In this document: piece after piece, positions 1 through 64,000 of the stretch
How positions within the stretch are numbered: position 1 is the stretch's first letter
Layout: every line of letters begins with the position of its first letter
Source: a virus
Virus record (IMG/VR): IMGVR_UViG_3300012988_000016
Span: 124,001 to 188,000 of that record
DNA length: 64,000 nt
Direction: 5' to 3' (one strand)
Notes under the pieces: model-generated
What the model was told of the DNA's origin: nothing
Seen by the model: only the letters and a program-made list of their open reading frames with translations
Databases searched by the model: none
Program-made: the position numbers and the translations under genes

Positions 1-123
1 CATGTTCGACTACCGCTCTCAACCGCATTGCTGTATGGGGAGCGGATTGTCAAAGATCAGATCAGCATTGAGGATCTCCAACGTGAGATCGGGAAGGACT
101 TGGATGCCATCAACCAAAGTTAG
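1..123 (+). CDS. 3' end of a gene entering from the left edge (partial)
   Basis: An open frame runs in from the window edge and stops at TAG 121-123, giving about 40 C-terminal residues that look like real protein (charged and helical, around ERIVKDQISIEDLQ). The next gene starts inside it at 104, the usual overlap in this genome. Too little is visible to name a family. Confidence 0.6.
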   Translation, partial: HVRLPLSTALLYGERIVKDQISIEDLQREIGKDLDAINQS

Positions 124-388
124 GTGCCTGATCTGCTCTGGAGAGCGTGATCGTACAGCTTGTGAGATTGTGGTGTTGACCCCAGAGGAGAAGGCCGTGA
201 TGCCAAATCCTCTTGAGGAATACCCTTACTGCAAAACTTGCTGGAAAGTGATGCAGAATCCTGCCACAGCTACCGATTTGATGCGTGGGATTGCTTATGC
301 ACACCTACAGGCCAGCGGTGTATTGACAGCTAGTCAGTTGGCGGATCAATACAAGCAGGCTTTGTTGAGCCAAACCAGGAAAACCTGA
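104..388 (+). CDS. small protein with paired-cysteine knuckles
   Basis: 94 residues from ATG 104, which overlaps the end of the upstream gene; a longer frame reaching back to position 2 would swallow that gene's coding end and is rejected. CLIC near the N-terminus and CKTC in the middle could form a zinc knuckle. The stop overlaps the next start (TGATG). Function unknown. Confidence 0.7.
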   Translation: MPSTKVRCLICSGERDRTACEIVVLTPEEKAVMPNPLEEYPYCKTCWKVMQNPATATDLMRGIAYAHLQASGVLTASQLADQYKQALLSQTRKT

Positions 389-1026
389 TGCCGAAAATGC
401 ATGTGGAAGAAGTCAGAGCTCAGCTGAACCAGATCCGTGAGCAACAAGGAGAACAGGCCTTCACCAAAGCCCGTGATGCCGTGATCGGCATGTTGATTCA
501 CCAGCCCAAGGGCGAGGATTTCCTGAAACTTGCGTTCCCTGATGTGGACTTGGAACCATTTAGGAAGGCCAACACCCCCAACCACATGCTGGAGTTATTG
601 AAGGCGCAGACTCCGAACCTGAAGAACGACATCCAGCTTCAGTTATTGTTGGCTGGTAGTGAGACCTATCTGACCGCCATGAACGCCCTCTTTGCAGGCG
701 ATAAACCGACCGCCGAGAAGGCCATCGAAGCCTTGATGGATTGCTTCGATATGGCCGAGAAGTCGGTCCAGGTGGCCGAACAGGTGGCCAACATCCCCGC
801 TGAAGAGCGGTCCGTTCAAGCGGACGCCTTCACCAGACCATGTGGAGAGCCTCAGATCTCTGTTTTTAGTCGACTGATGGAAGGTTTGACGGCCGTCAGT
901 ACGGTGGCCGAATTGAACACTTGGTACGGGCAGAATCGCCAAGACCTCGATCTGGTGATCGACAGGGTCCTCAGAGACTCTATTTTCGACCAGATTCGAG
1001 CGAAGAAGAGCAGTTTCGAGAACTGA
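388..1026 (+). CDS. hypothetical helical protein
   Basis: 212 residues, acidic, almost certainly all-helical, with no transmembrane segment and no motif I recognise. It starts on the stop codon of the upstream gene and its own stop overlaps the next start (TGATG), so it sits inside a four-gene translationally coupled run that ends with the DHH phosphoesterase. Confidence 0.75.
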   Translation: MPKMHVEEVRAQLNQIREQQGEQAFTKARDAVIGMLIHQPKGEDFLKLAFPDVDLEPFRKANTPNHMLELLKAQTPNLKNDIQLQLLLAGSETYLTAMNALFAGDKPTAEKAIEALMDCFDMAEKSVQVAEQVANIPAEERSVQADAFTRPCGEPQISVFSRLMEGLTAVSTVAELNTWYGQNRQDLDLVIDRVLRDSIFDQIRAKKSSFEN

Positions 1027-1490
1027 TGTCAGAGCGTGGTTACAGGGTCAGGATCCAATATCCGACCGTCAGTCGATATCGCTATCTTGGATTAGACCAG
1101 AATGGGTGGTTCACCAGCAGTCGAGACAAGGCTAGGGTGTTTGAGACCCAGGATAGTGCTGAGATGGCTCTCAAACACTATTTGCCAGGACTACCTGATA
1201 GTCTGGTCAAGCAGCTGGCGATCGAGTTAGAGCCCATCCCAGACTTCGACCCCGATTGGGTGACTCGCCCTAGCTCGCATCTTCGGGACCTGTTGGAATT
1301 TCGACAAGTCGATACTCAGGTGTTCGAAGACCGCGAAGCTGAGGTTAGGGCGGTGTTGTTAGATGAGTGCCCCATCACCGACGAGTTGGCTGAACTTTTG
1401 AGTCAGAAGCTTGACACTCCGAAGCAATACTGGCTAAATCTTGAACATCTCTACAGAGAAGGCCTCAAAAAAGGCTTGAAAGTCCTATGA
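1026..1490 (+). CDS. hypothetical protein with HigA/XRE-like C-terminal helices
   Basis: 154 residues from ATG 1026, chosen because it overlaps the upstream stop; an in-frame extension to 921 is ignored. The last 40 residues, with ITDELAELLSQ followed by PKQYWLNLEHLY, resemble the second half of the XRE/HigA-type helix-turn-helix (pattern 'ELA..LS..L.....YWLNLE'). That match is by eye and only partial, so DNA binding is a guess. Stop and next start overlap by four bases. Confidence 0.65.
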   Translation: MSERGYRVRIQYPTVSRYRYLGLDQNGWFTSSRDKARVFETQDSAEMALKHYLPGLPDSLVKQLAIELEPIPDFDPDWVTRPSSHLRDLLEFRQVDTQVFEDREAEVRAVLLDECPITDELAELLSQKLDTPKQYWLNLEHLYREGLKKGLKVL

Positions 1491-2599
1491 TCGAAACATC
1501 CAAACTACTGGCAGTCGACGAAATTATTGTACATGACAACTGTTCGGACGGGACCGCCAGCGCGATGATCCTGCACGACTGTCTGCCTAACGCCAAAGTG
1601 ACGTTCTTGCAGCACGGTACTGAGCCCTATCGGATGTTGGAACCACGGCCAGGACAACTGTTCTGTGACATCAGCCCCGACCCAGCAAGGATCAAAGAAT
1701 TCCTCGATGTAGGAGTTTTGGTGCTTGACCATCACAAGAAAGTCAAAAATGCGGTCATGCCGTTCGTAGAAGCGGGCTTGGGCGCATTCGGAGATGAGGT
1801 GGCGGACCCAGGCGTCAGTGGGGCGATGCTGGCCTTTAGGGAAGTGTGGTTGCCTCTAGATAGGGTTCAGGCAGAACTTGTTCTTTCAGAACAAGAATGG
1901 GCCAGACGAGAGATGTTGCGCCGGAATCGCTGGATCCAAGATCAAGCTGGTAAGTCAGCCGCCCTGCAAGACTTCGCCACCCTGATCGGTATTCGTGACA
2001 CTTGGCAGAAACAAGACACTCGTTGGCGACAAGCCTGTGAGGTGTCAGATGCGGTCCACTTCTGGCCCTGGGAAGAGCTGGCTATGACGGATTGGAGCAG
2101 GTGGCCAGAGTTGCTAAAGATCGGCCCGATCCTATATGAGCGGAGTCTCCGACATGTCGACAAGGCTGTCAAAGGGGCACATCGTTTCGTCTCCGAGAAG
2201 GGTCGCCGTGTGATGGTGTTCGAAGGCACCAAGCCCACCAGTGATGCGTCCGAGAAGATGGCTGATGAGAACGACCTCACAATCGGCTTCGCTCTATTCG
2301 TTGAGGAAGGGGTGCAGAAAATGGTGTTCTCTACTCGTTCCCGTGGAAGCTTCGATTGCAACGCTTTTTCGGCTGCCCACGGGGGAGGCGGGCATACCAA
2401 CGCGGCAGGCTTCAACCAACTGCTCAAACCTATGGATCTCCAGCCCTTTGCGCTTGTGGAGCAATTGGTGAGGAACTATGAGGGTGTGGAAGACGACTGG
2501 AAGGCCCTATTTACTTCTGAGCAGTTCAAGAACCAGCAACTTCCAGCCGATATCTATCAACAGCTTGTCAAAGATTATCGCTGGAACCTGCGTTCCTAG
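1487..2599 (+). CDS. DHH-family phosphoesterase (DHH/DHHA1)
   Basis: 370 residues. The N-terminal half has the metal-binding motifs of the DHH superfamily in order: HDNCSDGTAS (motif I), CDISPDP (motif II), VLDHHKK (the DHH signature) and DPGVSGAM. The C-terminal half carries GGGGHTNAAGF, the glycine-rich substrate loop of the DHHA1 domain. The family includes RecJ, NrnA nano-RNases and cyclic-dinucleotide phosphodiesterases; the compact DHH-DHHA1 layout without RecJ extras favours a small-nucleotide phosphodiesterase over a RecJ exonuclease. Substrate is not deducible. It converges with the minus gene ending at 2596. Confidence 0.88.
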   Translation: MIETSKLLAVDEIIVHDNCSDGTASAMILHDCLPNAKVTFLQHGTEPYRMLEPRPGQLFCDISPDPARIKEFLDVGVLVLDHHKKVKNAVMPFVEAGLGAFGDEVADPGVSGAMLAFREVWLPLDRVQAELVLSEQEWARREMLRRNRWIQDQAGKSAALQDFATLIGIRDTWQKQDTRWRQACEVSDAVHFWPWEELAMTDWSRWPELLKIGPILYERSLRHVDKAVKGAHRFVSEKGRRVMVFEGTKPTSDASEKMADENDLTIGFALFVEEGVQKMVFSTRSRGSFDCNAFSAAHGGGGHTNAAGFNQLLKPMDLQPFALVEQLVRNYEGVEDDWKALFTSEQFKNQQLPADIYQQLVKDYRWNLRS

Positions 2600-3126
2600 T
2601 CTTTCTTGTAAGGATTATCGCAAGGACCGATCCATATCGCGACCTTACGTCCCCGCATTGTTTTGAACAGCTCCTTGTTTGGAGGAGGTATGTAGGGGCC
2701 CATCTGATGCTTGCTCTGTACAGCACAGAACTTGCAGGGTTGGGTCAATCCAGGGTAGACGTAGCCAGGGCTAGGAACATGGAAGCTTTCGAAGTTGTTT
2801 GGATCAATCCATGCTTCCAAGCCTGTCGTGTGGTTGATGACTTCCATCAGCCTAATGCCAATCAAGGGTAGGATTAGGATGTAGGCGGATTTGTGATCTT
2901 GGTCCACCACCCCATCCCAATAGACACTCAGATCCGCTTCCCCTGGACGATTGGATTTCATGTTGAGGCGAGCCTCTCCAGCCTCAATCCAAAGGGTAGG
3001 GTTTGAGCCTAACCCGTGGACGTACACTTTGGTCGAACACTTCTTGGGGCGCCGACTGTGAGGTCTCAGGTCAAGTACTGAGATCATCCCGATTGGCTGG
3101 ACTGGATTCTCTTCGTTTTTGGACAT
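2596..3126 (-). CDS. hypothetical protein
   Basis: 176 residues from ATG 3126. The frame stays open to 3459 but would run through the divergent topoisomerase gene, and the extension is arginine/proline-rich shadow sequence. The protein is rich in beta-type residues and has a CKFC pair near the C-terminus. No family recognised. It overlaps the end of the DHH gene by four bases. Confidence 0.65.
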   Translation of the reverse strand: MSKNEENPVQPIGMISVLDLRPHSRRPKKCSTKVYVHGLGSNPTLWIEAGEARLNMKSNRPGEADLSVYWDGVVDQDHKSAYILILPLIGIRLMEVINHTTGLEAWIDPNNFESFHVPSPGYVYPGLTQPCKFCAVQSKHQMGPYIPPPNKELFKTMRGRKVAIWIGPCDNPYKKD

Positions 3127-3197
3127 CAACCCTATGGACGGCCCATTTGGCCAGAATCCTAAGTCCCTGGTTCTATTTATTGGCCCAGCTACTTGAA

Positions 3198-4226
3198 ATG
3201 ATGCCTTGTGATTGCCCCACCTGCGGCGCCTCGATGACCTACGATGACGGTAGGGATGCCTGGACTTGTCTCCGTTGCGGCTTCCTGGGCCCAAATGAGT
3301 CGACATGCCCCAAACCTGGTGATGACCAATCCTGGCGATGGGAAAATGGGCCAGATGCTGATGGATTCTATAGGGTTGAGCGAACTGCCGCCCAACGGGT
3401 GGTGGCCAAATACCAGGAAAAGAAGAAGGTACCCAAGGCCAATGGCAAGGGTACGACAACGGTTTACGTCTATTCTGAGGGTCAGGTGGCCAAACGCAAT
3501 AAGGCCAAGGCGGAGCGGCTTGAGAAACTTAGCGGCTCGATCGAGAAATTGCGAACCCAGGTCAAGAAAGACCTCAAATCGGACGACCCTAAGACCGCCC
3601 TATCAGCTTTGGCGGTAGCGTTGATGGATGCGACGGCTGAACGAATCGGCTCTGAGGCGTCAGCAGCGGGGGATCTGAACGATAAGGGCGAGGGCCACTA
3701 CGGGGTTTCGACGTGGGAAAAGAAGCATATCAGCTTCAGTGGCGGCAAGGCGACCATCAAATATACGGGTAAATCGGGGGTCAAACACAAGAAAGTAGTG
3801 GATGACGCTGCGGTGGTGTCGGCCCTCAAGAAAGCCCACGATTCGTGCAAGGACGGGTCTATCTTCTGCCATGAAGGCGGAAAGGTCACCGGTTCGACCG
3901 TAAACGACTATCTGAAGGATTTTGATATAACTGCAAAAGATCTCCGCGGCTATCATGCAAACTCGGATATGAGGGAAGCCTTGAGGAAAGTTCGATCCAA
4001 GGGTGGCAAGCTTCCTCAGGATAAGAAGGAACGTGAGAAGCAGCTCAAGGACGAATTCAAAGAAGCGTTGGAGCTGGTGGCGGAAGACGTGGGCCACACC
4101 CCTAGTACGCTCAAGAATCAATATTTGACGCCAGGTCTAGCCGAAAAATTCCTAGAGAGTGGTGAGGTCATGAAGGGGATGAAAGAGGCCTCTTTGATCC
4201 GTCGCTTTTTGACCGGGGACCGTTGA
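3198..4226 (+). CDS. type IB DNA topoisomerase with N-terminal zinc ribbon
   Basis: About 342 residues from tandem ATGs at 3198/3201. All five catalytic positions of poxvirus/bacterial TopIB are visible (numbered from 3201): Arg148 in ERIGSE, Lys191 in TGKSG, Arg249 in KDLRGYH, His299 in VGHT and the nucleophile Tyr308 nine residues later, the same His-Tyr spacing as vaccinia topoisomerase. The first 30 residues form a zinc ribbon (CPTC ... CLRC), an unusual fusion for this family. The enzyme relaxes supercoils through a 3'-phosphotyrosyl intermediate. It is followed after one base by the 1009-residue gene. A GGTTCTA sequence lies about 25 nt upstream. Confidence 0.88.
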   Translation: MMPCDCPTCGASMTYDDGRDAWTCLRCGFLGPNESTCPKPGDDQSWRWENGPDADGFYRVERTAAQRVVAKYQEKKKVPKANGKGTTTVYVYSEGQVAKRNKAKAERLEKLSGSIEKLRTQVKKDLKSDDPKTALSALAVALMDATAERIGSEASAAGDLNDKGEGHYGVSTWEKKHISFSGGKATIKYTGKSGVKHKKVVDDAAVVSALKKAHDSCKDGSIFCHEGGKVTGSTVNDYLKDFDITAKDLRGYHANSDMREALRKVRSKGGKLPQDKKEREKQLKDEFKEALELVAEDVGHTPSTLKNQYLTPGLAEKFLESGEVMKGMKEASLIRRFLTGDR

Positions 4227-4227
4227 G

Positions 4228-7200
4228 ATGTTGGCCAAGCGGGTGGCGGCTCGCTTCTTGACGGCTGAGATCCTTGACAAGCCGTGGCTGATGGGGGTTC
4301 GCCGTGGGTGGCTCAAGCTACTCGATTCGAAGCCTAATGGTTGGCCGGCAGTTCACCGTACCTTTGCTCAGCTGAAAGACTTCGTAACCAACATGGGCGA
4401 ACAGGTGTTCTTTGCCCGTAGGGGTCCCTATACGGGCCTCCAAGAGATGTCCGAAGGCAAGGAAGTCAAGAAGCTGCTGGACGCTTTGAAAGCGGCTGTG
4501 GTGGACGAACAGGATAAGGCCAAGCATTGGCAGCAAGTGATGGAGAAGACCGGTTTGCCTGGCTTCCCTGCTGAGGATGGTGAGCGCATGCTAGACCTGT
4601 ATCAGCGGGACTTCTCTGATGCGGTAAACGGCAAGCAGCTGACCGCCACCTTGGACAAAGCCCTGAAGATCTTACGGGAAGATGCCGACAGGATTAAGAG
4701 TCAGCCGGCGGAGCATCCGTTCGAAGACATCTCGGCCTACAAGGAATTCGACCTATACGGAATGAAAGTGGTGATTGACGATAGCACCGTCACACCTGGT
4801 CAGATCAAGGCTTACATCAACTACCTGGATGAAGCCTATCAGCGGATGAAGCAAAAGGGGGTGGCCAAAGCTTGGTACGGCACGGTTTTCATCCAATGCG
4901 AGGCTTGCGGTGGGTCGAACCATAATACGGGTGGTGGGGTGGGAGGCAACTATCACATCGGTAAAGACACCGTTCAGGTCTTTAGTCGTCCCAGCAGCTT
5001 CATTGTTGAGCTGATGGCTCATGAGCTCGGCCACCGATTCTGGTTCAAGCAGATGAGTCAGACTCAACGAGCCAAGTTCGAATCTCTTGTGAGGGTTCAC
5101 AAGAGGCAGGCTCCTGGGGTGTCTTACAGTGAACGGACGATTTCCGATCACAAGATCCAAGAAGCTCATCGGGCTATTGAGACCTCGGTATCCCGAGTCA
5201 GAGAGTTGCTCAAACAGTTTGGCCAAGCGAAAGCCAAATGGTGGAAAGAGCCGATCGAGAAGTACAGAGACAATATCGCGAGTGCGGGCTGGGATGCTCA
5301 GAACGACCTGTTGACCGCCATGCATAGTGCGGGAGCGGAGGTGATTGTTTCTCCAGAGGCCAAGGCTCAATTCCACATCGCCCTAGAAGCCAACGGCAAA
5401 TTGTCGGAAGCCTGTCGGAATCTGATGTGGGAGATCGAAGAAGAGGTGCGCTCTACCCCTGAGCCGGCCAAAGCCCCCAAGAACTTTGACAAGTACTGGT
5501 GGGGCATCTTCGAGAAAGTCCGCCCCAAGTGGGTGGAGAAGACCGAACAAGCGATTTCGGAAGCAGAGGCCGAGGCGACGCTCTATGTCGATATTGCGGT
5601 CAAAGCCACCAACGACTTGGCTGAGGCCAAAGCTGAGAAGACCAGGAAAGAATGGCAGGACGAGTGGGACCAAGATCCTCGTCAAGTCACCCCTGTATCG
5701 GACTACGGTAAGAGCAACATCGATGAGGCTTGGGCTGAGGTATTCGCCCATTATGTGTTGGGACAAGATATGACCAGGGACCAGATCGAGTCGTTCAAGT
5801 CCGTACTTAGGACAGCAACTTTAGTAGAGCGCTACAAGACCGCCAAAGTCGAGACAATCGATGAGGCTTGGGTAGAGCGTCTTCGCAAAGACTTCTTGAC
5901 CCTGGTCAAGAACATCCCCCGAATCAACACTTATGAAGACGGGGAAAAGCTTCGTGAGGGGCTGAAGGTCTATCGGACCCGATTCAGGAAGTTCTTCTTT
6001 GATGATTTCCTGAATCGTTTCAAGGACAACGGTGATACTTCTTTCGAAGGTGTCCGTAAGGTGGCGTGGGATTTCTACACCGAACTATCGATGCCATTGG
6101 GGTACCCTGACGAATACAACTCCAAAGAGTCGCTGTTCAATCGCTACAAGTCTGAGGTGGCGGCCTGGGATAAGAGGGTTCGGTCCAAGGCACAGATCTT
6201 CTGGAAAAATCTGAAAGAAACGCTGGAATACAGGGTAGATCGAAAGGTTGATGTCACGACCCCTGACAGAGATCGCCTGGTGTTTGAGGGATTCCAGGTG
6301 GAGATGCGGGCCTACGACCAATCTTCGGATTGGCAGCAGAACGCCCTCTACAAGATGCGGGAGGCATTGCAGCAGTACCGACGCAAGGCTAGCAAGCATC
6401 TTCCTTGGCTGATTCAGAAGCAGCTACCTCTCGTGTTCAATTTTGCTAGCAAGATGAATGAAGGCGGCCTATACGAAGGAGACCATATTTCGATTGCTAT
6501 GAGTGCTCTCTCGGGAGAACCTCCCGAATGGGGGGCTCACATGTTGGCCCACGAGATGGGACACCATCTCTTCAAAGGTTTGAGCAAAGGGGCTCGCGTA
6601 TTCTGGGATGAAGCTATCCGCCAGGACTACGGGCCGCTTGACCTTGAGAAGCTGTTGGACGAGTGGCCGTCTTCCATCAAGTATGGCTCCGAGTTTGCGG
6701 AGAAGTGGGCCTTCAAAGATCCCATCTTGGCTCTTCAGGTTGACACATTGGGTCAGGAACGTAGTGGCGGGGCCACATATGAGGAGCGCTCCGACTTCGT
6801 AGATGCTTTGGAACGAGGCGTACGAACCCTCCCAGTACCCCGACATCCCATCACAGGCTACGCCAATAAGAACACCGAAGAAGCCTTTTGTGAAGCAATC
6901 GGCCGGCTCGTAGGCTACGGTCCTGCAACCGTCCATCCTCAGATCCGTGAATGGCTCCGCATCACGATCCCTGGTATGGTGAAGCTCGCTTCGCGAGTGG
7001 TGGAGCGGTTTAAATCCGCTGAGCGGAGCAAGCTAATCAAGCTAGGCTTCAGGATCGTCGACATCCGGACAGGTGAGGCGTATACCAAGATTGTCCCAAG
7101 GAAGGACGCCCAACTCAGGGAGCAGGTGAGACAGCTTCACTCTGAGGGTAAAGAAGTGGGGATTCAGACCGTAGAAGCCCATGTGCCGGAATCTTGGCGA

Positions 7201-7257
7201 AAGGGCGACCCTCTGGAACAATGGGTCCCCAAGGACGTGTTGGAAGGTTTGCGGTAA
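4228..7257 (+). CDS. large protein with two HExxH zincin motifs
   Basis: 1009 residues. Two metalloprotease-type motifs, HELGH (about 265-269) and HEMGH (about 775-779), are each followed far downstream by a Glu-rich helix that could supply the third ligand (DEAWAEVFAHY, about 497; TEEAFCEAIGRL, about 882). This suggests two related zincin domains joined by long coiled helices. Both ends carry a V-A/V-x-R-F motif (KRVAARFL at residues 4-11, SRVVERFKSAE near the C-terminus). The size would suit a virion-associated or injected protein, but nothing proves secretion and there is no signal peptide. A related single motif occurs in the gene at 28890. Confidence 0.75.
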   Translation: MLAKRVAARFLTAEILDKPWLMGVRRGWLKLLDSKPNGWPAVHRTFAQLKDFVTNMGEQVFFARRGPYTGLQEMSEGKEVKKLLDALKAAVVDEQDKAKHWQQVMEKTGLPGFPAEDGERMLDLYQRDFSDAVNGKQLTATLDKALKILREDADRIKSQPAEHPFEDISAYKEFDLYGMKVVIDDSTVTPGQIKAYINYLDEAYQRMKQKGVAKAWYGTVFIQCEACGGSNHNTGGGVGGNYHIGKDTVQVFSRPSSFIVELMAHELGHRFWFKQMSQTQRAKFESLVRVHKRQAPGVSYSERTISDHKIQEAHRAIETSVSRVRELLKQFGQAKAKWWKEPIEKYRDNIASAGWDAQNDLLTAMHSAGAEVIVSPEAKAQFHIALEANGKLSEACRNLMWEIEEEVRSTPEPAKAPKNFDKYWWGIFEKVRPKWVEKTEQAISEAEAEATLYVDIAVKATNDLAEAKAEKTRKEWQDEWDQDPRQVTPVSDYGKSNIDEAWAEVFAHYVLGQDMTRDQIESFKSVLRTATLVERYKTAKVETIDEAWVERLRKDFLTLVKNIPRINTYEDGEKLREGLKVYRTRFRKFFFDDFLNRFKDNGDTSFEGVRKVAWDFYTELSMPLGYPDEYNSKESLFNRYKSEVAAWDKRVRSKAQIFWKNLKETLEYRVDRKVDVTTPDRDRLVFEGFQVEMRAYDQSSDWQQNALYKMREALQQYRRKASKHLPWLIQKQLPLVFNFASKMNEGGLYEGDHISIAMSALSGEPPEWGAHMLAHEMGHHLFKGLSKGARVFWDEAIRQDYGPLDLEKLLDEWPSSIKYGSEFAEKWAFKDPILALQVDTLGQERSGGATYEERSDFVDALERGVRTLPVPRHPITGYANKNTEEAFCEAIGRLVGYGPATVHPQIREWLRITIPGMVKLASRVVERFKSAERSKLIKLGFRIVDIRTGEAYTKIVPRKDAQLREQVRQLHSEGKEVGIQTVEAHVPESWRKGDPLEQWVPKDVLEGLR

Positions 7258-7280
7258 AGCATCTTTTGATTGGAGCATAC

Positions 7281-7553
7281 ATGGATCCCAAGGTTTCCCA
7301 GGTAGTTGCCCGTTTCAAGTCCGCTGGCCGAATGGAAGTCGGCAAGTGGTACAAGCACAAGCATGTGGGGGAGACCTACTTCTTGGCCGAATCCGAGCAG
7401 AAGAACGGCGGCTGGGCCGGTAAGAAGGTGGTGTTCGACCGCAAGACTCCAAAGGCCAAGAAGGATTCGGTTCGTCCAGGTGGACTGGGTTCTGACCAAT
7501 GGGCCGAGATCGCAGTAGCGGACGTGCCGCAAGAGATCAAAGCTGCCGTCTGA
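7281..7553 (+). CDS. small basic protein starting with a VxxRF motif
   Basis: 90 residues from ATG 7281, just after the large HExxH gene. The N-terminus (VSQVVARFKSAGR) repeats the VVERFKSAE segment of that gene's C-terminus, suggesting a shared targeting or interaction element. The rest is lysine-rich with no known domain. Start choice rests on the gene boundary; the frame stays open to 7194. Confidence 0.65.
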   Translation: MDPKVSQVVARFKSAGRMEVGKWYKHKHVGETYFLAESEQKNGGWAGKKVVFDRKTPKAKKDSVRPGGLGSDQWAEIAVADVPQEIKAAV

Positions 7554-7590
7554 GCCTTAAGTCGTTGACTAGCGGGACGTATGCTGCCGT

Positions 7591-7920
7591 ATGTCCTACG
7601 AAGGTTACGTCCAAGGCATTTGTCAGAACGGTCATCTGAACCGGTATGCAGAGCATTACGGGTCTGAACCCTACATCTGCCCTGACTGCAAATCTGACTT
7701 GGCTTGGCAAAATGCGGTCGATCAGACCAATTGTGACGAGTGGGGGTTCATCCCACCATCTGAGTTCGCCAAGTTGCTGATCTCGGCTGAGAAGCGGCAG
7801 ACCTGCAACCTTGGCCATCAACATGTGGTGCATCACGCCATCTACCGTCGCCCCAAAGAGGGGGAGCTTAGGCAGCACTACTACGATGGTACGGCGTTCA
7901 GACCGATACATGCCCCTTAA
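7591..7920 (+). CDS. zinc-ribbon protein
   Basis: 109 residues. CQNGH plus CPDC form a first zinc site, and CNLGHQHVVHH suggests a second Cys/His cluster in the C-terminal half. No other domain seen. Stand-alone gene on the plus strand; function unknown. Confidence 0.7.
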   Translation: MSYEGYVQGICQNGHLNRYAEHYGSEPYICPDCKSDLAWQNAVDQTNCDEWGFIPPSEFAKLLISAEKRQTCNLGHQHVVHHAIYRRPKEGELRQHYYDGTAFRPIHAP

Positions 7921-7950
7921 GTTGTCCAAAAAACGGACGTCTATCTAAGC

Positions 7951-8208
7951 ATGACGAAAAATCAGAAAAAACCCGAAGTTTCTAGTCTCGCAGGTTGGTC
8001 CGATGTGTTCCGTCAACAGACCATCGACCATGAAGAACGTGAAGCCTTCCGGAAGGAACAGGCCAAGCAGATCATCGAAACTTCTGCCAAGCTGCCCCTC
8101 GAAGGACGGATGATCGTCCTCTTCACCAGTGTGGAGGCCAATATCCTCACCAATCGCGAGTTCTTCGAGGAAGCCCACAAGGCCCTGGGAATGCCGCCCC
8201 TGGAGTGA
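7951..8208 (+). CDS. hypothetical small helical protein
   Basis: 85 residues, charged and helical with no cysteines. GTCTA lies 7 nt before the ATG, resembling the CCGTTCTA start element seen elsewhere. The stop overlaps the start of the PncC-NadD gene (TGATG), implying translational coupling to it. Confidence 0.7.
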   Translation: MTKNQKKPEVSSLAGWSDVFRQQTIDHEEREAFRKEQAKQIIETSAKLPLEGRMIVLFTSVEANILTNREFFEEAHKALGMPPLE

Positions 8209-9284
8209 TGATGAACAGTTTAGAGGATCTGAAACACGCTGGCGTCAACGTCCACCTGATCTGCACTGGAGCAGGTGCGGGCCTTCAGCAGCTGCTATGG
8301 GAGGTGCCTGGCAGCTCCGCTTACCTGTCAGGCTGTAGCTTCCCCTATCGTCCGGAAGAGACGCAAAAGACCTTGGGTTTCGTTCCAGACAGCTATTGCT
8401 CCGCCGAGACGGCGATCGATCTGGCGTGTGTGGCGTATCAGCGAGCTTTCAGCTTCGGCGGCAAGAAGCCGATCGGACTGGGTTTGACCGCCTCTGTGGC
8501 GAGCGAGAAAGAGCATCGTGGGCATCACCGAGTGTACGCTTGTGTGATTTCTGACGATCATGTGTTCTCCCACCAACTGACTATTGAGAAAGGGGTGGGG
8601 CAGAAGAGACGCACGGCTGATGGCCAGGTGTGCGATCATATTGGACTCAGCCTGATCTTTCAGGCAGCCGGTTTGGGGGAGTTCAATGTCGTCGAAAGCT
8701 CTGATGCTGCTCTCGAACGCTTCTTTGCCCACCCATTCTTCCTCCACAATGGTGAACGGTTGTCTCAGCCTCCTGACAAGATGGTGCTGATGCCAGGCAG
8801 CTACAATCCTCCACATCCAGGTCACATTGGACTATCGAAAGTGGTGGCCGGCAAGTCGAAGTTGCCCTGCATCTTTCATGTCACATCGGACGGTCCACAC
8901 AAGAAAGCGTTGACCCTGCAGGACTTGCTCAAACGATCCAGGATGCTCCGAGGTCACGATCGTCTCTTCACCCGAGGCGACGCCCTCTATCTCGACAAGG
9001 CTCGCCGTTTCCCCGGAACCCCGATCGCGATGGGGTCTGACTCGCTGCAACGCATGCTGGATCCCAAGTGGGGTCAGGAAGTGGCGCCAATGCTGTACGA
9101 GATGGCACAGCTGGGCACCACCTTCTACATCGCCAACCGTCCCGTAGACGGCAAGGTGCTGACGATGGACGACGTGTTGACCAACTCCAGCATCAAAGAC
9201 CTGAATCTCATCGATCAGCTATTTCACGAGGTGCCAGGCTTGTGGGACTTCAGCTCAACCGAGATTCGAGCCAGGTCCAAATGA
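8208..9284 (+). CDS. PncC (CinA C-terminal)-NadD-like nucleotidyltransferase fusion
   Basis: 358 residues. The N-terminal half resembles the nicotinamide-nucleotide amidase domain (PncC/CinA-C): CTGAGAGLQQLLW, then the glycine/serine-rich LGLTASVAS and HRVYACVIS strands. The C-terminal half is an adenylyltransferase: GSYNPPHPGHIGL matches the NadD GxFNPxHxGH nucleotide loop and FSSTEIRAR the closing SSTxIR motif. Together these would deamidate NMN to nicotinate mononucleotide and adenylate it, two consecutive NAD-salvage steps in one polypeptide. Substrate could instead be another nucleotide. Tandem ATG codons at 8208/8211 leave a one-residue ambiguity. Confidence 0.82.
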   Translation: MMNSLEDLKHAGVNVHLICTGAGAGLQQLLWEVPGSSAYLSGCSFPYRPEETQKTLGFVPDSYCSAETAIDLACVAYQRAFSFGGKKPIGLGLTASVASEKEHRGHHRVYACVISDDHVFSHQLTIEKGVGQKRRTADGQVCDHIGLSLIFQAAGLGEFNVVESSDAALERFFAHPFFLHNGERLSQPPDKMVLMPGSYNPPHPGHIGLSKVVAGKSKLPCIFHVTSDGPHKKALTLQDLLKRSRMLRGHDRLFTRGDALYLDKARRFPGTPIAMGSDSLQRMLDPKWGQEVAPMLYEMAQLGTTFYIANRPVDGKVLTMDDVLTNSSIKDLNLIDQLFHEVPGLWDFSSTEIRARSK

Positions 9285-9439
9285 ACCTGTACTTCGGCGA
9301 TAGCGGGGATCTCTACCCTGGCATCCGAGTCCTGTGGCGACACACTCCCAAGGGCGGCTACGGCTTCGTGATGCGGATACCGGTCACGGTTTTGAGCAAG
9401 ACTGCCAAGCGATGCGTGGTCAAGATCGGCGCTACCTAG
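9281..9439 (+). CDS. hypothetical 52-residue protein
   Basis: 52 residues from ATG 9281, overlapping the stop of the PncC-NadD gene (ATGA). It is a short beta-rich sequence (VLWRHTPKGGYGFVMRIPV). Coupling to the upstream stop is the main argument that it is real. Confidence 0.6.
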   Translation: MNLYFGDSGDLYPGIRVLWRHTPKGGYGFVMRIPVTVLSKTAKRCVVKIGAT

Positions 9440-9451
9440 CAGGAGATCTCA

Positions 9452-9529
9452 GTGCCGTACCGATCCCTCATCCTACCCAAGACGATGGTGGGTACTGTTC
9501 CGCACATCGAGCTGCCGGTTCAGCTCTAG
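9452..9529 (+). CDS. possible 25-residue micro-ORF
   Basis: GTG 9452 is preceded at 5-6 nt by AGGAGA, one of the better Shine-Dalgarno matches in the window, and opens a 25-codon frame ending in TAG. It fills the gap between the 52-residue gene and the convergent minus gene. Reality is uncertain. Confidence 0.35.
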   Translation: MPYRSLILPKTMVGTVPHIELPVQL

Positions 9530-10167
9530 GTCAGTATCGAGTCAGTCAGCTGATCCCATGCCGATGTTCGGATGAGGGGTTCAGATGGTTCGATTGGAGT
9601 ATCTTCTGACAGTTGTGGTTCTGGGAACATTCGGGACAATGCATAATTTCTTCCCTCAGCCATCACCTCGTTGAATCGATCAACTGTGCTCTCATATTGA
9701 GACATCTCTTCAGAGGTTGGAGCTCGATATCTTTGAAGAAATAGATCCATGTTTTCGGACGTTGGACCATGCCCAATCTCTTGCAGGGCTTCTTGTTGTG
9801 TGAGTGGGACCCTCCTGTAGAACACTTCGATATCGCTATCCCCATACATAGTTGCACAATACGTTGGTGTAACAGATTGTATCTGAACCAGCAATAAGGT
9901 TTCTCTCAGGAGGGCAAGTGATCCTGGTATCACCCAAGCCATTTCCCGATCATCATACATATAAGCGAATCGACTCCATACATCGAGCAGACTCAACAAC
10001 GGTACTTTGAAGACTCTCCCCATGCCATGATGACTAGCTAATGTCAGAACGGAGGCTTCCATTGAAGACACTCTCAAAACTCGTCCGTCCACATCCAACC
10101 ACCAAGTCCCGATCAGATCCTTTGGATTCCTATAAAAATTGACCAGCTGTTCGTCAGTCAAAGGCAT
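9526..10167 (-). CDS. hypothetical protein
   Basis: 213 residues. The N-terminal 90 residues alternate like a beta-barrel (TWWLDVDGRVLRVSS) and the rest is helical. No family recognised. The start is confirmed by GGTGTA exactly 9 nt upstream of the ATG. Confidence 0.72.
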   Translation of the reverse strand: MPLTDEQLVNFYRNPKDLIGTWWLDVDGRVLRVSSMEASVLTLASHHGMGRVFKVPLLSLLDVWSRFAYMYDDREMAWVIPGSLALLRETLLLVQIQSVTPTYCATMYGDSDIEVFYRRVPLTQQEALQEIGHGPTSENMDLFLQRYRAPTSEEMSQYESTVDRFNEVMAEGRNYALSRMFPEPQLSEDTPIEPSEPLIRTSAWDQLTDSILT

Positions 10168-10176
10168 GTTGTCACC

Positions 10177-10182
10177 TACACC
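10177..10182 (-). promoter_or_regulatory. GGTGTA start element
   Basis: GGTGTA on the minus strand, 9 nt before the ATG at 10167. Proposed phage promoter core. Confidence 0.5.
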
Positions 10183-10211
10183 GGTAATCTGCTTGTCGAC
10201 AGGCCCAGTGG

Positions 10212-10511
10212 ATGGACCTCGACAAGCGTTGGGAGCGAAACTTCAGGGCTCAGCAGCGACGACAGAAACTCAAGGAACGGGCAGTCCAGCACCTGGGCGG
10301 CAAATGCCGACTCTGCCCGTATGACCGCTGCTTGGCGGCTCTTGAGTTCCACCATCCTGGGCAAAAGGACTTCGAGATCAGCCGTAAGTCGAGCTGGGAA
10401 GCCATCTTGCCCGAGTTGGCACGTGTCATTCTGGTTTGCAGTAACTGCCATCGGGAGATCCACGCCGGCCTGTACCCTCAGTACTTGGATGACGGCGTGG
10501 ACTGGGACTGA
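10212..10511 (+). CDS. HNH endonuclease
   Basis: 99 residues. It shows the compact HNH (beta-beta-alpha metal) nuclease pattern: CRLCPY, then LEFHHPG with the general-base histidine, then CSNCHREIHAG with the Asn/His end of the motif, the two CxxC pairs holding a structural zinc. Such stand-alone HNH proteins in phages act as nicking or homing endonucleases or in packaging; there is no terminase beside it here. Confidence 0.85.
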   Translation: MDLDKRWERNFRAQQRRQKLKERAVQHLGGKCRLCPYDRCLAALEFHHPGQKDFEISRKSSWEAILPELARVILVCSNCHREIHAGLYPQYLDDGVDWD

Positions 10512-10517
10512 ACGCGA

Positions 10518-11069
10518 TCATTTAGACAATAGGTGAGGTGCCACTTCTGCAAACAAGTTCTGAGCTTCTGGTGAGAAATCTTGCAGGGCTTCCGCTGTCT
10601 TAAGCGCTATCTTTGCAACTTCAGATGTGGGCTTGTCAGGCATGTCTCGACTGATATCCAAGACCTTTCTTTGGGCTACCAAAGAATTCACTACCCGCCT
10701 ATTAACCGCTGCCATAGAGGCGTGATTTAGTTCTTCGTTGTCAACTACGATTCGGTAAAATGACCTTACTCCCTTTGTATGACCCGTGGGCTTAAAGCAA
10801 TGAGTGACAAGTCTCTCTTGTTCTAGAAGGTACTTTCTAGCTGAATTGACGGCAACTTTTAAGGCCTTCAAATCGGTATCGGACATGGGTTCTTTAGCTA
10901 GGGCCCAATGAATCAAGTCCAAAGTTAGTCCTTGCTTAGGGTACTTGTCGCGAGCCCACTTGAACAGTGCACAGATATTCTCACGACGTTTCTTGGTAGA
11001 GCTCGGCTTGAATCTACCCTCTTTGATGGCCTTAGCCAGAGGTCCATTGATATCTTTAGGTGTAGGCAT
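10518..11069 (-). CDS. hypothetical protein downstream of J-domain gene
   Basis: 183 residues from ATG 11069, which overlaps the end of the upstream J-domain gene by 14 nt. Lysine-rich and helical; the middle part could be a winged-helix-like fold but no motif is firm. Being coupled to the J-domain protein suggests a joint function. Confidence 0.68.
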   Translation of the reverse strand: MPTPKDINGPLAKAIKEGRFKPSSTKKRRENICALFKWARDKYPKQGLTLDLIHWALAKEPMSDTDLKALKVAVNSARKYLLEQERLVTHCFKPTGHTKGVRSFYRIVVDNEELNHASMAAVNRRVVNSLVAQRKVLDISRDMPDKPTSEVAKIALKTAEALQDFSPEAQNLFAEVAPHLLSK

Positions 11070-11760
11070 TAGCGTCTTTCGATTGGTGTCGTTGTAGTAA
11101 TTTCCAGGCAGATTGGACTCGGATAAATTGATTCTTGTCACCCCCATGATCAGGGTGATGCTTGCTACTCAGGGCCTTGTACTTGCCACAGACTTCCGAC
11201 CAAGGGCTATCTTTAGAGCACCCCAACACTTGCAACGCTTCTTGCAACGCTCTATTTGAGCGTCCCCTACCGGTCATGAGGAAGGCTTCCTTTGCCCTCT
11301 GATTACGGAGGCTGTCCACAGTTGATTTGTAACGTGCTAGGGCATCCGCAATCGCATCTCGAAATCCCTTATCAGCCTCTTCTAGTCTAGGATCGTGACC
11401 TATCAGAGGGGTGAACAGTACCTCTGCTGCAATCACACAAGCGTAGTTGTGCCCGTATACAGCCAATCTAGACCGATTGGGTTTTAGGGTAACTTTAGCC
11501 TTGGCCCTAGACTTGACCTTGATGTAGGTAGCCAAGTCTGGGCGTCGCAACAAGATCGCTCGATTATAGTCAGAGTCGAGATTATTGTTGTGCTTTGATA
11601 TGCCTGCCTTAAGCCCTCTACTGGACAAGTGTGTAGAACCCTGCGATATCAAAGTGTCCGCCACCTTGATCATCTCAGAAATGACCCTATTGTTTTCTTC
11701 TGGATCGGCTTCTGCGTGACGTACGTACGCAGTAGAAAGGTCAGCTTCAGTCACATCCAT
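11056..11760 (-). CDS. J-domain (DnaJ-like) protein
   Basis: 234 residues. The last 60 residues are a J domain: the helix LGCSKDSPWSEVCGKYKAL, the HPD signature in KHHPDHGG that stimulates Hsp70 ATPase, and a final amphipathic helix. No G/F region or zinc domain follows, so it is a type III J protein that would recruit host DnaK to a phage client. The N-terminal 170 residues are unrecognised. GGTGTA lies 12 nt before the ATG. A second C-terminal J-domain gene lies at 44990. Confidence 0.82.
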   Translation of the reverse strand: MDVTEADLSTAYVRHAEADPEENNRVISEMIKVADTLISQGSTHLSSRGLKAGISKHNNNLDSDYNRAILLRRPDLATYIKVKSRAKAKVTLKPNRSRLAVYGHNYACVIAAEVLFTPLIGHDPRLEEADKGFRDAIADALARYKSTVDSLRNQRAKEAFLMTGRGRSNRALQEALQVLGCSKDSPWSEVCGKYKALSSKHHPDHGGDKNQFIRVQSAWKLLQRHQSKDANAYT

Positions 11761-11772
11761 TACGACACCCCA

Positions 11773-11778
11773 TACACC
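11773..11778 (-). promoter_or_regulatory. GGTGTA start element
   Basis: GGTGTA on the minus strand, 12 nt before the ATG at 11760, inside the 103-nt gap after dam. Confidence 0.5.
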
Positions 11779-11863
11779 GCAAACAGGGCCCTATCTGGTG
11801 AGGACGATTCGATTTTTCTACAGCCAAATTAGGCTACAAAGTACCCTAAACAGCTGGCTTAGA

Positions 11864-12688
11864 TCACGACACCACCAACAACTCAGCAATCGCCCCGCGA
11901 CCGTCCGCCTTGCTGTTGATGCTGCGGCGAGCCATCACCTCTCGTATTTCGAACCCCTCGTACAGCTCTCGAACGAGCGGAGTGTTTGAATTGGACAGCA
12001 CCACTTTGACGCCACGGTCAGCCAAATCTCGGAACACCCCAGACAGGCGCTTCTGAGCCGCAAGCCCGAACCCCACCTCTGTGTAGGAGGCGAAATTGGA
12101 CGTCGGATTTAGTGGCACGTAGGGAGGGTCGAAGTAGACCAAATCCCCTGGTTGGGCTAGCTCCAAGCCGTTTGCGAAGTCGCCTTGATGGATCTCCACC
12201 CCCTGCAAGGCATCGCTGCATGCGAGGATGTTCTGCTCATCAAATAGCTTAGGAGGGGTCTTGAAGGCACCGAACGGGACGTTGAAGTCCCCTCGCTTGT
12301 TGACTCGGTAGAGGCCGTTAAAGCCCGTCTTGTTGAGGTAGATCATGCGAGCGGCACGAGTCACGTCGTCCAGCTGCTTGGGGTCCTTGGCCCGCCACTC
12401 TAGGAACATCGGCTTGTCATATTGGAGTAGTTTGAGTTGATCCATCAGCTGTTGGGGCTGGTCTCGAATGACCCGATAGACCGTCACCAACTCAGCGTTC
12501 CAATCGTTCAGGCGAGCTTGCTTGAACTGCAACATCGAAGCTAGGTGCCAGAATACCGCCCCACCTCCAGTGAAGGGTTCGAAGTAGGTTTCGATCTTCT
12601 CTGGGAAGACCTTGAGTATTTCGGGCAATAGTTGGGTTTTCCCGCCCACCCATTTGATGGGAGGCTTGGGTGCTTTCACGTCAGACAT
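11864..12688 (-). CDS. dam: Dam-type DNA adenine N6-methyltransferase (D12 class)
   Basis: 274 residues, the usual Dam length. PPIKWVGGKTQLLPEI is the N-terminal PxxxxGGK signature, FEPFTGGGAVFWHL is motif I (AdoMet binding) and YFDPPY is catalytic motif IV. The family methylates adenine, usually in GATC, and protects phage DNA from restriction or tunes host regulation. Specificity cannot be read from sequence. It is coupled to the upstream minus gene ending at 12681. Confidence 0.93.
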   Translation of the reverse strand: MSDVKAPKPPIKWVGGKTQLLPEILKVFPEKIETYFEPFTGGGAVFWHLASMLQFKQARLNDWNAELVTVYRVIRDQPQQLMDQLKLLQYDKPMFLEWRAKDPKQLDDVTRAARMIYLNKTGFNGLYRVNKRGDFNVPFGAFKTPPKLFDEQNILACSDALQGVEIHQGDFANGLELAQPGDLVYFDPPYVPLNPTSNFASYTEVGFGLAAQKRLSGVFRDLADRGVKVVLSNSNTPLVRELYEGFEIREVMARRSINSKADGRGAIAELLVVS

Positions 12689-12971
12689 GTTTTACCTGAT
12701 ACCTAGCTAGCAACACATACTCACAGTACTCAGATTGAGTATGCAGGTAATGTGTCACCGTTTTGGGAGATTGAAACTTTAGTTCGAACAAGCGAAGGTC
12801 GGGCCGTCGTTTTTGCTCTGGGGTTGAGTGCCAAAGCATGACGGATTTGCGATTCTCAACCCACCAGTTCCATGGGGTGGTGCGTCGCCATTGCCTCAGA
12901 GGCGAACCACGTAGCAATGCGGCGAATGCTCTGGCGCCGACTATTTGGCGCAATTCGTCTAGGTCAGACAT
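12681..12971 (-). CDS. hypothetical protein upstream of dam
   Basis: 96 residues from ATG 12971, chosen because it overlaps the stop of the upstream gene. Arg/Trp-rich (LRQWRRTTPWNWW), ending in a histidine- and tyrosine-rich tail. It overlaps the start of dam by 8 nt. Function unknown. Confidence 0.65.
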   Translation of the reverse strand: MSDLDELRQIVGARAFAALLRGSPLRQWRRTTPWNWWVENRKSVMLWHSTPEQKRRPDLRLFELKFQSPKTVTHYLHTQSEYCEYVLLARYQVKHV

Positions 12972-13888
12972 CTGGCCATTGCCTGATTCATCAGTTGAGT
13001 GAGTTGTTCGATGGCAATGCCCGAGCCGGCATTCCTTGGGCTGCCGATGATCATGTCGCCTCCACCCCATTGGTCATTGGCCAGACAGTGTTCGGTCTCA
13101 TTCAGCGTCTTGGTCAGCCGAACCAGGTCCAAAGGATTGAAGTGGTCCATCTTGCCGATGATGTAGGCCATCTTGCCACTAGCCAGCTCTCTGGCGGTGA
13201 CGAAAACCTTGATCCCATCAGAGAACATGCCGGTGCGGGCCTGGGCTCCGACTTCTCGGACCAGCGACCATCGGGGCCCGCCGCCCAACACATCGTAGCG
13301 GGTATCTAGGGGCACCTCATGCCCACGACCGGCGATATGTTGCAAGATCCGGTGTTCGACGTCAGAAATGACGGATCGGAACTCTTGTGGGACTTGGAAT
13401 TGAAGCCGGCCACTAGCTCGGAACTGCCGATAGGGTTCGAACACCCAGGCGAGCTCCCGTAAGGCTGGCATGTCCTTGGGGAACGGGTACGCCCCTGCTG
13501 TGCTATCTAGTGCGTCTTCCATCGCCACCAACCTGTTGAGCAACGGATTGACCGCTCCTTCAGCCAAGTAGTGATGCTTGAGCAACGCCCAGCTGGTGCA
13601 GACGTCTTCATCGCAATCGTTGACGTACACGACTGCTTGCGGGCCCTGCTCATTGCGGAAGCAGCTGAAGAGTCCTTGCCTCAACGCCATCAACACTTGG
13701 CCACATGTCGCTCGGGTGGCGAGCCGGTTCACCTGGTCATGATGGTTGAAACTAGCTCTAGGGGTCAATGGATCAAACCTAGGGCCGCCGCTCACGTAAC
13801 CATCCAGGGCGATTGAAAACCTGGGTGTTCGGGCGATGAACTGTCCCCAAGTGAGCGTCTCAGCCTGATATTGGAGGGAGATCGTCAT
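12959..13888 (-). CDS. possible DHH-superfamily protein
   Basis: 309 residues. ALDGYVSGGPRFD, FNHHDQ and VNDCDEDVCTSW resemble the ordered aspartate/histidine metal motifs of DHH phosphoesterases, and the late glycine-rich WGGGDMIIGSPR could be the DHHA1 loop. The match is looser than in the DHH gene at 1487, so this stays tentative. The start is supported by GGTGTA 13 nt upstream. Confidence 0.55.
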   Translation of the reverse strand: MTISLQYQAETLTWGQFIARTPRFSIALDGYVSGGPRFDPLTPRASFNHHDQVNRLATRATCGQVLMALRQGLFSCFRNEQGPQAVVYVNDCDEDVCTSWALLKHHYLAEGAVNPLLNRLVAMEDALDSTAGAYPFPKDMPALRELAWVFEPYRQFRASGRLQFQVPQEFRSVISDVEHRILQHIAGRGHEVPLDTRYDVLGGGPRWSLVREVGAQARTGMFSDGIKVFVTARELASGKMAYIIGKMDHFNPLDLVRLTKTLNETEHCLANDQWGGGDMIIGSPRNAGSGIAIEQLTQLMNQAMARCLT

Positions 13889-13901
13889 AGGGCCCTATCC
13901 C

Positions 13902-13907
13902 TACACC
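13902..13907 (-). promoter_or_regulatory. GGTGTA start element
   Basis: GGTGTA on the minus strand, 13 nt before the ATG at 13888. Confidence 0.5.
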
Positions 13908-13910
13908 GCT

Positions 13911-14339
13911 TCACAAGCTGGATTCCAGCTCTCGAAGCATCCTCACCATCTGGCGTGCCAGCCTTTGAGTCTTTGGTCGGAGCATCAATTGCATGGTTTG
14001 GAGCAGAATCGGGTCCCTGGCGGCCTTGATCTCCTCTTTGGAGGAATCTTCATCGAGACTAATAGTCTGAAGATTCAGGAACATGTTCAGGACCGATTCG
14101 ACCAGCGACCCTTTGCCCAAGCGTTCCATCGCCAAAATGGTAACTGCGGTAGTCAACACTTCATTGTTGTCCTGACCTTTTGGCGTCTTGAGTTGTTGCT
14201 TGATCAGATTCCCTACAGGTATCATCTGAGTGCCCATCAGCAACTCTTTGGTGTGCTGAACAGAGGTGAGGGTCACCAGATGAGCCACTTCATGGATGAA
14301 GAATTCCAGATCCTCTTCAAGGACATAGCCGCCCTTCAT
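13911..14339 (-). CDS. hypothetical protein with HEVAH motif
   Basis: 142 residues from ATG 14339. LEFFIHEVAHLVTL (His16-Glu17...His20) fits the HExxH zincin consensus, but the protein is short and no third ligand is obvious, so catalysis is unproven. The rest is helical. The frame stays open upstream into the receiver-domain gene; a TTG start just inside that overlap is an alternative. Confidence 0.6.
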   Translation of the reverse strand: MKGGYVLEEDLEFFIHEVAHLVTLTSVQHTKELLMGTQMIPVGNLIKQQLKTPKGQDNNEVLTTAVTILAMERLGKGSLVESVLNMFLNLQTISLDEDSSKEEIKAARDPILLQTMQLMLRPKTQRLARQMVRMLRELESSL

Positions 14340-14364
14340 TATCGGCTTGGTACGAGTCCTAATC

Positions 14365-14736
14365 TTAGCCAGCAACTGAGCACGATTTCCCGACCGCTTC
14401 CAGCAGGTCTGACTTGTGGGCGGGCTTGAACAGCACTTTGGCTGGGCCAACATCTTCCAGTTCTCGAATGGTTTCGAAGGGGGTTCCGGTCACGAAGACG
14501 AAACGACCCGCCATCTCGGGCTTTTGGGCCAGCGTGGCTCGCATCAGTTCCGGCCCCGACAAGCCAGGCATCCTGCCATCGGACACCACGCAGGCGTACT
14601 GTCCTGCTAGGATGGCCTGCAACGCCTTTCCAGAATCGTAGAAGAGTTCCACATCGAAAGCGTTCCCCAACAGGTCCGAGATCCAAAGGGCCGCATCCGG
14701 ATAATCGTCAACCACCAACACTTTGTGCATGACCAT
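14365..14736 (-). CDS. stand-alone response-regulator receiver (REC) domain
   Basis: 123 residues, one complete REC domain and nothing else. VLVVDDYPD provides the acidic Mg2+ pair, VVSDGRMPG the phospho-accepting Asp, FVTGTP the switch Thr and LFKPAH the conserved Lys. With no output domain it would act like CheY/Spo0F, by protein contact. No histidine kinase is in the window, so it probably taps a host phosphorelay. Start 14736 or 14730 (second ATG). Confidence 0.87.
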   Translation of the reverse strand: MVMHKVLVVDDYPDAALWISDLLGNAFDVELFYDSGKALQAILAGQYACVVSDGRMPGLSGPELMRATLAQKPEMAGRFVFVTGTPFETIRELEDVGPAKVLFKPAHKSDLLEAVGKSCSVAG

Positions 14737-14738
14737 CT

Positions 14739-15119
14739 TTACGGCCGGTTATCCGAAGACTTGAGACTTGCTCGAAACGAATCATACTCGTCTTTCATCA
14801 TTCGGAGGTCACCATAGACCGATAAAAATGCAGTGCGGTCAAACACCTCCTCTCCGGTTAGGGCCTCCTTAATCTTCGTGAACCGCTTCAGCATATCATC
14901 GACGCTATAGCCACCTTCTGACCACCGACGTCGTTTAACGGTGCAAAAATCGACCCGATGGCGCCCTAATGGGATGAACGCTTCGGCGAGCTTTGAGCGA
15001 CGCTCAACGGTTTCTAGGTGTACGTCGAAGATCCATTCATAGGACTTTGGCTCCGGCATTCCTGGTTTCCAGCTCCGCTTATAGTCAAGAGCTTCTTTGA
15101 TTTCGGTATCCGTTGTCAT
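14739..15119 (-). CDS. hypothetical protein
   Basis: 126 residues, charged and mostly helical, no motif recognised. It sits between RNase HII (overlap of four bases) and the receiver-domain gene (2-nt gap), as part of one minus-strand transcription unit probably starting at 15772. Confidence 0.7.
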   Translation of the reverse strand: MTTDTEIKEALDYKRSWKPGMPEPKSYEWIFDVHLETVERRSKLAEAFIPLGRHRVDFCTVKRRRWSEGGYSVDDMLKRFTKIKEALTGEEVFDRTAFLSVYGDLRMMKDEYDSFRASLKSSDNRP

Positions 15120-15772
15120 TCATCGAAGCCCAAAGCAGGGGTGTCCTGAGCTATCAATGCTTTGGTGACAGGAGCGTAGCTGCGGCGATGTATGTCGGTC
15201 ACCCCCAGCCTGAGCAAAGCTTGTTGGTGTTCGTCAGTCCCGTACCCTTTATGATTCTGGAATCCGTAGCCAGGGTACTTCTTAGCTAGCTCTACCATCT
15301 GCCGGTCCCGCCACACCTTGGCGATGATGCTCCCTAGCGATACAGCAGGGATCAGGTCGTCCGCTTTGGGTAGCCCGATCGCCTGAGGTAGGATCTTCTG
15401 TCCTTGCCCCTTGAAGCCGTCCACCACCACCAACACATCATCGGGGTCAATGCCCTTCAGCAACTCACTCAGGACCTTCCGGTGGGCTTGGATCAGACAT
15501 TCCCACACCCCGTGCTGGTCTATCACCTTGGCGCTAACCGCTACACGACAGTAGGGGACCGGCTCAGTCTCAGTCCAACGCCGGTAGGCCTGCTCTCGCT
15601 TGACCTCGGACAGCTTCTTCGAATCCCCCACCCCAGGGTCGGTCCAACCCCTAGGTAGGCGGGTGCCCGCCACCACCAAGTCGCCCGCCCAACAGCCGAA
15701 CCCGCATTCATCCGAACCTACGATCCATTGGGCAGTGGAGTTGTCTATAGCAGGATTGCCGGTCGGTTTCAT
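15116..15772 (-). CDS. rnhB: ribonuclease HII
   Basis: 218 residues, the typical size. GSDECGFGCWAG matches the GxDExGrG active-site motif (Asp21, Glu22), DSKKLSE is the second family signature, VVVDGFKG supplies the third acidic residue and SLGSIIAKVWRDRQM the fourth; YPGYGFQNHKGYGT is the typical substrate-binding segment. It cleaves RNA in RNA-DNA hybrids, so it could remove primers or ribonucleotides during phage replication. GGTGTA lies 9 nt before the ATG. Confidence 0.92.
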   Translation of the reverse strand: MKPTGNPAIDNSTAQWIVGSDECGFGCWAGDLVVAGTRLPRGWTDPGVGDSKKLSEVKREQAYRRWTETEPVPYCRVAVSAKVIDQHGVWECLIQAHRKVLSELLKGIDPDDVLVVVDGFKGQGQKILPQAIGLPKADDLIPAVSLGSIIAKVWRDRQMVELAKKYPGYGFQNHKGYGTDEHQQALLRLGVTDIHRRSYAPVTKALIAQDTPALGFDE

Positions 15773-15781
15773 CGACTACAC

Positions 15782-15787
15782 TACACC
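15782..15787 (-). promoter_or_regulatory. GGTGTA start element
   Basis: GGTGTA on the minus strand, 9 nt before the rnhB ATG at 15772. Confidence 0.5.
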
Positions 15788-15788
15788 G

Positions 15789-16154
15789 TCAATCGGCCTC
15801 GAAGGTGCCAAGTTTGGCTATCTCTGATAGGGCGTCGAGATCTTCTTGGTCAGGCACATAGCTGGGATCCGCCATCGCCTCAGCAATCACAAGGATCGAT
15901 ACCCTCAAGGCCGCCATGTCGACCTGTGCATCTGGGTCTCCGCCTTGGGTCCGTCGCACCTTTCTATTGAAGGCGTCAAATCTGCTTTCCGACTCGGCGT
16001 AGACCTGACGGACCAGCGTCTCCACCAAGGCAGGCCCGTCAGGCCCCAACTCATTGGCAAACTTTTGAGCTAGATCCAGGCTGGCCTCTTGGGTCAGCTC
16101 AGCCTGGCGGGTCATTTTTATGAAGCCCCGTGCCTGTTCGATTGTCAGCTTCAT
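15789..16154 (-). CDS. hypothetical helical protein
   Basis: 121 residues, acidic, all-helical, no motif recognised. Its ATG overlaps the stop of the upstream minus gene at 16151 (ATGA). Confidence 0.68.
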   Translation of the reverse strand: MKLTIEQARGFIKMTRQAELTQEASLDLAQKFANELGPDGPALVETLVRQVYAESESRFDAFNRKVRRTQGGDPDAQVDMAALRVSILVIAEAMADPSYVPDQEDLDALSEIAKLGTFEAD

Positions 16155-16513
16155 GGATTCAGAGCTAGAGGACGTTCAGGTCCAGGGTCCGCCTCAAGAG
16201 TGATGTGTTCTCCAGCGAGCAGGAGATGCCGTTCCCGATTGGTGGGTTGGAATTCCAAAGGCGTACCCAACACATAGGCTCCAAATTGAGATTCTGGGAT
16301 GAGCCTGAATCCCTTCTTCCCACTTCTTCCAAGATAAGCGTTGTTTTGAACCAACTGATAGTTCCAAAAACAATCTCCCGACCCACTGATCGCCATGGCC
16401 AGATCGCCTACTAGGAGACGACCCTTCATCCAACAACTGCCCACACGATCTAGATCGTCGGGACCGATACGAACGATCAATCCTTGATAATGTCCACCAT
16501 CACGCCAATTCAT
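16151..16513 (-). CDS. hypothetical protein
   Basis: 120 residues from ATG 16513. The open frame continues to 16726 but there overlaps the signal-peptide gene in another frame, so the shorter start is used. The sequence is beta-rich (YQGLIVRIGPDDLDRVG) and may be a small barrel. Function unknown. Confidence 0.68.
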   Translation of the reverse strand: MNWRDGGHYQGLIVRIGPDDLDRVGSCWMKGRLLVGDLAMAISGSGDCFWNYQLVQNNAYLGRSGKKGFRLIPESQFGAYVLGTPLEFQPTNRERHLLLAGEHITLEADPGPERPLALNP

Positions 16514-16523
16514 GACATCTTCC

Positions 16524-16736
16524 TTAGGTGCAGCTACATGCCTTGTCGGGGCCAGGGCCCTTATGTTGATCCATGCACGCCATCCCTTTGAGGTAGTAGC
16601 ACATGCTCCGACATCCCAACGGATCGAGCGCACGACTGCACCTACGGACGCAGTTGGAGCAATTTCGGTGAATTTCGGGTGGAGTGCTGGCCGGCCAGGC
16701 GAGACCGACCAACAGCATGATGGCAAGTGCTTTCAT
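16524..16736 (-). CDS. small secreted cysteine-rich protein
   Basis: 70 residues. MKALAIMLLVGLAWPAS is a good Sec signal peptide. The mature part has eight cysteines in about 45 residues, suggesting a disulfide-stabilised periplasmic peptide. It overlaps the stop of the CCA-enzyme gene by four bases. No homologue recognised; an anti-host or envelope role is possible but unproven. Confidence 0.65.
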   Translation of the reverse strand: MKALAIMLLVGLAWPASTPPEIHRNCSNCVRRCSRALDPLGCRSMCYYLKGMACMDQHKGPGPDKACSCT

Positions 16737-17884
16737 GGAACCTCGTAAAGGGCTTGGATTTGGAGTTCCTCGGCAGTGATTGAGGGATTTTTCAGTACTT
16801 TCAGTCTAGCTCGACTTACCGCTTCACCAATGGCAGGCCCGCTCGCACCCGTGTCTTGGATGAATCGTAGTGTATCGAAGGGTGGTTTGAGGAACTTTTG
16901 GTAGAGGGCATCGAGCTCCTGATCGTTCCTAGTGAGCGAATGCTCCCAGAGTAGACGGTACTCTTGATCACTGAGTTGATGTCCTACCATCTGAGGGCTG
17001 GTGAGTTGCATCAACTTGAGCAAGGTCCTGGTATCTTGGATCGTTTGATTGATGCCTCGGCGCATTCGTCCGCTTGGCACCATATCGAACACGATCCTAA
17101 GTAGGCCCAAGTGGGCCATCATATCCAAAGCAAGCTGAACCTGCTCCTTCGGCAAAGCTAGGATCTTGTCGATAAACACCATTGCCACCACTTCATAGGG
17201 TAGCCGGCGGATCTCTTCCGCCTTTGATTTGAAAGCCTCCCAAGTTCTGGGGTTGGGGGATAGCTGGTACTTGACCAGAAAACGGATTCCTCGAAGGATA
17301 CGGGAAGGATCCTCGTCAAAGGTTTCTTCCGGATGCATGGGGGTCCGAAGAACCCGCTCCTTCAAGTCCTCAAGGCCGCCCAACAGATCGGTGATGGGAG
17401 CTTCAAATGGGGATTGGTCAAGCTGAGTCACAACGTTGACGTCATAGAGACACCACATCAACGTATTCACCGAATAGTCGCGTCTCTCAAGATCTTGGCG
17501 AATCGTTCCAGGCTGGACCTCGGACGGCTTGTGACTGTCCTTCTTGGACTTGTCGTACTTTTCCTGACGGGCAGTGACAATCTCGATCTTTTGACCCTTG
17601 AGATCTACCCCACGGTAGACGAAAGATTCTTGAATCGGCCCAATGTGCACCACACCATACTGATCCGCATGGACCGCCAGGCCCAGACGGCCCGCCACCG
17701 CTTCGCCCAATGTGAGGGCGTTCTTCCCGTTGCGGGTCTCCACCACCACATCCAAGTCTTTGATCGGCAGTCCTAGGACGTGATCTCTGACCGCCCCACC
17801 GACGATATAGCTTTGGGTTCCCATGTGGATCAGCTGAGCCTGTTCGGCAATAAAGCTCGCCAGTGCTTCTTCAGGAGTCATCAT
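16733..17884 (-). CDS. cca: class II CCA-adding enzyme / poly(A) polymerase-type nucleotidyltransferase
   Basis: 383 residues. YIVGGAVRDHVLG is the GG-vRD nucleotide-binding motif, DLDVVVE the catalytic DxD (Asp43, Asp45), IEIVTAR the third strand, RRDYSVNTLMW and then DPSRILRGIRF the neck-region signatures of tRNA nucleotidyltransferases. It would add or repair the 3' CCA of tRNA, or act as a poly(A) polymerase. Its position two genes from an RNA ligase supports RNA repair. Starts 17884 or 17881. Confidence 0.88.
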   Translation of the reverse strand: MMTPEEALASFIAEQAQLIHMGTQSYIVGGAVRDHVLGLPIKDLDVVVETRNGKNALTLGEAVAGRLGLAVHADQYGVVHIGPIQESFVYRGVDLKGQKIEIVTARQEKYDKSKKDSHKPSEVQPGTIRQDLERRDYSVNTLMWCLYDVNVVTQLDQSPFEAPITDLLGGLEDLKERVLRTPMHPEETFDEDPSRILRGIRFLVKYQLSPNPRTWEAFKSKAEEIRRLPYEVVAMVFIDKILALPKEQVQLALDMMAHLGLLRIVFDMVPSGRMRRGINQTIQDTRTLLKLMQLTSPQMVGHQLSDQEYRLLWEHSLTRNDQELDALYQKFLKPPFDTLRFIQDTGASGPAIGEAVSRARLKVLKNPSITAEELQIQALYEVP

Positions 17885-18155
17885 CTTTGACCTCGATTGG
17901 GAATCGTTCCTTGTGCTGTTTGGACTTGGACTTCAGTTCAGGAATCAGTTTTTTCACAATCTCATCTGCCAGACCCCGAAGCATCAGCGCTTCCTTATCT
18001 TGGGATCGGCCAAAAGCTTCCAATGACTTGTCCTTGATAAACTTGGCCGCTATCTCTACCCCATGTTCCTGTCCCTCCAGCCAGCGCTGAGTTGACAGAT
18101 TGTCGAGGCTGTACTGCTTGCCTTGATCGTCTTTGACGATAGTGTCACGGCTCAT
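17871..18155 (-). CDS. hypothetical charged protein
   Basis: 94 residues, highly charged and helical, lying between the RNA ligase and CCA-enzyme genes and overlapping both (4 and 14 nt). The tight coupling suggests a partner of the RNA-repair enzymes, but there is no recognisable domain. Confidence 0.7.
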   Translation of the reverse strand: MSRDTIVKDDQGKQYSLDNLSTQRWLEGQEHGVEIAAKFIKDKSLEAFGRSQDKEALMLRGLADEIVKKLIPELKSKSKQHKERFPIEVKDDDS

Positions 18156-19219
18156 TCTTCATATCTCAGCAAGAAGTCAGGGTTGATGGCCTTGAAAGAG
18201 AGTCTGCCGATTTCTGGGTCGTTCTCTTCATTGTAGGGGCGGATCACCAGTCCTTCACGATGAACCTTGTCGTTCAAGCGGGACTTCCCTTTGCTCAGCT
18301 CGACCAATTGGTCTACCGAGTGATCGAGGGTCAGATTTCCCAACCAGGGCACCATCTGAAGGCCAACCGATTGAGTGACCGCCAAGCAGGTGTCCAAACT
18401 GACCAGATGAGTGCCGGCCGCCCCATCATTGATCTTCAGAACGTTGAACACTCTGAGCTGCGGCTTATTGAGACCGTAGCGGTTCTTCTGGATGCCAGGG
18501 CCGATAATCTCCCCCTGGATGGCGTACCAGCAGCCATCTGCCACCGAAGCAGCCCGAAGCAGAGGCAGGATCCCCATCTCACGGACCACCCGACAGATGG
18601 TGTTTTGAGGGTCATCGGTGTGGAACCACAGGGTACGACCACAGACGCCTTCTTGGTCACCGTAACAGAATACGGTGGCGCTGCTACCGTCCAGTTTCTC
18701 GGTCATGTACATCTGTTTGCCCTGATGACGAGCCAACAGATTTTCCAACACCTGGACGCGGGTTTCATCCGTTTTGGGGATGAAGTCGGGGATATGACCT
18801 TTCACCACACCACTCAAGCAAGATGGCAAGGGAGGATCGTACTTGATGATGTCCAAAAGATCGGTCACATCGGACCCAACCTCTGTCGGGGCACCTTCCG
18901 GCAGGATACTGAGGGGGAAGCAGATGCCTTGCGACACCTGACCACGCAACTTGACGGTACGGATCCGGAAGCCGGCCCTCAAGAGGGTGTTGTCGCCTTC
19001 GATGATGGCCTGACGGAAGCAGCTTTTGCGGAGGAATTCAAATTCCGGCCGTTCGGGCAACAAGCTGTCCACCTCACAATACACGATCCGATCACCGACT
19101 TTCAGCTCACCCTTGCGGGCTACGACGTACCAACCCAGGATCTTGACACGTTCGATCGCATCGGCATTTTCGATCGGTTGGACCTCTTGGATGGTCTGGA
19201 TGGTGGCAAGTGTTCGCAT
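18152..19219 (-). CDS. RNA ligase, DraRnl/Rnl5 type
   Basis: 355 residues. The N-terminal 120 residues resemble the OB-fold that precedes the catalytic domain only in the Deinococcus DraRnl (DRB0094) type. The nucleotidyltransferase domain follows: EKLDGSS with the AMP-accepting Lys175 (motif I), GEIIGPGIQKNRY (motif III region), REGLVIRP (motif IV) and FKAIN (motif V), ending in LLRYEE. It would seal RNA nicks or breaks with ATP. CCGTTCTA lies 6 nt upstream of the ATG. Likely partners: the CCA enzyme downstream and the 2H phosphodiesterase at 30221. Confidence 0.9.
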   Translation of the reverse strand: MRTLATIQTIQEVQPIENADAIERVKILGWYVVARKGELKVGDRIVYCEVDSLLPERPEFEFLRKSCFRQAIIEGDNTLLRAGFRIRTVKLRGQVSQGICFPLSILPEGAPTEVGSDVTDLLDIIKYDPPLPSCLSGVVKGHIPDFIPKTDETRVQVLENLLARHQGKQMYMTEKLDGSSATVFCYGDQEGVCGRTLWFHTDDPQNTICRVVREMGILPLLRAASVADGCWYAIQGEIIGPGIQKNRYGLNKPQLRVFNVLKINDGAAGTHLVSLDTCLAVTQSVGLQMVPWLGNLTLDHSVDQLVELSKGKSRLNDKVHREGLVIRPYNEENDPEIGRLSFKAINPDFLLRYEE

Positions 19220-19225
19220 GACGGT

Positions 19226-19233
19226 TAGAACGG
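19226..19233 (-). promoter_or_regulatory. CCGTTCTA start element
   Basis: CCGTTCTA on the minus strand, 6 nt before the RNA ligase ATG (19219). Confidence 0.45.
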
Positions 19234-19265
19234 CCCTTATAGGCTATGACTTAAGAGGTCTGGTT

Positions 19266-19271
19266 GGTGTA
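19266..19271 (+). promoter_or_regulatory. GGTGTA start element
   Basis: GGTGTA 9 nt before ATG 19281. Together with the CCGTTCTA at 19226 it forms a divergent pair of different element classes. Confidence 0.5.
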
Positions 19272-19280
19272 TCGTCAGTT

Positions 19281-19841
19281 ATGCCTGACGTTGATGACGA
19301 ACCATTGGATGTGTCTTGGGCCCGAATCACCGGCCCTCAACCCGAGACGATCGACAACCATGATTTTACAGGGTACATAGAATCTACCGATCTGGTGATC
19401 GGTAGTAGGAGCAATCCTTTGGTTCTGATCAAGAGAGACGGCCGTCTGCAATTTGGCCCTGACTATACACCGGACGGGGCGGCGATGGAGTTCTGGGAGG
19501 CGATGGGCAGGATGCGGCTAGGGGCGGAAGATCGAATCCTTATCCTTCAACACATGGAAGGCATTTTGGTTCGTCTTGGCCAGGCCGACATGAGGGCAGA
19601 AGGTTTGCGGCAACAAGCGGCGGAGGCAACCGATCCAACCAGGAAACGAGAACTTGATCAGCTGGCCGATCTAGCTATCAATCGTATGGAGATGGTGGCC
19701 CATGAGGCGATCGAGCTAGGCCGAGGGTTGGTCCGACGAGATGCCCCTACGCCTCCAATCCCACAAGATATCCCCCGTTCCATCCAGGAAAACGAGGCCA
19801 GCCAGTATAGGGGTGCCGAGATTCTTGGTGATGAAGCTTAA
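19281..19841 (+). CDS. hypothetical protein
   Basis: 186 residues from ATG 19281, fixed by GGTGTA 9 nt upstream (the open frame reaches 19026 but would run antisense through the RNA ligase). The N-terminal half is acidic and beta-rich, the C-terminal half a long helix with heptad-like leucines. No family recognised. Confidence 0.72.
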   Translation: MPDVDDEPLDVSWARITGPQPETIDNHDFTGYIESTDLVIGSRSNPLVLIKRDGRLQFGPDYTPDGAAMEFWEAMGRMRLGAEDRILILQHMEGILVRLGQADMRAEGLRQQAAEATDPTRKRELDQLADLAINRMEMVAHEAIELGRGLVRRDAPTPPIPQDIPRSIQENEASQYRGAEILGDEA

Positions 19842-19857
19842 TCTTCCGTACCAATCT

Positions 19858-19865
19858 CCGTTCTA
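19858..19865 (+). promoter_or_regulatory. CCGTTCTA start element
   Basis: CCGTTCTA 7 nt before ATG 19873. Confidence 0.45.
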
Positions 19866-19872
19866 ACTTCTC

Positions 19873-20223
19873 ATGAGTCATCATTTCCTCGTAGGTCAAA
19901 CCGTTTACGTCCACGAAACCTTTAATCAGGGTCGTCGGGCCGACACCCTATTTCAGGCCAAGGTACTGAAAGTGGGCCGCAAATGGGCCAAGATCGATTT
20001 GCGGGATTATCAATTCGACATCCACACCCTCCAGATTGACGGCGGTCAATACAGTAGCCCCGGCCGGGTCTATCTCCACGAATTGGACTATCGAAACGAT
20101 ATCATTTTGAAGAAGGTTTCGGCCGATCTGTATGGAAAACTCAATGCTCTCCCCCGTCCAGGAGTGACGATTGAGGCGATCCGCCAGGCCGCCATCCTGC
20201 TGAATATCGAACTCGACGCATGA
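19873..20223 (+). CDS. hypothetical protein, beta-barrel N-terminus
   Basis: 116 residues. The first 60 look like a small barrel (VGQTVYVHETF ... KVLKVGRKWAKIDL), the end is a helix. The stop overlaps the next start by four bases (ATGA). Confidence 0.72.
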   Translation: MSHHFLVGQTVYVHETFNQGRRADTLFQAKVLKVGRKWAKIDLRDYQFDIHTLQIDGGQYSSPGRVYLHELDYRNDIILKKVSADLYGKLNALPRPGVTIEAIRQAAILLNIELDA

Positions 20224-20525
20224 ATCAAGATAGCCCCAAAGAGGTGCTGACAGCAGCCAGATTCCATCAAGCCGGTCCTTTTGACCCCAATCTGGCCGGC
20301 ATGAGGATGCGGCTAGCGCTGATCCGTCCCCCCAACAATTCTCTGGCAGGCGGCTTCCCGCTAGCTAGGGTGGTGTGGTATCCAAAGAATGAGATGTGTC
20401 GCGGCCAAGCTTGGGATCATCTATTGCAGCAACAAATCCCTGGTTGTCCAGGTGGCGCTGGACAACGGGGTAATCGATGGTGCCGGATGCACACCGAGAA
20501 TTATTGGGCCTGGTACTACCGTTAG
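20220..20525 (+). CDS. hypothetical protein
   Basis: 101 residues, coupled to the upstream stop. Rich in Pro, Trp and Arg, with three cysteines in the second half (CPGGAGQRGNRWC). Function unknown. Confidence 0.6.
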   Translation: MNQDSPKEVLTAARFHQAGPFDPNLAGMRMRLALIRPPNNSLAGGFPLARVVWYPKNEMCRGQAWDHLLQQQIPGCPGGAGQRGNRWCRMHTENYWAWYYR

Positions 20526-20547
20526 CCTTAACTTCCGAACCTTGCTT

Positions 20548-20555
20548 CCGTTCTA
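20548..20555 (+). promoter_or_regulatory. CCGTTCTA start element
   Basis: CCGTTCTA 6 nt before ATG 20562. Confidence 0.45.
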
Positions 20556-20561
20556 TCCTGC

Positions 20562-20804
20562 ATGAACTTCAACACCTGGCTCAAGACGTTCGTTTCCGAA
20601 AAAGGCCTCGACACCGAGCACCGCTTCTTCGTTGAAGGCCCGTCAGGTGAGAACTCGATCCCGCTTGGGTGCGTGATTGATGCGATCAAGATGGCGCCCA
20701 AGCATGAGCGAGACGCCATCAAGACCATGTTGGTTAAGATCGACTTCCGAAACGGTGATGTGCTGGATTACTTCGGCCACCTGGCCAAAGCGTTGGCTAT
20801 GTGA
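20562..20804 (+). CDS. hypothetical small protein
   Basis: 80 residues, mixed alpha/beta, no motif recognised. It converges with and overlaps the kinase gene by 8 nt. Confidence 0.68.
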   Translation: MNFNTWLKTFVSEKGLDTEHRFFVEGPSGENSIPLGCVIDAIKMAPKHERDAIKTMLVKIDFRNGDVLDYFGHLAKALAM

Positions 20805-21333
20805 GAGAACGGACGAATTGGTGCCGTTGCTCTAGTTCGCCGTAGGGTATTTTGATGAACTTGACCCCGTACTTGATATGAAGTCCCATCAGCAGGGCTT
20901 CATACATGTCGTGATAGGCCAAGTTCTGAATCCGGATCGGGTCAGACTGCACATTGATGAAGCTCTGAGCACTACAGAAGAAGACATGTGTGTAGGACTG
21001 CGCCTGAGCAATTGCCCGCTCGATACTGACCGGATCCGCTGCTTTGGGGTCGTGCAAGGTGTCGTACGATAGATTGTCGAAGGTGCTGCGGTCTGTCACG
21101 AAGGACTGATTCTCGGTCTCCCAGGCTATTTTGGCGCCCAATAGACGCTCCTGGAATTCTTTCCGTCGGCCGGCCTGATCCACATCATAGGGATTGCTAA
21201 ACCCCATCTCCTTGGCGACGGTGCGAGACCCGATAGGATTGAAGGGAATGCCCAACTGTTGTTCTAGTTGTTTGGCCAGAACTGTCTTGCCTGTTCCGGA
21301 AGGGCCGGTAAAGGCGATGCGTCGTATTTTCAT
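20797..21333 (-). CDS. P-loop kinase, NadR/AAA_28-like
   Basis: 178 residues. FTGPSGTGKT is a Walker A motif, and the layout that follows (a strand FVTDRSTFDNLSYDTL, then THVFFCSAQS, then a C-terminal helix ending in a conserved-type RHQF) resembles the ribosylnicotinamide-kinase domain of NadR. If that is right it would phosphorylate nicotinamide riboside and feed the PncC-NadD fusion. A generic nucleoside or polynucleotide kinase is the alternative. Confidence 0.72.
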   Translation of the reverse strand: MKIRRIAFTGPSGTGKTVLAKQLEQQLGIPFNPIGSRTVAKEMGFSNPYDVDQAGRRKEFQERLLGAKIAWETENQSFVTDRSTFDNLSYDTLHDPKAADPVSIERAIAQAQSYTHVFFCSAQSFINVQSDPIRIQNLAYHDMYEALLMGLHIKYGVKFIKIPYGELEQRHQFVRSLT

Positions 21334-22184
21334 CTACTGTTCTCCTTGATGCGTTTCAATTGTCTGCCGAGCAATGGATCGATATCCTCCAACACGTCCA
21401 CCGTGTCAGGGTTGTCGTACGTGAATATGAATCCCACAGGAGCCTCGATTCGCCCCCAGCGGTCGGCCGCTAGGAGGAACTCGTACAATTCTTTGGTGAA
21501 CACCTTACGACTATACAGCTCTTTGGTGATCAGTTGATCCAAGTGTTTGAAAGGCACAATCACTCGGTCCAACAGGTCATTCTGGCTCGCCAATGTGAGC
21601 AACATGAACAACACATCCAGACGGTCTGAGATGGTCGTTAGGAGGTGTTCGATTCCCAGTTGATGCAACCGTTCGACGTCCTCTGAGAATATTGCTACAC
21701 CACACAACCACTTGCCTAACGTGGTTACGAATGATTCGACCGATTGTCCCTCAGTGATCAGAAATCGAGCTTGCCACAAAGCCTTGAAGGCAAGCGATAT
21801 GGTCAACCCTTGATCCACCAGATCTTTGAACGGCTCGTTCCCCTCAAGGGTCAGATCTGGTAATAGCAACAAGTTACGGAGCAGGTCCCATTCGTCGACA
21901 TCTGCAGTGGTTCTGCCTGTCAGCTTCAACCCGCTCCTTATTCGACGGATCAGGTTGTGCACCAACCCGTCTGATAACCAGTCAATCTGGCTAGTCAGCA
22001 CTGCTGGGTCGGTTCGCTCATATAGGGCCAATTCCTCGCTGGCCTCATCTAGTAAGATGACGGGATCAAGGTTTGGGACTGTACTGGCCCACTTACAGAC
22101 CCAGGGAGAAATCGTTTGCTCGGACGATTCGGACGCTTTTTTGTGAAAAAGATCCCAATCTCGCTCTAGATCTTTCTCAGCCAT
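21330..22184 (-). CDS. hypothetical protein
   Basis: 284 residues from ATG 22184, chosen because GGTGTA lies exactly 9 nt upstream; an ATG at 22208 also overlaps the preceding stop. All-helical, leucine-rich. Its opening (ERDWDLFHKKA) parallels that of the upstream gene (FDLDWEALQKKS), so the two may be distant paralogues. Confidence 0.72.
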   Translation of the reverse strand: MAEKDLERDWDLFHKKASESSEQTISPWVCKWASTVPNLDPVILLDEASEELALYERTDPAVLTSQIDWLSDGLVHNLIRRIRSGLKLTGRTTADVDEWDLLRNLLLLPDLTLEGNEPFKDLVDQGLTISLAFKALWQARFLITEGQSVESFVTTLGKWLCGVAIFSEDVERLHQLGIEHLLTTISDRLDVLFMLLTLASQNDLLDRVIVPFKHLDQLITKELYSRKVFTKELYEFLLAADRWGRIEAPVGFIFTYDNPDTVDVLEDIDPLLGRQLKRIKENSR

Positions 22185-22193
22185 CCTTCGCCA

Positions 22194-22199
22194 TACACC
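22194..22199 (-). promoter_or_regulatory. GGTGTA start element
   Basis: GGTGTA on the minus strand, 9 nt before ATG 22184. It lies just upstream of the coding end (22205) of the previous gene's stop region. Confidence 0.45.
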
Positions 22200-22204
22200 A
22201 GGGG

Positions 22205-22729
22205 TCAAAATACTTCAAACAAAAACACGTCGAATTTGACATCCCTAATCAAGTCCACCACTTCGAGACAGAATTGTCCGTACTTCTTGGTAACCTGATA
22301 TGAGGCGGTCCCATTTCGCCTGGCCAATTCGACCCCCATCACTTGCTTGATACCTGTATTATCCCCACCTCCTACCTCTGGATCACAGATCCGGGTGATG
22401 AACGTCAGAGGAAGAGCTCTCAAGTAGCTGCTCAGTTCGACATTACTTAGCTGCTGCCCTTCTAGGATGTATTCCACCAAGCCCGCCAGGTCCTGATTCT
22501 TGAGGGATTCTTTCCAATGTGAGGTAAAACGCCTCACCATCTCACCCATCAGCTCTTGAGCGGTCTCGGCCGACACCTGATGCTTGCGGAAAAGATGGGT
22601 CAGATCAAAGACCGTCTTTTCACAGGCAACTTCCAGTTGGGCTTCAAAATCGTAGGAATGATTGGTCGTGACCCTGATGAGTGATTTCTTCTGAAGGGCC
22701 TCCCAATCAAGGTCAAATCGGTCCGTCAT
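22205..22729 (-). CDS. hypothetical protein
   Basis: 174 residues from ATG 22729, whose bases overlap the stop of the upstream gene (ATGA). Helical; the N-terminus resembles the following gene. No known domain. Confidence 0.7.
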   Translation of the reverse strand: MTDRFDLDWEALQKKSLIRVTTNHSYDFEAQLEVACEKTVFDLTHLFRKHQVSAETAQELMGEMVRRFTSHWKESLKNQDLAGLVEYILEGQQLSNVELSSYLRALPLTFITRICDPEVGGGDNTGIKQVMGVELARRNGTASYQVTKKYGQFCLEVVDLIRDVKFDVFLFEVF

Positions 22730-23184
22730 GGCAACACCAACAAGCCGGCACGGAGCCAAGCGGGGGCGGGACTATTGGTCAAGAAGCCGAAAGCCACCCA
22801 TCTGGAGGGCTCTTCTGGTAAGGTGAAGGCACGGTTGCCGACGTGGAGTCGGCAAAACGCTTCTCCAATTTGCCGCCCTCCCTGGATTCTAGTTTTTCGG
22901 TCGAGTTGTTGGCGCTTCTGACCAATGGCTCGGATGACTCGATTCATGGTGTCGATGGCGAATTCCTCCAAATTCTTTGGGATGGGGAACACCACATCAT
23001 GGAAAGCTCCGGTTTCCGGCTCAAAAGCAGTCCTCAGTCCCAACACCAAGGTTCCAATGAACAGCAGTGGATCCTTAGTATCGTTGCTGAATCCATGTTT
23101 CTCCGAACTCTCATAAAGGCTGGCTTGAACCGCTGTGGGCTCCGACCCCAACAAATCATAGTGGAATTTGGAAACTGTCGACAT
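22726..23184 (-). CDS. hypothetical protein
   Basis: 152 residues from ATG 23184, fixed by GGTGTA 10 nt upstream; the ATG at 23208 would lie upstream of the element. Mixed alpha/beta, a hydrophobic C-terminus (GFLTNSPAPAWLRAG). First gene of a four-gene minus unit that runs to the NadR-like kinase. Confidence 0.7.
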   Translation of the reverse strand: MSTVSKFHYDLLGSEPTAVQASLYESSEKHGFSNDTKDPLLFIGTLVLGLRTAFEPETGAFHDVVFPIPKNLEEFAIDTMNRVIRAIGQKRQQLDRKTRIQGGRQIGEAFCRLHVGNRAFTLPEEPSRWVAFGFLTNSPAPAWLRAGLLVLP

Positions 23185-23194
23185 CTTTGGTGTA

Positions 23195-23200
23195 TACACC
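23195..23200 (-). promoter_or_regulatory. GGTGTA start element within a 12-bp palindrome
   Basis: The palindrome GGTGTATACACC (23189-23200) gives a minus-strand GGTGTA 10 nt before ATG 23184 and a plus-strand copy about 90 nt before the gene at 23287. Confidence 0.5.
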
Positions 23201-23286
23201 GGAAACAATTGCAGTCAGAAGGTTCTTATCGTAAAAGCTAAGTCCTACCCCCAACTCGGGGCTGACCCCTAAAAAGGAAACGACTG

Positions 23287-24021
23287 ATGAACGTATTTGC
23301 CTGGATTCTCTCCTTCTTCGTAGCTTTTGCCCCTCCAGGGCGAAAGGTCCCCTATAAGGACGCGATCGAAACCAAGGAGCAATCTCTCGCCAGATATGAA
23401 TCGATTGCACACGATATTGTGGCAGTTGTTTACGATCCGGCCACCAAACCGCTGTTTAGAGGGCCAGACGGACGTGCCCGCACTGTGAGTGTGATTCTTA
23501 GTGTGATGCATCATGAGAGTTCGATCATGCGTCACATAGACCTAAACCTAGGCCCCTACGCTAGAGGGGACGGTGGACGATCCTGGTGTATGATGCAGAT
23601 CAAGGTTGGCAAAGGAAAAACGCTTCCCTGGAACACCAAGCACGATCGTCCAATCAGGTGGAACGATCCAGAGTCGGAAATCTTCCGAGGATACACAGGA
23701 CCTGAGCTGATCGCTGACCGTAAGCTTTGCATCAGCGAAGGGTTGAGGATCTTGCGGCTGTCGTTCGGACAATGCAGCAAGCTTCCGATTCAAGACCGTC
23801 TGCGAAGCTACGCTTCTGGTAACTGTCAGGAAGGTGAAGCGGCAAGCCACAACCGTATGAACACCGCTATGGGTTGGTTCGCCAAAAGCTATCGACCCGA
23901 ACTGGCAGACGCTAGGGTGATGTCTTGGTTGGAGGAAGATCAGGACTTCTTCTTCGCTCCTTTGCCAAAACCCAAAGACCCTGATGAGCAGAAGATCTTG
24001 AGTCTATTGACTCAAAAGTGA
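23287..24021 (+). CDS. lytic transglycosylase-like lysozyme-fold protein
   Basis: 244 residues. An N-terminal hydrophobic segment (VFAWILSFFVAFA) is a signal peptide or signal anchor. The core fits SLT-type lysozymes: VSVILSVMHHESS carries the likely catalytic Glu, then GRSWCMMQIKVG and a helix ending RLRSYASGNC, the usual 'Y..G' end. It would cleave peptidoglycan, at lysis or DNA entry. It converges with the endolysin at 24012 (10-nt overlap). Confidence 0.78.
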   Translation: MNVFAWILSFFVAFAPPGRKVPYKDAIETKEQSLARYESIAHDIVAVVYDPATKPLFRGPDGRARTVSVILSVMHHESSIMRHIDLNLGPYARGDGGRSWCMMQIKVGKGKTLPWNTKHDRPIRWNDPESEIFRGYTGPELIADRKLCISEGLRILRLSFGQCSKLPIQDRLRSYASGNCQEGEAASHNRMNTAMGWFAKSYRPELADARVMSWLEEDQDFFFAPLPKPKDPDEQKILSLLTQK

Positions 24022-25121
24022 AGTTTACGCCACGCTGCTGATAGGGCAGCCCTGGTCTTGGGGCCGGGGTTGCCGTCAGCCACCAAGCTGTTGAGTCCTT
24101 GGAACGTCCTGAGAGCTGCCCTTGACTTCTGGCCAAAGTCACCGTCGGCACCCTTGGGACCTAGGTCATAACCAAGTGCGATCAACAGCTCCTGTATCTC
24201 TTTGGGGTGTTCGAAAGTCGGCTCACCAGTCTCAACTGGCGCTTGAGCGGCATGATCATCACGCCAAGCCTGTAGTTCCTGAGCAAAGTCTGGCAGGTCT
24301 ACACCGTACAGCTTCTCTATCGCAGGACGGATCTTGTCGTAACGTCCAGGGTAGATGGTGATCTGCGGTCCAAAGGTCAGCTGTTTCAAGATGTGGATGC
24401 ACCAATCAGGGCTCCACTTGGCAGCTCCTGTGGACTTGACCGCTATCTCCAGATGTTTGGATGCCACAGCCGGCAGGTTGGCGGCGAAGCTCAGGAAGCC
24501 CGCCCGCAAAGCTCCCGTCCATCCCTCACTCGGGGTGCCGTCAAACAGGATCTGTTTGGCTGCCGGCATACAGAAGGTCTTGATCCGTTCGGCCGTATAG
24601 TCGGCCTGAACCGTCATGGCAGCCGATTGAGCCAACGTGTTGGCCATACAGGCGACCCACAAGCGGGCGTGTGCCTTAGAAGCATCGTCCCAAGAGTCGA
24701 TCAGACCGTTACTGTTCAGCAGGAACAGCTTCTTCTGTTCGTCCGCACTGTCGACTTCATTGCCGCCAATGAAGAAGCGGTAGTTACCCCGTCCCGTTGG
24801 TCTAAAGCTCGCTCCTGAAGCCTCCAGGGCCGGCTGGAGCGGCGCCAGCAGGGTGGGTTCCCTTGCGGCGATCCCACTCAACAGGTTGCTAGCAAGGTAC
24901 ATTCCCTCACACCATTGGATGAGGCCAACCGAAATTATGCACCGATCATAGGCGTTGACCGCATCGGCGGCTCCGCCCTCGGTCTGGGTCACTACTCCCA
25001 AGATCTTCTGGTTCTCGGTGGGGTTGGGCGGCAAGACGAACTTCTGAGAACCCCAGTAGTATGGACCTTCGAACGCCTGGTATTTGCCCCAGCCAATTTG
25101 CGGAGAGGATGCTGACAACAT
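24012..25121 (-). CDS. endolysin with C-terminal peptidoglycan-binding domain
   Basis: 369 residues. The last 65 residues are a PG_binding_1 domain (EIQELLIALGYDLG ... DGDFGQKSRAALRTFQ ... DGNPGPKTRAAL), the repeated 'G.fG..T..A...FQ' pattern. The large N-terminal part has QTEGGAADAVNAYDR near residue 45, compatible with a muramidase-type catalytic Glu, but I do not recognise the family. No signal peptide, so release would need a holin. GGAGG sits directly before the ATG. Confidence 0.8.
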   Translation of the reverse strand: MLSASSPQIGWGKYQAFEGPYYWGSQKFVLPPNPTENQKILGVVTQTEGGAADAVNAYDRCIISVGLIQWCEGMYLASNLLSGIAAREPTLLAPLQPALEASGASFRPTGRGNYRFFIGGNEVDSADEQKKLFLLNSNGLIDSWDDASKAHARLWVACMANTLAQSAAMTVQADYTAERIKTFCMPAAKQILFDGTPSEGWTGALRAGFLSFAANLPAVASKHLEIAVKSTGAAKWSPDWCIHILKQLTFGPQITIYPGRYDKIRPAIEKLYGVDLPDFAQELQAWRDDHAAQAPVETGEPTFEHPKEIQELLIALGYDLGPKGADGDFGQKSRAALRTFQGLNSLVADGNPGPKTRAALSAAWRKLHF

Positions 25122-25144
25122 ACCCTCCTGTTCCTATCAGTAGC

Positions 25145-25411
25145 TTAGCCCTTCTTCCGATGCTGGTATTCCCGCATCAGGCAGCCACAGCTTTTGACGC
25201 TACCAGTCAAGAGGGCGTTGCTGCTGACTATTTTGGTGTTGCCACAACTACACTTACAGTTCCACAGGGCTCGTCGGTTCTTGTCTCGACCGTGGAAGGT
25301 CCCCACGGTCAGCCTGGTAAAGACCTTGCCCTCAAGCGAGACCCTCCGGCTGGGTATTTTCTTACGCTCCAATGCGGCCCAATCAGCGGCCAGATCAAGG
25401 CTATTCACCAT
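25145..25411 (-). CDS. small zinc-binding DNA-binding-like protein (AP2/HNH-associated type)
   Basis: 88 residues from ATG 25411; a longer frame needs a TTG at 25471. The pattern W-x-C-x-C-x-C-G-N ... L..G..KSCGCL is the cysteine signature common in phage AP2-type or homing-endonuclease-associated DNA-binding modules. Here it stands alone without a nuclease. It is preceded by the structured non-coding stretch. Confidence 0.72.
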   Translation of the reverse strand: MVNSLDLAADWAALERKKIPSRRVSLEGKVFTRLTVGTFHGRDKNRRALWNCKCSCGNTKIVSSNALLTGSVKSCGCLMREYQHRKKG

Positions 25412-25570
25412 GCAGCTAAACTTCCAATAAGGGGTTTTTGAAACAACAGTGTAATAGACCAAATGAGCCAAGATCTAGCCCATTCGGCTTCATTCTAGGT
25501 TGTTCACTTGCTCCTATGGGCACCATATGATAGTAGCACCTAGGTTGCTGGAAGTACAGCCGATTTCTGG

Positions 25571-25611
25571 ATCTAATAGGCTATTCACCAACTCCTAACA
25601 GCCTATTAGAT
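25571..25611. repeat. inverted repeat, 12-bp arms
   Basis: Arms ATCTAATAGGCT (25571-25582) and AGCCTATTAGAT (25600-25611) are perfect, with a 17-nt spacer. There is no T-run on either side, so it is not a classic terminator. Confidence 0.75.
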
Positions 25612-25620
25612 TAGGGGTCT

Positions 25621-25659
25621 ATCAATCGAACGAGCCTAAATCAAGCTCGTTCGATTGAT
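25621..25659. repeat. inverted repeat, 15-bp arms
   Basis: Perfect arms ATCAATCGAACGAGC (25621-25635) and its complement (25645-25659) with a 9-nt loop, 9 nt from the previous dyad. The lack of a T-tract favours a protein-binding or replication site, or an RNA processing hairpin, over a terminator. Confidence 0.78.
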
Positions 25660-25713
25660 GCTTCTTGCCTATAAGAGGGCTGTTGGTCTGAATAGCCGCA
25701 AGATTTAGGCTGT

Positions 25714-27381
25714 TCAGTTGGCGTCCCAGCCGGCAGTGTCTTGATCCGGTGGGGGGATTATCTCATTAGAGATCAGCCCCCGACTCGCCAGCGTGCCCAT
25801 CAGCTTCCTGATACCTGCCATCACGGCTGGTGTGGGGGGAGAGGCGGTCCTTGGGTGGGGCAGCACACTAGCTAGGTAGAAGGCCTCGTCCACCTCAAGC
25901 TGCTGAGCCGGCTTGTGGAAGTAGTGTTGGGCGGCTGGACCGATCCCATATAGGTTGGGTCCGAACTCGACTGCATTGAGGTAGAGCTCCAAGATCTCGG
26001 CCTTGCTGAGACAGGACTCCAGAGCGATCGTCAAGATGGCTTCTTCAGCTTTCCGGCCAAGAGTCTTGGATCGTTCGAGCCAGATGTTCTTGACGAGTTG
26101 CATTGAGATCGTGCTACCTCCTCGGAAGAACCTTCCTAGCTGGAGATTCGCTTTGAGCGAGTTCTCCAACGCTTGTGGGATGATGCCATGATGCGATTCA
26201 AAGCCTGGATCCTCCAATGTGATGAACGCTTTGGGGATGCTGGGAGGCAGGGTAAATAGCGGGGTCCAGTCTTTATTTTGAGACCCTAACACTCTGGAGA
26301 ACGAACTGTCCTTTCCGTATGCCATGTACTTGAATTGTCCGCTCTTCAGGGAGGTGATCAGCTCCGAGCTACACTCGAATTTGCAGCTGTTTTTGATGCT
26401 GAAGGAAGGCTTGGGGACAGTCCGGACCTCGAACGACAACTGGCCAGAGAAGTGGCCCTCAGCCTTTAGGATCGCCTCTGAGACGGGTTGTGGGAAAGCC
26501 TGGACCCAAGTGTTGCAATCCTCCGAACCTTCAATCTGATAGGTCGAGGGGTCCACCTGAATGCTGGCCGGCCCCACATCCACACGAATGAGTCCTGATC
26601 TGGTCTTCAGAACATGCTTGGGGACCCTCAGACCCAAGCTGGGATAGACGACCGGAGTTGTGGCGATCCAAGGATGGTTGACTTGGACATTGGAGATATC
26701 GACCGACAGGGTGTCTTCAGTGACTTTGAAGGTGGAGTTTCCGTGAATATCCAGAACGGAGCCCACCTTTGCTTCTTCGAACTCTACGATTTTATTTCCT
26801 GGATCGGCCTTCAGCTTCTTGAGCGTGACCTCTTGTCCCTGGTCCAACTTGGGGACATTGAAGGGCAGATTGACGTTGACAATCAGGCTGTCCAAGCTGA
26901 CCGTCTTATGCTCCCGATCCATGCAGCCCATTGTCAGGAAGGCGTGGAGACCGAAAGCTTTGGCGTCACCAGTATCAAAGCAGACCTCCTGGTTGTTGAA
27001 GCGAAGTTCTTTGGCATGCAATTGATGTTCGCCCTTGTGGACCAGAACATTTAGATGCATTCCTTCCAGGGTGAAATTAGAAGGAGTCTTGGCCCCACTC
27101 TTGAGGCTGTCGTCCACCACCACATCCAAGTACCCACCCCAGATGAGGACCTGTTTGGTGAACGCCACCGTGACCTTGCTCAACTCCCCTTTGATGTTGG
27201 GGCGATTGATCGCCACTCCTCTGAGCTCAATAATGCCATAGGGGTACAGAAGGATATCTCCTTTGACCGTAACCCCAGCATAATTGTTCTCCACATAGTA
27301 GCGAACCCCAGCAGGAACGGCGTAAAGGATCGTAACGGCGACGATACATACGAGGCCAAGCATCCATCCGAAAGTTTTCAT
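25714..27381 (-). CDS. envelope protein: AsmA-like N-terminal part plus GT51 peptidoglycan glycosyltransferase
   Basis: 555 residues from ATG 27381, fixed by GGTGTA 9 nt upstream. MKTFGWMLGLVCIVAVTILYAV is a membrane anchor. About 350 residues of beta-rich repeats follow, resembling AsmA/DUF-type periplasmic domains. The last 170 residues are a glycosyltransferase-51 (PBP1/MtgA) domain: ITLEDPGFESHHGI with the catalytic Glu, RGGSTISMQLVKN, RKAEEAILTIALES and ELYLNAVEFG. GT51 enzymes polymerise lipid II. There is no transpeptidase domain. A phage-borne GT51 is very unusual. Confidence 0.85.
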   Translation of the reverse strand: MKTFGWMLGLVCIVAVTILYAVPAGVRYYVENNYAGVTVKGDILLYPYGIIELRGVAINRPNIKGELSKVTVAFTKQVLIWGGYLDVVVDDSLKSGAKTPSNFTLEGMHLNVLVHKGEHQLHAKELRFNNQEVCFDTGDAKAFGLHAFLTMGCMDREHKTVSLDSLIVNVNLPFNVPKLDQGQEVTLKKLKADPGNKIVEFEEAKVGSVLDIHGNSTFKVTEDTLSVDISNVQVNHPWIATTPVVYPSLGLRVPKHVLKTRSGLIRVDVGPASIQVDPSTYQIEGSEDCNTWVQAFPQPVSEAILKAEGHFSGQLSFEVRTVPKPSFSIKNSCKFECSSELITSLKSGQFKYMAYGKDSSFSRVLGSQNKDWTPLFTLPPSIPKAFITLEDPGFESHHGIIPQALENSLKANLQLGRFFRGGSTISMQLVKNIWLERSKTLGRKAEEAILTIALESCLSKAEILELYLNAVEFGPNLYGIGPAAQHYFHKPAQQLEVDEAFYLASVLPHPRTASPPTPAVMAGIRKLMGTLASRGLISNEIIPPPDQDTAGWDAN

Positions 27382-27389
27382 CGGGATCC

Positions 27390-27689
27390 CTACACCATCG
27401 GGTCCCCGTCCCTCAGAAGCGCCCATCTACCCTTTGATTCTGGGGGGACAAACCTTGGCCCTGGTTTAAGAGGTTTTCGTTCCCACTCTTTATCCCACTC
27501 TTCTTTCCTCACTTCATTCAGAACTAGACGATGCGCCAGACGTGCCCGTTTACAGCTTTCTCGAAATGAGCTGTAAGCTGACGTACTGGCGCTTGACAGC
27601 GGTCCTGACTTCTTCTGAATCTCAACATACTGGCGTGCGTCCTGATAGGCGAGGCGAACCAATCTAGAAGAGTCTTCTGATTCGGGCAT
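27390..27689 (-). CDS. hypothetical basic protein
   Basis: 99 residues from ATG 27689, fixed by GGTGTA 9 nt upstream. Arg/Glu-rich helices (KRARLAHRLVLNEVRKEEW). It ends 9 nt before the GT51 start, so its 3' end contains the next promoter-like element. Confidence 0.68.
   Translation of the reverse strand: MPESEDSSRLVRLAYQDARQYVEIQKKSGPLSSASTSAYSSFRESCKRARLAHRLVLNEVRKEEWDKEWERKPLKPGPRFVPPESKGRWALLRDGDPMV
27391..27396 (-). promoter_or_regulatory. GGTGTA start element
   Basis: GGTGTA on the minus strand, 9 nt before the GT51 ATG at 27381, overlapping the end of the upstream gene. Confidence 0.5.
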
Positions 27690-27698
27690 CTGCTTGCG

Positions 27699-27714
27699 TA
27701 CACCGATTGGTGTA
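27699..27714. promoter_or_regulatory. divergent pair of GGTGTA start elements in one palindrome
   Basis: TACACCGATTGGTGTA is a palindrome giving one GGTGTA per strand: 9 nt before the minus ATG at 27689 and 10 nt before the plus ATG at 27725. Strong support that the hexamer is functional. Confidence 0.6.
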
Positions 27715-27724
27715 AGGGCCGACG

Positions 27725-28126
27725 ATGGCAGCCATTCCCGCAAAGCAGATGCTCGAAAAACTACTAAAAATAGGCACCTTGACGGCCAAAGATCGAGAGG
27801 TCTTTGAGGGCATGTGGGATGCGGTTCACCGCTATGGGGGTCTTTCCAAGAAGCAGATCGCATGGATCGAATCGGCCTACTACAAGCAGAAGTTTGACGA
27901 ACCTGGTCGGGTGCCGCAGAAACGTAGCTCCAAGATCGGATTCATCATTGACCCCTCCGTCACCTCGGTCAAACGGGCCATCAATATGGACTACTTCCAA
28001 ATACACTTCCCCGAATACCCCAAGGGGACGCCCGTCTTCAAGATAGCCGAGAAGTTCTTCAGGGGTGGGGGTGAGATTTTTGAGATCCGTCCATCCAACT
28101 CTCCCCCAGCATCCTCCAAATCCTAG
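27725..28126 (+). CDS. hypothetical protein
   Basis: 133 residues. The N-terminal helices (AAIPAKQMLEKLLKIGTLTAKDREVFEGMW ending with KKQIAWIES, read as separate parts) resemble the small helical module that opens many phage hypothetical proteins; the second half is mixed. It overlaps the convergent gene at 28059 by 68 nt. Confidence 0.7.
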   Translation: MAAIPAKQMLEKLLKIGTLTAKDREVFEGMWDAVHRYGGLSKKQIAWIESAYYKQKFDEPGRVPQKRSSKIGFIIDPSVTSVKRAINMDYFQIHFPEYPKGTPVFKIAEKFFRGGGEIFEIRPSNSPPASSKS

Positions 28127-28835
28127 GAGCCACATGCTGGGCTATGTACACATGATCGGGCCGGTCGTTCCCGTCATACTCTAGACGGTACATATTGCCC
28201 GCACCTTCCCATTGGGCCAGGCTATCCTTGGTCCAGATCTTTGATTGTGCGGGCATCAAAATGTTGCCATTGGCATCACGTACTGGAGGGACCGATACCT
28301 TGATCCCTTCCTTGGGGATTTGCGGCTTGGTCAAGTATTCGGGCAGCGGCTTGCAAGATAGGGCGGCTCCTGAGCTCTCTTGAAAGATGTGTCGATTGGT
28401 CTCTTGGGCCGACACGTAGGGGGGTTGGATTCTGGTATGTGCCATCATCAACCATGCGTCACCCTTGGCGGCTCGCTTGGCAAACTTGATCCAATGGTCC
28501 AGCTCTCTTGTGTGCAGCCCGTCCTCCAACACCAATGCATCAACCCTGCCCCATTCTTGAAGCAGGATCTGATTAGCGATCTGCCACCCACCACTAAACG
28601 TCACCAAAGCCCGTCGTCGGATCTCGACCCCCTTATGTTTGGGTGCCAATTCCGAGAGGGCGGCCATGAAGGCGTCCCCAGAGGCGGCCCATTGCCTTCC
28701 TTTACGGAAGAATGTGCCATCAGATCCTGGCACAACCAACACAATAGGCTCTTCTAGGAAGAATTCTTTGGCCCAATTGGCACAAGGTGCTTGGGAGGAG
28801 TTGGCATAGGCGGTGATGATCACGTCTTTTTGCAT
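28059..28835 (-). CDS. possible alpha/beta-hydrolase-like protein
   Basis: 258 residues from ATG 28835, preceded by a strong AGGAGG at 6 nt, rare in this window. LVTFSGGWQIANQILL resembles a nucleophile elbow (G/F-x-S-G-G), VLEDGLH could carry the acid and MMAHTRIQ a histidine, in hydrolase order. No lipase or esterase family is certain. It shares a short divergent gap with the gene at 28890. Confidence 0.55.
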   Translation of the reverse strand: MQKDVIITAYANSSQAPCANWAKEFFLEEPIVLVVPGSDGTFFRKGRQWAASGDAFMAALSELAPKHKGVEIRRRALVTFSGGWQIANQILLQEWGRVDALVLEDGLHTRELDHWIKFAKRAAKGDAWLMMAHTRIQPPYVSAQETNRHIFQESSGAALSCKPLPEYLTKPQIPKEGIKVSVPPVRDANGNILMPAQSKIWTKDSLAQWEGAGNMYRLEYDGNDRPDHVYIAQHVAPRIWRMLGESWMDGSQKSHPHP

Positions 28836-28889
28836 CGTTTCCTCCTGGTGTCGGTATGCACAATTTACTAAAGAAAACGTCCTCTTGAG

Positions 28890-30224
28890 ATGACCGAACA
28901 TTGGGCAGAAGATCTGGTGGCCAAACAGGACGCTCCCTCCAAACCGTATCTGACGGATCAGTACGACGCGGTGGATCGAAACCTGTGGGAAAAAGTCATG
29001 CAGGTCGCCAAGGGGGAACGGAGATACTTTACAAGAGTCGGGCCAAATGGGGAGCGAACCATCAATGCCCCCAACAATGGTCAGGGGTTCAGGAAGTGGC
29101 CTAGTCAGAAGGCGGTCGCTTGGGCGATCAAGCAATACAAGGGCTTTGGCGGGCAATGGCGGGGCGACAAGGAAGCGGCTGAAGAAACGTTGGTACGAGC
29201 CATTGAGGCGGGTCAGTTGGACCATTCAGCCCACATTGAGGCGATGAGCCTCTACCAGCGGGAAGCCCTAGACCTGATGCACTCTGGGTCGCTGATCACC
29301 ACCAAAGAAGGTTCGGACCAACACTATTGGATGTTGGATCTACACGATAGGCATCTAGTGAGTTCGATCCCATCTTCGTCGAATCATGTGTGGGACCTTA
29401 CCGCTGAGGGGGCGAGAGTATTCGTGGCTGGGTTGGAGCATGACTTGGTGCGAAAGATGGATCACCTGCTCAACACAGTTCCCTATGACGGCAAAGAGGC
29501 GGTAGATACGGGTAAGTGGTTTGAGGCCAACTTCCGTTTCAAGTCTCCGAAGACTCCCAAGGGGCAGAAGGATCTGAAAGAGTGGTGTGACGGTCTGCAT
29601 TGGGCGCTGGTATTTGGTACCCACGTGTATAAGGACAGTCCAGATGCCTACAGGGCTAATGTAGAGAAATTCTGGGGTTTGATCAAACCCCGCCTTGGTG
29701 ATTTGGTCCGGTATTTCTCTGACGAGGGTGGCACCACCGTTCCTGCTGAGCTGAAGATAGGAGCCAACACCTATTTGAATCGGGCAGGTTTGGATGCTAA
29801 GACGTTGGACCGATACGCACACCGCCTCAACACTTTGATCGAATCCTTAGGTGGATGGCGGGCCAAGGCTCTAAAGGGTGGTGTAAAAATAGCCTTCGCT
29901 TCCCCAAAGGAGTTCCATGGAACGGTTGGTGGAAAATACAAGAGTAATGAGGATCTGCTGTTAGTCCGCACCACACCCGCCGTCCTGAAACGAGGGGAAG
30001 GCTATGGTAGCTTTGACTACATCATTATCCATGAACTTGGACATCGGTATTCTTACAAGAACTCCCTACCAACCGATTTTGATAGGGTAGAATGGTACAC
30101 ATCTCGATATAGTTACAAGGAGGGAGAGACCTTCGCTGAGCTTTTTGCTATTGGCCACTATGGGCTGAAGGGCGCTTGGTCTCAAGATACGGTTGACCGC
30201 TTTGAAAAGGTGATGCACGGATGA
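28890..30224 (+). CDS. protein with C-terminal HExxH zincin-like domain
   Basis: 444 residues. YIIIHELGHRYSYK (HELGH at about 381-385) followed by GETFAELFAIGHYG, a plausible third-ligand Glu, mirrors the two HExxH segments of the 1009-residue protein at 4228. The N-terminal 350 residues are helical and unrecognised. Coupled to the 2H phosphodiesterase (four-base overlap). Confidence 0.75.
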   Translation: MTEHWAEDLVAKQDAPSKPYLTDQYDAVDRNLWEKVMQVAKGERRYFTRVGPNGERTINAPNNGQGFRKWPSQKAVAWAIKQYKGFGGQWRGDKEAAEETLVRAIEAGQLDHSAHIEAMSLYQREALDLMHSGSLITTKEGSDQHYWMLDLHDRHLVSSIPSSSNHVWDLTAEGARVFVAGLEHDLVRKMDHLLNTVPYDGKEAVDTGKWFEANFRFKSPKTPKGQKDLKEWCDGLHWALVFGTHVYKDSPDAYRANVEKFWGLIKPRLGDLVRYFSDEGGTTVPAELKIGANTYLNRAGLDAKTLDRYAHRLNTLIESLGGWRAKALKGGVKIAFASPKEFHGTVGGKYKSNEDLLLVRTTPAVLKRGEGYGSFDYIIIHELGHRYSYKNSLPTDFDRVEWYTSRYSYKEGETFAELFAIGHYGLKGAWSQDTVDRFEKVMHG

Positions 30225-30826
30225 GTATGATAGGAGTATCGATTCCACTCAGCACAGCCAGCATGTTGACTGAGATCCAAGTTCCAGGTGATCGGGAAGC
30301 CGCATCAGACCTACACATCACTCTGTTGAACCTTGGAGATGCTCTGCCAATCAGCACCATCGCCCGAGTGACAGAGGTGGCGTATGAGGTGATTGCCACC
30401 TTCCAACCCTTCACGGTAAAGACGACCAAGATCATCGGCTTTCCCGAGGGCAAGCATGGTGTCCCAGTGGTATGTGAGATCGAATCCGAATCGTTGCATG
30501 CGTTATGGGGGCGGCTGGGAGAAGCGTTTGACAAGGCTGGGATTGAGTACAGCAAGAAGTTCCCCATCTATCGCCCACATGTGACGCTAAGCTGGTCTGA
30601 CAGACCGTTCAAGCCAATCAAACTACCTCCCGTCGAATGGGGGGTTAGTGAAATAACCATCTGGGGTGGAGATCAGGGCGAACGCCGTGTGATGGTCAAC
30701 ATCCCTATCACGATCGCCAGTCGGGCGGCTTCCAAGCAATCGATCGTCTTGGGTTCAAGAGTTACCTCCACCGAACGAGTAGTGCTCAGATTTCAGCTCA
30801 CCAAGAGTGGAATATGGTCAACTTGA
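30221..30826 (+). CDS. 2H phosphoesterase (LigT/ThpR-like)
   Basis: 201 residues. Two H-x-T motifs about 85 residues apart, LHITLLNLG and PHVTLSW, define the 2H superfamily whose members open 2',3'-cyclic phosphates or hydrolyse related nucleotides. With the RNA ligase and CCA enzyme it could complete an RNA-break repair set, or it could remove a cyclic-oligonucleotide immune signal. The C-terminal 60 residues are extra relative to minimal LigT proteins. Confidence 0.82.
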   Translation: MSMIGVSIPLSTASMLTEIQVPGDREAASDLHITLLNLGDALPISTIARVTEVAYEVIATFQPFTVKTTKIIGFPEGKHGVPVVCEIESESLHALWGRLGEAFDKAGIEYSKKFPIYRPHVTLSWSDRPFKPIKLPPVEWGVSEITIWGGDQGERRVMVNIPITIASRAASKQSIVLGSRVTSTERVVLRFQLTKSGIWST

Positions 30827-30906
30827 TGCGAAATTACTGGATCGAATTGACTATTCTTAGCCTATTTGCGGGTCTGGATGTGCTACTATTCTGGATGAGT
30901 GCCTGA
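30826..30906 (+). CDS. 26-residue single-pass membrane peptide
   Basis: ATG 30826 overlaps the stop of the 2H gene and its own TGA overlaps the next ATG (30906), both as TGATG. The peptide is one hydrophobic helix (IELTILSLFAGLDVLLFWMS). Perfect coupling on both sides makes it more than chance. Confidence 0.55.
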   Translation: MRNYWIELTILSLFAGLDVLLFWMSA

Positions 30907-31337
30907 TGCCCGATACGATCATACCCAACCATCTTCTGAGATCTGCATGGCAAGACTACATCGATGGACCGGTTTACACTGATCACACTGGCATTCGGGC
31001 AGATCGTGCAACGCCGTTCGAGACCGTCTACACACTGAAGCCATTCGAAATACGTGTCGATGAACAGCACGGAGACGCCACATTCGTTGAGCGGTACATG
31101 GCCGAATACCTGGACCAGGTTTCCAACCAGTACTTCGAAAGCCTACTGGCACGTCACCACCACATCCCACGTAGCGATAACGCTTGGATGATTGACCCAG
31201 TCCATTACCACTATCGGGCCATCAATCTGCCGACCCCCAAGTACCACATCACCCTCGCCCTCAATAACGAAGTCCAGGAGCCCGTCATTCGTAGATCTCG
31301 CTACGAGCTGCTCCTGGACCCGAATACGGCTTTTTAG
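30906..31337 (+). CDS. hypothetical protein
   Basis: 143 residues, histidine- and tyrosine-rich in the middle (ARHHHIPR, DPVHYHYR). No family recognised. It starts on the stop codon of the membrane peptide and converges with the gene ending at 31334. Confidence 0.7.
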   Translation: MPDTIIPNHLLRSAWQDYIDGPVYTDHTGIRADRATPFETVYTLKPFEIRVDEQHGDATFVERYMAEYLDQVSNQYFESLLARHHHIPRSDNAWMIDPVHYHYRAINLPTPKYHITLALNNEVQEPVIRRSRYELLLDPNTAF

Positions 31338-31687
31338 TTGACGGCCTTGTCGGTCAAGCCCAACACAGCTTCGACCGTGGTATCGAGACCCTGCAGGTAG
31401 GATTCGATCACGCCAACATTGAGGCGAGCCAGTTTCAGGCTGGATCGCTCATACTCATCCCTCGCACGCTGGAAATCTTCATAGTAGCGATGGTACTCGT
31501 CCGTCAGATTGGGATCTGTGAAGTCGTGTTCCATCAACGCCACTTCTGCAATCTCGGTCGCTAGACTGACTCTATCAAGGTGATTGTCGGCCTCCTTAAA
31601 TCGTTTGAAAAGTCGTAGGAGGTCTTCCGACACTCCTTGAGGGTGATCCGTTCCGCAATCGGGGCATGTCTCATCTTCGTTGGCCAT
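31334..31687 (-). CDS. hypothetical helical protein with CxxC
   Basis: 117 residues from ATG 31687. One CPDC near the N-terminus, then long charged helices. The 137-nt gap to the divergent gene at 31825 has a T-rich stretch but no GGTGTA. Confidence 0.65.
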   Translation of the reverse strand: MANEDETCPDCGTDHPQGVSEDLLRLFKRFKEADNHLDRVSLATEIAEVALMEHDFTDPNLTDEYHRYYEDFQRARDEYERSSLKLARLNVGVIESYLQGLDTTVEAVLGLTDKAVN

Positions 31688-31824
31688 CAACACGAGAATC
31701 TCACCAAAGCTTTCTTGCTCTTACGAGCTTGGGGCATTCTGGCCTACACACCGCAAGGCGACACCTTCTCGCCATACTTGACGATTTCTTTTTTCGAACT
31801 GCTTTTTGGTAGGAGATCCGCACC

Positions 31825-32508
31825 ATGAGCAAGTTCATCTCTCTTCATGATCAGCACGGGCAATTTGACGAGCAGTTGCTGCGGCGTGTCATCTGTGCCA
31901 ATGCCGTATTGGCATGCAACGGGGATGCGGGTAGGGTTGAGAAAGACCCTATTTTTGAGGAAATAACTGAACATCGTCAGACTTTTGACGGTTATTCGAG
32001 CTGTGGGGATCTGATCCATTGGTCACTCCGACGGGCCGGATTGCGGGATGAGAAGATTCTAAACCGTACGGATGATGATGGTACACACCCTTGGCAGGTC
32101 AGTGTCAACATTTCTCGCCTGGTCTACGGGACCGGGGCCAGCTACGAGGCCTGGAAAGTTGGCACCCCGTTCAACGGCCAGCCAGGCGATATGGGCCTGA
32201 TTGGCGATACTCCCGCCACCACCCACGTGTTCATCATCACGGACCTGACCCCTCAGCAGCAGCTAACCAGCTACGATTATGGCCAATTCTTCAATGGGAA
32301 GCATGGCGGTAAGAAAGTGGTTCGCCATGTGGTGCCGGGGGGTGCGGGCCGAATTCAAGTAGTGGCGTCAACCTATCCTGGCCGCCCTTGGATGGGACGC
32401 CTAAATATCGCCAAAGTGCTGAAACCCTACTTCGATTCCAATCAATTGATGCCCGCAGAGGTGCCAGACGACTTCCCGATCGATCCAGATCGAGTCATCC
32501 CATACTGA
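31825..32508 (+). CDS. NlpC/P60- or CHAP-like cysteine hydrolase (probable wall amidase)
   Basis: 227 residues. YSSCGDLIHWSLRRAG places a cysteine at the start of a helix, and PGDMGLIGD then THVFIIT provide the aspartate-rich strand and the catalytic His, in NlpC/P60-CHAP order. These enzymes cut peptidoglycan peptides. No signal peptide. GGTAGGAG precedes the ATG. It opens a plus-strand run of membrane/coiled-coil genes that looks like a lysis or envelope module. Confidence 0.65.
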   Translation: MSKFISLHDQHGQFDEQLLRRVICANAVLACNGDAGRVEKDPIFEEITEHRQTFDGYSSCGDLIHWSLRRAGLRDEKILNRTDDDGTHPWQVSVNISRLVYGTGASYEAWKVGTPFNGQPGDMGLIGDTPATTHVFIITDLTPQQQLTSYDYGQFFNGKHGGKKVVRHVVPGGAGRIQVVASTYPGRPWMGRLNIAKVLKPYFDSNQLMPAEVPDDFPIDPDRVIPY

Positions 32509-32539
32509 ACATAGAGTCTCTATTGGGGGGAATCAATTT

Positions 32540-32558
32540 ATCAACCCATAGGGTTGAT
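32540..32558 (+). repeat. hairpin over a start codon
   Basis: ATCAACCC-ata-GGGTTGAT, 8-bp perfect arms; the right arm includes the first two bases of ATG 32557, so folding could mask initiation. Confidence 0.5.
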
Positions 32559-32961
32559 GGTACTCGCATTCGATGTTCCCGGGCAGTCTTCTGCTGGAAA
32601 TGCTTTAGATTTTCTTGCCAGTCAAGGAATCTTAGGGTCGTTGTCTGTCCTTTTGATGGTAGCGCTATTTGTTACCCTCAAGGCGCTGCTAAAGGCCAAG
32701 GATGACCGTCATGCTGACCAGAAGGCGATGGCCGAGACGCTACAGAAGTTGAATGAAGCATTCAACGTCCTGGTGATGGAGGTCAACAAGGGAGCGGCGA
32801 ATCTTGTTCTCGATTCATCTAAGAGTCAGAACGCCATGCGGGCAGCTCTGCAGACCCAGGAAAAGGCAATGGATAACTTCTCTGACTCCATCAAGCAGCT
32901 AACGGGGGAGATCACAGATCTTCGAGTTAGCGTCGGAATGCTGGAGGGCCCAAAATCATGA
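32557..32961 (+). CDS. membrane-anchored coiled-coil protein
   Basis: 134 residues from ATG 32557. One transmembrane helix (LGSLSVLLMVALFVTLKALL, about residues 27-46) then a long charged coiled coil. The topology suits an inner-membrane lysis protein (i-spanin-like) or a holin accessory. Overlaps the next gene by four bases. Confidence 0.7.
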   Translation: MVLAFDVPGQSSAGNALDFLASQGILGSLSVLLMVALFVTLKALLKAKDDRHADQKAMAETLQKLNEAFNVLVMEVNKGAANLVLDSSKSQNAMRAALQTQEKAMDNFSDSIKQLTGEITDLRVSVGMLEGPKS

Positions 32962-33179
32962 GCTTTCTCAAATACTTGAGATTCTTATGGCCAGACGCTC
33001 ATCGTGAGAGGGCCGAAGCTGAGGCTCAAACCAACCAAGATTTCCGAGATCAGCTGAAAGAAGCCCTGTTGATGCAGGACAATCTGTTGGAAGCGGCGGC
33101 TAGTATGAAGCGAGCCAGAGAAGAACGATTCGACAGACCAAGTTACCACCGAAAATTTCGCAACAGTAGCTCAGGATAA
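32958..33179 (+). CDS. hypothetical charged helical protein
   Basis: 73 residues, soluble, highly charged helix with a basic tail. Lies between two membrane coiled-coil genes in the same direction. Confidence 0.65.
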   Translation: MSFLKYLRFLWPDAHRERAEAEAQTNQDFRDQLKEALLMQDNLLEAAASMKRAREERFDRPSYHRKFRNSSSG

Positions 33180-33182
33180 GCC

Positions 33183-33707
33183 ATGACCGATAAAGAAGAC
33201 TCTCTCATCAAAGCGATTGGATCGATCTCCGAAGGTCAACTCGATGTGATGCGTAAGCGGTTTCACGACGAGATTGAGCTAAGTGGCGCACTCCATGTTG
33301 AGGCGGCCAGCAAGTTTCAGGCGGGTCTGGACAAGGTGGTGGACGTGCTGCTCATCTTGGTGCTGAAGTTCGGCCGAGCCACCACTATGCTGATTGTACT
33401 GGGATTGCTGAATGTGGTCTGCTTGGTGATCAACGTCATCGCTACCGTGCAGGTGGCTTCGACTCGCTCAGAAGTCAGAGATTTGGTGGAGCGCCAGGAA
33501 GAATTTGCCAGTTCACAGAAGCGAATCGAAACCTCCACAACCGCCACTCAGAAGACGATTGACGCCACACAGGCGAAGGTGGATTCGGTGGTAGAGGCCA
33601 GCCCTAAGATCGAGGTAGACGCCAAGACCGGCAAAGCCAAGATCATTATTCCGACCAAGAAGTCGGCCCCAGCTTCTTCGAAGCCAGTAGAGCTGAACCT
33701 GAAGTGA
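33183..33707 (+). CDS. membrane coiled-coil protein
   Basis: 174 residues. A transmembrane helix near residues 60-88 (ATTMLIVLGLLNVVCLVINV) separates a short cytoplasmic helix from a heptad-rich coiled coil and a lysine/proline-rich C-terminus. Together with the facing lipoprotein at 33709 it could form a two-component spanin, but that is only inferred from topology. Confidence 0.7.
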   Translation: MTDKEDSLIKAIGSISEGQLDVMRKRFHDEIELSGALHVEAASKFQAGLDKVVDVLLILVLKFGRATTMLIVLGLLNVVCLVINVIATVQVASTRSEVRDLVERQEEFASSQKRIETSTTATQKTIDATQAKVDSVVEASPKIEVDAKTGKAKIIIPTKKSAPASSKPVELNLK

Positions 33708-33708
33708 C

Positions 33709-33993
33709 CTACTGAGAAGCGTCCGGCGCCTGGTCCCAGCCGGTGAGACCGCACGTCATCGTCTCTGGGACGAGGTTCCATTGCTGGTCAGTCCCCTGGG
33801 GGATCCACCAAGTGCAGCTGCAGGTTTGACGTGCACAAGTCACCACATGGTAGGTGGCACAATCTTGGAAGTCTTGGGAACACTCTGGATTGGCAGTGGC
33901 CTGCATTACTTCCACTTGTTCGGTCGGTTCTGAAATAACCGTATGGGCGCAAGCGGTGAGGGTCAATAGGGCAGACAAAATAGCAATTTTCAT
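33709..33993 (-). CDS. small outer-membrane lipoprotein
   Basis: 94 residues from ATG 33993 (33999 is an alternative). MKIAILSALLTLTAC is a type II signal peptide with lipobox LTAC. The mature part has six more cysteines, several paired (CARQTCSC). It could be an o-spanin, but cysteine-rich o-spanins are not typical. Confidence 0.7.
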   Translation of the reverse strand: MKIAILSALLTLTACAHTVISEPTEQVEVMQATANPECSQDFQDCATYHVVTCARQTCSCTWWIPQGTDQQWNLVPETMTCGLTGWDQAPDASQ

Positions 33994-34046
33994 GGTCATA
34001 CCTACCATACGGTGCGCCATAGAGGAAAATTAATACCCTAGACCAA

Positions 34047-34253
34047 TCATTCTTGGTCTTTCCGTCGACCGCCCATATGACGAGGAGCCCAAGTGTTTGG
34101 GTGCTTCTTGTTAGGACCCCCGATTTCACGCCGGAGTTTGATCTTTCGGATCTGTTTGCTATCCCGTTTACGCATGGCCTGTGGGCTAGGGGTCTTGCCT
34201 ACCCACTCAGGTGGGATCTCGACCACCTTACCTCGACGGATTCTAGTCGTCAC
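34047..34253 (-). CDS. small very basic protein
   Basis: 68 residues from GTG 34253, which overlaps the kinase stop. Extremely Arg/Lys-rich (RKRDSKQIRKIKLRREIGG); could bind nucleic acid. Kept because of the coupling and clean codon use. Confidence 0.55.
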   Translation of the reverse strand: MTTRIRRGKVVEIPPEWVGKTPSPQAMRKRDSKQIRKIKLRREIGGPNKKHPNTWAPRHMGGRRKDQE

Positions 34254-36004
34254 TTGAGGCTCATCTGATAGGCCTTGTCGCCACGGATAAAGCCCGCTTT
34301 GCCGTTCAGCTTGATGAGCCGCATATCGTTGCCGATGGCCTTGTCTTCGACAATCTTGAGGCTGGTGGAATCCTTCTTGGCCGAGAAGGCTTCAATCTTC
34401 TCTTCTTCCGTCAAGCTGATGCAGACGCCATTCTGCAGGGTGATGAAGTTGAGCCCAGAGGGGGTGATGTCTTGAATGGTGCGCTGATCGTATGTCGAGA
34501 ACTTGTCATCGAATCGGAAGATCATACGATTGTACTTACCATTCAACGATCCCACCACCATCAGCACTCCGCCATCGAACTTGGCGTCCATGATTCGGTA
34601 GTCATCGAGTTCCAGCATACGCACTTGGAACCCCTTTCGGCTTTCAGGGAATAGGGACACGTAGGCGGCCCCCAGCATGCTCTGAATGGCACAGCCCTCA
34701 TAGAGCTGGGACGCTTGTTCCATCACGCCCGCCACCTTGTGAGAGGCTGTGACCAAGATCTCATCGTTCATTTCCAGGAACGACACTTCTCTGACCTCAG
34801 ATCCACACTTGATGTAGAACCGGTCGCCGCTCTTAGTTAGTGCGGTGGCTCGGATGTTCAACACCTCTTCTGTCTTCTTGGTGAAATTGATGAAGGTCAG
34901 ACGCTCCTGGAAGATATAGAGCCCTACAGGGTGGTTCATCTTCGGAGTGTGGCCCACATGGACCACCCCTGCTGGGATCTGTTTTGAATACAGAGTCCTG
35001 GTACCCACCATGGCCCTCCCCTCAGGTTCTTTCTTCGAATTGACTCCTGTCAGGTAGGCGACCGAGCCCAGATTGTTCTCAGAGTAGGCGGTGAGTTTCC
35101 AACCGTCGAAGTCTTGGAACAAGTTGATCACCAGCGCATCTGATAGGGTTTGGGCCACCACCACTGGAGCCACAACGATATGCTGACCTCCACGGGGGTC
35201 TGGAGGAGCCAGGCGTTTACCGTCTTCCAACACGGCCTTGAGCCATTCCCGATAGTGTTGGGGGATGACATTTAGGTCGTAGCAACACTTGGGGAGCCGC
35301 ACATCTGGCCGGAAAGCCGAGATGTTGTGCTTCATCCGGTACTCCATCCGCTGGTCTTTGGGGATGTGGTTGACCGGATCGTACCCGCCCTTGTAGGGGT
35401 GGATCCCGATGAAGAGCTGGAACGCCAACACTCCTAGCGAATACCAATCCGAGAGGGGTGAAAAATCCTTGGAGGCTACTGACCAATCTCGAACCGACGG
35501 CATGATGACCGTGGCTGGGAACATCTTGGTCTGATAACTGTCAACGTCGATCAGATAGACATCATCGTAAGTGTCTGGGACCAGCAGATTGAGCTCGTTC
35601 AGATCGACAACCAACACCCCAGCATCGTGAACGTTTTTGACATGCTGTTGGAGCTTGTACAGGATCTTGATGATGTGGTGATCGTCGATGTTGTTCCGAT
35701 CCCTATAAGCTCTGGTGAAGAGCTGGCAAAGGGCTGATGGGTTGTCAGGAACAGCTCGCATGTTGTAGCCGATGGGAGCGCTCGTCCCCGTACCATCAAG
35801 GATCAGGTCCTCTGGCTTGATCACATGGTCATCAGCGATCTTTAGCAGCTCATTGAACTTGGCCGAAGGCAGCATGTCCTTGGGGTTCGTGTAGATTTTG
35901 TAGGCCGTCCCTTTCTTGACGTAGACCGACGCCTGGCCGCCAGTAGCCACATAGTCACTCTGACTGAGGGTGATGGCCCCTTTACCTAGGATGAATACTT
36001 TCAT
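34250..36004 (-). CDS. serine/threonine protein kinase-like protein with C-terminal beta-propeller-like region
   Basis: 584 residues. Kinase motifs in order: glycine loop TGGQASVY (about 21-28), AYKIY with Lys36, catalytic loop VVDLNELNLL (Asp134, Asn139), metal-binding LIDVDSYQ (Asp153) and SDWYSLGVLAFQLF (subdomain IX). The HRD histidine is replaced by Val, as in several atypical bacterial kinases. Residues about 290-584 are beta-rich repeats, possibly a propeller sensor. It lies in one minus-strand unit with a PP2C phosphatase and near a vWA protein, the TerY-P triad composition. Confidence 0.82.
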   Translation of the reverse strand: MKVFILGKGAITLSQSDYVATGGQASVYVKKGTAYKIYTNPKDMLPSAKFNELLKIADDHVIKPEDLILDGTGTSAPIGYNMRAVPDNPSALCQLFTRAYRDRNNIDDHHIIKILYKLQQHVKNVHDAGVLVVDLNELNLLVPDTYDDVYLIDVDSYQTKMFPATVIMPSVRDWSVASKDFSPLSDWYSLGVLAFQLFIGIHPYKGGYDPVNHIPKDQRMEYRMKHNISAFRPDVRLPKCCYDLNVIPQHYREWLKAVLEDGKRLAPPDPRGGQHIVVAPVVVAQTLSDALVINLFQDFDGWKLTAYSENNLGSVAYLTGVNSKKEPEGRAMVGTRTLYSKQIPAGVVHVGHTPKMNHPVGLYIFQERLTFINFTKKTEEVLNIRATALTKSGDRFYIKCGSEVREVSFLEMNDEILVTASHKVAGVMEQASQLYEGCAIQSMLGAAYVSLFPESRKGFQVRMLELDDYRIMDAKFDGGVLMVVGSLNGKYNRMIFRFDDKFSTYDQRTIQDITPSGLNFITLQNGVCISLTEEEKIEAFSAKKDSTSLKIVEDKAIGNDMRLIKLNGKAGFIRGDKAYQMSLK

Positions 36005-36213
36005 GACAACTTACGCCTAAGAAATTGACCAAAAAAGACAAAGATAAGACAGAACCCAAACGCCACCAACCCCCCTATCAGAATGGGCCAAGCCAGCATT
36101 ATCACACAAGTCTCTAGGAAGTCGTTATCGTCAGGACTCTTAACGACTCCTGCCAACACGAGACTGACGATATAGCCCACCACATAGATTGTGATACCTA
36201 CAGATTCGGACAT
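36001..36213 (-). CDS. small two-helix membrane protein
   Basis: 70 residues with two hydrophobic helices (about 6-25 and 35-62) and a basic C-terminal tail. Overlaps the kinase start by four bases, so it is probably co-translated and may anchor the signalling proteins to the membrane. Confidence 0.7.
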   Translation of the reverse strand: MSESVGITIYVVGYIVSLVLAGVVKSPDDNDFLETCVIMLAWPILIGGLVAFGFCLIFVFFGQFLRRKLS

Positions 36214-36216
36214 TAG

Positions 36217-37074
36217 CTACTCCAGGTGGATGCCTGTCATCGAGAAATCGTCGGAGTGTTTCCAGCCGGTCTCTTGACAGAACTTCTGGAGGAATCGATT
36301 GCATCTTCGCTGGATGAACTCACCCGTCAGGCCCTTGAACTTTAGTAGCTCAGTCAGGACTGTCTCCAATGGGACCAGATCGCCATTTCGATCAATGAAC
36401 GACTCAACCCCATCGGAAAAAAGGATCACCAGATCTGTAGAGGCTTTGCCGTACACTCGATTCCAGCCAAGCTCGGCTTTCGACAAGCTTGACAGATTTT
36501 TGGTCTCGGTGTTCCGATTCCAGACCCCATCCTTTAGCCAGCCGTAAGTGGTCGTCATTACCTTGGCTTGATCCTGGTAGAACATCTCTCGATCCAGGTT
36601 CGTGGTGTATCGCAAGTAATACGGCATATTTTGCCCAAACGTGCGAACGTGGTAATCAAAGTTGCCTGTGGTGCGGTCTCGACTGACCACCACACCGTCC
36701 CCATGCCAGAAAACTCTGGCAAAATCTCCGCTGTAGGTCGCCATCAAAAGTGTGGCGTCCAAGGCGTACGAGGGGAGGCCTAAAGCTCTCACACCTGCCT
36801 CAGCGTCAGAAATGATGCGTTCTTGAGGATACCCTAGATACGGGATGTCTCGAATCTGACGTTGGGCGGCTCGCACCAAGATTCGGGCTCCAAAGTCCGT
36901 GTAGGGGCTGCCAGGCTTGGCAGGGTCTGGCTCTCCTGAGCAACCATCGGAAAGTACCGCATACTCGACCGTGTCCGATGAATCCCCGTGTTGAAACGTC
37001 TCCGAGCCGGCGATACAGTAGTCCTGACAGATTGTGTGGGACGACCCCATACGGAAGTAATAGTCAGTCGTCAT
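36217..37074 (-). CDS. PP2C-type protein phosphatase
   Basis: 285 residues. The Mg2+/Mn2+ aspartates of PP2C are visible: VLSDGCSG (motif 2), FWHGDG, LVILFSDGVESF (motif 8) and HSDDFSMTGI (motif 11), with CQDYC at the start as the opening motif. It should reverse the kinase encoded two genes downstream. Its start overlaps the upstream gene by 11 nt. Confidence 0.87.
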   Translation of the reverse strand: MTTDYYFRMGSSHTICQDYCIAGSETFQHGDSSDTVEYAVLSDGCSGEPDPAKPGSPYTDFGARILVRAAQRQIRDIPYLGYPQERIISDAEAGVRALGLPSYALDATLLMATYSGDFARVFWHGDGVVVSRDRTTGNFDYHVRTFGQNMPYYLRYTTNLDREMFYQDQAKVMTTTYGWLKDGVWNRNTETKNLSSLSKAELGWNRVYGKASTDLVILFSDGVESFIDRNGDLVPLETVLTELLKFKGLTGEFIQRRCNRFLQKFCQETGWKHSDDFSMTGIHLE

Positions 37075-37438
37075 TAGAAAACTCCGGATCGTTGGGGAAG
37101 AACTCAGAAATCAGCTGTTTTTCGAACTTCTCTAGAATGGTGTTCATCGTGTCGAGACGGCTGTGGACATCCCGTTCTCTCAGATATTCTGAGAGCATCT
37201 CCTTGGCCCGATGTTCCACACGCCAGGTCATCTGTTTCTCAAGCCGTTCGAAGTAATCTCTGAGCGAGACTTCAATACCGTCTATCTTGCACTCGACCGT
37301 AAGGATTTGATCCCTTGGGCTAGTGGCGGTGATCCCCAACTTCTCGAAAATGGAGCGATCTTCGCACAGGGCTGCCCATACGGCTCTGGCGAAGGTGTCG
37401 TCGCCCAAAGTCTCTGCGAATGTGATTTGGTCGGCCAT
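37064..37438 (-). CDS. hypothetical protein of the kinase/phosphatase unit
   Basis: 124 residues, acidic; the second half is a coiled helix. Sits between the vWA gene and PP2C gene, overlapping the latter. No domain recognised; a strong hairpin precedes it. Confidence 0.7.
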   Translation of the reverse strand: MADQITFAETLGDDTFARAVWAALCEDRSIFEKLGITATSPRDQILTVECKIDGIEVSLRDYFERLEKQMTWRVEHRAKEMLSEYLRERDVHSRLDTMNTILEKFEKQLISEFFPNDPEFSNDD

Positions 37439-37448
37439 AGGAGCCCTT

Positions 37449-37484
37449 GAAGGGCCCCCGAGGTTCGTTCCCCAGGGGCCCTTC
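37449..37484. terminator. strong hairpin between vWA and kinase/phosphatase genes
   Basis: Perfect 10-bp arms GAAGGGCCCC and GGGGCCCTTC with a 16-nt loop. On the plus strand it is followed by TTTT, on the minus strand by no T-run, so for the minus transcript it may be an attenuating or stabilising hairpin rather than a full terminator. Confidence 0.55.
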
Positions 37485-37491
37485 TTTTGGA

Positions 37492-38235
37492 TCAGAAGTT
37501 GATCGGTTGACTGGCTTGGCCAGACTTCAACGATTGTGACTGGCTGGAGATCGATTTGGAAACGAAATTGGCCACCTTGGCGAGCGTCTTCGGGGTGGCA
37601 TCGGCCGCTTCAACGTATTCGCGGATGTCGGCTTCATCCTTGAAACTCTGCAGGTAGGCGCCGATTCTAGGATCTTGAACATTGATGCCGATCAAGATGC
37701 TGACCAACGATTCCATCGCCTCGGTCGACATAGCTCGACCCAACGCTTCCTTGACCGATTTGCGGGTCAAGGTGGAGGTGTAGTCCTCTCCGTCTGTGAT
37801 GATCACCACCAAGCCGTTGACGTCGTATTCCTCGTCCACCAACTTCTTGCCGTACGTCGCCAAGGCGTCGATCACATTCACGCTGGCGTCGTACAGGTGC
37901 GTGGTGCCGCCTGGGCGCAGTACGTTGTCGTACTTGTCGACTTGGCAGTCCATCAGAGGACGAAAGCCATGCAGTTCCTCGATATGACTGTTGAACTTCA
38001 CTACCCGCAACAGAAGATTGTCCCTCCGCGGGGAGTCTTGGCAGCTCTTGATGGTGGATTTGATGGTCTCTTCGAGGTCCTTGGCGAAGGGCGCCACGCT
38101 GCTGCTCACGTCAACCAAGATGGTGACGATCGTGTATTCGGAGGCTCCCAGAGAGGTTGGCTTGATGCCAGAGAATTGGAATCCAGACCCATTGGTCTTG
38201 AAGGATGCCGCGTCGTCGTCATTGAAAATAGGCAT
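37492..38235 (-). CDS. von Willebrand factor A domain protein (TerY-like)
   Basis: 247 residues. The complete MIDAS metal site is present: VDVSSS (DxSxS), GGTTHLYDA (Thr) and ITDGEDY (Asp). The architecture, a vWA domain with short ends and no membrane helix, is that of TerY. In bacteria TerY-type vWA proteins are encoded with a PP2C phosphatase and a kinase, exactly the neighbours seen here. Confidence 0.87.
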   Translation of the reverse strand: MPIFNDDDAASFKTNGSGFQFSGIKPTSLGASEYTIVTILVDVSSSVAPFAKDLEETIKSTIKSCQDSPRRDNLLLRVVKFNSHIEELHGFRPLMDCQVDKYDNVLRPGGTTHLYDASVNVIDALATYGKKLVDEEYDVNGLVVIITDGEDYTSTLTRKSVKEALGRAMSTEAMESLVSILIGINVQDPRIGAYLQSFKDEADIREYVEAADATPKTLAKVANFVSKSISSQSQSLKSGQASQPINF

Positions 38236-38264
38236 TTTGTTGTCCTTGTGCTGTTGTCAGGTGT

Positions 38265-39071
38265 TCAGGAAAGAACGTCCACTGTGGTAGTGAGCGTCAC
38301 GCCACGACCACGCATTTCCTTGAGGAAGTCCTCACCATATTTCTCGAACGAGGGGACGTTCGAGGTGGCGTCGACACAAAGCACCATCTTCTTGACCAAT
38401 TCTGGGTCCTTGAAGAAGGCTGAGTTGACCACGTCTCGGAAAGTGTTGGCCACACAATGGCTCAGCGCTTCACCGATCCAGATCACCATGTCGGCCTCAC
38501 TCAAAGTCTTGACCAACGGCTCGTTCAGCTGAGTGCTGACGTCGTCCGGATCCGGAACCTCAGCTTGGACGGCGCTGAAGTGTTCGGTCCAAGGATTGGA
38601 TCCCTTGGTGACCGTATCCTTGAAGGCGTAACGCTTGCGCTCCCAACCGTGAATGGCAGCGGAAAGGACGGGGTTCAGGTTGTGGCCCTCATCGCCGATG
38701 ATGCAATGCTCCGGCCAAATGACGTGTGGGTAGCGCTTGGTGGCCTCCAACGCCTTGAGGTAAGCGAGGCTACGCTCACGAGCCCCTTGCTTGTAGGTGT
38801 TGTATTTGCCTGATTCCATGTCAGCTGATGTGATCATGGTGAGGGGGGCCACCTGGTGGTTGTTGGCATCAACCCACCAGCGGGGATGGCTGATGTCGAT
38901 GATGTTGTGGGAATCCAGGGTGACGTGGATGTCCGAGATTTTGTCGGTGAGGCGTTCGATCATCTTGGCCCCACGTTTGACGTTTTCATCACCACCCTTG
39001 ACATAAAGGGCGCCATTGGGGTTGGTGAAATCGTTCTGATCGTCGATGCAGATTACCTGTACGTTTAGCAT
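38265..39071 (-). CDS. isochorismatase/nicotinamidase-like cysteine hydrolase
   Basis: 268 residues from ATG 39071. CIDDQNDFTNPNGALYV supplies the catalytic Asp of the family, VTLDSHN and WPEHCIIG the metal/substrate histidines, and IGEALSHCVANT the nucleophilic Cys. The DxHxxxH-type metal site of PncA is plausible (DSHNIIDISH), so nicotinamidase activity, the first step of NAD salvage from nicotinamide, is the leading guess; isochorismatase-type hydrolysis of another amide is the alternative. Confidence 0.83.
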   Translation of the reverse strand: MLNVQVICIDDQNDFTNPNGALYVKGGDENVKRGAKMIERLTDKISDIHVTLDSHNIIDISHPRWWVDANNHQVAPLTMITSADMESGKYNTYKQGARERSLAYLKALEATKRYPHVIWPEHCIIGDEGHNLNPVLSAAIHGWERKRYAFKDTVTKGSNPWTEHFSAVQAEVPDPDDVSTQLNEPLVKTLSEADMVIWIGEALSHCVANTFRDVVNSAFFKDPELVKKMVLCVDATSNVPSFEKYGEDFLKEMRGRGVTLTTTVDVLS

Positions 39072-39099
39072 TTTGTCTCTTTCATGTTCGTATGTGTGT

Positions 39100-39678
39100 T
39101 CATTGGAATCGCTCAAACTGAGAGAATTTGAGAGTCTCTTGAATGGCCCCATACACCGAAGGCAGTTCTTCGATCTGAAACCCTCTCAACAGACGTCCCC
39201 AATCTAGGGATGGATGGACGAGTTGAGTCTCAAGATGACTGAAGGCCATCGTGATGATTTTGTGGTGATCGAAAGCCAATTGGGGCAAGTCTTTGGTGGA
39301 AAACCACCTAGCTTCTTTGGCATCATCACGCCCCTCGATCGTCAGACGGTCGAGACAGACCAAGGTCATGAACGCTTCACTGAGGACTCGACCCCTAGGA
39401 TCGCGACCCACCCCAGAGAAGGCTCCCAGTGGACTGAGTTTCAGATCGACCGTAGTCTCTTCTTTGAGCTCACGAGAGACCGCGTCCACGGCTTCTTCAT
39501 CGATATGTACATAACCCCCAGGAAGAGCCCAAGAATCTTTGAAAGGGTCATCTCCTCGCTGGATGAGCAGGAGATGCAGCGCTTCTGAAGCTTGAGCTGT
39601 ATTGACCCCAAACACCACAGCGTCCACTGTGTGTCCCACCATGGGGTAATCGTAAGTGTATCGTTTGGCTTTCGGCAT
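39100..39678 (-). CDS. Nudix hydrolase (ADP-ribose pyrophosphatase/NrtR-like)
   Basis: 192 residues from ATG 39678, fixed by GGTGTA 9 nt upstream. The Nudix box is GGYVHIDEEAVDAVSRELKEET; the final G/U position is Thr-Val. The N-terminal strand and C-terminal extension (LPSVYGAIQETL, like the winged helix of NrtR) suggest the ADP-ribose/NAD-related branch. It is followed on the same strand by the nicotinamidase-like gene, consistent with NAD metabolism. Confidence 0.85.
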   Translation of the reverse strand: MPKAKRYTYDYPMVGHTVDAVVFGVNTAQASEALHLLLIQRGDDPFKDSWALPGGYVHIDEEAVDAVSRELKEETTVDLKLSPLGAFSGVGRDPRGRVLSEAFMTLVCLDRLTIEGRDDAKEARWFSTKDLPQLAFDHHKIITMAFSHLETQLVHPSLDWGRLLRGFQIEELPSVYGAIQETLKFSQFERFQ

Positions 39679-39687
39679 AGCCCCCAC

Positions 39688-39693
39688 TACACC
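39688..39693 (-). promoter_or_regulatory. GGTGTA start element
   Basis: GGTGTA on the minus strand, 9 nt before the Nudix ATG at 39678. Confidence 0.5.
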
Positions 39694-39719
39694 GAAGTCA
39701 CCTATACGGGAAGAATCGT

Positions 39720-39992
39720 CTACAAGCTACCGGCAAGCACCAATCGAGCAATCAGAGCCTTGGCCCTATTGGGACATTTGGCGATCACTGTTGGGATTAA
39801 GAAGATGTGGCGACCTTCCGCTCCTTGACCTTTGTAGCGAGGCGGTAACACTTCGGCATCCGCCAACTCTTTACTCAACACTGAGCTGACTTGAGTTGCA
39901 GCCGTATAGGCCTCATATTTCGTCAAACCGACAATTTCCACGTATGCTGTCAATAGAAAATGTCGGTATGCTACCGACCTGATGATCTTCAT
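39720..39992 (-). CDS. hypothetical small protein
   Basis: 90 residues, alpha/beta, no motif recognised. CCGTTCTA lies 6 nt upstream of the ATG, which supports this start. Confidence 0.68.
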   Translation of the reverse strand: MKIIRSVAYRHFLLTAYVEIVGLTKYEAYTAATQVSSVLSKELADAEVLPPRYKGQGAEGRHIFLIPTVIAKCPNRAKALIARLVLAGSL

Positions 39993-39998
39993 GGCAGT

Positions 39999-40006
39999 TA
40001 GAACGG
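39999..40006 (-). promoter_or_regulatory. CCGTTCTA start element
   Basis: CCGTTCTA on the minus strand, 6 nt before ATG 39992. Confidence 0.45.
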
Positions 40007-40056
40007 ATCTCGATTTCGGATGTTAAGCAAAATGGCAACTGGCCGTTAGGACCCAT

Positions 40057-40371
40057 ATGACCGAAAAATGCAACAATGCTAACGATTTCATCCAACTAGG
40101 CCCCAAAGTGTCGGAAGACGGCACCCACGTAGGCGTCCGTTATCGGCAGGACAATTCGGTTGAGCAAGTGTTGGTCCAACCCATGGTGGAAGGCCGGCCG
40201 ATACCTTCAAATGCAGCGGTATTGTCTCTGTCTCATCGTCAGGACGATATCTACGATGTGACGGACAGTTACGAGCCTGGTCGAACTGGCCCCGCCATGG
40301 TGACCAGCCCAGCGTACAGGACGGGTTGGGATCAAGTGTTTGGCAAAAACGCTACCGTTGGCCAAGCCTGA
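40057..40371 (+). CDS. hypothetical protein
   Basis: 104 residues, polar, probably beta-rich, no motif recognised. CCGTTA, a shortened form of the CCGTTCTA element, lies 8 nt before the ATG. Confidence 0.68.
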   Translation: MTEKCNNANDFIQLGPKVSEDGTHVGVRYRQDNSVEQVLVQPMVEGRPIPSNAAVLSLSHRQDDIYDVTDSYEPGRTGPAMVTSPAYRTGWDQVFGKNATVGQA

Positions 40372-40372
40372 T

Positions 40373-40378
40373 GGTGTA
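40373..40378 (+). promoter_or_regulatory. GGTGTA start element
   Basis: GGTGTA 8 nt before the AAA+ ATPase ATG at 40387. Confidence 0.5.
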
Positions 40379-40386
40379 GTGGGGGC

Positions 40387-41598
40387 ATGCCAATCGACTG
40401 GAAGATAGTTCGAAAGCGTATCCTCACTTTCTCTACCGAAATACTTCCCAAGCTGCCGCAGCCTGGGGACTCGGCCCTCAATATTTTCATCAAACTGATG
40501 AGTATTGCGGATTCGCTTGACAAGAATTTGGCCAAAGATACGGCCCTTTCGTCTTTCTTCTCGAAAATATCGGCAGAAAATAAGGAGAACGCCCAGTTCG
40601 TAGACCTGTTCTACAGGACCTCCCTGAAGGACAGCTTCCGGATCAAGAAGGTGTCGGTCTCCGACTACTGTGATATTGTGATCGCCGAAGATCAGGAAAT
40701 AGGGACCCTCTACTTCATTGAGTATCGTTGGGGTGGCAAGCCAGAACCCAGCAGTGATTTCTGGTTCAGCCCAGGCTTCAATTTCGAGAAAGCGTTGGAG
40801 AGAATGTGGGCCATCTACCAGGGTGGCATCGACATCTCGCTAAAGATTGAACGCGAGCGTGTAAAGGCCTCGTATGAGGAGCTGTCTTTCACCAGCGACC
40901 CTTTGCTGGGAGCAGCTCAAGAACGCTTCAATAAGGCACTGGAGCTCCACAAGAGCTATGTCGACAGGGGGTTCCCCCGAACCTACCTCTACATTGGCAA
41001 ACAGGGTGGAGGTAAGTCGACCTTTGCTACCCGCTTGTCACAAGCATGTGGCAATCGAACGCTTCGGATCGGTACCGAGGGGATGACGGCTGCAGGGGCG
41101 ATCGACATTGGTTTCCTAATCAGCGGAATGAAGCCCACGTTCCTCATCCTGGACGATATCGATCGTGTCTCGGACAACAAGACTATCCCCCTATTGTTGG
41201 CGGTGATGTCGAAGATCAAGGATCAGCACAAGTCGGTCACCTGTGTGTTGACTGCCAACAGCTTGGATTCCTTTGATCCAGCCTTCCTCCGTCCTGGCCG
41301 AGTCGACAAAATAATCGAGTTTGAGGACCCTTCGATCGAGGAACGTGAGGCGATTCTTCGAGGTTATTTGGACGAGTTTGGGGCTCAAGTGGGGGTCAAT
41401 CTCAGGAAATTGGCACAAGCGACGGTTGGATTGACGCCCGCCTACTTGCGAGAAATAGCGGTCCAACTTCAATGCGAGACGGTAGATGAGGTGCTGGATA
41501 CGATCAAGCAGATGAAGCGACTTTCTGGCAAAAAACCGGGGAAAGAAAAGAAGAGTGGGGGTCCCGAAGAGGTTCCGCAAACAAAGGTCACCCCCTAG
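40387..41598 (+). CDS. AAA+ ATPase (BCS1/FtsH-type module)
   Basis: 403 residues. The AAA module is C-terminal: Walker A GKQGGGKST, Walker B FLILDDIDR, sensor-1 VLTANSLD and the RPGRVDK arginine-finger segment typical of the classical AAA clade. The N-terminal 180 residues contain no known domain and no membrane helix. A lysine/proline-rich tail follows. Role unknown; remodelling of a protein complex is what the family does. Confidence 0.85.
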   Translation: MPIDWKIVRKRILTFSTEILPKLPQPGDSALNIFIKLMSIADSLDKNLAKDTALSSFFSKISAENKENAQFVDLFYRTSLKDSFRIKKVSVSDYCDIVIAEDQEIGTLYFIEYRWGGKPEPSSDFWFSPGFNFEKALERMWAIYQGGIDISLKIERERVKASYEELSFTSDPLLGAAQERFNKALELHKSYVDRGFPRTYLYIGKQGGGKSTFATRLSQACGNRTLRIGTEGMTAAGAIDIGFLISGMKPTFLILDDIDRVSDNKTIPLLLAVMSKIKDQHKSVTCVLTANSLDSFDPAFLRPGRVDKIIEFEDPSIEEREAILRGYLDEFGAQVGVNLRKLAQATVGLTPAYLREIAVQLQCETVDEVLDTIKQMKRLSGKKPGKEKKSGGPEEVPQTKVTP

Positions 41599-41615
41599 AT
41601 CCATAGAGTCACCTC

Positions 41616-41621
41616 GGTGTA
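41616..41621 (+). promoter_or_regulatory. GGTGTA start element
   Basis: GGTGTA 9 nt before ATG 41631. Confidence 0.5.
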
Positions 41622-41630
41622 GAGCTCTGC

Positions 41631-42383
41631 ATGACAACTCTATGGGAGCAACTTAGAAATTCTGACCAAAAGAGCCAGCTGACTGCCCGTTTGATACGGT
41701 TTCGTATTGAGGAAAGATGGGCTAGTTACCCCACACCCCTATGTTGCCTAAGGTCCACCCAAACCCTCTATGCCATTGAGCTAGAACCAGGGCAGGGGTT
41801 GGTTTGGGCCATCCAGCATCAGGACGCCTCGGTTAGGATTTTCCATTGCCCTTTCTGTGGAGAAAGCTTGCCGGAGTTTCAGAAGAAGGCTTGCCCTCCA
41901 GCCCATCTTCGAACCGCCAATCTGGCTCCTTGCGAGGTTTGCTGCTCACCAAATGGCTCGTGTTGGTGCGACTATCCTGAAAATGCCTGGGAAGCAGTTG
42001 GAACTCCACAGATGTTTGCCGCTATGGGACTGATCTGGCATCCAACAGAAGATCTGGTGTTGGCGGTTTCGAGGAAGAACAACCCCAATGACTTCGGTCT
42101 CCCAGGCGGACGTCTTGATCCGGGGGAGACAGCCGAACAATGTATGCGGCGAGAGATCTTTGAGGAGACGGGCCTTGTCGTCACCGCCGCTCATCTGATC
42201 CTAGATGCCACCGATGATCACGGGCATCGTTGTGCCACCTTTCGAGTAACAGGCTTCGAAGGAGAGATCCAAACTCAAGAAGCCGGAGTGGTGGCATGGC
42301 TGCCTATCGAGCAATTGACCGCTCCTGAGTCGTCCTTTCGACGGTTCAACCAGGTCTTGCTAGAGAGGTTTGGGCGTGTCTGA
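41631..42383 (+). CDS. zinc-finger Nudix hydrolase
   Basis: 250 residues. An N-terminal cysteine cluster (CPFCGE, then CEVCCSPNGSCWC) precedes a Nudix domain with box GGRLDPGETAEQCMRREIFEETGL, a full match to GX5EX7REUXEEXGU. Zinc ribbon plus Nudix recalls NudC, the NADH pyrophosphatase/NAD-RNA decapping enzyme, but the NudC SQPWPFP motif is absent, so the substrate is open. Confidence 0.83.
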   Translation: MTTLWEQLRNSDQKSQLTARLIRFRIEERWASYPTPLCCLRSTQTLYAIELEPGQGLVWAIQHQDASVRIFHCPFCGESLPEFQKKACPPAHLRTANLAPCEVCCSPNGSCWCDYPENAWEAVGTPQMFAAMGLIWHPTEDLVLAVSRKNNPNDFGLPGGRLDPGETAEQCMRREIFEETGLVVTAAHLILDATDDHGHRCATFRVTGFEGEIQTQEAGVVAWLPIEQLTAPESSFRRFNQVLLERFGRV

Positions 42384-43212
42384 TGATGACGATGAGTGGG
42401 ATGAATGGTGGGCCCTCTCCGAGAAGGAGGATCGGGAAGAGGAGGAAGCCTTGAGAATCCGTCGTGTCCAACCTTTATGGATGAGGCCCCTCCAGAACTT
42501 CGTTGTGGGTACTACTGTGTACCAGTGGTTTAAGATCGTGCTGGACTCCGGCACTTTGCAGTTCAGATCCTGTGGATCGTACCAATCGATAGAATTCCCT
42601 GATTGGTACGAGGACGAATACTCGGTCTTGGAGCAACTCCCTTCGGAAAACCGAGAATGGGAGTTCATTGAGTTTGCGATGGTGAACGGTCTGTCCCCCG
42701 GTCAGCCATTCTTGGTGGAATTCAGAGCGCCCACTTGGGAACGCACATCGTACGAATACGATGAGTATGACGTCAATTACCATTGGGATATCGTTCGAAG
42801 AATGCCCAAGACACTATTGGCGGCAGGTCTCAGTTGGGAACGGACCCTGAGAAGAATCGACGCCTACAAGGCGGCAGACGATAGGCAAAAACAACACTAC
42901 GAACGGCTAAAGTTAAAGCTTAGGAAGCACTGGACAGTGGAGGTCCACCATTGGCCTGGGCGCTTGGGATTGTACCTCATAGCGAAAATCCCAAATATGG
43001 ATTTTAGCGGACACCTCGCTTGTGGTATTGCTGAAAAGCCAGCGATAGACGATGGGGTGTCGTTGGCTTTCAAAAGTCTGTTGAAAGACTTTAAGCACAA
43101 ATATCCGGACCAAATCGGTGGAATCGAGCGACTATTGGGTCTGGCCCAGCAAACACTGGGATTGCAGTTGAATCAATGGGAATTACTTAGACTTGATGAG
43201 TCGTTCCGCTAA
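42376..43212 (+). CDS. hypothetical acidic protein
   Basis: 278 residues from GTG 42376, overlapping the Nudix stop. The N-terminus is strikingly acidic with tryptophans (SDDDDEWDEWW). No domain recognised. It converges with and overlaps the deoxyribosyltransferase-like gene by 30 nt. Confidence 0.7.
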   Translation: MSDDDDEWDEWWALSEKEDREEEEALRIRRVQPLWMRPLQNFVVGTTVYQWFKIVLDSGTLQFRSCGSYQSIEFPDWYEDEYSVLEQLPSENREWEFIEFAMVNGLSPGQPFLVEFRAPTWERTSYEYDEYDVNYHWDIVRRMPKTLLAAGLSWERTLRRIDAYKAADDRQKQHYERLKLKLRKHWTVEVHHWPGRLGLYLIAKIPNMDFSGHLACGIAEKPAIDDGVSLAFKSLLKDFKHKYPDQIGGIERLLGLAQQTLGLQLNQWELLRLDESFR

Positions 43213-43659
43213 TGAGATCGCCTGTGTGATCGTATCTTCCAGGGTGTTGGACAACGGAACACCCAACTTCTTGGCATAGTAGCGCTGATACGACACCTTG
43301 TCGGCTCCTGGAGGGGTGCCCAGCACTACCTTGCCGGATGCCTTCCAATACCCCCATTCGTCATTGGTCGTCAAAGCTGGCATCCCACCAGCCATATCTC
43401 TGGGGATCCAGAATAGGATGACGGTGCAGCGGGTCAGCCCCTCTGCCTCCCACTCGACTTGGCCATCATAGTCGTTCTTCCACACCCCATCCTCAGCCTC
43501 TGGGATCAAAACGTGACCATCGAAGGCTAGTTGTCGGAATATCTCCAAGGCGGCGGGCCGCCAACCTACTTGTGTAGCAGTCCTAGGAGTCGGACCGGCC
43601 AGAAATACGGATATTTTTGAATCTTGCGGGATTGGTTGAAAAGCGTAGACGGGATTCAT
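43183..43659 (-). CDS. nucleoside 2-deoxyribosyltransferase-like protein
   Basis: 158 residues from ATG 43659, fixed by GGTGTA 10 nt upstream. SVFLAGPTPR, VLIPEAED, CTVILFWIPRD and ALTTNDEWGYW with GKVVLGTP follow the fold of the Nuc_deoxyrib_tr2 family, which transfers deoxyribose between bases or hydrolyses deoxynucleotides. It could help recycle bases or handle modified ones. Confidence 0.8.
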   Translation of the reverse strand: MNPVYAFQPIPQDSKISVFLAGPTPRTATQVGWRPAALEIFRQLAFDGHVLIPEAEDGVWKNDYDGQVEWEAEGLTRCTVILFWIPRDMAGGMPALTTNDEWGYWKASGKVVLGTPPGADKVSYQRYYAKKLGVPLSNTLEDTITQAISLAERLIKSK

Positions 43660-43669
43660 TCCTTGACCA

Positions 43670-43675
43670 TACACC
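43670..43675 (-). promoter_or_regulatory. GGTGTA start element, divergent with a GGTGTC copy
   Basis: GGTGTA 10 nt before the minus ATG 43659. The plus strand has GGTGTC 9 nt before ATG 43695, making a near-palindromic divergent pair like the one at 27699. Confidence 0.5.
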
Positions 43676-43694
43676 AGCCGGTGTCAATACCTCG

Positions 43695-44180
43695 ATGATC
43701 TCCTTTAAAGTGATAGGTCAGGGAGCATTGTGGGGAGAATTTCAAGACCAAAATGGTCGAGTGTGTAGCATCCAGGAATCCTCTCTTGCTACCGAGCCAG
43801 CCATCTGGCTAGGCCACAGCCCAACCGAGCCTGGTAAAGGACACCGGATGTTGCTTACACAGGAGCGGGCCAGAGAATTGGTCCCCATCCTGAGGTTCTT
43901 TGCCAGAACCGGCTATTTGGGTCAAGAAGCAGTTGAAGAAGGCTTCTCCATTGGGACTTGGGTGGTAGGAGTGGGGGAGAACAATCATGGGATTGAGGGA
44001 CGGGTGATTGAGTTGCATTTCGGTAAATCCGTGACAGTCCAAAATAATGCTAGATCAGGCCCAGAGGGTCGTATCACTTGTACTTGGCAACACGCTGATC
44101 TGATCTGGGCTCCCATCGAACCCCCTGCTCAAATCGAAACCCCTAACCGATACCAACTTTTGGATGAAGAGATCCCATGA
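43695..44180 (+). CDS. hypothetical protein
   Basis: 161 residues from ATG 43695. The first half is a beta-rich domain frequent in phages (FKVIGQGALWGEFQDQNG with a later LLTQERA helix). Its stop overlaps the next start. Function unknown. Confidence 0.72.
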   Translation: MISFKVIGQGALWGEFQDQNGRVCSIQESSLATEPAIWLGHSPTEPGKGHRMLLTQERARELVPILRFFARTGYLGQEAVEEGFSIGTWVVGVGENNHGIEGRVIELHFGKSVTVQNNARSGPEGRITCTWQHADLIWAPIEPPAQIETPNRYQLLDEEIP

Positions 44181-44551
44181 CTGACCCGATCCCTATGTTG
44201 CTTTGGTGCCCATTGTGCCACGCCCGTCATATCGACGAAGGAGAGTTTGCTACCAAGCCTCACCATAGCCATTCATGTCAGTCTTGCGGGCTTACATGGC
44301 GGCCGGCCATCATCCCCACAGTGGGGGTTTGGTTTTTGCCAGGGTTCAAAACCCCCACCAAAGAAGAGCGCAAGAAAGAGTTTTTGGAACGTGCCATGCA
44401 AGCTGGTGCAGAACTAGCTAGGACCAACTGTTCGATGCTGGCAGTGCCGTCGGAAGGTCTTCCACCTGAAGTCTATGCCGAAATAGAAGCGAGGAAGCAT
44501 GACCCGAGCCCTAGTTCAACTGAAGTCCCACCTAACACCCGACTTGGCTGA
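44177..44551 (+). CDS. phage-type zinc-ribbon protein
   Basis: 124 residues. CPLCHARHIDEGEF ... HSCQSCGLTWRPA followed by VGVWFLPGF is a pattern seen in small zinc proteins of many phages; the ligands are two Cys pairs with intervening His. The C-terminus is helical then disordered. It overlaps the next gene by 53 nt in another frame. Confidence 0.75.
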   Translation: MTDPIPMLLWCPLCHARHIDEGEFATKPHHSHSCQSCGLTWRPAIIPTVGVWFLPGFKTPTKEERKKEFLERAMQAGAELARTNCSMLAVPSEGLPPEVYAEIEARKHDPSPSSTEVPPNTRLG

Positions 44552-44990
44552 AGAATTGTTGGAGCAGATCTTGGTCCAATTTTGGGGCAACCGAGTGATT
44601 GCTGTTGCGGTACCGGAGATGGTGCACCCAAACAAGCGTCAAACCACCAGGGTGTGGGATGTGCGGGTCCCACACTCCAGCCGTAAAGGTGTGGAGGCCC
44701 ACAACCGGCAGCTCCTTTCAGGGGAGGACTACGGATTCAATGTGGCGCTCCAGTATGGTGAGGTGTTCGATTTCTCGGAACCGCGAAACGCCTGGGAGAA
44801 ATGGGCCATGCGAAAGGTTCGCCAAGAAGTGGCCAAGACGCTGTTAGCTACCATCACAGAAGTACCGCCAGAAGAATACGTGCTGGACTTCAAGGATACG
44901 TTGCTTCAGTACGCCCTATCTTGTGTGCCTGACGGACGTCCAAATGATTGGACCCAATATATGGCTTGGACCGCTCCCGAAGGTTTTTGA
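44499..44990 (+). CDS. hypothetical protein
   Basis: 163 residues from ATG 44499, alpha/beta, no motif recognised. The 53-nt overlap with the upstream gene is long for this genome, so a later start is possible. Its TGA overlaps the J-domain gene start. Confidence 0.65.
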   Translation: MTRALVQLKSHLTPDLAEELLEQILVQFWGNRVIAVAVPEMVHPNKRQTTRVWDVRVPHSSRKGVEAHNRQLLSGEDYGFNVALQYGEVFDFSEPRNAWEKWAMRKVRQEVAKTLLATITEVPPEEYVLDFKDTLLQYALSCVPDGRPNDWTQYMAWTAPEGF

Positions 44991-45559
44991 TGCATTTACG
45001 TTGGACTCGACGGCAACTACTGACCAACCGTCAAATGGGGGAACAGCTATGTCCCCATGATTGGATCAACCAACCAATCACCCTAGCCCCAGCGGTGGTG
45101 CACCGGAATAAGCCGATATGGTATCCCAGCTGTACCATTAGGGAGTGTTGTGTGGAAGACGAGACTGACGTGGCGTTGGCGGCTTGGTGGTGGGAAGTCC
45201 GCAATCGATTCGAAGATCTGAATCGAGTCGGAATAGAGGATCCGATAATCACCAAGGCGCTGCTGGAACAGTTGTCCTACATCGAAGACTTGTTGGAAGA
45301 GACGGTGCCCAAGCCCACTCAAGCGGCTTGGGAAGCCTATGGGGCCCAACACTCAAAGCAAAAGCGACGCATTCGCCAGAATGTGTTGACTTCTCAACTA
45401 AATGTATTGGGACTCAGGTGGCCCTGTACATTGGAAGAGGTCAAGAAGCGCTGGAGAGAGGTGGCGAGTCAACACCATCCTGATCGTGGTGGGGATCAGA
45501 AGACGTTTATCCGCATGAAAACCGCCTATGAGAAGATTGCCGCCAAAATGGCGGTGTAG
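44990..45559 (+). CDS. J-domain (DnaJ-like) protein
   Basis: 189 residues from ATG 44990 (TGATG coupling). The C-terminal 60 residues are a J domain: CTLEEVKKRWREVASQHHPDRGG with the HPD tripeptide, then a final helix. Same type III C-terminal arrangement as the gene at 11056, but the N-terminal parts are unrelated by eye, suggesting different clients for host DnaK. Confidence 0.83.
   Translation: MHLRWTRRQLLTNRQMGEQLCPHDWINQPITLAPAVVHRNKPIWYPSCTIRECCVEDETDVALAAWWWEVRNRFEDLNRVGIEDPIITKALLEQLSYIEDLLEETVPKPTQAAWEAYGAQHSKQKRRIRQNVLTSQLNVLGLRWPCTLEEVKKRWREVASQHHPDRGGDQKTFIRMKTAYEKIAAKMAV
45553..45558 (+). promoter_or_regulatory. GGTGTA start element
   Basis: GGTGTA overlapping the end of the J-domain gene, 17 nt before ATG 45576, the longest spacer in the set. 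Confidence 0.4.
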
Positions 45560-45575
45560 AGACACGAGAAATCAA

Positions 45576-46163
45576 ATGAGTCAACTACGCAAAATCAAAC
45601 GAAATGCAGAGAAGGAAGAAGAGCAGCAGGTACCGGAGGATCATGACCGCTACCCTGTAGGGAAAGTGCTGACCGATCCTGTGAAGGGGGAGTTCTTGAT
45701 CTTGCCTCTTCTTAGCTGGGTCAGTCTTCGAGCCAAGACCAAGGTGCCATTGGTGATGCTTCGAGCTTTGCTGATCGAACCCACAGGAGAAATGTCTCCC
45801 AAGGGATTGATCCAAATCGAGATGCCAGTCTATCCCGAGACTGAGCGCGGCGTCTTAGGGGTGCTGGAACGTTTTGGATGGGATGGTCGTATCTGGCCGC
45901 TAGAGCGTGGTTGGCCCGATGAGGAACAGGTCGAAGCTGATAATCTTCGGACTTGCTTGAATCAGGCAGTTTTGAAGAATACCCTGGTGTTTCCACCTTC
46001 ACCAACCGGGGAAGGTGTGTCGGCTCAACCAATCAACGTCGCAAGAGCACGAGGGCCGTTCCTCATGCAACATCTACCTATCCCAGAGGGTGAACCCAAT
46101 CAGCTGTTGCTCGATAGGTTGCGAGAACTGTGCCTAAATCCACAGAAGCTACAGGAAGGCTAA
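45576..46163 (+). CDS. hypothetical protein
   Basis: 195 residues from ATG 45576. Lysine/glutamate-rich start, then a mixed fold. One base separates its stop from the radical SAM gene. No family recognised. Confidence 0.7.
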   Translation: MSQLRKIKRNAEKEEEQQVPEDHDRYPVGKVLTDPVKGEFLILPLLSWVSLRAKTKVPLVMLRALLIEPTGEMSPKGLIQIEMPVYPETERGVLGVLERFGWDGRIWPLERGWPDEEQVEADNLRTCLNQAVLKNTLVFPPSPTGEGVSAQPINVARARGPFLMQHLPIPEGEPNQLLLDRLRELCLNPQKLQEG

Positions 46164-46164
46164 G

Positions 46165-47019
46165 ATGAAATTGATAGACGTTCTGTCTTCCCGAGTGGAA
46201 GACGTCAAGAAGCTGGTCTTCCAAGAAGACACAACGGTTCATGAGGTGTCCTACCTTCGGAAGGGAGACGGCAAAGACATTGTGGTGATCCCCACACAGA
46301 CCAATTGCCGTATGGGGTGCACTTTCTGTCATCTGACTGGTAACAACAGACCAACCCAGAATCTGTCCAGCGACCAAATGATAGCCTTGATCAAGGCGTC
46401 TATTCGTTACCAGCTGCCTGCCAACAAGACTCTGTTGATCAGCTTCATGGGGGCGGGAGAACCGTTGCTCAATGTCGAACAGGTGATCGAGACGGCCAAG
46501 TGTATGGGCGACACCAACGCGATGGGGTGGTACGACAATGTACGCTTCGCCCTAGCGACCATCATTCCAAGTCGGAAGTGCTTTGAACAGTTCAAACAAC
46601 TGGTGGGTCTGCACGGACTGCCTTTCAAGCTACACCTTTCGTTGCATTCGTTGGATGCACCGGCTCGTAAGAGTCTGATGCCCTCAGCCTCCCCCATCCT
46701 CGACTCTTGGAACATGCTTAAAGAGTATGCGAGCGATACTGGGCAACCAACAGAGGTGCACTATACTCTGATTGACGGTATCAACGACAAGGAAGAAGAC
46801 TTGGCTCGATTTGAGGCTCTGTCGGGGCGAGATGTGCCGATCAAGTTGCTCAGATTTGCTGAGAAAAAGCAGGAACCTTTAATGCATGGTTCATCTAGGA
46901 CGGCCCAATTCACCCTAGGATTGGAGCAACTCGGGTATCGTGTTGAGGTCTATAGTCCTCCTGGCCGTGATATTGGTTCTAGTTGTGGACAATTCATCGC
47001 AGATCAATACGTCGCATGA
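46165..47019 (+). CDS. RlmN/Cfr-like radical SAM enzyme
   Basis: 284 residues. CRMGCTFC (Cys48, 52, 55) is the CxxxCxxC [4Fe-4S] motif; MGAGEPLLN, LHLSLHSLDAPARKSLMP, VHYTLIDGIND and GSSCGQF are RlmN/Cfr signatures, the last holding the methyl-carrying Cys274. The family methylates A2503 of 23S rRNA and some tRNAs. Two oddities: the N-terminal accessory domain of RlmN is mostly missing, and the second catalytic Cys (E. coli Cys118, seven residues before the cluster) is Val41 here. Activity or target may therefore differ. Confidence 0.85.
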   Translation: MKLIDVLSSRVEDVKKLVFQEDTTVHEVSYLRKGDGKDIVVIPTQTNCRMGCTFCHLTGNNRPTQNLSSDQMIALIKASIRYQLPANKTLLISFMGAGEPLLNVEQVIETAKCMGDTNAMGWYDNVRFALATIIPSRKCFEQFKQLVGLHGLPFKLHLSLHSLDAPARKSLMPSASPILDSWNMLKEYASDTGQPTEVHYTLIDGINDKEEDLARFEALSGRDVPIKLLRFAEKKQEPLMHGSSRTAQFTLGLEQLGYRVEVYSPPGRDIGSSCGQFIADQYVA

Positions 47020-47423
47020 AGGATTCGGACAAAAGGCTACGATTGGTCGCCAGAAGATGTTTTGACAGGTTGCAACTGTTGGAGCAGAGGGTCTATCGAG
47101 ATAGCTCTAAAGTCCTGGAAAAACGACATCTTATCCGTGATACGGAGGAACGCCACCACTACACGGCCGGCTACTTGCAGGCTCTCAAAGACTTGAGGGT
47201 TTTGCTCTCGGAGGGGGTTTTCCCCGACAATGAGATCGAGTCTGAGGGACGATCTCAGATCCCCTTATCAGAACACACGGGAGTGGGACAAATGTGCCTA
47301 TCATGTTCGAGCAAAGAAGCTGCCCCGTGTGTGGGGATTGTGCCTCTTTGCCTCGATTGTGTAGGTAAGATGTCGAATCCACGCGGTGTCGTCTTCCAAT
47401 CTGATCCAGAAGCCGTAAGATGA
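47016..47423 (+). CDS. hypothetical protein with zinc knuckle
   Basis: 135 residues from ATG 47016 (overlaps the radical SAM stop). The N-terminal two thirds are a basic helix; CLSC and CLDC near the end could bind zinc. Possible partner of the RlmN-like enzyme through coupling. Confidence 0.68.
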   Translation: MKDSDKRLRLVARRCFDRLQLLEQRVYRDSSKVLEKRHLIRDTEERHHYTAGYLQALKDLRVLLSEGVFPDNEIESEGRSQIPLSEHTGVGQMCLSCSSKEAAPCVGIVPLCLDCVGKMSNPRGVVFQSDPEAVR

Positions 47424-47992
47424 ACCCCGACACCCTGGAGCAACAGATTCTGCAATACCTCAATGACAAGGAGGTGTTGAAAATTGAAGACCAGGGTTGT
47501 CAAACTATCGAGCGAGTCTTCATATTGGGAGTGGACTTCTTGATGAGTCAATTCCCCAACCCAGCTATCAATCGATTGATGTCTGTGGTTTGGGATGTAG
47601 TGGGACAGAAAGTTGCTCCGGTCTGTTATGGGATACAGGTTCCGGTACTGTCTTTTATCCTTGGAGGTGTCAAGATGGCTCCCCAAGCGATGATCGCTAC
47701 TCCTGCCAATTGGGTGGAGATGGTCAATCAGGATCCTCTGACTCAATTGGGTGCATTGGTCTACGTGGGCAGTCAAGCAGTCGATTACGCCAATGAACGC
47801 TTCCTGGAAGAGAGACCAAACGTGCTGCTTAGAGCGAAAGCCTATGAGGCTGAGTATTTGGAGACGGTCAAAAGTCTTAGCCCAAGTTGGAAGCCTGCCT
47901 GCACGCAAGCCAGCACCCTATCCGAATTCCCTAAAGGGATCCTGACTCCCAAGGCACACAAGGTTCTGTATTCGCTACGTCCGTTCATCTGA
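47420..47992 (+). CDS. hypothetical protein
   Basis: 190 residues, alpha/beta with a hydrophobic middle that is not convincing as a membrane helix. No motif recognised. Coupled to both neighbours by overlapping codons. Confidence 0.7.
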   Translation: MNPDTLEQQILQYLNDKEVLKIEDQGCQTIERVFILGVDFLMSQFPNPAINRLMSVVWDVVGQKVAPVCYGIQVPVLSFILGGVKMAPQAMIATPANWVEMVNQDPLTQLGALVYVGSQAVDYANERFLEERPNVLLRAKAYEAEYLETVKSLSPSWKPACTQASTLSEFPKGILTPKAHKVLYSLRPFI

Positions 47993-48285
47993 TGTCTGAC
48001 GAATTGTTTCCGTGGTATGTCCGGCGTGTCATGGATCGGCCGTATAGAAAATCTCGCTACGAGATTCTGGCCACCACCGAGCCAGGACCTGAGAAGCCCG
48101 ACCCTTGCCCAGGTGAAGGTGCGTGCCATGGGTGCAGATCCTGGTGTGCTTGGTGCGGCGACGTAGGAACTGTTTGCGACGTCGAGTGGCCTCATTGGTG
48201 CGATCGGCATCGACGTTATCCAGCCAAACCAGAGCCGAAAATCCCTTGGATAGACCCCAATCAATTGACGCTTCCTTGGGGTTAG
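47992..48285 (+). CDS. cysteine-rich zinc-binding protein
   Basis: 97 residues with eight Cys and several Trp in the second half (CPGEGACHGCRSWCAWCG ... CDVEWPHWCDRH), likely binding two zincs. Function unknown. Last gene before the ABC operon. Confidence 0.68.
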   Translation: MSDELFPWYVRRVMDRPYRKSRYEILATTEPGPEKPDPCPGEGACHGCRSWCAWCGDVGTVCDVEWPHWCDRHRRYPAKPEPKIPWIDPNQLTLPWG

Positions 48286-48292
48286 GGTTCTC

Positions 48293-48298
48293 GGTGTA
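48293..48298 (+). promoter_or_regulatory. GGTGTA start element of the ABC operon
   Basis: GGTGTA 10 nt before the ATG of a 16-codon ORF (48309) and 33 nt before the first operon gene (48332). Confidence 0.5.
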
Positions 48299-48308
48299 TA
48301 GACCGAAC

Positions 48309-48359
48309 ATGACACCTAACAAAGGAATCTCATGTTCGGAAAACTCACAGACCAATTAG
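48309..48359 (+). CDS. possible 16-residue leader peptide
   Basis: The ATG at 48309 lies at the standard 10-nt distance from GGTGTA. The 16-codon frame ends inside the next gene (start 48332, different frame) and contains its AAGGAA ribosome site, so translating it would pass over that start. Confidence 0.35.
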   Translation: MTPNKGISCSENSQTN

Positions 48360-49027
48360 GATCTGCGATGGCCAAAATCGGCCTAGCTGAAGCGGTGGAA
48401 GCCCCCCAAACGCCCGCCCCTGGTGCGGCCACGGCCCAAACACCAGCAACCGTGGTGACCAACTTCCCTCCAGTACCAGCGGTTCCATCGGTTGACGCCG
48501 AACGGATCGCCAAGTGCGACGCTTCAGCTGCAACCATTCTTCAAGAAGCTGTTGCGGCTGTCACGGTCAAACACATCCCTGAGTTGCAGAGTTTTCTGCA
48601 AACGCTGGAAGGTGTTGTGCCGGTGGAGGCACTTCGGTACCAAACGGCTTTGAAGCTCTTCATTGGAAAAGGGATCCCTCTCGTGGCTCTCATCAATGAA
48701 TACGACGCCTTCGAAGGGGCCCTCCAGGCGAAGGAACAACTCTTCGCTAAAGAGTCCAAAGAACAGTATACCAGTCGCGTGGGAGCCAAGGTCCAAGCTG
48801 TGGAAGCCTTGAACGCCCAGATCGCATCTACGCAAGCCCAGATCGCAAGCCTTCAAGAGGGCTTGGTGAGTCTCACTGCGAAGCGAGACACAGAGCAAAG
48901 CGGCATCTCGGTTGAAGAGACCAAGATGAAGACTTTTCAGGAACGTTTCGCTATTCAATACTCACGCATGCTCAAGACCGTGCAAGACCAGAAGCAAAAG
49001 ATCGTCGAATTCGGAAAAGGACTCTGA
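48332..49027 (+). CDS. soluble coiled-coil protein of the ABC-OmpA operon
   Basis: 231 residues. An Ala/Pro-rich linker (about 22-50) separates a short N-terminal helix from a helical domain and then a long coiled coil (about 140-230). No signal peptide or membrane helix. AAGGAA sits 7 nt before the ATG. First main gene of the operon; co-transcription with the membrane coiled-coil gene 2 nt downstream suggests they interact. Confidence 0.78.
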   Translation: MFGKLTDQLGSAMAKIGLAEAVEAPQTPAPGAATAQTPATVVTNFPPVPAVPSVDAERIAKCDASAATILQEAVAAVTVKHIPELQSFLQTLEGVVPVEALRYQTALKLFIGKGIPLVALINEYDAFEGALQAKEQLFAKESKEQYTSRVGAKVQAVEALNAQIASTQAQIASLQEGLVSLTAKRDTEQSGISVEETKMKTFQERFAIQYSRMLKTVQDQKQKIVEFGKGL

Positions 49028-49029
49028 AA

Positions 49030-50052
49030 GTGGAAGAAAATCAAAAGAAGGCTTGGCAACGTCCCGAGAACTTGGTTGCCTGGGGAGGACTTGCGATCCT
49101 GGGATACTTCGGGTTCAAGAGCCTGGACGTCATTCTCCCACTGATCGAACGGGTCCTTGAAAACGTCATCTACACGGCAGCATTGGCCGGTGTGGTGGCG
49201 GTTTTGGGTTGGATCATCGTCAGCAAGGACTTTCACCGCCTCGCCTGGTACGGCTACAAGACGGTGATGCGTTGGTTGACCCAAATGGTGATCGACATCG
49301 ACCCTATCTCGATCCTCAACAGTTATGTTGAGCGTCTAAAATCGAAGTATCAGGAGATCGCCAAAGCTCTCTCCAGCCTTCGAGCTCAAGAGCGTGAGTT
49401 GGATCAACTCATCAAGACCAAAACTGAAGCCTATGGCCACAGTATGGAACTGGCTAATGCGGCCAGGAACAAGAGTAACCAGAAAGGGATGAAGACTGAC
49501 CTCACCCTGCAGACCCGTAAGGCAGGGCGATTGGAAAAGACTGCCATGACCTACCAAGGTCTGCTCAACAAGGTGCGGGCTCACATTGCCTTGATGGAGA
49601 AGATCCAAGAAGCCTCGCAGTACATGATCCTCGATATCGAGGATACGGTCGAAGAAGAGACGCAGAAGCGTAAGACCATCAAAGCCAGCTACAAGGCGAT
49701 GGCTGCCAGCAAGGCGATCCTGCAAGCGGACAAGGACCGTGAAATGTACGACATGGCGCTAGGTAGCGTACAAGCAGACTACTACGCCAAACTCGGCGAG
49801 ATCGATCAATTCATGCAGGACAGTCAATCGTTCATCAACTCGATGGACCTCGAAAACGACGTCGCCGATATGGACGCTTTGGCGAAGCTTGATGAGTGGA
49901 ACAAGCGGGCCAACAACCTGCTCGAAGGCGGCTCTGGGAACACCAAGTTCCGAATTGGTGGCCTTAATCAGGCGGAGGAGGTGGACGTAGACCAGAATAC
50001 TGGCGAAAAGAAACGCCAATCCTTCGCAAATCTGTTCGACAAACTCGATTGA
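49030..50052 (+). CDS. membrane-anchored coiled-coil protein of the ABC-OmpA operon
   Basis: 340 residues from GTG 49030. Two hydrophobic helices (about 13-33 and 42-63) are followed by about 250 residues of charged coiled coil (about 100-260) and a polar tail, recalling PspA-like coiled coils but with its own membrane anchor. It lies between the soluble coiled-coil gene and the binding-protein/OmpA gene. Confidence 0.78.
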   Translation: MEENQKKAWQRPENLVAWGGLAILGYFGFKSLDVILPLIERVLENVIYTAALAGVVAVLGWIIVSKDFHRLAWYGYKTVMRWLTQMVIDIDPISILNSYVERLKSKYQEIAKALSSLRAQERELDQLIKTKTEAYGHSMELANAARNKSNQKGMKTDLTLQTRKAGRLEKTAMTYQGLLNKVRAHIALMEKIQEASQYMILDIEDTVEEETQKRKTIKASYKAMAASKAILQADKDREMYDMALGSVQADYYAKLGEIDQFMQDSQSFINSMDLENDVADMDALAKLDEWNKRANNLLEGGSGNTKFRIGGLNQAEEVDVDQNTGEKKRQSFANLFDKLD

Positions 50053-50086
50053 CCAAATACCCCTACCAAAACTAGAAAAACACAAC

Positions 50087-51880
50087 ATGGCACAGCAATT
50101 CAAAGTGAAAAAAGGCGCCCTAGGAGTCGTTCTCCTGGCCGTCATCTTCATCTTCGGCGGTCGTTACGCATACATGAACGGCTATTTCGGGGCGGCTTCG
50201 GCCGGTCCCGCGTCCGTTCCCCAAGTGGCGGCTCTTCCAGAGGCCGCCCCCACAGCCGCCGTCAATGCGGTGGCCCAAGTGGCGTTGCCCAGCAACACTC
50301 CCACGGCAGTCTCTGGTCCGGAAGTTCGCTCCTTGCTGATGGCTTGGAACAGCCAGATGGGCGAGAACTTCGCCAACGGCGGGCCGACCCCCACCCAAGG
50401 AAGCTTGATGGCCAAGCATGGGGTCAACCTGCACCTCATTCGCCAAGACGACTGCTCGGTCATGCAGACTCAGCTGATCGCTTTCGCCAAGGCTTTGAAG
50501 AAGGGCAACCCGAATCCGACCGAAGGCGCTCATTTCGCCTCTGTGATGGGTGATGGTTCGGCCGCTTTCATCGCCGGCATGTGGGACGAACTCAAGAAAT
50601 TGGGTGATGATTACGTTCCCGAAGTGGTCGGCAGTGCGGGCTACTCACGTGGTGAAGACAAGTTGATGGGTCCGCCCGAATGGAAGCAGAACCCCAAGGC
50701 TGCTCGTGGGTCCCTCATCAGCGGCTACCTCCGCGACGGTGACTGGAACATCGCCCTCAAGTTCGGTTCCGACAACGGGATCAAGAACAACCCCGACGAG
50801 AAGACCTACGATCCGGACGCCCTCAATTGGTTTGCTGCTAACGACTTCATCGAAGCCGGCAACAAGTACATCGAAGGCGTGTGTGAAGATCGTCCGGTTG
50901 TCATCAACGGCAAACGCAATGGTGAAACCAAGCACATCTGCATCAATGCAGTCGTTACTTGGACTCCTGGTGACGTCAATGTGGCGACCAAGAAAGGCGG
51001 GTTGGTTTCGATCGTCAGCACGAAGGAGTACCGCAGCCAAATGCCGAACACCATCATCGGCATCAAGAAGTGGAACCAGGACAATCGCAAGACGGTCGAG
51101 TCAATGTTGACGGCCATCTACGAGGGTGGAGATCAGGTTCGCTCTTATCCGGCCGCTTTGACCCGTGCCGCTCAGGCTTCCTGGGAGATCTACAACAAGG
51201 AGCAGGATCCGTCCTACTGGGAGAAGTACTACAAGGGTGTGACTGAGACCGACAAGCAAGGTCTGCAGGTTGAATTGGGTGGTAGCTTGGCCAACAATCT
51301 GCAGGATGTCCAGTATCTCTACGGTCTGATCCCGGGTTCGCCCAACATCTTCGGCGCCACCTACACGGTGTTTGGAAACGTCGTTCACCAGCAATATCCC
51401 AAGCTGGTTCCCAGTTTCCCGCCGGTCGAATCCGTCCTGAACGTCTCGTACACGGCCAACATCGTCAAGGCCAACCCCCAGATTGGTGGTCGGGCAGATC
51501 TTCCGTCCTACAAGGCGGCTCCGATCGAACGTAAGGTCAGCGATCGTTCCTGGGATATCTCCTTCGAAACCGGTAGTGCGACCTTCACCCCCAGCTCGAA
51601 AATTCAACTCACAGAGATGAAGAACGGCTTGGTGGTGGCCAATGACTTGGTGGTCGAGATTGAAGGTCATACGGACAACACTGGCAATCCGGACAACAAT
51701 CTGGCGCTCTCGCAGTCTCGTGCCAACGCCGTGAAGACGTGGCTCGTTCAAGCGGGTCTGGACCCAGATCGGTTCGTGTCGGTCAAGGGCTTTGGCGATA
51801 CCAAGCCGACTGCCACCAACGACACTGAGACGGGTCGTGCCAAGAACCGCCGCGTAGTGGTCAAGCTCGGAACCAACTGA
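50087..51880 (+). CDS. ABC-type substrate-binding protein fused to an OmpA peptidoglycan-binding domain
   Basis: 597 residues. An N-terminal membrane helix (GALGVVLLAVIFIFGGRYAY) and an Ala/Pro linker lead to a periplasmic binding-protein-like domain of about 370 residues (phosphate/NitT-TauT class by eye). The C-terminal 100 residues are an OmpA domain: IEGHTDNTG, NLALSQSRANAVKTWL and GRAKNRRV, which bind diaminopimelate in peptidoglycan. Fusion would tether the binding protein between inner membrane and wall. The permease and ATPase follow in the same operon. Bacterial proteins of this fusion type are known; in a phage context it is striking. Confidence 0.87.
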   Translation: MAQQFKVKKGALGVVLLAVIFIFGGRYAYMNGYFGAASAGPASVPQVAALPEAAPTAAVNAVAQVALPSNTPTAVSGPEVRSLLMAWNSQMGENFANGGPTPTQGSLMAKHGVNLHLIRQDDCSVMQTQLIAFAKALKKGNPNPTEGAHFASVMGDGSAAFIAGMWDELKKLGDDYVPEVVGSAGYSRGEDKLMGPPEWKQNPKAARGSLISGYLRDGDWNIALKFGSDNGIKNNPDEKTYDPDALNWFAANDFIEAGNKYIEGVCEDRPVVINGKRNGETKHICINAVVTWTPGDVNVATKKGGLVSIVSTKEYRSQMPNTIIGIKKWNQDNRKTVESMLTAIYEGGDQVRSYPAALTRAAQASWEIYNKEQDPSYWEKYYKGVTETDKQGLQVELGGSLANNLQDVQYLYGLIPGSPNIFGATYTVFGNVVHQQYPKLVPSFPPVESVLNVSYTANIVKANPQIGGRADLPSYKAAPIERKVSDRSWDISFETGSATFTPSSKIQLTEMKNGLVVANDLVVEIEGHTDNTGNPDNNLALSQSRANAVKTWLVQAGLDPDRFVSVKGFGDTKPTATNDTETGRAKNRRVVVKLGTN

Positions 51881-51882
51881 AC

Positions 51883-52173
51883 ATGTCAGGCACCTACACA
51901 AGCATCGCCTTCTTGGTTTTCCTTGTGTCGGCTGCCTGGCCAACCAAGATGTCTGGGCCAAATTCAGCCCTAGGAGCTTTCTTCCTAGCTGCAGTCTGGC
52001 CCGTTATCTTGGTTGTTTTCCCTTACTTGCTTGTCAAACGGTACGTCTTTCACCGCTCAGGTTTCAGTGACCAGTTCTACGAATTCGAAATCACAGCCTG
52101 TTTGTTGGTGACTGCTGTATTGCTCTATAGTTTCCTGACCCTCACTCATCAAATCCCCAATGGACGCATTTAG
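51883..52173 (+). CDS. small three-helix membrane protein
   Basis: 96 residues with three hydrophobic helices (about 6-21, 28-50, 68-88). Two nt after the binding-protein gene and overlapping the permease by 14 nt; perhaps an accessory permease subunit. Confidence 0.75.
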   Translation: MSGTYTSIAFLVFLVSAAWPTKMSGPNSALGAFFLAAVWPVILVVFPYLLVKRYVFHRSGFSDQFYEFEITACLLVTAVLLYSFLTLTHQIPNGRI

Positions 52174-52936
52174 ACCTAACCGAACCCTCTCAGGTACCAC
52201 CTGGACTCTGATCCTAGCAATACAGGTTGGCCTCTTGATAACAGCATGGTGGGCCGGTGGAGCCTTCCTGATCCCTAGCCCAACAGACGTCTTGGAAGCC
52301 TGGGTCCGTTTGGTGCAACAAGAAGGTCTGCTGCATGAATTGGTGGCCAGCTTCAAGATCAACATTGAAGCCATCTTGATCAGCTCAGCTATCTCAATCG
52401 GCCTGGCCTACCTGACCGTACTTCCCATCTGTCGTCCGTTCGTCGAATTCCTGTCAAAGGCCCGCTTCTTTGCTCTAGCAGGCTTTGTAGGCGTCTTTAC
52501 GATGGCGTTTGGTGGCGGCCATGGACTCAAACTCTCCCTGCTGGTATTCGCCATCGTGGTGTTCTTCCTCACCACCACCGCCGATATCGTGGCCCAAACT
52601 TCCAAGGCCGAGTATGACCACGCACGATCGCTTCGAATGGGTGATTGGAGGATCGTCTGGGAGATCATTGTTCTTGGAAAGGCCGATGAGAATTTTGATG
52701 CTTTGCGTCAGAACGCTGCCATTGGGTGGATGATGTTGACCATGGTCGAAGGTCTGGTCCGATCTGAGGGTGGGATCGGCGCCTTGATGCTGGCTCATGG
52801 CAAGTATCGTCACTTCGATGCTGTGTTTGCTATCGAGTTGACGATGTTGGCCGTAGGGATCGGACAAGACCGGTTGATTGGTTGGCTCAAAGGCGTTTTC
52901 TGCCCCTATAGCCGCCTCACTCTGGAGCGCCGCTGA
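52160..52936 (+). CDS. ABC transporter permease (SsuC/TauC-like)
   Basis: 258 residues with about six membrane helices. FLIPSPTDVLEAW near the start is typical of NitT/TauT-family permeases, and the cytoplasmic EAA-type loop is recognisable at DHARSLRMGDWRIVWEI (usual form 'EAA..lGas....f..i.lP'). It pairs with the ATPase at 53289. Confidence 0.87.
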   Translation: MDAFRPNRTLSGTTWTLILAIQVGLLITAWWAGGAFLIPSPTDVLEAWVRLVQQEGLLHELVASFKINIEAILISSAISIGLAYLTVLPICRPFVEFLSKARFFALAGFVGVFTMAFGGGHGLKLSLLVFAIVVFFLTTTADIVAQTSKAEYDHARSLRMGDWRIVWEIIVLGKADENFDALRQNAAIGWMMLTMVEGLVRSEGGIGALMLAHGKYRHFDAVFAIELTMLAVGIGQDRLIGWLKGVFCPYSRLTLERR

Positions 52937-53292
52937 TGCTACACACCCTTTCTATCATTCAGGTCCTGGATATCTGGGTAGAGTTGGAAAAAGCTCTACA
53001 AGATGAAAATAGCTACGGTGGGGACACTGCCGAGATCTACCTGTATAGATTGATGGGCCCTGGCCTTGCCAACGATGTACGGTCCCTGGATTCCCCAATG
53101 TTTAGAGAAGATGCAGAGACCAATTTCGACAACGCCAATCATGCGATGTACGATCTGTTCGCTCTGTTTGCTGCAATGAGGGGCGCCAATATCGAGGTTG
53201 AGGGGAAAGAGTTGGGGAAATGGCTCAAGAAGGCTCGTTTCACTCATCGAGTGCACGTCAAGGTCACCCACAGGGACGACGCTAAGACATGA
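52936..53292 (+). CDS. hypothetical protein between permease and ATPase
   Basis: 118 residues, soluble and helical. Overlaps both neighbours (TGATG; ATGA), so it is translated with the transporter and is probably a subunit or regulator of it. No domain recognised. Confidence 0.72.
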   Translation: MLHTLSIIQVLDIWVELEKALQDENSYGGDTAEIYLYRLMGPGLANDVRSLDSPMFREDAETNFDNANHAMYDLFALFAAMRGANIEVEGKELGKWLKKARFTHRVHVKVTHRDDAKT

Positions 53293-54194
53293 GCCCCTAC
53301 GATTACGAGCTGAAAAGCACCCTCGTCACCATCCAAAACCTGTCGATGGTCTATGATGGGAAGCAGATCCTCAAGCCCATCAATGCCGAGGTCAAGGACA
53401 TCGTCCGTCCAACCTCTGGCATCACCCAAGGACAGGTGATTGGAATCTTGGGCCCAAGCGGGATCGGGAAGACCCAGTTCAGCCGATGCTTGGCAGGGCT
53501 CCAGAAACCAACCACAGGCGGGGTGACGGTCGAGGTAGAGCTACCTGACGGATCAGTGGTCCAAAAGCCCGTCACGGCCGGCCTGGTGGGAATGGTGGCC
53601 CAAAACTACCCGCTGTTCGAACACCGGACCATCCTTGGCAATCTACTGGTGGCTTTGGAGCACATGAAAGCCCCCAAGGCCAAAGGGTTGGATGCCCTCA
53701 AAGATTGGTTTGGGTGTGGTCCTGCCAAGAAGGCCAGATTGGAGAAGGTGAGGGAATACCTCAATACCTTTGGGCTAGCCGACAAGGCCAATCTCTACCC
53801 CAGTCAGCTGTCAGGCGGGCAGCGGCAACGGGTAAGCATCATCCAAGAGCTGCTTAGTTCTGAACACTTCATCATCATGGATGAGCCCTTCACCGGCTTG
53901 GATCCGATCATGAAGGATAAGGTGTGCGACCTGATTCAAAAGGTCTCTACCCTGAACGAAAAGAACACCCTATTTGTGGTGGCTCACGACATTGCCTCTC
54001 TGGTGGCCATTTCCGACTGCTTGTGGCTCTTTGGACGAGACTTTGACGAGCATGGTGCCCCTATCCCTGGCGCCTACATCAAGAAGCAATACAACCTCAT
54101 CGAAAGAGGGTTGGCTTGGCGGCCCAATATCGCCGCCACCAGAGAATTCACCGATTTCGTATCTGAAGTCAAAGATCAATTCCGAACCTTGTGA
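53289..54194 (+). CDS. ABC transporter ATP-binding protein (NitT/TauT type)
   Basis: 301 residues with intact motifs: Walker A GPSGIGKT (55-62), Q-loop MVAQNY (Gln105), signature LSGGQRQR (174-181), Walker B FIIMDEP (194-200) and H-loop VAHD (His233). All catalytic residues are present, so the transporter should be functional. A 25-residue insertion follows the Q-loop. Confidence 0.93.
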   Translation: MSPYDYELKSTLVTIQNLSMVYDGKQILKPINAEVKDIVRPTSGITQGQVIGILGPSGIGKTQFSRCLAGLQKPTTGGVTVEVELPDGSVVQKPVTAGLVGMVAQNYPLFEHRTILGNLLVALEHMKAPKAKGLDALKDWFGCGPAKKARLEKVREYLNTFGLADKANLYPSQLSGGQRQRVSIIQELLSSEHFIIMDEPFTGLDPIMKDKVCDLIQKVSTLNEKNTLFVVAHDIASLVAISDCLWLFGRDFDEHGAPIPGAYIKKQYNLIERGLAWRPNIAATREFTDFVSEVKDQFRTL

Positions 54195-54198
54195 CAAT

Positions 54199-54426
54199 AT
54201 GGACGCATTGATACAACCATTCGACCCCGAAGCCTGGTGTAAAATCTGCTCCGGTGTTGGTACTGTAGAGATGTTCCTCTACCACATGTATCACAACAAG
54301 CCTCCAGCTTGGGTCCCAACCGGAAAAAGGAGGCCTTGTGGAGGTTGTGATGGTACCAAGATCAGTTTTCAAGCCAAACAGTATAGGGCCCAAAACCCAA
54401 ACAAGACTTTTCCAGTCCTCCCCTGA
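54199..54426 (+). CDS. small protein with DnaJ-type CxxCxGxG knuckles
   Basis: 75 residues from ATG 54199. CKICSGVGT and CGGCDGTK match the CxxCxGxG zinc repeats of DnaJ. It lies 4 nt after the ATPase gene and may bind zinc or a chaperone client. Confidence 0.7.
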   Translation: MDALIQPFDPEAWCKICSGVGTVEMFLYHMYHNKPPAWVPTGKRRPCGGCDGTKISFQAKQYRAQNPNKTFPVLP

Positions 54427-54561
54427 AAGGTGAGGGCAGCCCAAATGGAGAAGGGGCCCTGTCCTCATTAGGGTCGTGCTGAAAATGAGGCGCTGACTAT
54501 CTCCCAGTGGTCATTGCAAGCAGTGCCGTGGCGGGTGTTGCCCAAAGTGGAGTAGATGCTG
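54427..54561 (+). other. non-coding, structured leader-like stretch
   Basis: No gene with a start is seen. TGAGGGCAG and CTGTCCTCA (about 54431-54468) can pair, and a second small hairpin lies near 54509-54527. From 54497 a startless frame encodes a zinc-knuckle-like peptide (HCKQCRGGCCPKW), perhaps a gene remnant. Confidence 0.4.
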
Positions 54562-54598
54562 AAGGGAGGTTGGTGTAAAAACCAGCCTCCCTTGTTTT
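54562..54598 (+). terminator. rho-independent terminator of the ABC operon
   Basis: 13-bp stem (one G-T pair): AAGGGAGGTTGGT and ACCAGCCTCCCTT around a GTAAAA loop, then GTTTTA. It directly abuts the ATG of the next gene at 54599. A GGTGTA lies in the loop side of the stem. Confidence 0.78.
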
Positions 54599-54886
54599 AT
54601 GGCCAACTCACAGGATCCTGTCTTCGCGTCAGCTACGTTCCGTGAGGTGCCAAATCCTGGTCATTGTGAACAGTGCGAGACCACTGAGGGGGTCAAGGCT
54701 GTACCAGGTATGACGGCCTACGCTACCAGCCATCTTGAGCCAAAGACTCGCTACGATTGGCTCAACCTAGAGTTCGACCGGCCAGAGGACCCCAATCGAG
54801 ACGTCTTTCTCTGCCCTGATTGCGCTGAAGAACACGTTGAATATTGGAACAGTATGTGGGATGAGTACCACAGAGGATTACTATGA
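54599..54886 (+). CDS. zinc-ribbon protein
   Basis: 95 residues. CEQC at about 24 and CPDC at about 73 are a split zinc ribbon. The ATG follows a terminator hairpin with no room for a Shine-Dalgarno outside the stem. Overlaps the next gene by four bases. Confidence 0.7.
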   Translation: MANSQDPVFASATFREVPNPGHCEQCETTEGVKAVPGMTAYATSHLEPKTRYDWLNLEFDRPEDPNRDVFLCPDCAEEHVEYWNSMWDEYHRGLL

Positions 54887-55425
54887 GTTACCTGTACTTC
54901 ATTGGTGGCGTGGGCCGTAACGAGAAACTGATCGCCATCACGATAGGGGTAGCACGAAACCCCGATTCATTGATCGCTAGTTGGAAGTTCTCAATGCCGT
55001 TCGAGCTCAAGATACTTGCCCTACAGGAAGGAACGGCCGAACAGTTGGAAATACTGGAAAAAGAGTTCCGGCCCGACCGCATGCATGGCTGCTGGTACAA
55101 ACCCTCAGAGGCGTTGCTTGAGCACATCAAAGCCATCCCTCCACTGACCCCCAACCATCACACCACCCGAGTGTCGCTCGATCTGAACCCAGAAGAGCTG
55201 TCCCAGGTCGAGTACATGGTGGAGGTTCAGAAGGAATCCTCCAAGGCAAGTCTGATCCGCAAAGCTCTAAAGTTCTACAATCTACTTGTCCAGCACAAGG
55301 AGAGAGGATATCTGATTCAGGCTGTCCGAGGCGGTTCTTTGTTGCAATTCCCTGAATTGGATGTCCCGTACCCTCAAGTGATGCGCGAGCACAAGCCGGT
55401 CAAGCGAAAGAGACCCAAGGTGTGA
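54883..55425 (+). CDS. GIY-YIG/T5orf172-like domain fused to ribbon-helix-helix
   Basis: 180 residues. The first 90 resemble the T5orf172/MUG113 branch of GIY-YIG proteins: YLYFIGG, IAITIGVARN, a helix ending EQLEILEKEFR and HGCWYKPSEALLEHI. Residues about 95-145 (TTRVSLDLNPEEL ... SKASLIRKALKFY) form a ribbon-helix-helix DNA-binding module. A DNA-binding regulator or sequence-specific nuclease is likely; the GIY-YIG catalytic Arg/Glu are not certain. Confidence 0.72.
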   Translation: MSYLYFIGGVGRNEKLIAITIGVARNPDSLIASWKFSMPFELKILALQEGTAEQLEILEKEFRPDRMHGCWYKPSEALLEHIKAIPPLTPNHHTTRVSLDLNPEELSQVEYMVEVQKESSKASLIRKALKFYNLLVQHKERGYLIQAVRGGSLLQFPELDVPYPQVMREHKPVKRKRPKV

Positions 55426-55787
55426 TGTCTGAACTGGATTTCCTCTCAACCCTCTATAGTCTGAATGGGGATCATAAGATTGATGAGGCGCTTGACCACG
55501 TGTTCCTTTGGGTGAATGATCGGTTCGAAGCTGGCGATTTCGATATGGTGGATTCGATGCTGGCGATGATTGACCCTACCTGTTTTGGGGAGGATATGAT
55601 TGTAGGGTTGATCACCTCTATGTTCCCCTCACGAGACCAACTACCTCAGTATGAAGATTTCGTATCTAGGTGCCACTACCAGCTAACGGCAGTGGTAGGT
55701 CCCGTCACAGCTAGTGAGATTTACGAGGATTTGTCGATCCGACTCGGTGTACAGGGTGGGGATGGAACCATACCAAGACAGGGGTAA
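55425..55787 (+). CDS. hypothetical helical protein
   Basis: 120 residues from ATG 55425. All-helical, acidic, with the pattern WVNDRFEAGDFDMVDSML and LPQYEDFVSR found in a family of short bacterial and phage proteins of unknown role. Its 3' end contains the GGTGTA of the next gene. Confidence 0.7.
   Translation: MSELDFLSTLYSLNGDHKIDEALDHVFLWVNDRFEAGDFDMVDSMLAMIDPTCFGEDMIVGLITSMFPSRDQLPQYEDFVSRCHYQLTAVVGPVTASEIYEDLSIRLGVQGGDGTIPRQG
55746..55751 (+). promoter_or_regulatory. GGTGTA start element inside a coding region
   Basis: GGTGTA 10 nt before ATG 55762, while still coding for the upstream protein. Confidence 0.5.
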
Positions 55788-56310
55788 AATAGACCTAAAG
55801 GCCATCCTCAAGGGAGAGCCCAGAGCGATTGACGATCTGATGTTCTGGATCGCCAACCACACCCTAACCTTCGGAAGAACTCTGATTACTGGTCCCGATG
55901 GTAGCCCTTACCTATTGAGAGTCTACCTGACCCCCAAACGAGATCGTGCTAGTTGGTGGCCTGGCATCTTCCTTCACCGGTTCTTCCGGTCCGATCATGA
56001 CCGAGAACCACATAACCACCCCTGGCAATCTTCTGTGAGTCTCATCCTCACGAACGGTTATCTGGAGAACCGCTGGGACTTCGGTTTGAAGGCATTCCGC
56101 CGCATCATGCGGAAACCCTTCCGGTTGAACTTCATCAAGGCCAACGACTTCCACCGAGTGGACCTGAACGACACTGAGAACGGCTGCTGGACCCTCTTTT
56201 GCGCCTTCGAGCGAGCCCAGAATTGGGGCTTCCTGGACCTGGAGGACGGCAAGGTGATTCCCTGGCAGGACTACCTGGCCAAGGACGCTGACGGGTTGGA
56301 GAACGACTGA
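55762..56310 (+). CDS. cupin-like protein
   Basis: 182 residues from ATG 55762, fixed by GGTGTA. HRFFRSDHDREPHNHPW holds the likely metal histidines, SLILTNGYLENRW the next strand and DFHRVDLN the second cupin motif. Phage proteins of this small cupin type are common but of unknown substrate. Confidence 0.75.
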   Translation: MEPYQDRGKIDLKAILKGEPRAIDDLMFWIANHTLTFGRTLITGPDGSPYLLRVYLTPKRDRASWWPGIFLHRFFRSDHDREPHNHPWQSSVSLILTNGYLENRWDFGLKAFRRIMRKPFRLNFIKANDFHRVDLNDTENGCWTLFCAFERAQNWGFLDLEDGKVIPWQDYLAKDADGLEND

Positions 56311-56528
56311 TGTGGAAGAATATCGACCCTAGGCTCTGTATCGACAAACGAGCCGATATCGTCATCCTACGGCCTAGCCTGAATGGACATGGTCAAAGGA
56401 CTGCAGGTACTGGACAGGTGGATACCAAAGAGGTGTGGTGCATCTCTACTTCCTTTGATGATTACAGCCTCATAGGAGTAGGAGATGATTGGAACCCAGA
56501 TTGGTATTGGGCTTTCGGTCCGATTTAA
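56310..56528 (+). CDS. hypothetical small protein
   Basis: 72 residues, starting on the stop of the cupin gene. Ends in an aromatic segment (GDDWNPDWYWAFGPI). No motif recognised. Confidence 0.65.
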   Translation: MWKNIDPRLCIDKRADIVILRPSLNGHGQRTAGTGQVDTKEVWCISTSFDDYSLIGVGDDWNPDWYWAFGPI

Positions 56529-56531
56529 ACC

Positions 56532-56879
56532 ATGATTGAAGGCACCATCTTAGAGCCCGTCCTCAAGATGGCCAGGGAGGTCAACCCAGACCCAGGCATG
56601 ATCAGCCGAATCATGGTTTCCCTCCATATCGCCCGTCTGTTCTGGCAGCAGACGGGCATCGGTTTACCGCCGGGGTCTGATAGGCGTGCCACCTTCCCCT
56701 TGGAAGAGTATCAAATACAACCTCGCATTGAGCTGTCGGACGACGCCTATGTGGTGGTTGGCATAACGGGAGACCAGACGGCATTCAAGCTTGATGTGGT
56801 GTCTATAGAACCAATTACGCTGATCGATCGTCCTCACCGAATCAAGCAATTGGACGATGAGGCGTGGCTCAAGCTTTAG
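56532..56879 (+). CDS. hypothetical protein
   Basis: 115 residues, alpha then beta, no motif recognised. Converges with the minus gene at 56869 (11-nt overlap). Confidence 0.68.
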   Translation: MIEGTILEPVLKMAREVNPDPGMISRIMVSLHIARLFWQQTGIGLPPGSDRRATFPLEEYQIQPRIELSDDAYVVVGITGDQTAFKLDVVSIEPITLIDRPHRIKQLDDEAWLKL

Positions 56880-57120
56880 GCCTGGACTTGTACCAGACGG
56901 CCATGTAGGTCCCCACCCCGTAACCTAGTACGAAGCCTGTGGCGACTTTCCAATCCTGTATCGACTGTCCAATACCAAGGACTTGAGCACAACCTACTGC
57001 CATTGAGCATAGGGCGGTCGGCAAAGCTTTACCACGTTCCGAGAAGTGGACCCAGAACACACAAGCGGTTTCGATGACGAAACCGCTTAGGAAGGCCGCA
57101 ATAAAGAAGTAGGGGTTCAT
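56869..57120 (-). CDS. small membrane protein
   Basis: 83 residues from ATG 57120, whose bases overlap the upstream stop. Two hydrophobic helices (about 3-25 and 58-75). Function unknown. Confidence 0.7.
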   Translation of the reverse strand: MNPYFFIAAFLSGFVIETACVFWVHFSERGKALPTALCSMAVGCAQVLGIGQSIQDWKVATGFVLGYGVGTYMAVWYKSRPKA

Positions 57121-57299
57121 CTGTAGAGCCTGGCCTCGTAGTCTTCGAAACTGTAGGTTTTGCACAGAGTGCAGTAGTCTTCGGCCGATTTGAGATCTGG
57201 GAATAGCCGGACTTCATCAAAGCAATCCAAGACCCAAGATTGCCCTCGCAGGTCAAAGATACCGAAACACCGTCCGTTCTCGTAATCAGGCCTGTTCAT
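57117..57299 (-). CDS. hypothetical small protein
   Basis: 60 residues with one CTLC pair, coupled on both sides by four-base overlaps. Function unknown. Confidence 0.65.
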   Translation of the reverse strand: MNRPDYENGRCFGIFDLRGQSWVLDCFDEVRLFPDLKSAEDYCTLCKTYSFEDYEARLYR

Positions 57300-57838
57300 G
57301 CTTTGACGATAGGGTATGGGCCTCGGATGGCGGTACAGCGACGGGCTGTGATCTCAAAAGCTGTGGTCATTCGTTGGTGAGCCGTCAGTCCTGAATCGTC
57401 CAACGCATCCAAGGCCCCGAGGGCGTACTGAGCCCCTGTCCCGATCGCGTTATGCTTACACTTAGACCGCTCGACATGAAGTGAGCGATCTATCAGGTAG
57501 AGCTGACCCTTGGCTCCAATAAGGATGAACCAATCGATCGGCTCATCCTTTTCGATCATTGGGATGTCGTTCTCAACAATCATCTTCTTCAGCTCATCCA
57601 CCACATCGAGCTTGACCGTCTTCACAATATCAGCCGGATTGTCAGGAACTTTTGGAAGACGCAAGCGGTATTGAAGCAAGTCGCCAAGTCGCCAATAGCC
57701 CGCATGAGCAACCGCCCACCCGTTCTTCAGGAACACCTTGGGGTCACGCACCACATCATAGCTGTCCTCGGCAATCGAGGCAGAGTCGGCTCCAATGTAG
57801 ACGTGTCGACCTTGTTCAATACCGATGCAGAGGGTCAT
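57296..57838 (-). CDS. Ntn hydrolase of the HslV/proteasome-beta fold
   Basis: 180 residues. The start is MTLCIGIEQGRHVYIGADSA: Thr2 would become the nucleophile after Met removal, and IGADSA matches the proteasomal 'GADsR' strand. VAHAGYWRLGDLL and NAIGTGAQYALGAL fit the family's later strands (usual form 'ig.Gg.yAlgAa'). HslV length is about 175. No HslU-type unfoldase lies beside it, though an AAA+ ATPase is at 40387. Confidence 0.82.
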   Translation of the reverse strand: MTLCIGIEQGRHVYIGADSASIAEDSYDVVRDPKVFLKNGWAVAHAGYWRLGDLLQYRLRLPKVPDNPADIVKTVKLDVVDELKKMIVENDIPMIEKDEPIDWFILIGAKGQLYLIDRSLHVERSKCKHNAIGTGAQYALGALDALDDSGLTAHQRMTTAFEITARRCTAIRGPYPIVKA

Positions 57839-57839
57839 C

Positions 57840-59099
57840 TTACCTCTTCTTCAAGGGAGTCGCCTCGTCTACCCAGAGTGGAGTGTTCATACACTTGCCA
57901 CGCTTGGAATCGAGGATGTACATAGCCTGCTGAGGAGCCTCATAATCGGCGCCAATCGACATGGCGTATTCCGAGTATCCAATCAAGCTACCATTCACCA
58001 CCGTGCGGCCCAAGTCGGTCAATTGGTGGAAATGCCCGATATGGTGGTAGTCTGCTCGTTTGACCCCATCCCACTTGAATACCCGCTTATTTAGGGGTAC
58101 CGACAAGCCGCCGATCCCCCCACCAAACTTGACCTCATCCCCATGGTGAAAGTGGAGGTTGAAATCGTAGGCTTCCACATACTGGTGGGCTGACTGATCA
58201 ACCACGAATCGGACTCGCTTCTCATCTGCGAAGTCCTCTTTGAGGATGTTATAGAGCAACCATTCGTATGAGTTCTTGGCGCCAGTCTTGATGCGTCGTT
58301 TGGCCGTGATGCGACCATGATTACCGTAACTGCAAGGGATAGTCAGCTGTTCGATAGCAGGGTCAAGCAACAGCGTCTTGATACCCTTGGTCAACAATTT
58401 CTTGAGGAACAGGACCGCTTCCACAGGAGACAGATCGTTGTCTTCTTGCAGTTCCTCATGAATGTAACCAGTGATCAGATCTCCACCCAACCACAGGATC
58501 ACGTCTCGAAGCGAGAATTCGGTACGGCCAAAGTCGAGCAACCATTCGATCCCGTGAAAGAATCGCTCAGCCCTGGCCTCGGCTATTTTGAGATTGTAGC
58601 TGTTTCGGCCCGCCACGGCTTCTGGGTAGACGTTCTCTTCTACGTGCCAATCACTCGCCAGGATGACGGCCGTCCCCTCCCTGATGCCCGACTTGGTTTC
58701 CCGACGGCGTATTTTGGGAATGTGGATGGGGCGATCTATTTCAGTGATGAAGCGGTTTCGTGCCTCGGCTTCCCTCAACCGATCTACCAAATCAGCGTGT
58801 TCCGCCTTGAGGCGTCGTTCACGATCTTTGGTCTCGAAGCGTTCGACCGGATCCGTGTAGGGTTCCTCGGCGTCCTCTATTTCGCCAGCATCTTGAACGT
58901 CATCATCCTCTTCCAAGGCCTTCAGGTACTCTGAAGGCGGTCGAAGTCCTGCCCTTTCGAAGCTCTTGAGCAAGGATGAGCGAGAGATGTCCTCCTCTAG
59001 CTTCTGACCTATTTCATAGAGGGCTTCTTGAACGGTCGCATGTTTGCCGCTCTGAAGAATCCTCAGTGCAGTCTTGATACGCTTATCGGTCCATTCCAT
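57840..59099 (-). CDS. calcineurin-like metallophosphoesterase
   Basis: 419 residues from ATG 59099. The C-terminal 280 residues carry the binuclear metal motifs in order: SDWHVEE, LGGDLITG, YGNHGR, HHGD and GHFHQ. The N-terminal 130 residues are helical, resembling a phage helix-turn-helix plus coiled coil (ATVQEALYEIG ... SLLKSFERAGLRPP). Phage proteins of this type are often DNA- or nucleotide-acting nucleases related to Mre11/SbcD in fold. Confidence 0.85.
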   Translation of the reverse strand: MEWTDKRIKTALRILQSGKHATVQEALYEIGQKLEEDISRSSLLKSFERAGLRPPSEYLKALEEDDDVQDAGEIEDAEEPYTDPVERFETKDRERRLKAEHADLVDRLREAEARNRFITEIDRPIHIPKIRRRETKSGIREGTAVILASDWHVEENVYPEAVAGRNSYNLKIAEARAERFFHGIEWLLDFGRTEFSLRDVILWLGGDLITGYIHEELQEDNDLSPVEAVLFLKKLLTKGIKTLLLDPAIEQLTIPCSYGNHGRITAKRRIKTGAKNSYEWLLYNILKEDFADEKRVRFVVDQSAHQYVEAYDFNLHFHHGDEVKFGGGIGGLSVPLNKRVFKWDGVKRADYHHIGHFHQLTDLGRTVVNGSLIGYSEYAMSIGADYEAPQQAMYILDSKRGKCMNTPLWVDEATPLKKR

Positions 59100-59157
59100 C
59101 AATCAAACCTTCCGACTGCTTGGCGGTACTAGAACCACCGGGGTATAAGTACGCTAG

Positions 59158-59163
59158 TACACC
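59158..59163 (-). promoter_or_regulatory. GGTGTA element far upstream
   Basis: GGTGTA on the minus strand, 58 nt before ATG 59099, in the 84-nt gap after the next upstream gene. Unlike the other sites it would leave a leader. Confidence 0.3.
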
Positions 59164-59183
59164 GACTCGATCGCAATAGATCG

Positions 59184-59444
59184 TCAATATGTCTGCAATT
59201 TCGTATCCGCCAGCAAGTGTTCCCATTGGGTTGGCCGCCGCACGGTAGCAGGACAGATGTAGGTTTGGTGCAGAGTTTCGAGGGAAATCGATAGATGGAT
59301 CCGTTGATGTAGATCCTGGTAGTCTAGATCGACGTACACAAGTTGCTGCGCCCCCACCTGTTCAATGGCCAATACTTGAAGTTTTACGTTGGGGGCATTA
59401 GGATGAAGCCAAATGGAACCCAACTCAGGTAACTCAAACGACAT
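59184..59444 (-). CDS. hypothetical small protein, divergent start overlap
   Basis: 86 residues, beta-rich. Its ATG (59442-59444, minus) overlaps the plus-strand ATG at 59443, so the two genes share the tetramer CATG. Confidence 0.65.
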   Translation of the reverse strand: MSFELPELGSIWLHPNAPNVKLQVLAIEQVGAQQLVYVDLDYQDLHQRIHLSISLETLHQTYICPATVRRPTQWEHLLADTKLQTY

Positions 59445-59688
59445 GGCACCTTTCCCCCATTGTGACTCGAATATCCTTCACGGCAAAAAAGAATGCCAAT
59501 ACTGCGATCAATACCCAGATTGGCAGGACAAGAGAGAAGCTGACGGGATCAACTTCACGGGACATAAGGATCCTAACAAGAAGCCTTGTCCTTCCGAGCA
59601 GCTCAGACCCGTTGAAAGGGCGTATCGATGGCCTGGCAACCGCCCTACTGAGATTCCATTTGAAATTGAAGAAATGGACGATTCTTGA
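59443..59688 (+). CDS. small cysteine/histidine protein
   Basis: 81 residues from ATG 59443. HCDSNILHGKKECQYCDQYPDWQ suggests a Cys/His zinc site. It shares CATG with the divergent minus gene. Confidence 0.65.
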   Translation: MAPFPHCDSNILHGKKECQYCDQYPDWQDKREADGINFTGHKDPNKKPCPSEQLRPVERAYRWPGNRPTEIPFEIEEMDDS

Positions 59689-59689
59689 C

Positions 59690-59695
59690 GGTGTA
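59690..59695 (+). promoter_or_regulatory. GGTGTA start element
   Basis: GGTGTA 11 nt before the UDP-sugar dehydrogenase ATG at 59707. Confidence 0.5.
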
Positions 59696-59706
59696 AGGGC
59701 TGCCAC

Positions 59707-61023
59707 ATGTCGCAAGCAACTGACGAAATATACGCCAAAATACTCGATGACAGCGCACACATTGTAGTGATGGGGTTGGGCTACGTTGGTCTCCCCCTCG
59801 CAATAGAGTACGTTCGCTGCGGGTTCCAGGTCACCGGTCTGGACCCAGATGCAGCCAAAATAGCAAGTCTCCAGATGGGGGTGTCGTACGTTGATCGCCC
59901 CACTTCTGAGACGTTGCAAGCCATGCAGGAATCTGGACGCTTCAAGGCCACCATTGACCCGAGTGTGCTGGCCTATGCCGATATCGTGTTCATTTGCGTC
60001 CCTACCCCTCTAAGCAAAACTCGTGACCCTGACCTGTCGATCGTCAGGGAGGCGGTGGAGCAGATCGCCCAATATCAGCATAAGGGGATGTTGGTTGTGT
60101 TGGAATCAACGTCCTATCCAGGCACCACCCGAGAGCTGTTGGTCAATAGATTGACGCAAGGCTACCGATTGGGGTTGGACGTCTTTATCGGTTATTCTCC
60201 TGAGCGGATTGACCCTGGCAATCCCACCCACCATCTCACCAATACGCCCAAATTGGTGTCAGGCATCACAGAAGATTGTGCCCGTCTGACCAATCGGCTC
60301 TACCTGAAAATCAACGATCAGTTGACGCAGGTTAGCTCTCCAGAGGTGGCGGAGATGGCCAAAGTGTTGGAGAACACCTTCCGAGCCGTTAATATCGGCC
60401 TCGCCAATGAGGTGGCGCTGATCTGCAAGAAGTTGGGGGTGGATCCGTTCGAGGTCATTGAAGCGGCCGCCACCAAGCCGTTTGGATTCATGCCCTTCTT
60501 CCCTGGGCCAGGCTTGGGCGGGCATTGCATCCCAATCGACCCCCTCTACCTCTCTTGGAAGCTCCGAGGTCTCAATTCCCAGGCACGGTTCATCGAACTG
60601 GCCGATACGATCAACGGAGGGATGCCAGACCATGTAGTTGGTTGCTGCATCGAAGCTCTAAACAACCAAGGATTGTCGGTCAATGGTTCTCTTGTGTTGA
60701 TTCTAGGAGTGGCGTACAAGCCGGATGTGGCAGATATCCGTGAATCGCCTGTGTTGCCGATCATCCAGAAACTGGAACAGATGGGCGCTTGTGTGTCCTA
60801 TCAGGACCCCCTCATTCCTGAGTTCTCGGAGCACGGCCTTCAGATGACTGGCTGCAATCCTGTCAGCTACCACGATTGGGATTTGGTGGTCATCACCACT
60901 CCTCACAAGGAATTTGACCTAAAGAGAGTGATGGATGAGGCGTATTTGATTGTCGACACCAGAGGGGTCATGCGAGACAGTCAGAAGAGGCTGTTGACCC
61001 ATGAAAAGATCTTCCGAATTTAA
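59707..61023 (+). CDS. UDP-sugar (UDP-HexNAc) 6-dehydrogenase, WbpA/WecC family
   Basis: 438 residues. VMGLGYVGLPLA is the NAD-binding loop, ESTSYPGTT and SPERIDPG are family signatures, FFPGPGLGGHCIPIDP holds the catalytic Cys and GVAYKPDVADIRESP the C-terminal UDP-binding motif. PERIDPG favours the UDP-N-acetylhexosamine branch over UDP-glucose. It would make a uronic acid sugar nucleotide, perhaps for altering host surface glycans. No glycosyltransferase of that kind is nearby. Confidence 0.9.
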   Translation: MSQATDEIYAKILDDSAHIVVMGLGYVGLPLAIEYVRCGFQVTGLDPDAAKIASLQMGVSYVDRPTSETLQAMQESGRFKATIDPSVLAYADIVFICVPTPLSKTRDPDLSIVREAVEQIAQYQHKGMLVVLESTSYPGTTRELLVNRLTQGYRLGLDVFIGYSPERIDPGNPTHHLTNTPKLVSGITEDCARLTNRLYLKINDQLTQVSSPEVAEMAKVLENTFRAVNIGLANEVALICKKLGVDPFEVIEAAATKPFGFMPFFPGPGLGGHCIPIDPLYLSWKLRGLNSQARFIELADTINGGMPDHVVGCCIEALNNQGLSVNGSLVLILGVAYKPDVADIRESPVLPIIQKLEQMGACVSYQDPLIPEFSEHGLQMTGCNPVSYHDWDLVVITTPHKEFDLKRVMDEAYLIVDTRGVMRDSQKRLLTHEKIFRI

Positions 61024-61171
61024 GCTGGTGCTGCTCTTCTGCCTGATGTTCCTAACCTGGCTTGGCTGTGGATACTACATATTTTTCGTAGTGGGGCTGA
61101 ATAGCAGCCCCCACAATAGCCCTCAGTCGGACGACAACCAAGGATCTTTTGGCGAAGCGGCGGTCTTCTGA
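61001..61171 (+). CDS. small lipoprotein
   Basis: 56 residues from ATG 61001, overlapping the end of the dehydrogenase gene. LVLLFCLMFLTWLGC is a type II signal sequence with lipobox TWLGC; the rest is Ser/Asn/Asp-rich. Whether the second hydrophobic stretch (YYIFFVVGL) instead makes it a plain membrane peptide is unclear. Confidence 0.6.
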   Translation: MKRSSEFKLVLLFCLMFLTWLGCGYYIFFVVGLNSSPHNSPQSDDNQGSFGEAAVF

Positions 61172-61199
61172 CCAATCCACTTGTAAATCTGAGACCCAT

Positions 61200-61436
61200 A
61201 TGATGGCCCGCTGGAAAGTCACCACCCTGTACTGCCTAGGGTTCCTTCTAGGCAGTATCTTCAGTCTAACGCATCACCGCGGGCCATTAGATGAACGGAT
61301 GCTGGGCCTAGCTTTGCTGATAGGCTTGTGGTTCTACCTGCTGGAACGCCGGTTCAAACCTACCTCGGAAGAGCACACCGTCAGTCTCAAACGATCGGAC
61401 TATCCAGCAAAGCCCAGACGGTCTCAGGATCTTTGA
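61200..61436 (+). CDS. small membrane protein
   Basis: 78 residues from ATG 61200 (a second ATG follows at once). Two hydrophobic helices (about 8-22 and 33-48) and a basic tail. Converges with and overlaps the minus gene at 61387. Confidence 0.62.
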   Translation: MMARWKVTTLYCLGFLLGSIFSLTHHRGPLDERMLGLALLIGLWFYLLERRFKPTSEEHTVSLKRSDYPAKPRRSQDL

Positions 61437-61641
61437 GCAACAGATCTTTGATGGGGAAGCCGCATTCGACGCAAGGCTTGCCCAGCTGACCGTCTACCGC
61501 ATCCCCAATACGCCAGCAACGCAACGTGCAAGGAACTTGCCTCAGCACCTGGCTCTTCTCTGGTGAGCTTAGCTTTTGCCAGTCTAGCCGTTGCCATCGG
61601 CAGTATTGTTCCAACCAGGATTCGACCGTCAAGTGTTGCAT
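61387..61641 (-). CDS. hypothetical protein with cysteine pairs
   Basis: 84 residues. C-T-L-R-C and CVEC could bind zinc. GGTGTA 9 nt upstream supports the start. Confidence 0.65.
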   Translation of the reverse strand: MQHLTVESWLEQYCRWQRLDWQKLSSPEKSQVLRQVPCTLRCWRIGDAVDGQLGKPCVECGFPIKDLLLKDPETVWALLDSPIV

Positions 61642-61650
61642 CCTTGGGTG

Positions 61651-61656
61651 TACACC
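61651..61656 (-). promoter_or_regulatory. GGTGTA start element within a palindrome
   Basis: GGTGTACACC gives a minus GGTGTA 9 nt before ATG 61641. Confidence 0.5.
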
Positions 61657-61743
61657 AATACTTGATCTTCTCTACGTTAAATGGTATGTGTGATGCTACC
61701 GCGCATGGATTTCCATGTGATCGGAATTTAGGAGTTAGGTAAC

Positions 61744-61983
61744 ATGCTAGAATTCAAGAATGACTCTGGACTCGATTTCTCTGACATCAGCAGTGAGGAA
61801 TACCGTGTCTATGAATTCTCGAACGGTAAGACGGTACACATTCACAACCCACTAAGACTCAACGTCTCGAAGAGTGGGGGTCACCGTGTGTTCGATTCCA
61901 ACGGAATATCACACTACATCCCACAAGGATGGGTTCATCTCAGTTGGAAAGCCAGAGAGGGTCAACCTCATTTCGTCAAATGA
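61744..61983 (+). CDS. hypothetical small protein
   Basis: 79 residues, beta-rich, with YEFSNGKTVHIHNP and a C-terminal GWVHLSWKA. TAGGAG lies upstream of the ATG; the preceding 102-nt gap holds the 61651 element. Function unknown. Confidence 0.68.
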   Translation: MLEFKNDSGLDFSDISSEEYRVYEFSNGKTVHIHNPLRLNVSKSGGHRVFDSNGISHYIPQGWVHLSWKAREGQPHFVK

Positions 61984-61986
61984 AAT

Positions 61987-61992
61987 GGTGTA
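61987..61992 (+). promoter_or_regulatory. GGTGTA start element
   Basis: GGTGTA 9 nt before the CoaD ATG at 62002. Confidence 0.5.
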
Positions 61993-62001
61993 AAGATCCC
62001 C

Positions 62002-62523
62002 ATGTCGCTAGGTATCTACGGTGGTAGCTTCGATCCATTCACCCTTGGTCATCTGAGCATCCTCAAGGGGGCGCTGAAGGTGTTCGATCGAGTCAAGGTG
62101 GCGATCGGCATCAATTCGGACAAGAAGGGGATGTTCACGTTCGAGGAACGGAAGCAAATGATTGAGCAATACATCGATCTGTACCGCCTTCATGGGGTGA
62201 CGGTCGATTGCTTCGAAGGTCTGCTGATTGACTACTGTCAGTCTCAAAGGACCGAGGAAGTCTACCCCACCATCATTCGTGGTTTGCGGGCCATCTCCGA
62301 TTTCGAGCAAGAGATGAAGATTGCCGACATCAACCATAAGCTGGACCATACCATCCAGACGATCTTCATTCCTGCCGAGGCGGGACATCTTTACGTCTCC
62401 TCCAGTACCGCCAAAGAACTGGCCAAGTACACCACACAGGAAGTTCAGCTGGCCGACTATGTGATCCCCAGTGTGGCGGTACAGTTGATCAACAGATCTC
62501 AGCCCAGAAGCACCTTGGCCTGA
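62002..62523 (+). CDS. coaD: phosphopantetheine adenylyltransferase
   Basis: 173 residues, close to the usual 160. GGSFDPFTLGHL is the HxGH-type nucleotide motif (usual 'GTFDPiTnGH'), IIRGLRAISDFEQEM is the diagnostic CoaD segment and SSSTAKELAK the closing ISSS motif. It makes dephospho-CoA from phosphopantetheine and ATP. Coupled to the ATP-grasp gene, so the two may act on one pathway. Confidence 0.9.
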   Translation: MSLGIYGGSFDPFTLGHLSILKGALKVFDRVKVAIGINSDKKGMFTFEERKQMIEQYIDLYRLHGVTVDCFEGLLIDYCQSQRTEEVYPTIIRGLRAISDFEQEMKIADINHKLDHTIQTIFIPAEAGHLYVSSSTAKELAKYTTQEVQLADYVIPSVAVQLINRSQPRSTLA

Positions 62524-63245
62524 TGTACCTGCGCAAGATCTACATCCGACACAGAGAACAATATCCAGACAGCCCCAATACTTTTGCGGCTTTGGACGGA
62601 TTTACCCAACTAGGTGTTGAGGTACAGCCCTATTACGGTTTTGACGATATCCAAGCCTTGACCGATCTGGGCCCAGAGGTTGGGGTGACGGGCTTCGTAG
62701 GAGATACGTGGGCCGCTCTAAAGGTCTTGGGTAAGCCGATGCCCATCCCCATCGATTACCCAGAGCAATTGACTCCTTGGTTGGGCCGTAAGATCTGGCG
62801 AAGCACCCTGGGGGAGATACGGCGTTCGGTCGAGCAAGTGTTCATCAAGCCAGTGTCGGAAAAGCTCTTCACTGGCTTCATCTGGCGTTCCAATATGGGT
62901 GACCAGATACGTATGGCGACTTGTGAGGACGATACCGAGATTTGGGTCTCGGAACCGATCTCCCTGGAGTCTGAGTACCGCTGTTTTATCCAAGATGGGG
63001 ATATTGTGGGAGTCCGCCACTACAAGGGAGATTGGGGCAAGGCGATCGATCGTCGAACCGTAGAAGCAGCGGTCTCAGCCTACAAGGACTGTCCCAGAGC
63101 ATTCTCACTAGATTTCGGGGTGACCAGCACAGGCCAAACTGTGTTGGTGGAAGTCAATGACGGGTATGCATTGGGGTCCTATGGACTCCCTTCCATCATC
63201 TACGCGAAGTTTATCGAAGCTCGCTGGGAGGAACTGACCCGATGA
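62523..63245 (+). CDS. ATP-grasp protein, R2K type
   Basis: 240 residues starting on the CoaD stop. VFIKPVSEKLFTG, EPISLESEYRCFI, FSLDFGVTSTGQTVLVEVND and GYALGSYG fit the R2K ATP-grasp group (two-lysine/arginine variant), proteins common in phages that ligate amines to carboxylates. Substrate unknown. The stop overlaps the next start by four bases. Confidence 0.8.
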   Translation: MYLRKIYIRHREQYPDSPNTFAALDGFTQLGVEVQPYYGFDDIQALTDLGPEVGVTGFVGDTWAALKVLGKPMPIPIDYPEQLTPWLGRKIWRSTLGEIRRSVEQVFIKPVSEKLFTGFIWRSNMGDQIRMATCEDDTEIWVSEPISLESEYRCFIQDGDIVGVRHYKGDWGKAIDRRTVEAAVSAYKDCPRAFSLDFGVTSTGQTVLVEVNDGYALGSYGLPSIIYAKFIEARWEELTR

Positions 63246-63499
63246 ATGCCCTAACGATCGCCAGAGAAGAAGCGGCCAAGCTAGAGGTTAAGTTGGACGA
63301 CGCCACTCTGGAGTCCCTCGTCTGGGAGCAAACTGGATGGCCCGGCTTCTTTGCTGGTGACGATCCAGAGGCTGAGTTTCGGAGACAACTCCAAGCCGCC
63401 ATGCAGCCTATCGTCACAGCCCAGCGGTCTAGAGATCGACGAGAACTCCAGGAGAAACTCCCAACCAAATGGGAACTCCTCCTGGAGGACGATCAGTAA
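63242..63499 (+). CDS. hypothetical small helical protein
   Basis: 85 residues, helical, charged, coupled to the ATP-grasp gene. Converges with the minus gene at 63493. Confidence 0.68.
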   Translation: MNALTIAREEAAKLEVKLDDATLESLVWEQTGWPGFFAGDDPEAEFRRQLQAAMQPIVTAQRSRDRRELQEKLPTKWELLLEDDQ

Positions 63500-63762
63500 C
63501 CTCGCATCATCTGCCACAAACGCATCACATCGCTGGCTCCGCCAAAGCCTTCGACAATACCTGAGCCCGCTTCCCTGAAGGCTTCGATGGTGGCCCACGC
63601 CACCTCGGCCGCACTAACGGCTTGTCGCTTGCGCCATTCGTCCTCGGTGCCAGCCTCGATGATGTGAAGCGGCACGCCGCCTGGCTTGAATAGAGGAGCC
63701 ACCTCAGCGGCAAAGACGGCCGCGTAGATGACTTGCTCTCCTTGGGTCAAGCGTTCAATCAT
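63493..63762 (-). CDS. hypothetical small protein
   Basis: 89 residues from ATG 63762, overlapping the upstream stop (TGATG). Alanine-rich helices with a glycine-rich end (GSGIVEGFGGASD). Function unknown; the size and composition fit a cytosolic helical bundle. Confidence 0.68.
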   Translation of the reverse strand: MIERLTQGEQVIYAAVFAAEVAPLFKPGGVPLHIIEAGTEDEWRKRQAVSAAEVAWATIEAFREAGSGIVEGFGGASDVMRLWQMMRGY

Positions 63763-64000
63763 CACCACTTGCCTTCGCGAATGGTGTTTGGACCAACTAG
63801 CTTGACTTGATGAGGAGTGCCCACCATGTGAGTAACCTGGTCCAACTTGTTGAGATCGATCGACTCGTTCTCGGGCAAGAGGTTAAGCCCCTTCTGCATC
63901 CCATACTTGAGCATCGACATCACTCCTTTGAGCTTGTCGGTGCCTTGCAGGGCATGCAGGTCGTCCTTGTAGGTGTCAAACCAGGGCAACCCATAGCGAG
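63762..64000 (-). CDS. 3' part of a gene running off the right edge (partial)
   Basis: About 79 residues visible; the frame remains open to the window end, with no convincing start (only TTG 63989). It ends with a lysine-rich segment and is coupled to the gene downstream. Confidence 0.6.
   Translation of the reverse strand, partial: RYGLPWFDTYKDDLHALQGTDKLKGVMSMLKYGMQKGLNLLPENESIDLNKLDQVTHMVGTPHQVKLVGPNTIREGKW

Follow-up and report, generated by a model that had tools for sequence, protein, structure and literature searches.

TerY-P triads are known from Ter loci, from CoCoNuTs and from stand-alone defence modules, and have been connected with tellurite resistance and anti-phage defence; we know of no output that they have been found to switch. 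Bacteria are recognised to use the depletion of NAD+ as a main defence, and the phage systems NARP1 and NARP2 are identified by Adps plus Namat, or by NadV plus NMN adenylyltransferase. By definition (PMC11090510), the TerY-P kinase carries a zinc ribbon or OB fold as a C-terminal fusion. We analysed a window of 64,000 nucleotides (positions 124,001 to 188,000 of the IMG/VR record IMGVR_UViG_3300012988_000016) that carries a related module, found with the same gene order in some ninety very-large-phage lineages. The phage nature of the record rests on its IMG/VR class and phage-type genes, with the terminase model phrog_2 finding no match in it.

The original prediction described a kinase, a small membrane protein, a PP2C phosphatase, a 124-amino-acid protein and a vWA protein at positions 34250–38235 of the window, and all five are present on the minus strand, as are the other module genes. 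The unit reaches upstream beyond 38235, however, to 39071 with a nicotinamidase gene (38265–39071; open reading frame open up to 39152), and probably to 39687 with a Nudix gene (39100–39687). The small membrane protein (36001–36213) and the 124-amino-acid protein (37064–37438) are not conserved; they were singletons in neighbourhood clustering, and none of the fetched loci holds a relative. Both are probably inserts, and the membrane protein probably lies outside the core. The nicotinamidase, the Nudix gene and the surrounding NAD+-salvage genes had been overlooked in the original prediction, and because of the nicotinamidase and these surroundings the likely function differs from the one first proposed.

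Searches of IMG/VR and INPHARED defined a four-gene core of nicotinamidase, vWA protein, PP2C phosphatase and kinase. Of 94 non-redundant viral groups, 88 have all four genes on the same strand, on contigs of up to 619 kb, and 79 keep the exact order nicotinamidase–vWA–PP2C–kinase. Absence of the triad from related phages had been named as grounds for abandoning the original prediction; the triad is conserved in them. The nicotinamidase is no less constant than the triad, and its gene is the nearest to that for the vWA protein (median gap 39 bases). IMG/VR scans with the single window kinase or PP2C sequence gave no matches, and the scans that succeeded were alignment-based and used queries other than vWA and PP2C. 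Since the vWA and PP2C proteins, which were not scan queries, still accompany kinase and nicotinamidase in those 88 groups, the arrangement is not due to chance. The family distances of the module genes are correlated (rho 0.58–0.71, against permutation maxima of at most 0.25), and each of the four families keeps its catalytic and metal-binding residues essentially without variation. Cellular copies of the module were found in Acidobacteria and on plasmid 2 of the soil isolate Variovorax sp. SRS16, here too amid NAD genes, and the module is mobile between phages and cells. Among the open-access papers that we searched (including PMC7824862, PMC9503650, PMC13232231 and PMC7162821), none described nicotinamidase, kinase and vWA protein together in phages.

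Profile comparison shows the phage triad to be truly related to TerY-P triads, as represented by yegL-pphC-yegI of E. coli. A TerY-like vWA protein, a PP2C phosphatase and a Ser/Thr kinase are encoded together, with hhalign probabilities of 98.9% for kinase–YegI, 89.7% for PP2C–PphC and 91.3% for vWA–YegL; against Ter-plasmid proteins the values were 90–95% (vWA), 93% (PP2C) and 49% (kinase). The order of the three shared genes is identical to that in E. coli and in TerY-P triads, the MIDAS is intact, and at the vWA C-terminus a helix likewise leads into a SIS..SQ-like stretch. The phage module differs from TerY-P triads in its constant fourth gene, its NAD-salvage surroundings and its occurrence mostly in huge phages; the E. 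coli locus has no nicotinamidase.

The original prediction had likened the genes to the triads of bacterial Ter stress loci. The likeness to the triad holds in homology, gene order and conservation, but a Ter locus is not supported: TerD-family proteins were absent from all 33 module-bearing records, by which we reject a TerD context, and the TerY-C metal-binding domain is present in the Ter-plasmid vWA protein but absent from that of the window. The PADLOC TerY and PP2C models did not match the window vWA and PP2C proteins with E values up to 1, a weak test as they missed the Ter-plasmid vWA and PP2C proteins too. It is therefore improbable that the locus is a Ter-type stress or metal-response triad beside a functionally unlinked nicotinamidase, for although Ter-plasmid and E. 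coli triads share homology and gene order with it, TerD, TerY-C and a zinc ribbon are missing and the nicotinamidase is as constant and as close as described above.

The kinase (34250–36004) is of the YegI type, its closest named relative that we found, with matching DxN..N and IDxDSxQ motifs. Its kinase domain (residues 1–270) matched PF00069 with E = 1e-5 at a score below the gathering threshold, and the AlphaFold2 model (pLDDT 94, pTM 0.91) retrieved protein kinases as fold matches in the PDB. The variant catalytic loop noted in the original prediction is real and is a trait of the family rather than a peculiarity of this kinase: VVDLNELN stands in place of HRDLKxxN and IDVDSYQ in place of DFG, and Lys36, Asp134, Asn139 and Asp153 are retained in 98–100 of 100 relatives. 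In the model the C-terminal half (residues 288–584) is all-beta, with about 28 strands, and propeller-like, unlike TerY-P kinases with their zinc ribbon or OB fold, neither of which appears in the model, and unlike YegI, whose C-terminal part gave a helix-hairpin-helix match.

The phosphatase (36217–37074) matched Pfam PP2C_2 above its curated cut-off (E = 7e-9), and D18, D43, G44, D126, D221, D275 and D276 are invariant in 88 of 88 relatives. The TerY/YegL-type vWA protein (37492–38235) likewise exceeded the cut-off of PF00092 (E = 4e-5); its MIDAS (D42-x-S/T-x-S46, T112, D148), correctly called intact beforehand, is preserved in 82 of 82 relatives. Its Ser-rich C-terminal tail is conserved, with S226, S228, S230 and S233 kept in 78–81 of these 82. 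The structure model (pLDDT 92) retrieved generic vWA and integrin I domains, and the vWA alignment had no match when compared with PDB sequences. PADLOC, PHROGs and NCBIfam offered no specific family for the vWA protein, the phosphatase or the kinase.

The fourth core gene (38265–39071) encodes a PncA/Pnc1-type enzyme predicted to hydrolyse nicotinamide to nicotinic acid. It matched NCBIfam PRK11609 (2e-10), and its profile matched yeast nicotinamidase Pnc1 (2h0r; 1e-21) with all active-site residues aligned; D37, D80, H82, H149, K183 and C233 are invariant in 75 of 75 relatives. The catalytic Asp/Lys/Cys and the Asp-x-His...His metal site are shared with PncA/Pnc1 enzymes, but the phage protein is longer (about 265 against 180–216 amino acids), has a central insertion and, unlike them, is in every case linked with the triad.

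NAPRTase, NAD synthetase, NrtR-type Nudix, NADAR and NadD were the commonest other neighbours of the module. NAD synthetase lies within 20 kb of it in 16 of 27 records, against 3.6 expected in a test that included related, non-independent phages. NadE is encoded in 28 of 33 whole module-bearing records, and PF04095, which alone does not separate NAPRTase from NadV, matched in 24. NadE is weakened as a module-specific marker, since 3 of the 7 huge phages that served as a comparison set have it too, and proximity is the stronger argument. The cellular copies adjoin NrtR, PARG-like, NADAR, pncB, NadE or NAD kinase genes. Nicotinamide is an established product inhibitor of sirtuins, ADP-ribosyltransferases and NADases, and by removing it through the nicotinamidase the module might tune ADP-ribosylation rather than NAD+ supply. 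We consider this quite unlikely: NADAR, macro/PARG-like, KptA and Nudix proteins, all of which act on ADP-ribose, do lie nearby, but NAPRTase, NadE, NadD and Prs outnumber the ADP-ribose genes beside the module.

Our main reading, to which we give a probability of about one half, is that the module is a TerY-P variant coupled to nicotinamide/NAD+ salvage, joining reversible Ser/Thr phosphorylation to NAD+ rebuilding in huge-phage infection. Nicotinic acid from the nicotinamidase would be converted to NAD+ through NAPRTase, NadD and NadE, encoded by phage or host. Kinase and phosphatase would determine how far the module is phosphorylated, the Ser-rich vWA tail being the likeliest site, and the vWA MIDAS would then gate a partner protein, which is probably either the nicotinamidase or a different enzyme of salvage. 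Huge phages could thereby uphold NAD+ during infection, also when host NADase defences release nicotinamide. This reading is supported by the one-strand arrangement, the co-inheritance and correlated distances, the invariant residues, the Pnc1 match, the NAD genes as commonest and closer-than-chance neighbours, the many whole records with NadE and NAPRTase, the cellular copies and the Ser-rich tail. It is weakened by the window's own record, possibly a fragment, in which neither NadE nor NAPRTase (PF04095) was matched, by the presence of a Preiss-Handler gene within 10 kb of the module in only 45 of 94 viral groups, by NadE in comparison phages and by the non-independence of related phages in the proximity test.

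With NARP1 and NARP2 the module would share the purpose of restoring NAD+ in the infected cell. It differs from them in that it would deamidate nicotinamide and follow the Preiss-Handler route, in place of Adps/Namat or NadV, and in its kinase/phosphatase/vWA relay. Tentatively, it may represent a third type of system by which phages reconstitute NAD+, widespread among huge phages, in which a TerY-P-like relay switches Preiss-Handler salvage from nicotinamide and the propeller senses NAD+ depletion or ADP-ribose. If so, bacterial TerY-P triads may by extension use the same vWA-tail phospho-switch. The module also hints at a possible NAD+ salvage route of huge phages that has not been reported before. 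In some ninety phage groups and several bacteria the triad goes together with a single defined enzyme and a single pathway, so that its output can be measured as nicotinamide and NAD+.

The module could instead be a viral TerY-P counterpart that defends against other phages (superinfection exclusion), the triad sensing a second phage and the nicotinamidase acting as effector or metabolic helper. According to PMC11090510, citing Gao et al. 2020, TerY-P-like modules are stand-alone anti-phage systems in bacteria, PMC11341870 describes defence by a prophage kinase–phosphatase module, and the module studied here is mobile between phages and cells. We nevertheless regard defence as unlikely: the triad has a salvage enzyme as its constant companion, no conserved nuclease or toxic effector lies beside the module, and the PADLOC models, with the insensitivity noted above, were unmatched.

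We rejected the ABC-OmpA operon that the original prediction had offered as effector, since no more than 2 of the 32 other records have full-length relatives, in each case over 100 kb away from the module. The Nudix protein, likely accessory, matched PF00293 (1e-15) and, over its Nudix part, the NtrR model (9e-21), resembling the NrtR sensor domain; NrtR_WHD did not match, leaving no detectable winged-helix domain. It is 36% identical to a Nudix-winged-helix-like protein adjoining the Variovorax nicotinamidase. A possible further accessory is a nucleoside 2-deoxyribosyltransferase-like protein (43183–43674, minus strand), which is 43% identical to a protein of the Variovorax module locus and 45% identical to one of LR745208, and whose cluster occurs in 4 groups.

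The kinase, PP2C phosphatase and vWA protein predicted at 34250-38235 (minus strand) were all found there; the window spans positions 124001-188000 of an IMG/VR record totalling 308,895 bases. The PP2C and vWA proteins passed Pfam cut-offs, and the kinase matched Pfam Pkinase below threshold. Its variant catalytic loop is a genuine, family-wide trait; 98-100 of 100 relatives retain the catalytic Asp, Asn and Lys. In the structure model (pLDDT 94), a kinase domain (residues 1-270) is followed by an all-beta, propeller-like half, which may act as a sensor. The top PDB match was LRRK2, which likewise carries a kinase and a WD40 propeller in one protein; the remaining top matches were mostly Ser/Thr kinases. 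Immediately upstream of the vWA gene, we identified an isochorismatase-fold protein missed by the original prediction (38265-39071, probably starting at the ATG at 39071), whose top NCBIfam match is nicotinamidase. A profile of 75 relatives matched yeast nicotinamidase Pnc1 (2h0r) at 1e-21, with both the catalytic residues (Asp/Lys/Cys) and the metal ligands (Asp-x-His...His) aligned, and all six active-site and metal residues were invariant (75/75). Further upstream lies a Nudix gene resembling NrtR (39100-39687), with no detectable winged-helix DNA-binding domain in its product.

We detected the same genes by tblastn in the INPHARED huge phages LR745208 (485 kb), LR756511 (595 kb) and LR756500 (462 kb), the last with a compact nicotinamidase, vWA, PP2C and kinase run. 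IMG/VR scans with kinase (75 loci) and nicotinamidase (80 loci kept) alignments converged on one kind of locus. Merging of near-identical loci left 94 viral groups, of which 88 carried the complete four-gene module on a single strand, ordered nicotinamidase-vWA-PP2C-kinase in 79 and PP2C-kinase-nicotinamidase-vWA in 6. Because neither vWA nor PP2C served as a query in the scans that succeeded, finding them there does not depend on the way in which the loci were retrieved. All intergenic gaps were below 150 bases in 19 of the 88; the others contain inserted genes, which in the window are orphans of 70 and 124 amino acids. Pairwise distances of the four families were correlated (rho 0.58-0.71; permutation maximum 0.25), as joint inheritance would produce, although common phage ancestry also contributes to the correlation. 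An additional vWA copy directly follows the kinase in two loci (L031, 12211-12960; L110, 15653-16402).

Clustering all genes within about 10 kb of the module showed that the commonest non-core neighbours were NAPRTase (35 groups), Nudix/NrtR-like (28), NAD synthetase (27), metallophosphatase (14), NADAR (13), NadD-like nucleotidyltransferase (12) and tRNA-His guanylyltransferase (10). Across 33 whole records, 28 contained NadE and 24 NAPRTase-family genes. NadE and the module were no more than 20 kb apart in 16/27 records (3.6 expected at random placement; maximum 12 in 20,000 draws), and NAPRTase was as close in 15/23 (3.25 expected; maximum 11), figures that are not exact probabilities because related phages are non-independent. 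NadE presence alone is weak evidence, since 3/7 comparison huge phages also have it. Neither gene was found in the window's own record, which may be incomplete, or the host may supply them. In the 735-kb phage LR756501 (region 423103-429441), a weak nicotinamidase match lies about 5 kb from NadE.

The predicted likeness to the TerY-P triad holds for homology and gene order. By hhalign, the kinase, PP2C and vWA proteins matched E. coli YegI (98.9%), PphC (89.7%) and YegL (91.3%), and their Ter-plasmid counterparts with varying strength (49%, 93% and 90-95%); E. coli and the Ter plasmid also share the vWA-PP2C-kinase order. The implied Ter locus did not stand: TerD was not found in 33 module-bearing records, the window vWA protein has no TerY-C domain, and TerY-P kinases carry zinc-ribbon/OB fusions, whereas the window kinase does not. 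We therefore conclude that the triad is a distinct TerY-P-type variant rather than a Ter locus. It belongs to a larger unit than first reported, and NAD+ salvage explains the finding better than Ter stress. In the best-supported mechanism, the nicotinamidase would feed Preiss-Handler salvage and the triad would act as its phospho-switch. The leading candidate for a phospho-acceptor or docking site is the vWA tail (consensus SxSISSQSQALGTGGxSQxLxF), because its conservation comes close to that of the MIDAS, it has twice the Ser/Thr content of the remaining protein, it is modelled less confidently than the fold, and YegL and TerY proteins have a similar Ser-rich end after their last helix. Such a module might counter host NADase defences. 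The most serious rival is that it shields the infected cell from other phages, which would parallel the phage protection conferred by TerY-P-like modules in bacteria.

Related loci also occur in cells. Acidobacterial MAG contigs with chromosomal flanks have the order NrtR, nicotinamidase, vWA, PP2C, kinase; NrtR of one (L176) has a winged helix, and another (L161) has PARG-like and NADAR-like genes upstream (Acidobacterial NADAR calls and the L161 winged-helix call were made by eye). On an 801-kb plasmid of cultured Variovorax sp. SRS16, an NrtR-length Nudix protein adjoins nicotinamidase-vWA, accompanied by NAD kinase and a macro-domain protein, with PP2C-kinase-pncB, NADAR and NAD+ synthase beyond IS elements. 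Among 297 sampled genomes of L176's phylum, only L176's own had a full-length kinase match. The kinase tree requires at least 10 virus/genome changes, some of its short 'genome' contigs possibly being mis-binned phage DNA, and we therefore conclude that phages and cells exchange the module. In L172 (JAFDWS010000002, a 1.36-Mb contig labelled Armatimonadetes), Prs precedes and NadE follows the module; a RusA-like ORF (by eye) lies nearby and a terminase-like match about 45 kb away, and the contig may contain a huge prophage or phage sequence. In three Chloroflexota MAG contigs (L187, L188, L191) the genes run kinase-nicotinamidase-vWA, a variant order, and the stretches fetched contained no PP2C match. 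Distant module-type kinases with a nearby PP2C gene but no nicotinamidase match, in Bacteroidaceae, Prevotellaceae, Ruminococcus and Clostridia MAG contigs (L192-L196), perhaps represent other TerY-P-like systems.

Elsewhere, the window encodes a long protein ending in an OmpA domain (50087-51880). Two other phages with the module, an IMG/VR record (52%) and LR756500 (39%), have full-length relatives, in both cases distant from the module. A radical-SAM protein (46165-47019) resembles RlmN/Cfr 23S rRNA methyltransferases, far under family cut-offs. This single phage window also holds a CCA-adding-like enzyme (16733-17884), a DRB0094-type RNA ligase (18152-19219), a UDP-glucose dehydrogenase (59707-61023) and a CoaD-like pantetheine-phosphate adenylyltransferase (62002-62523).
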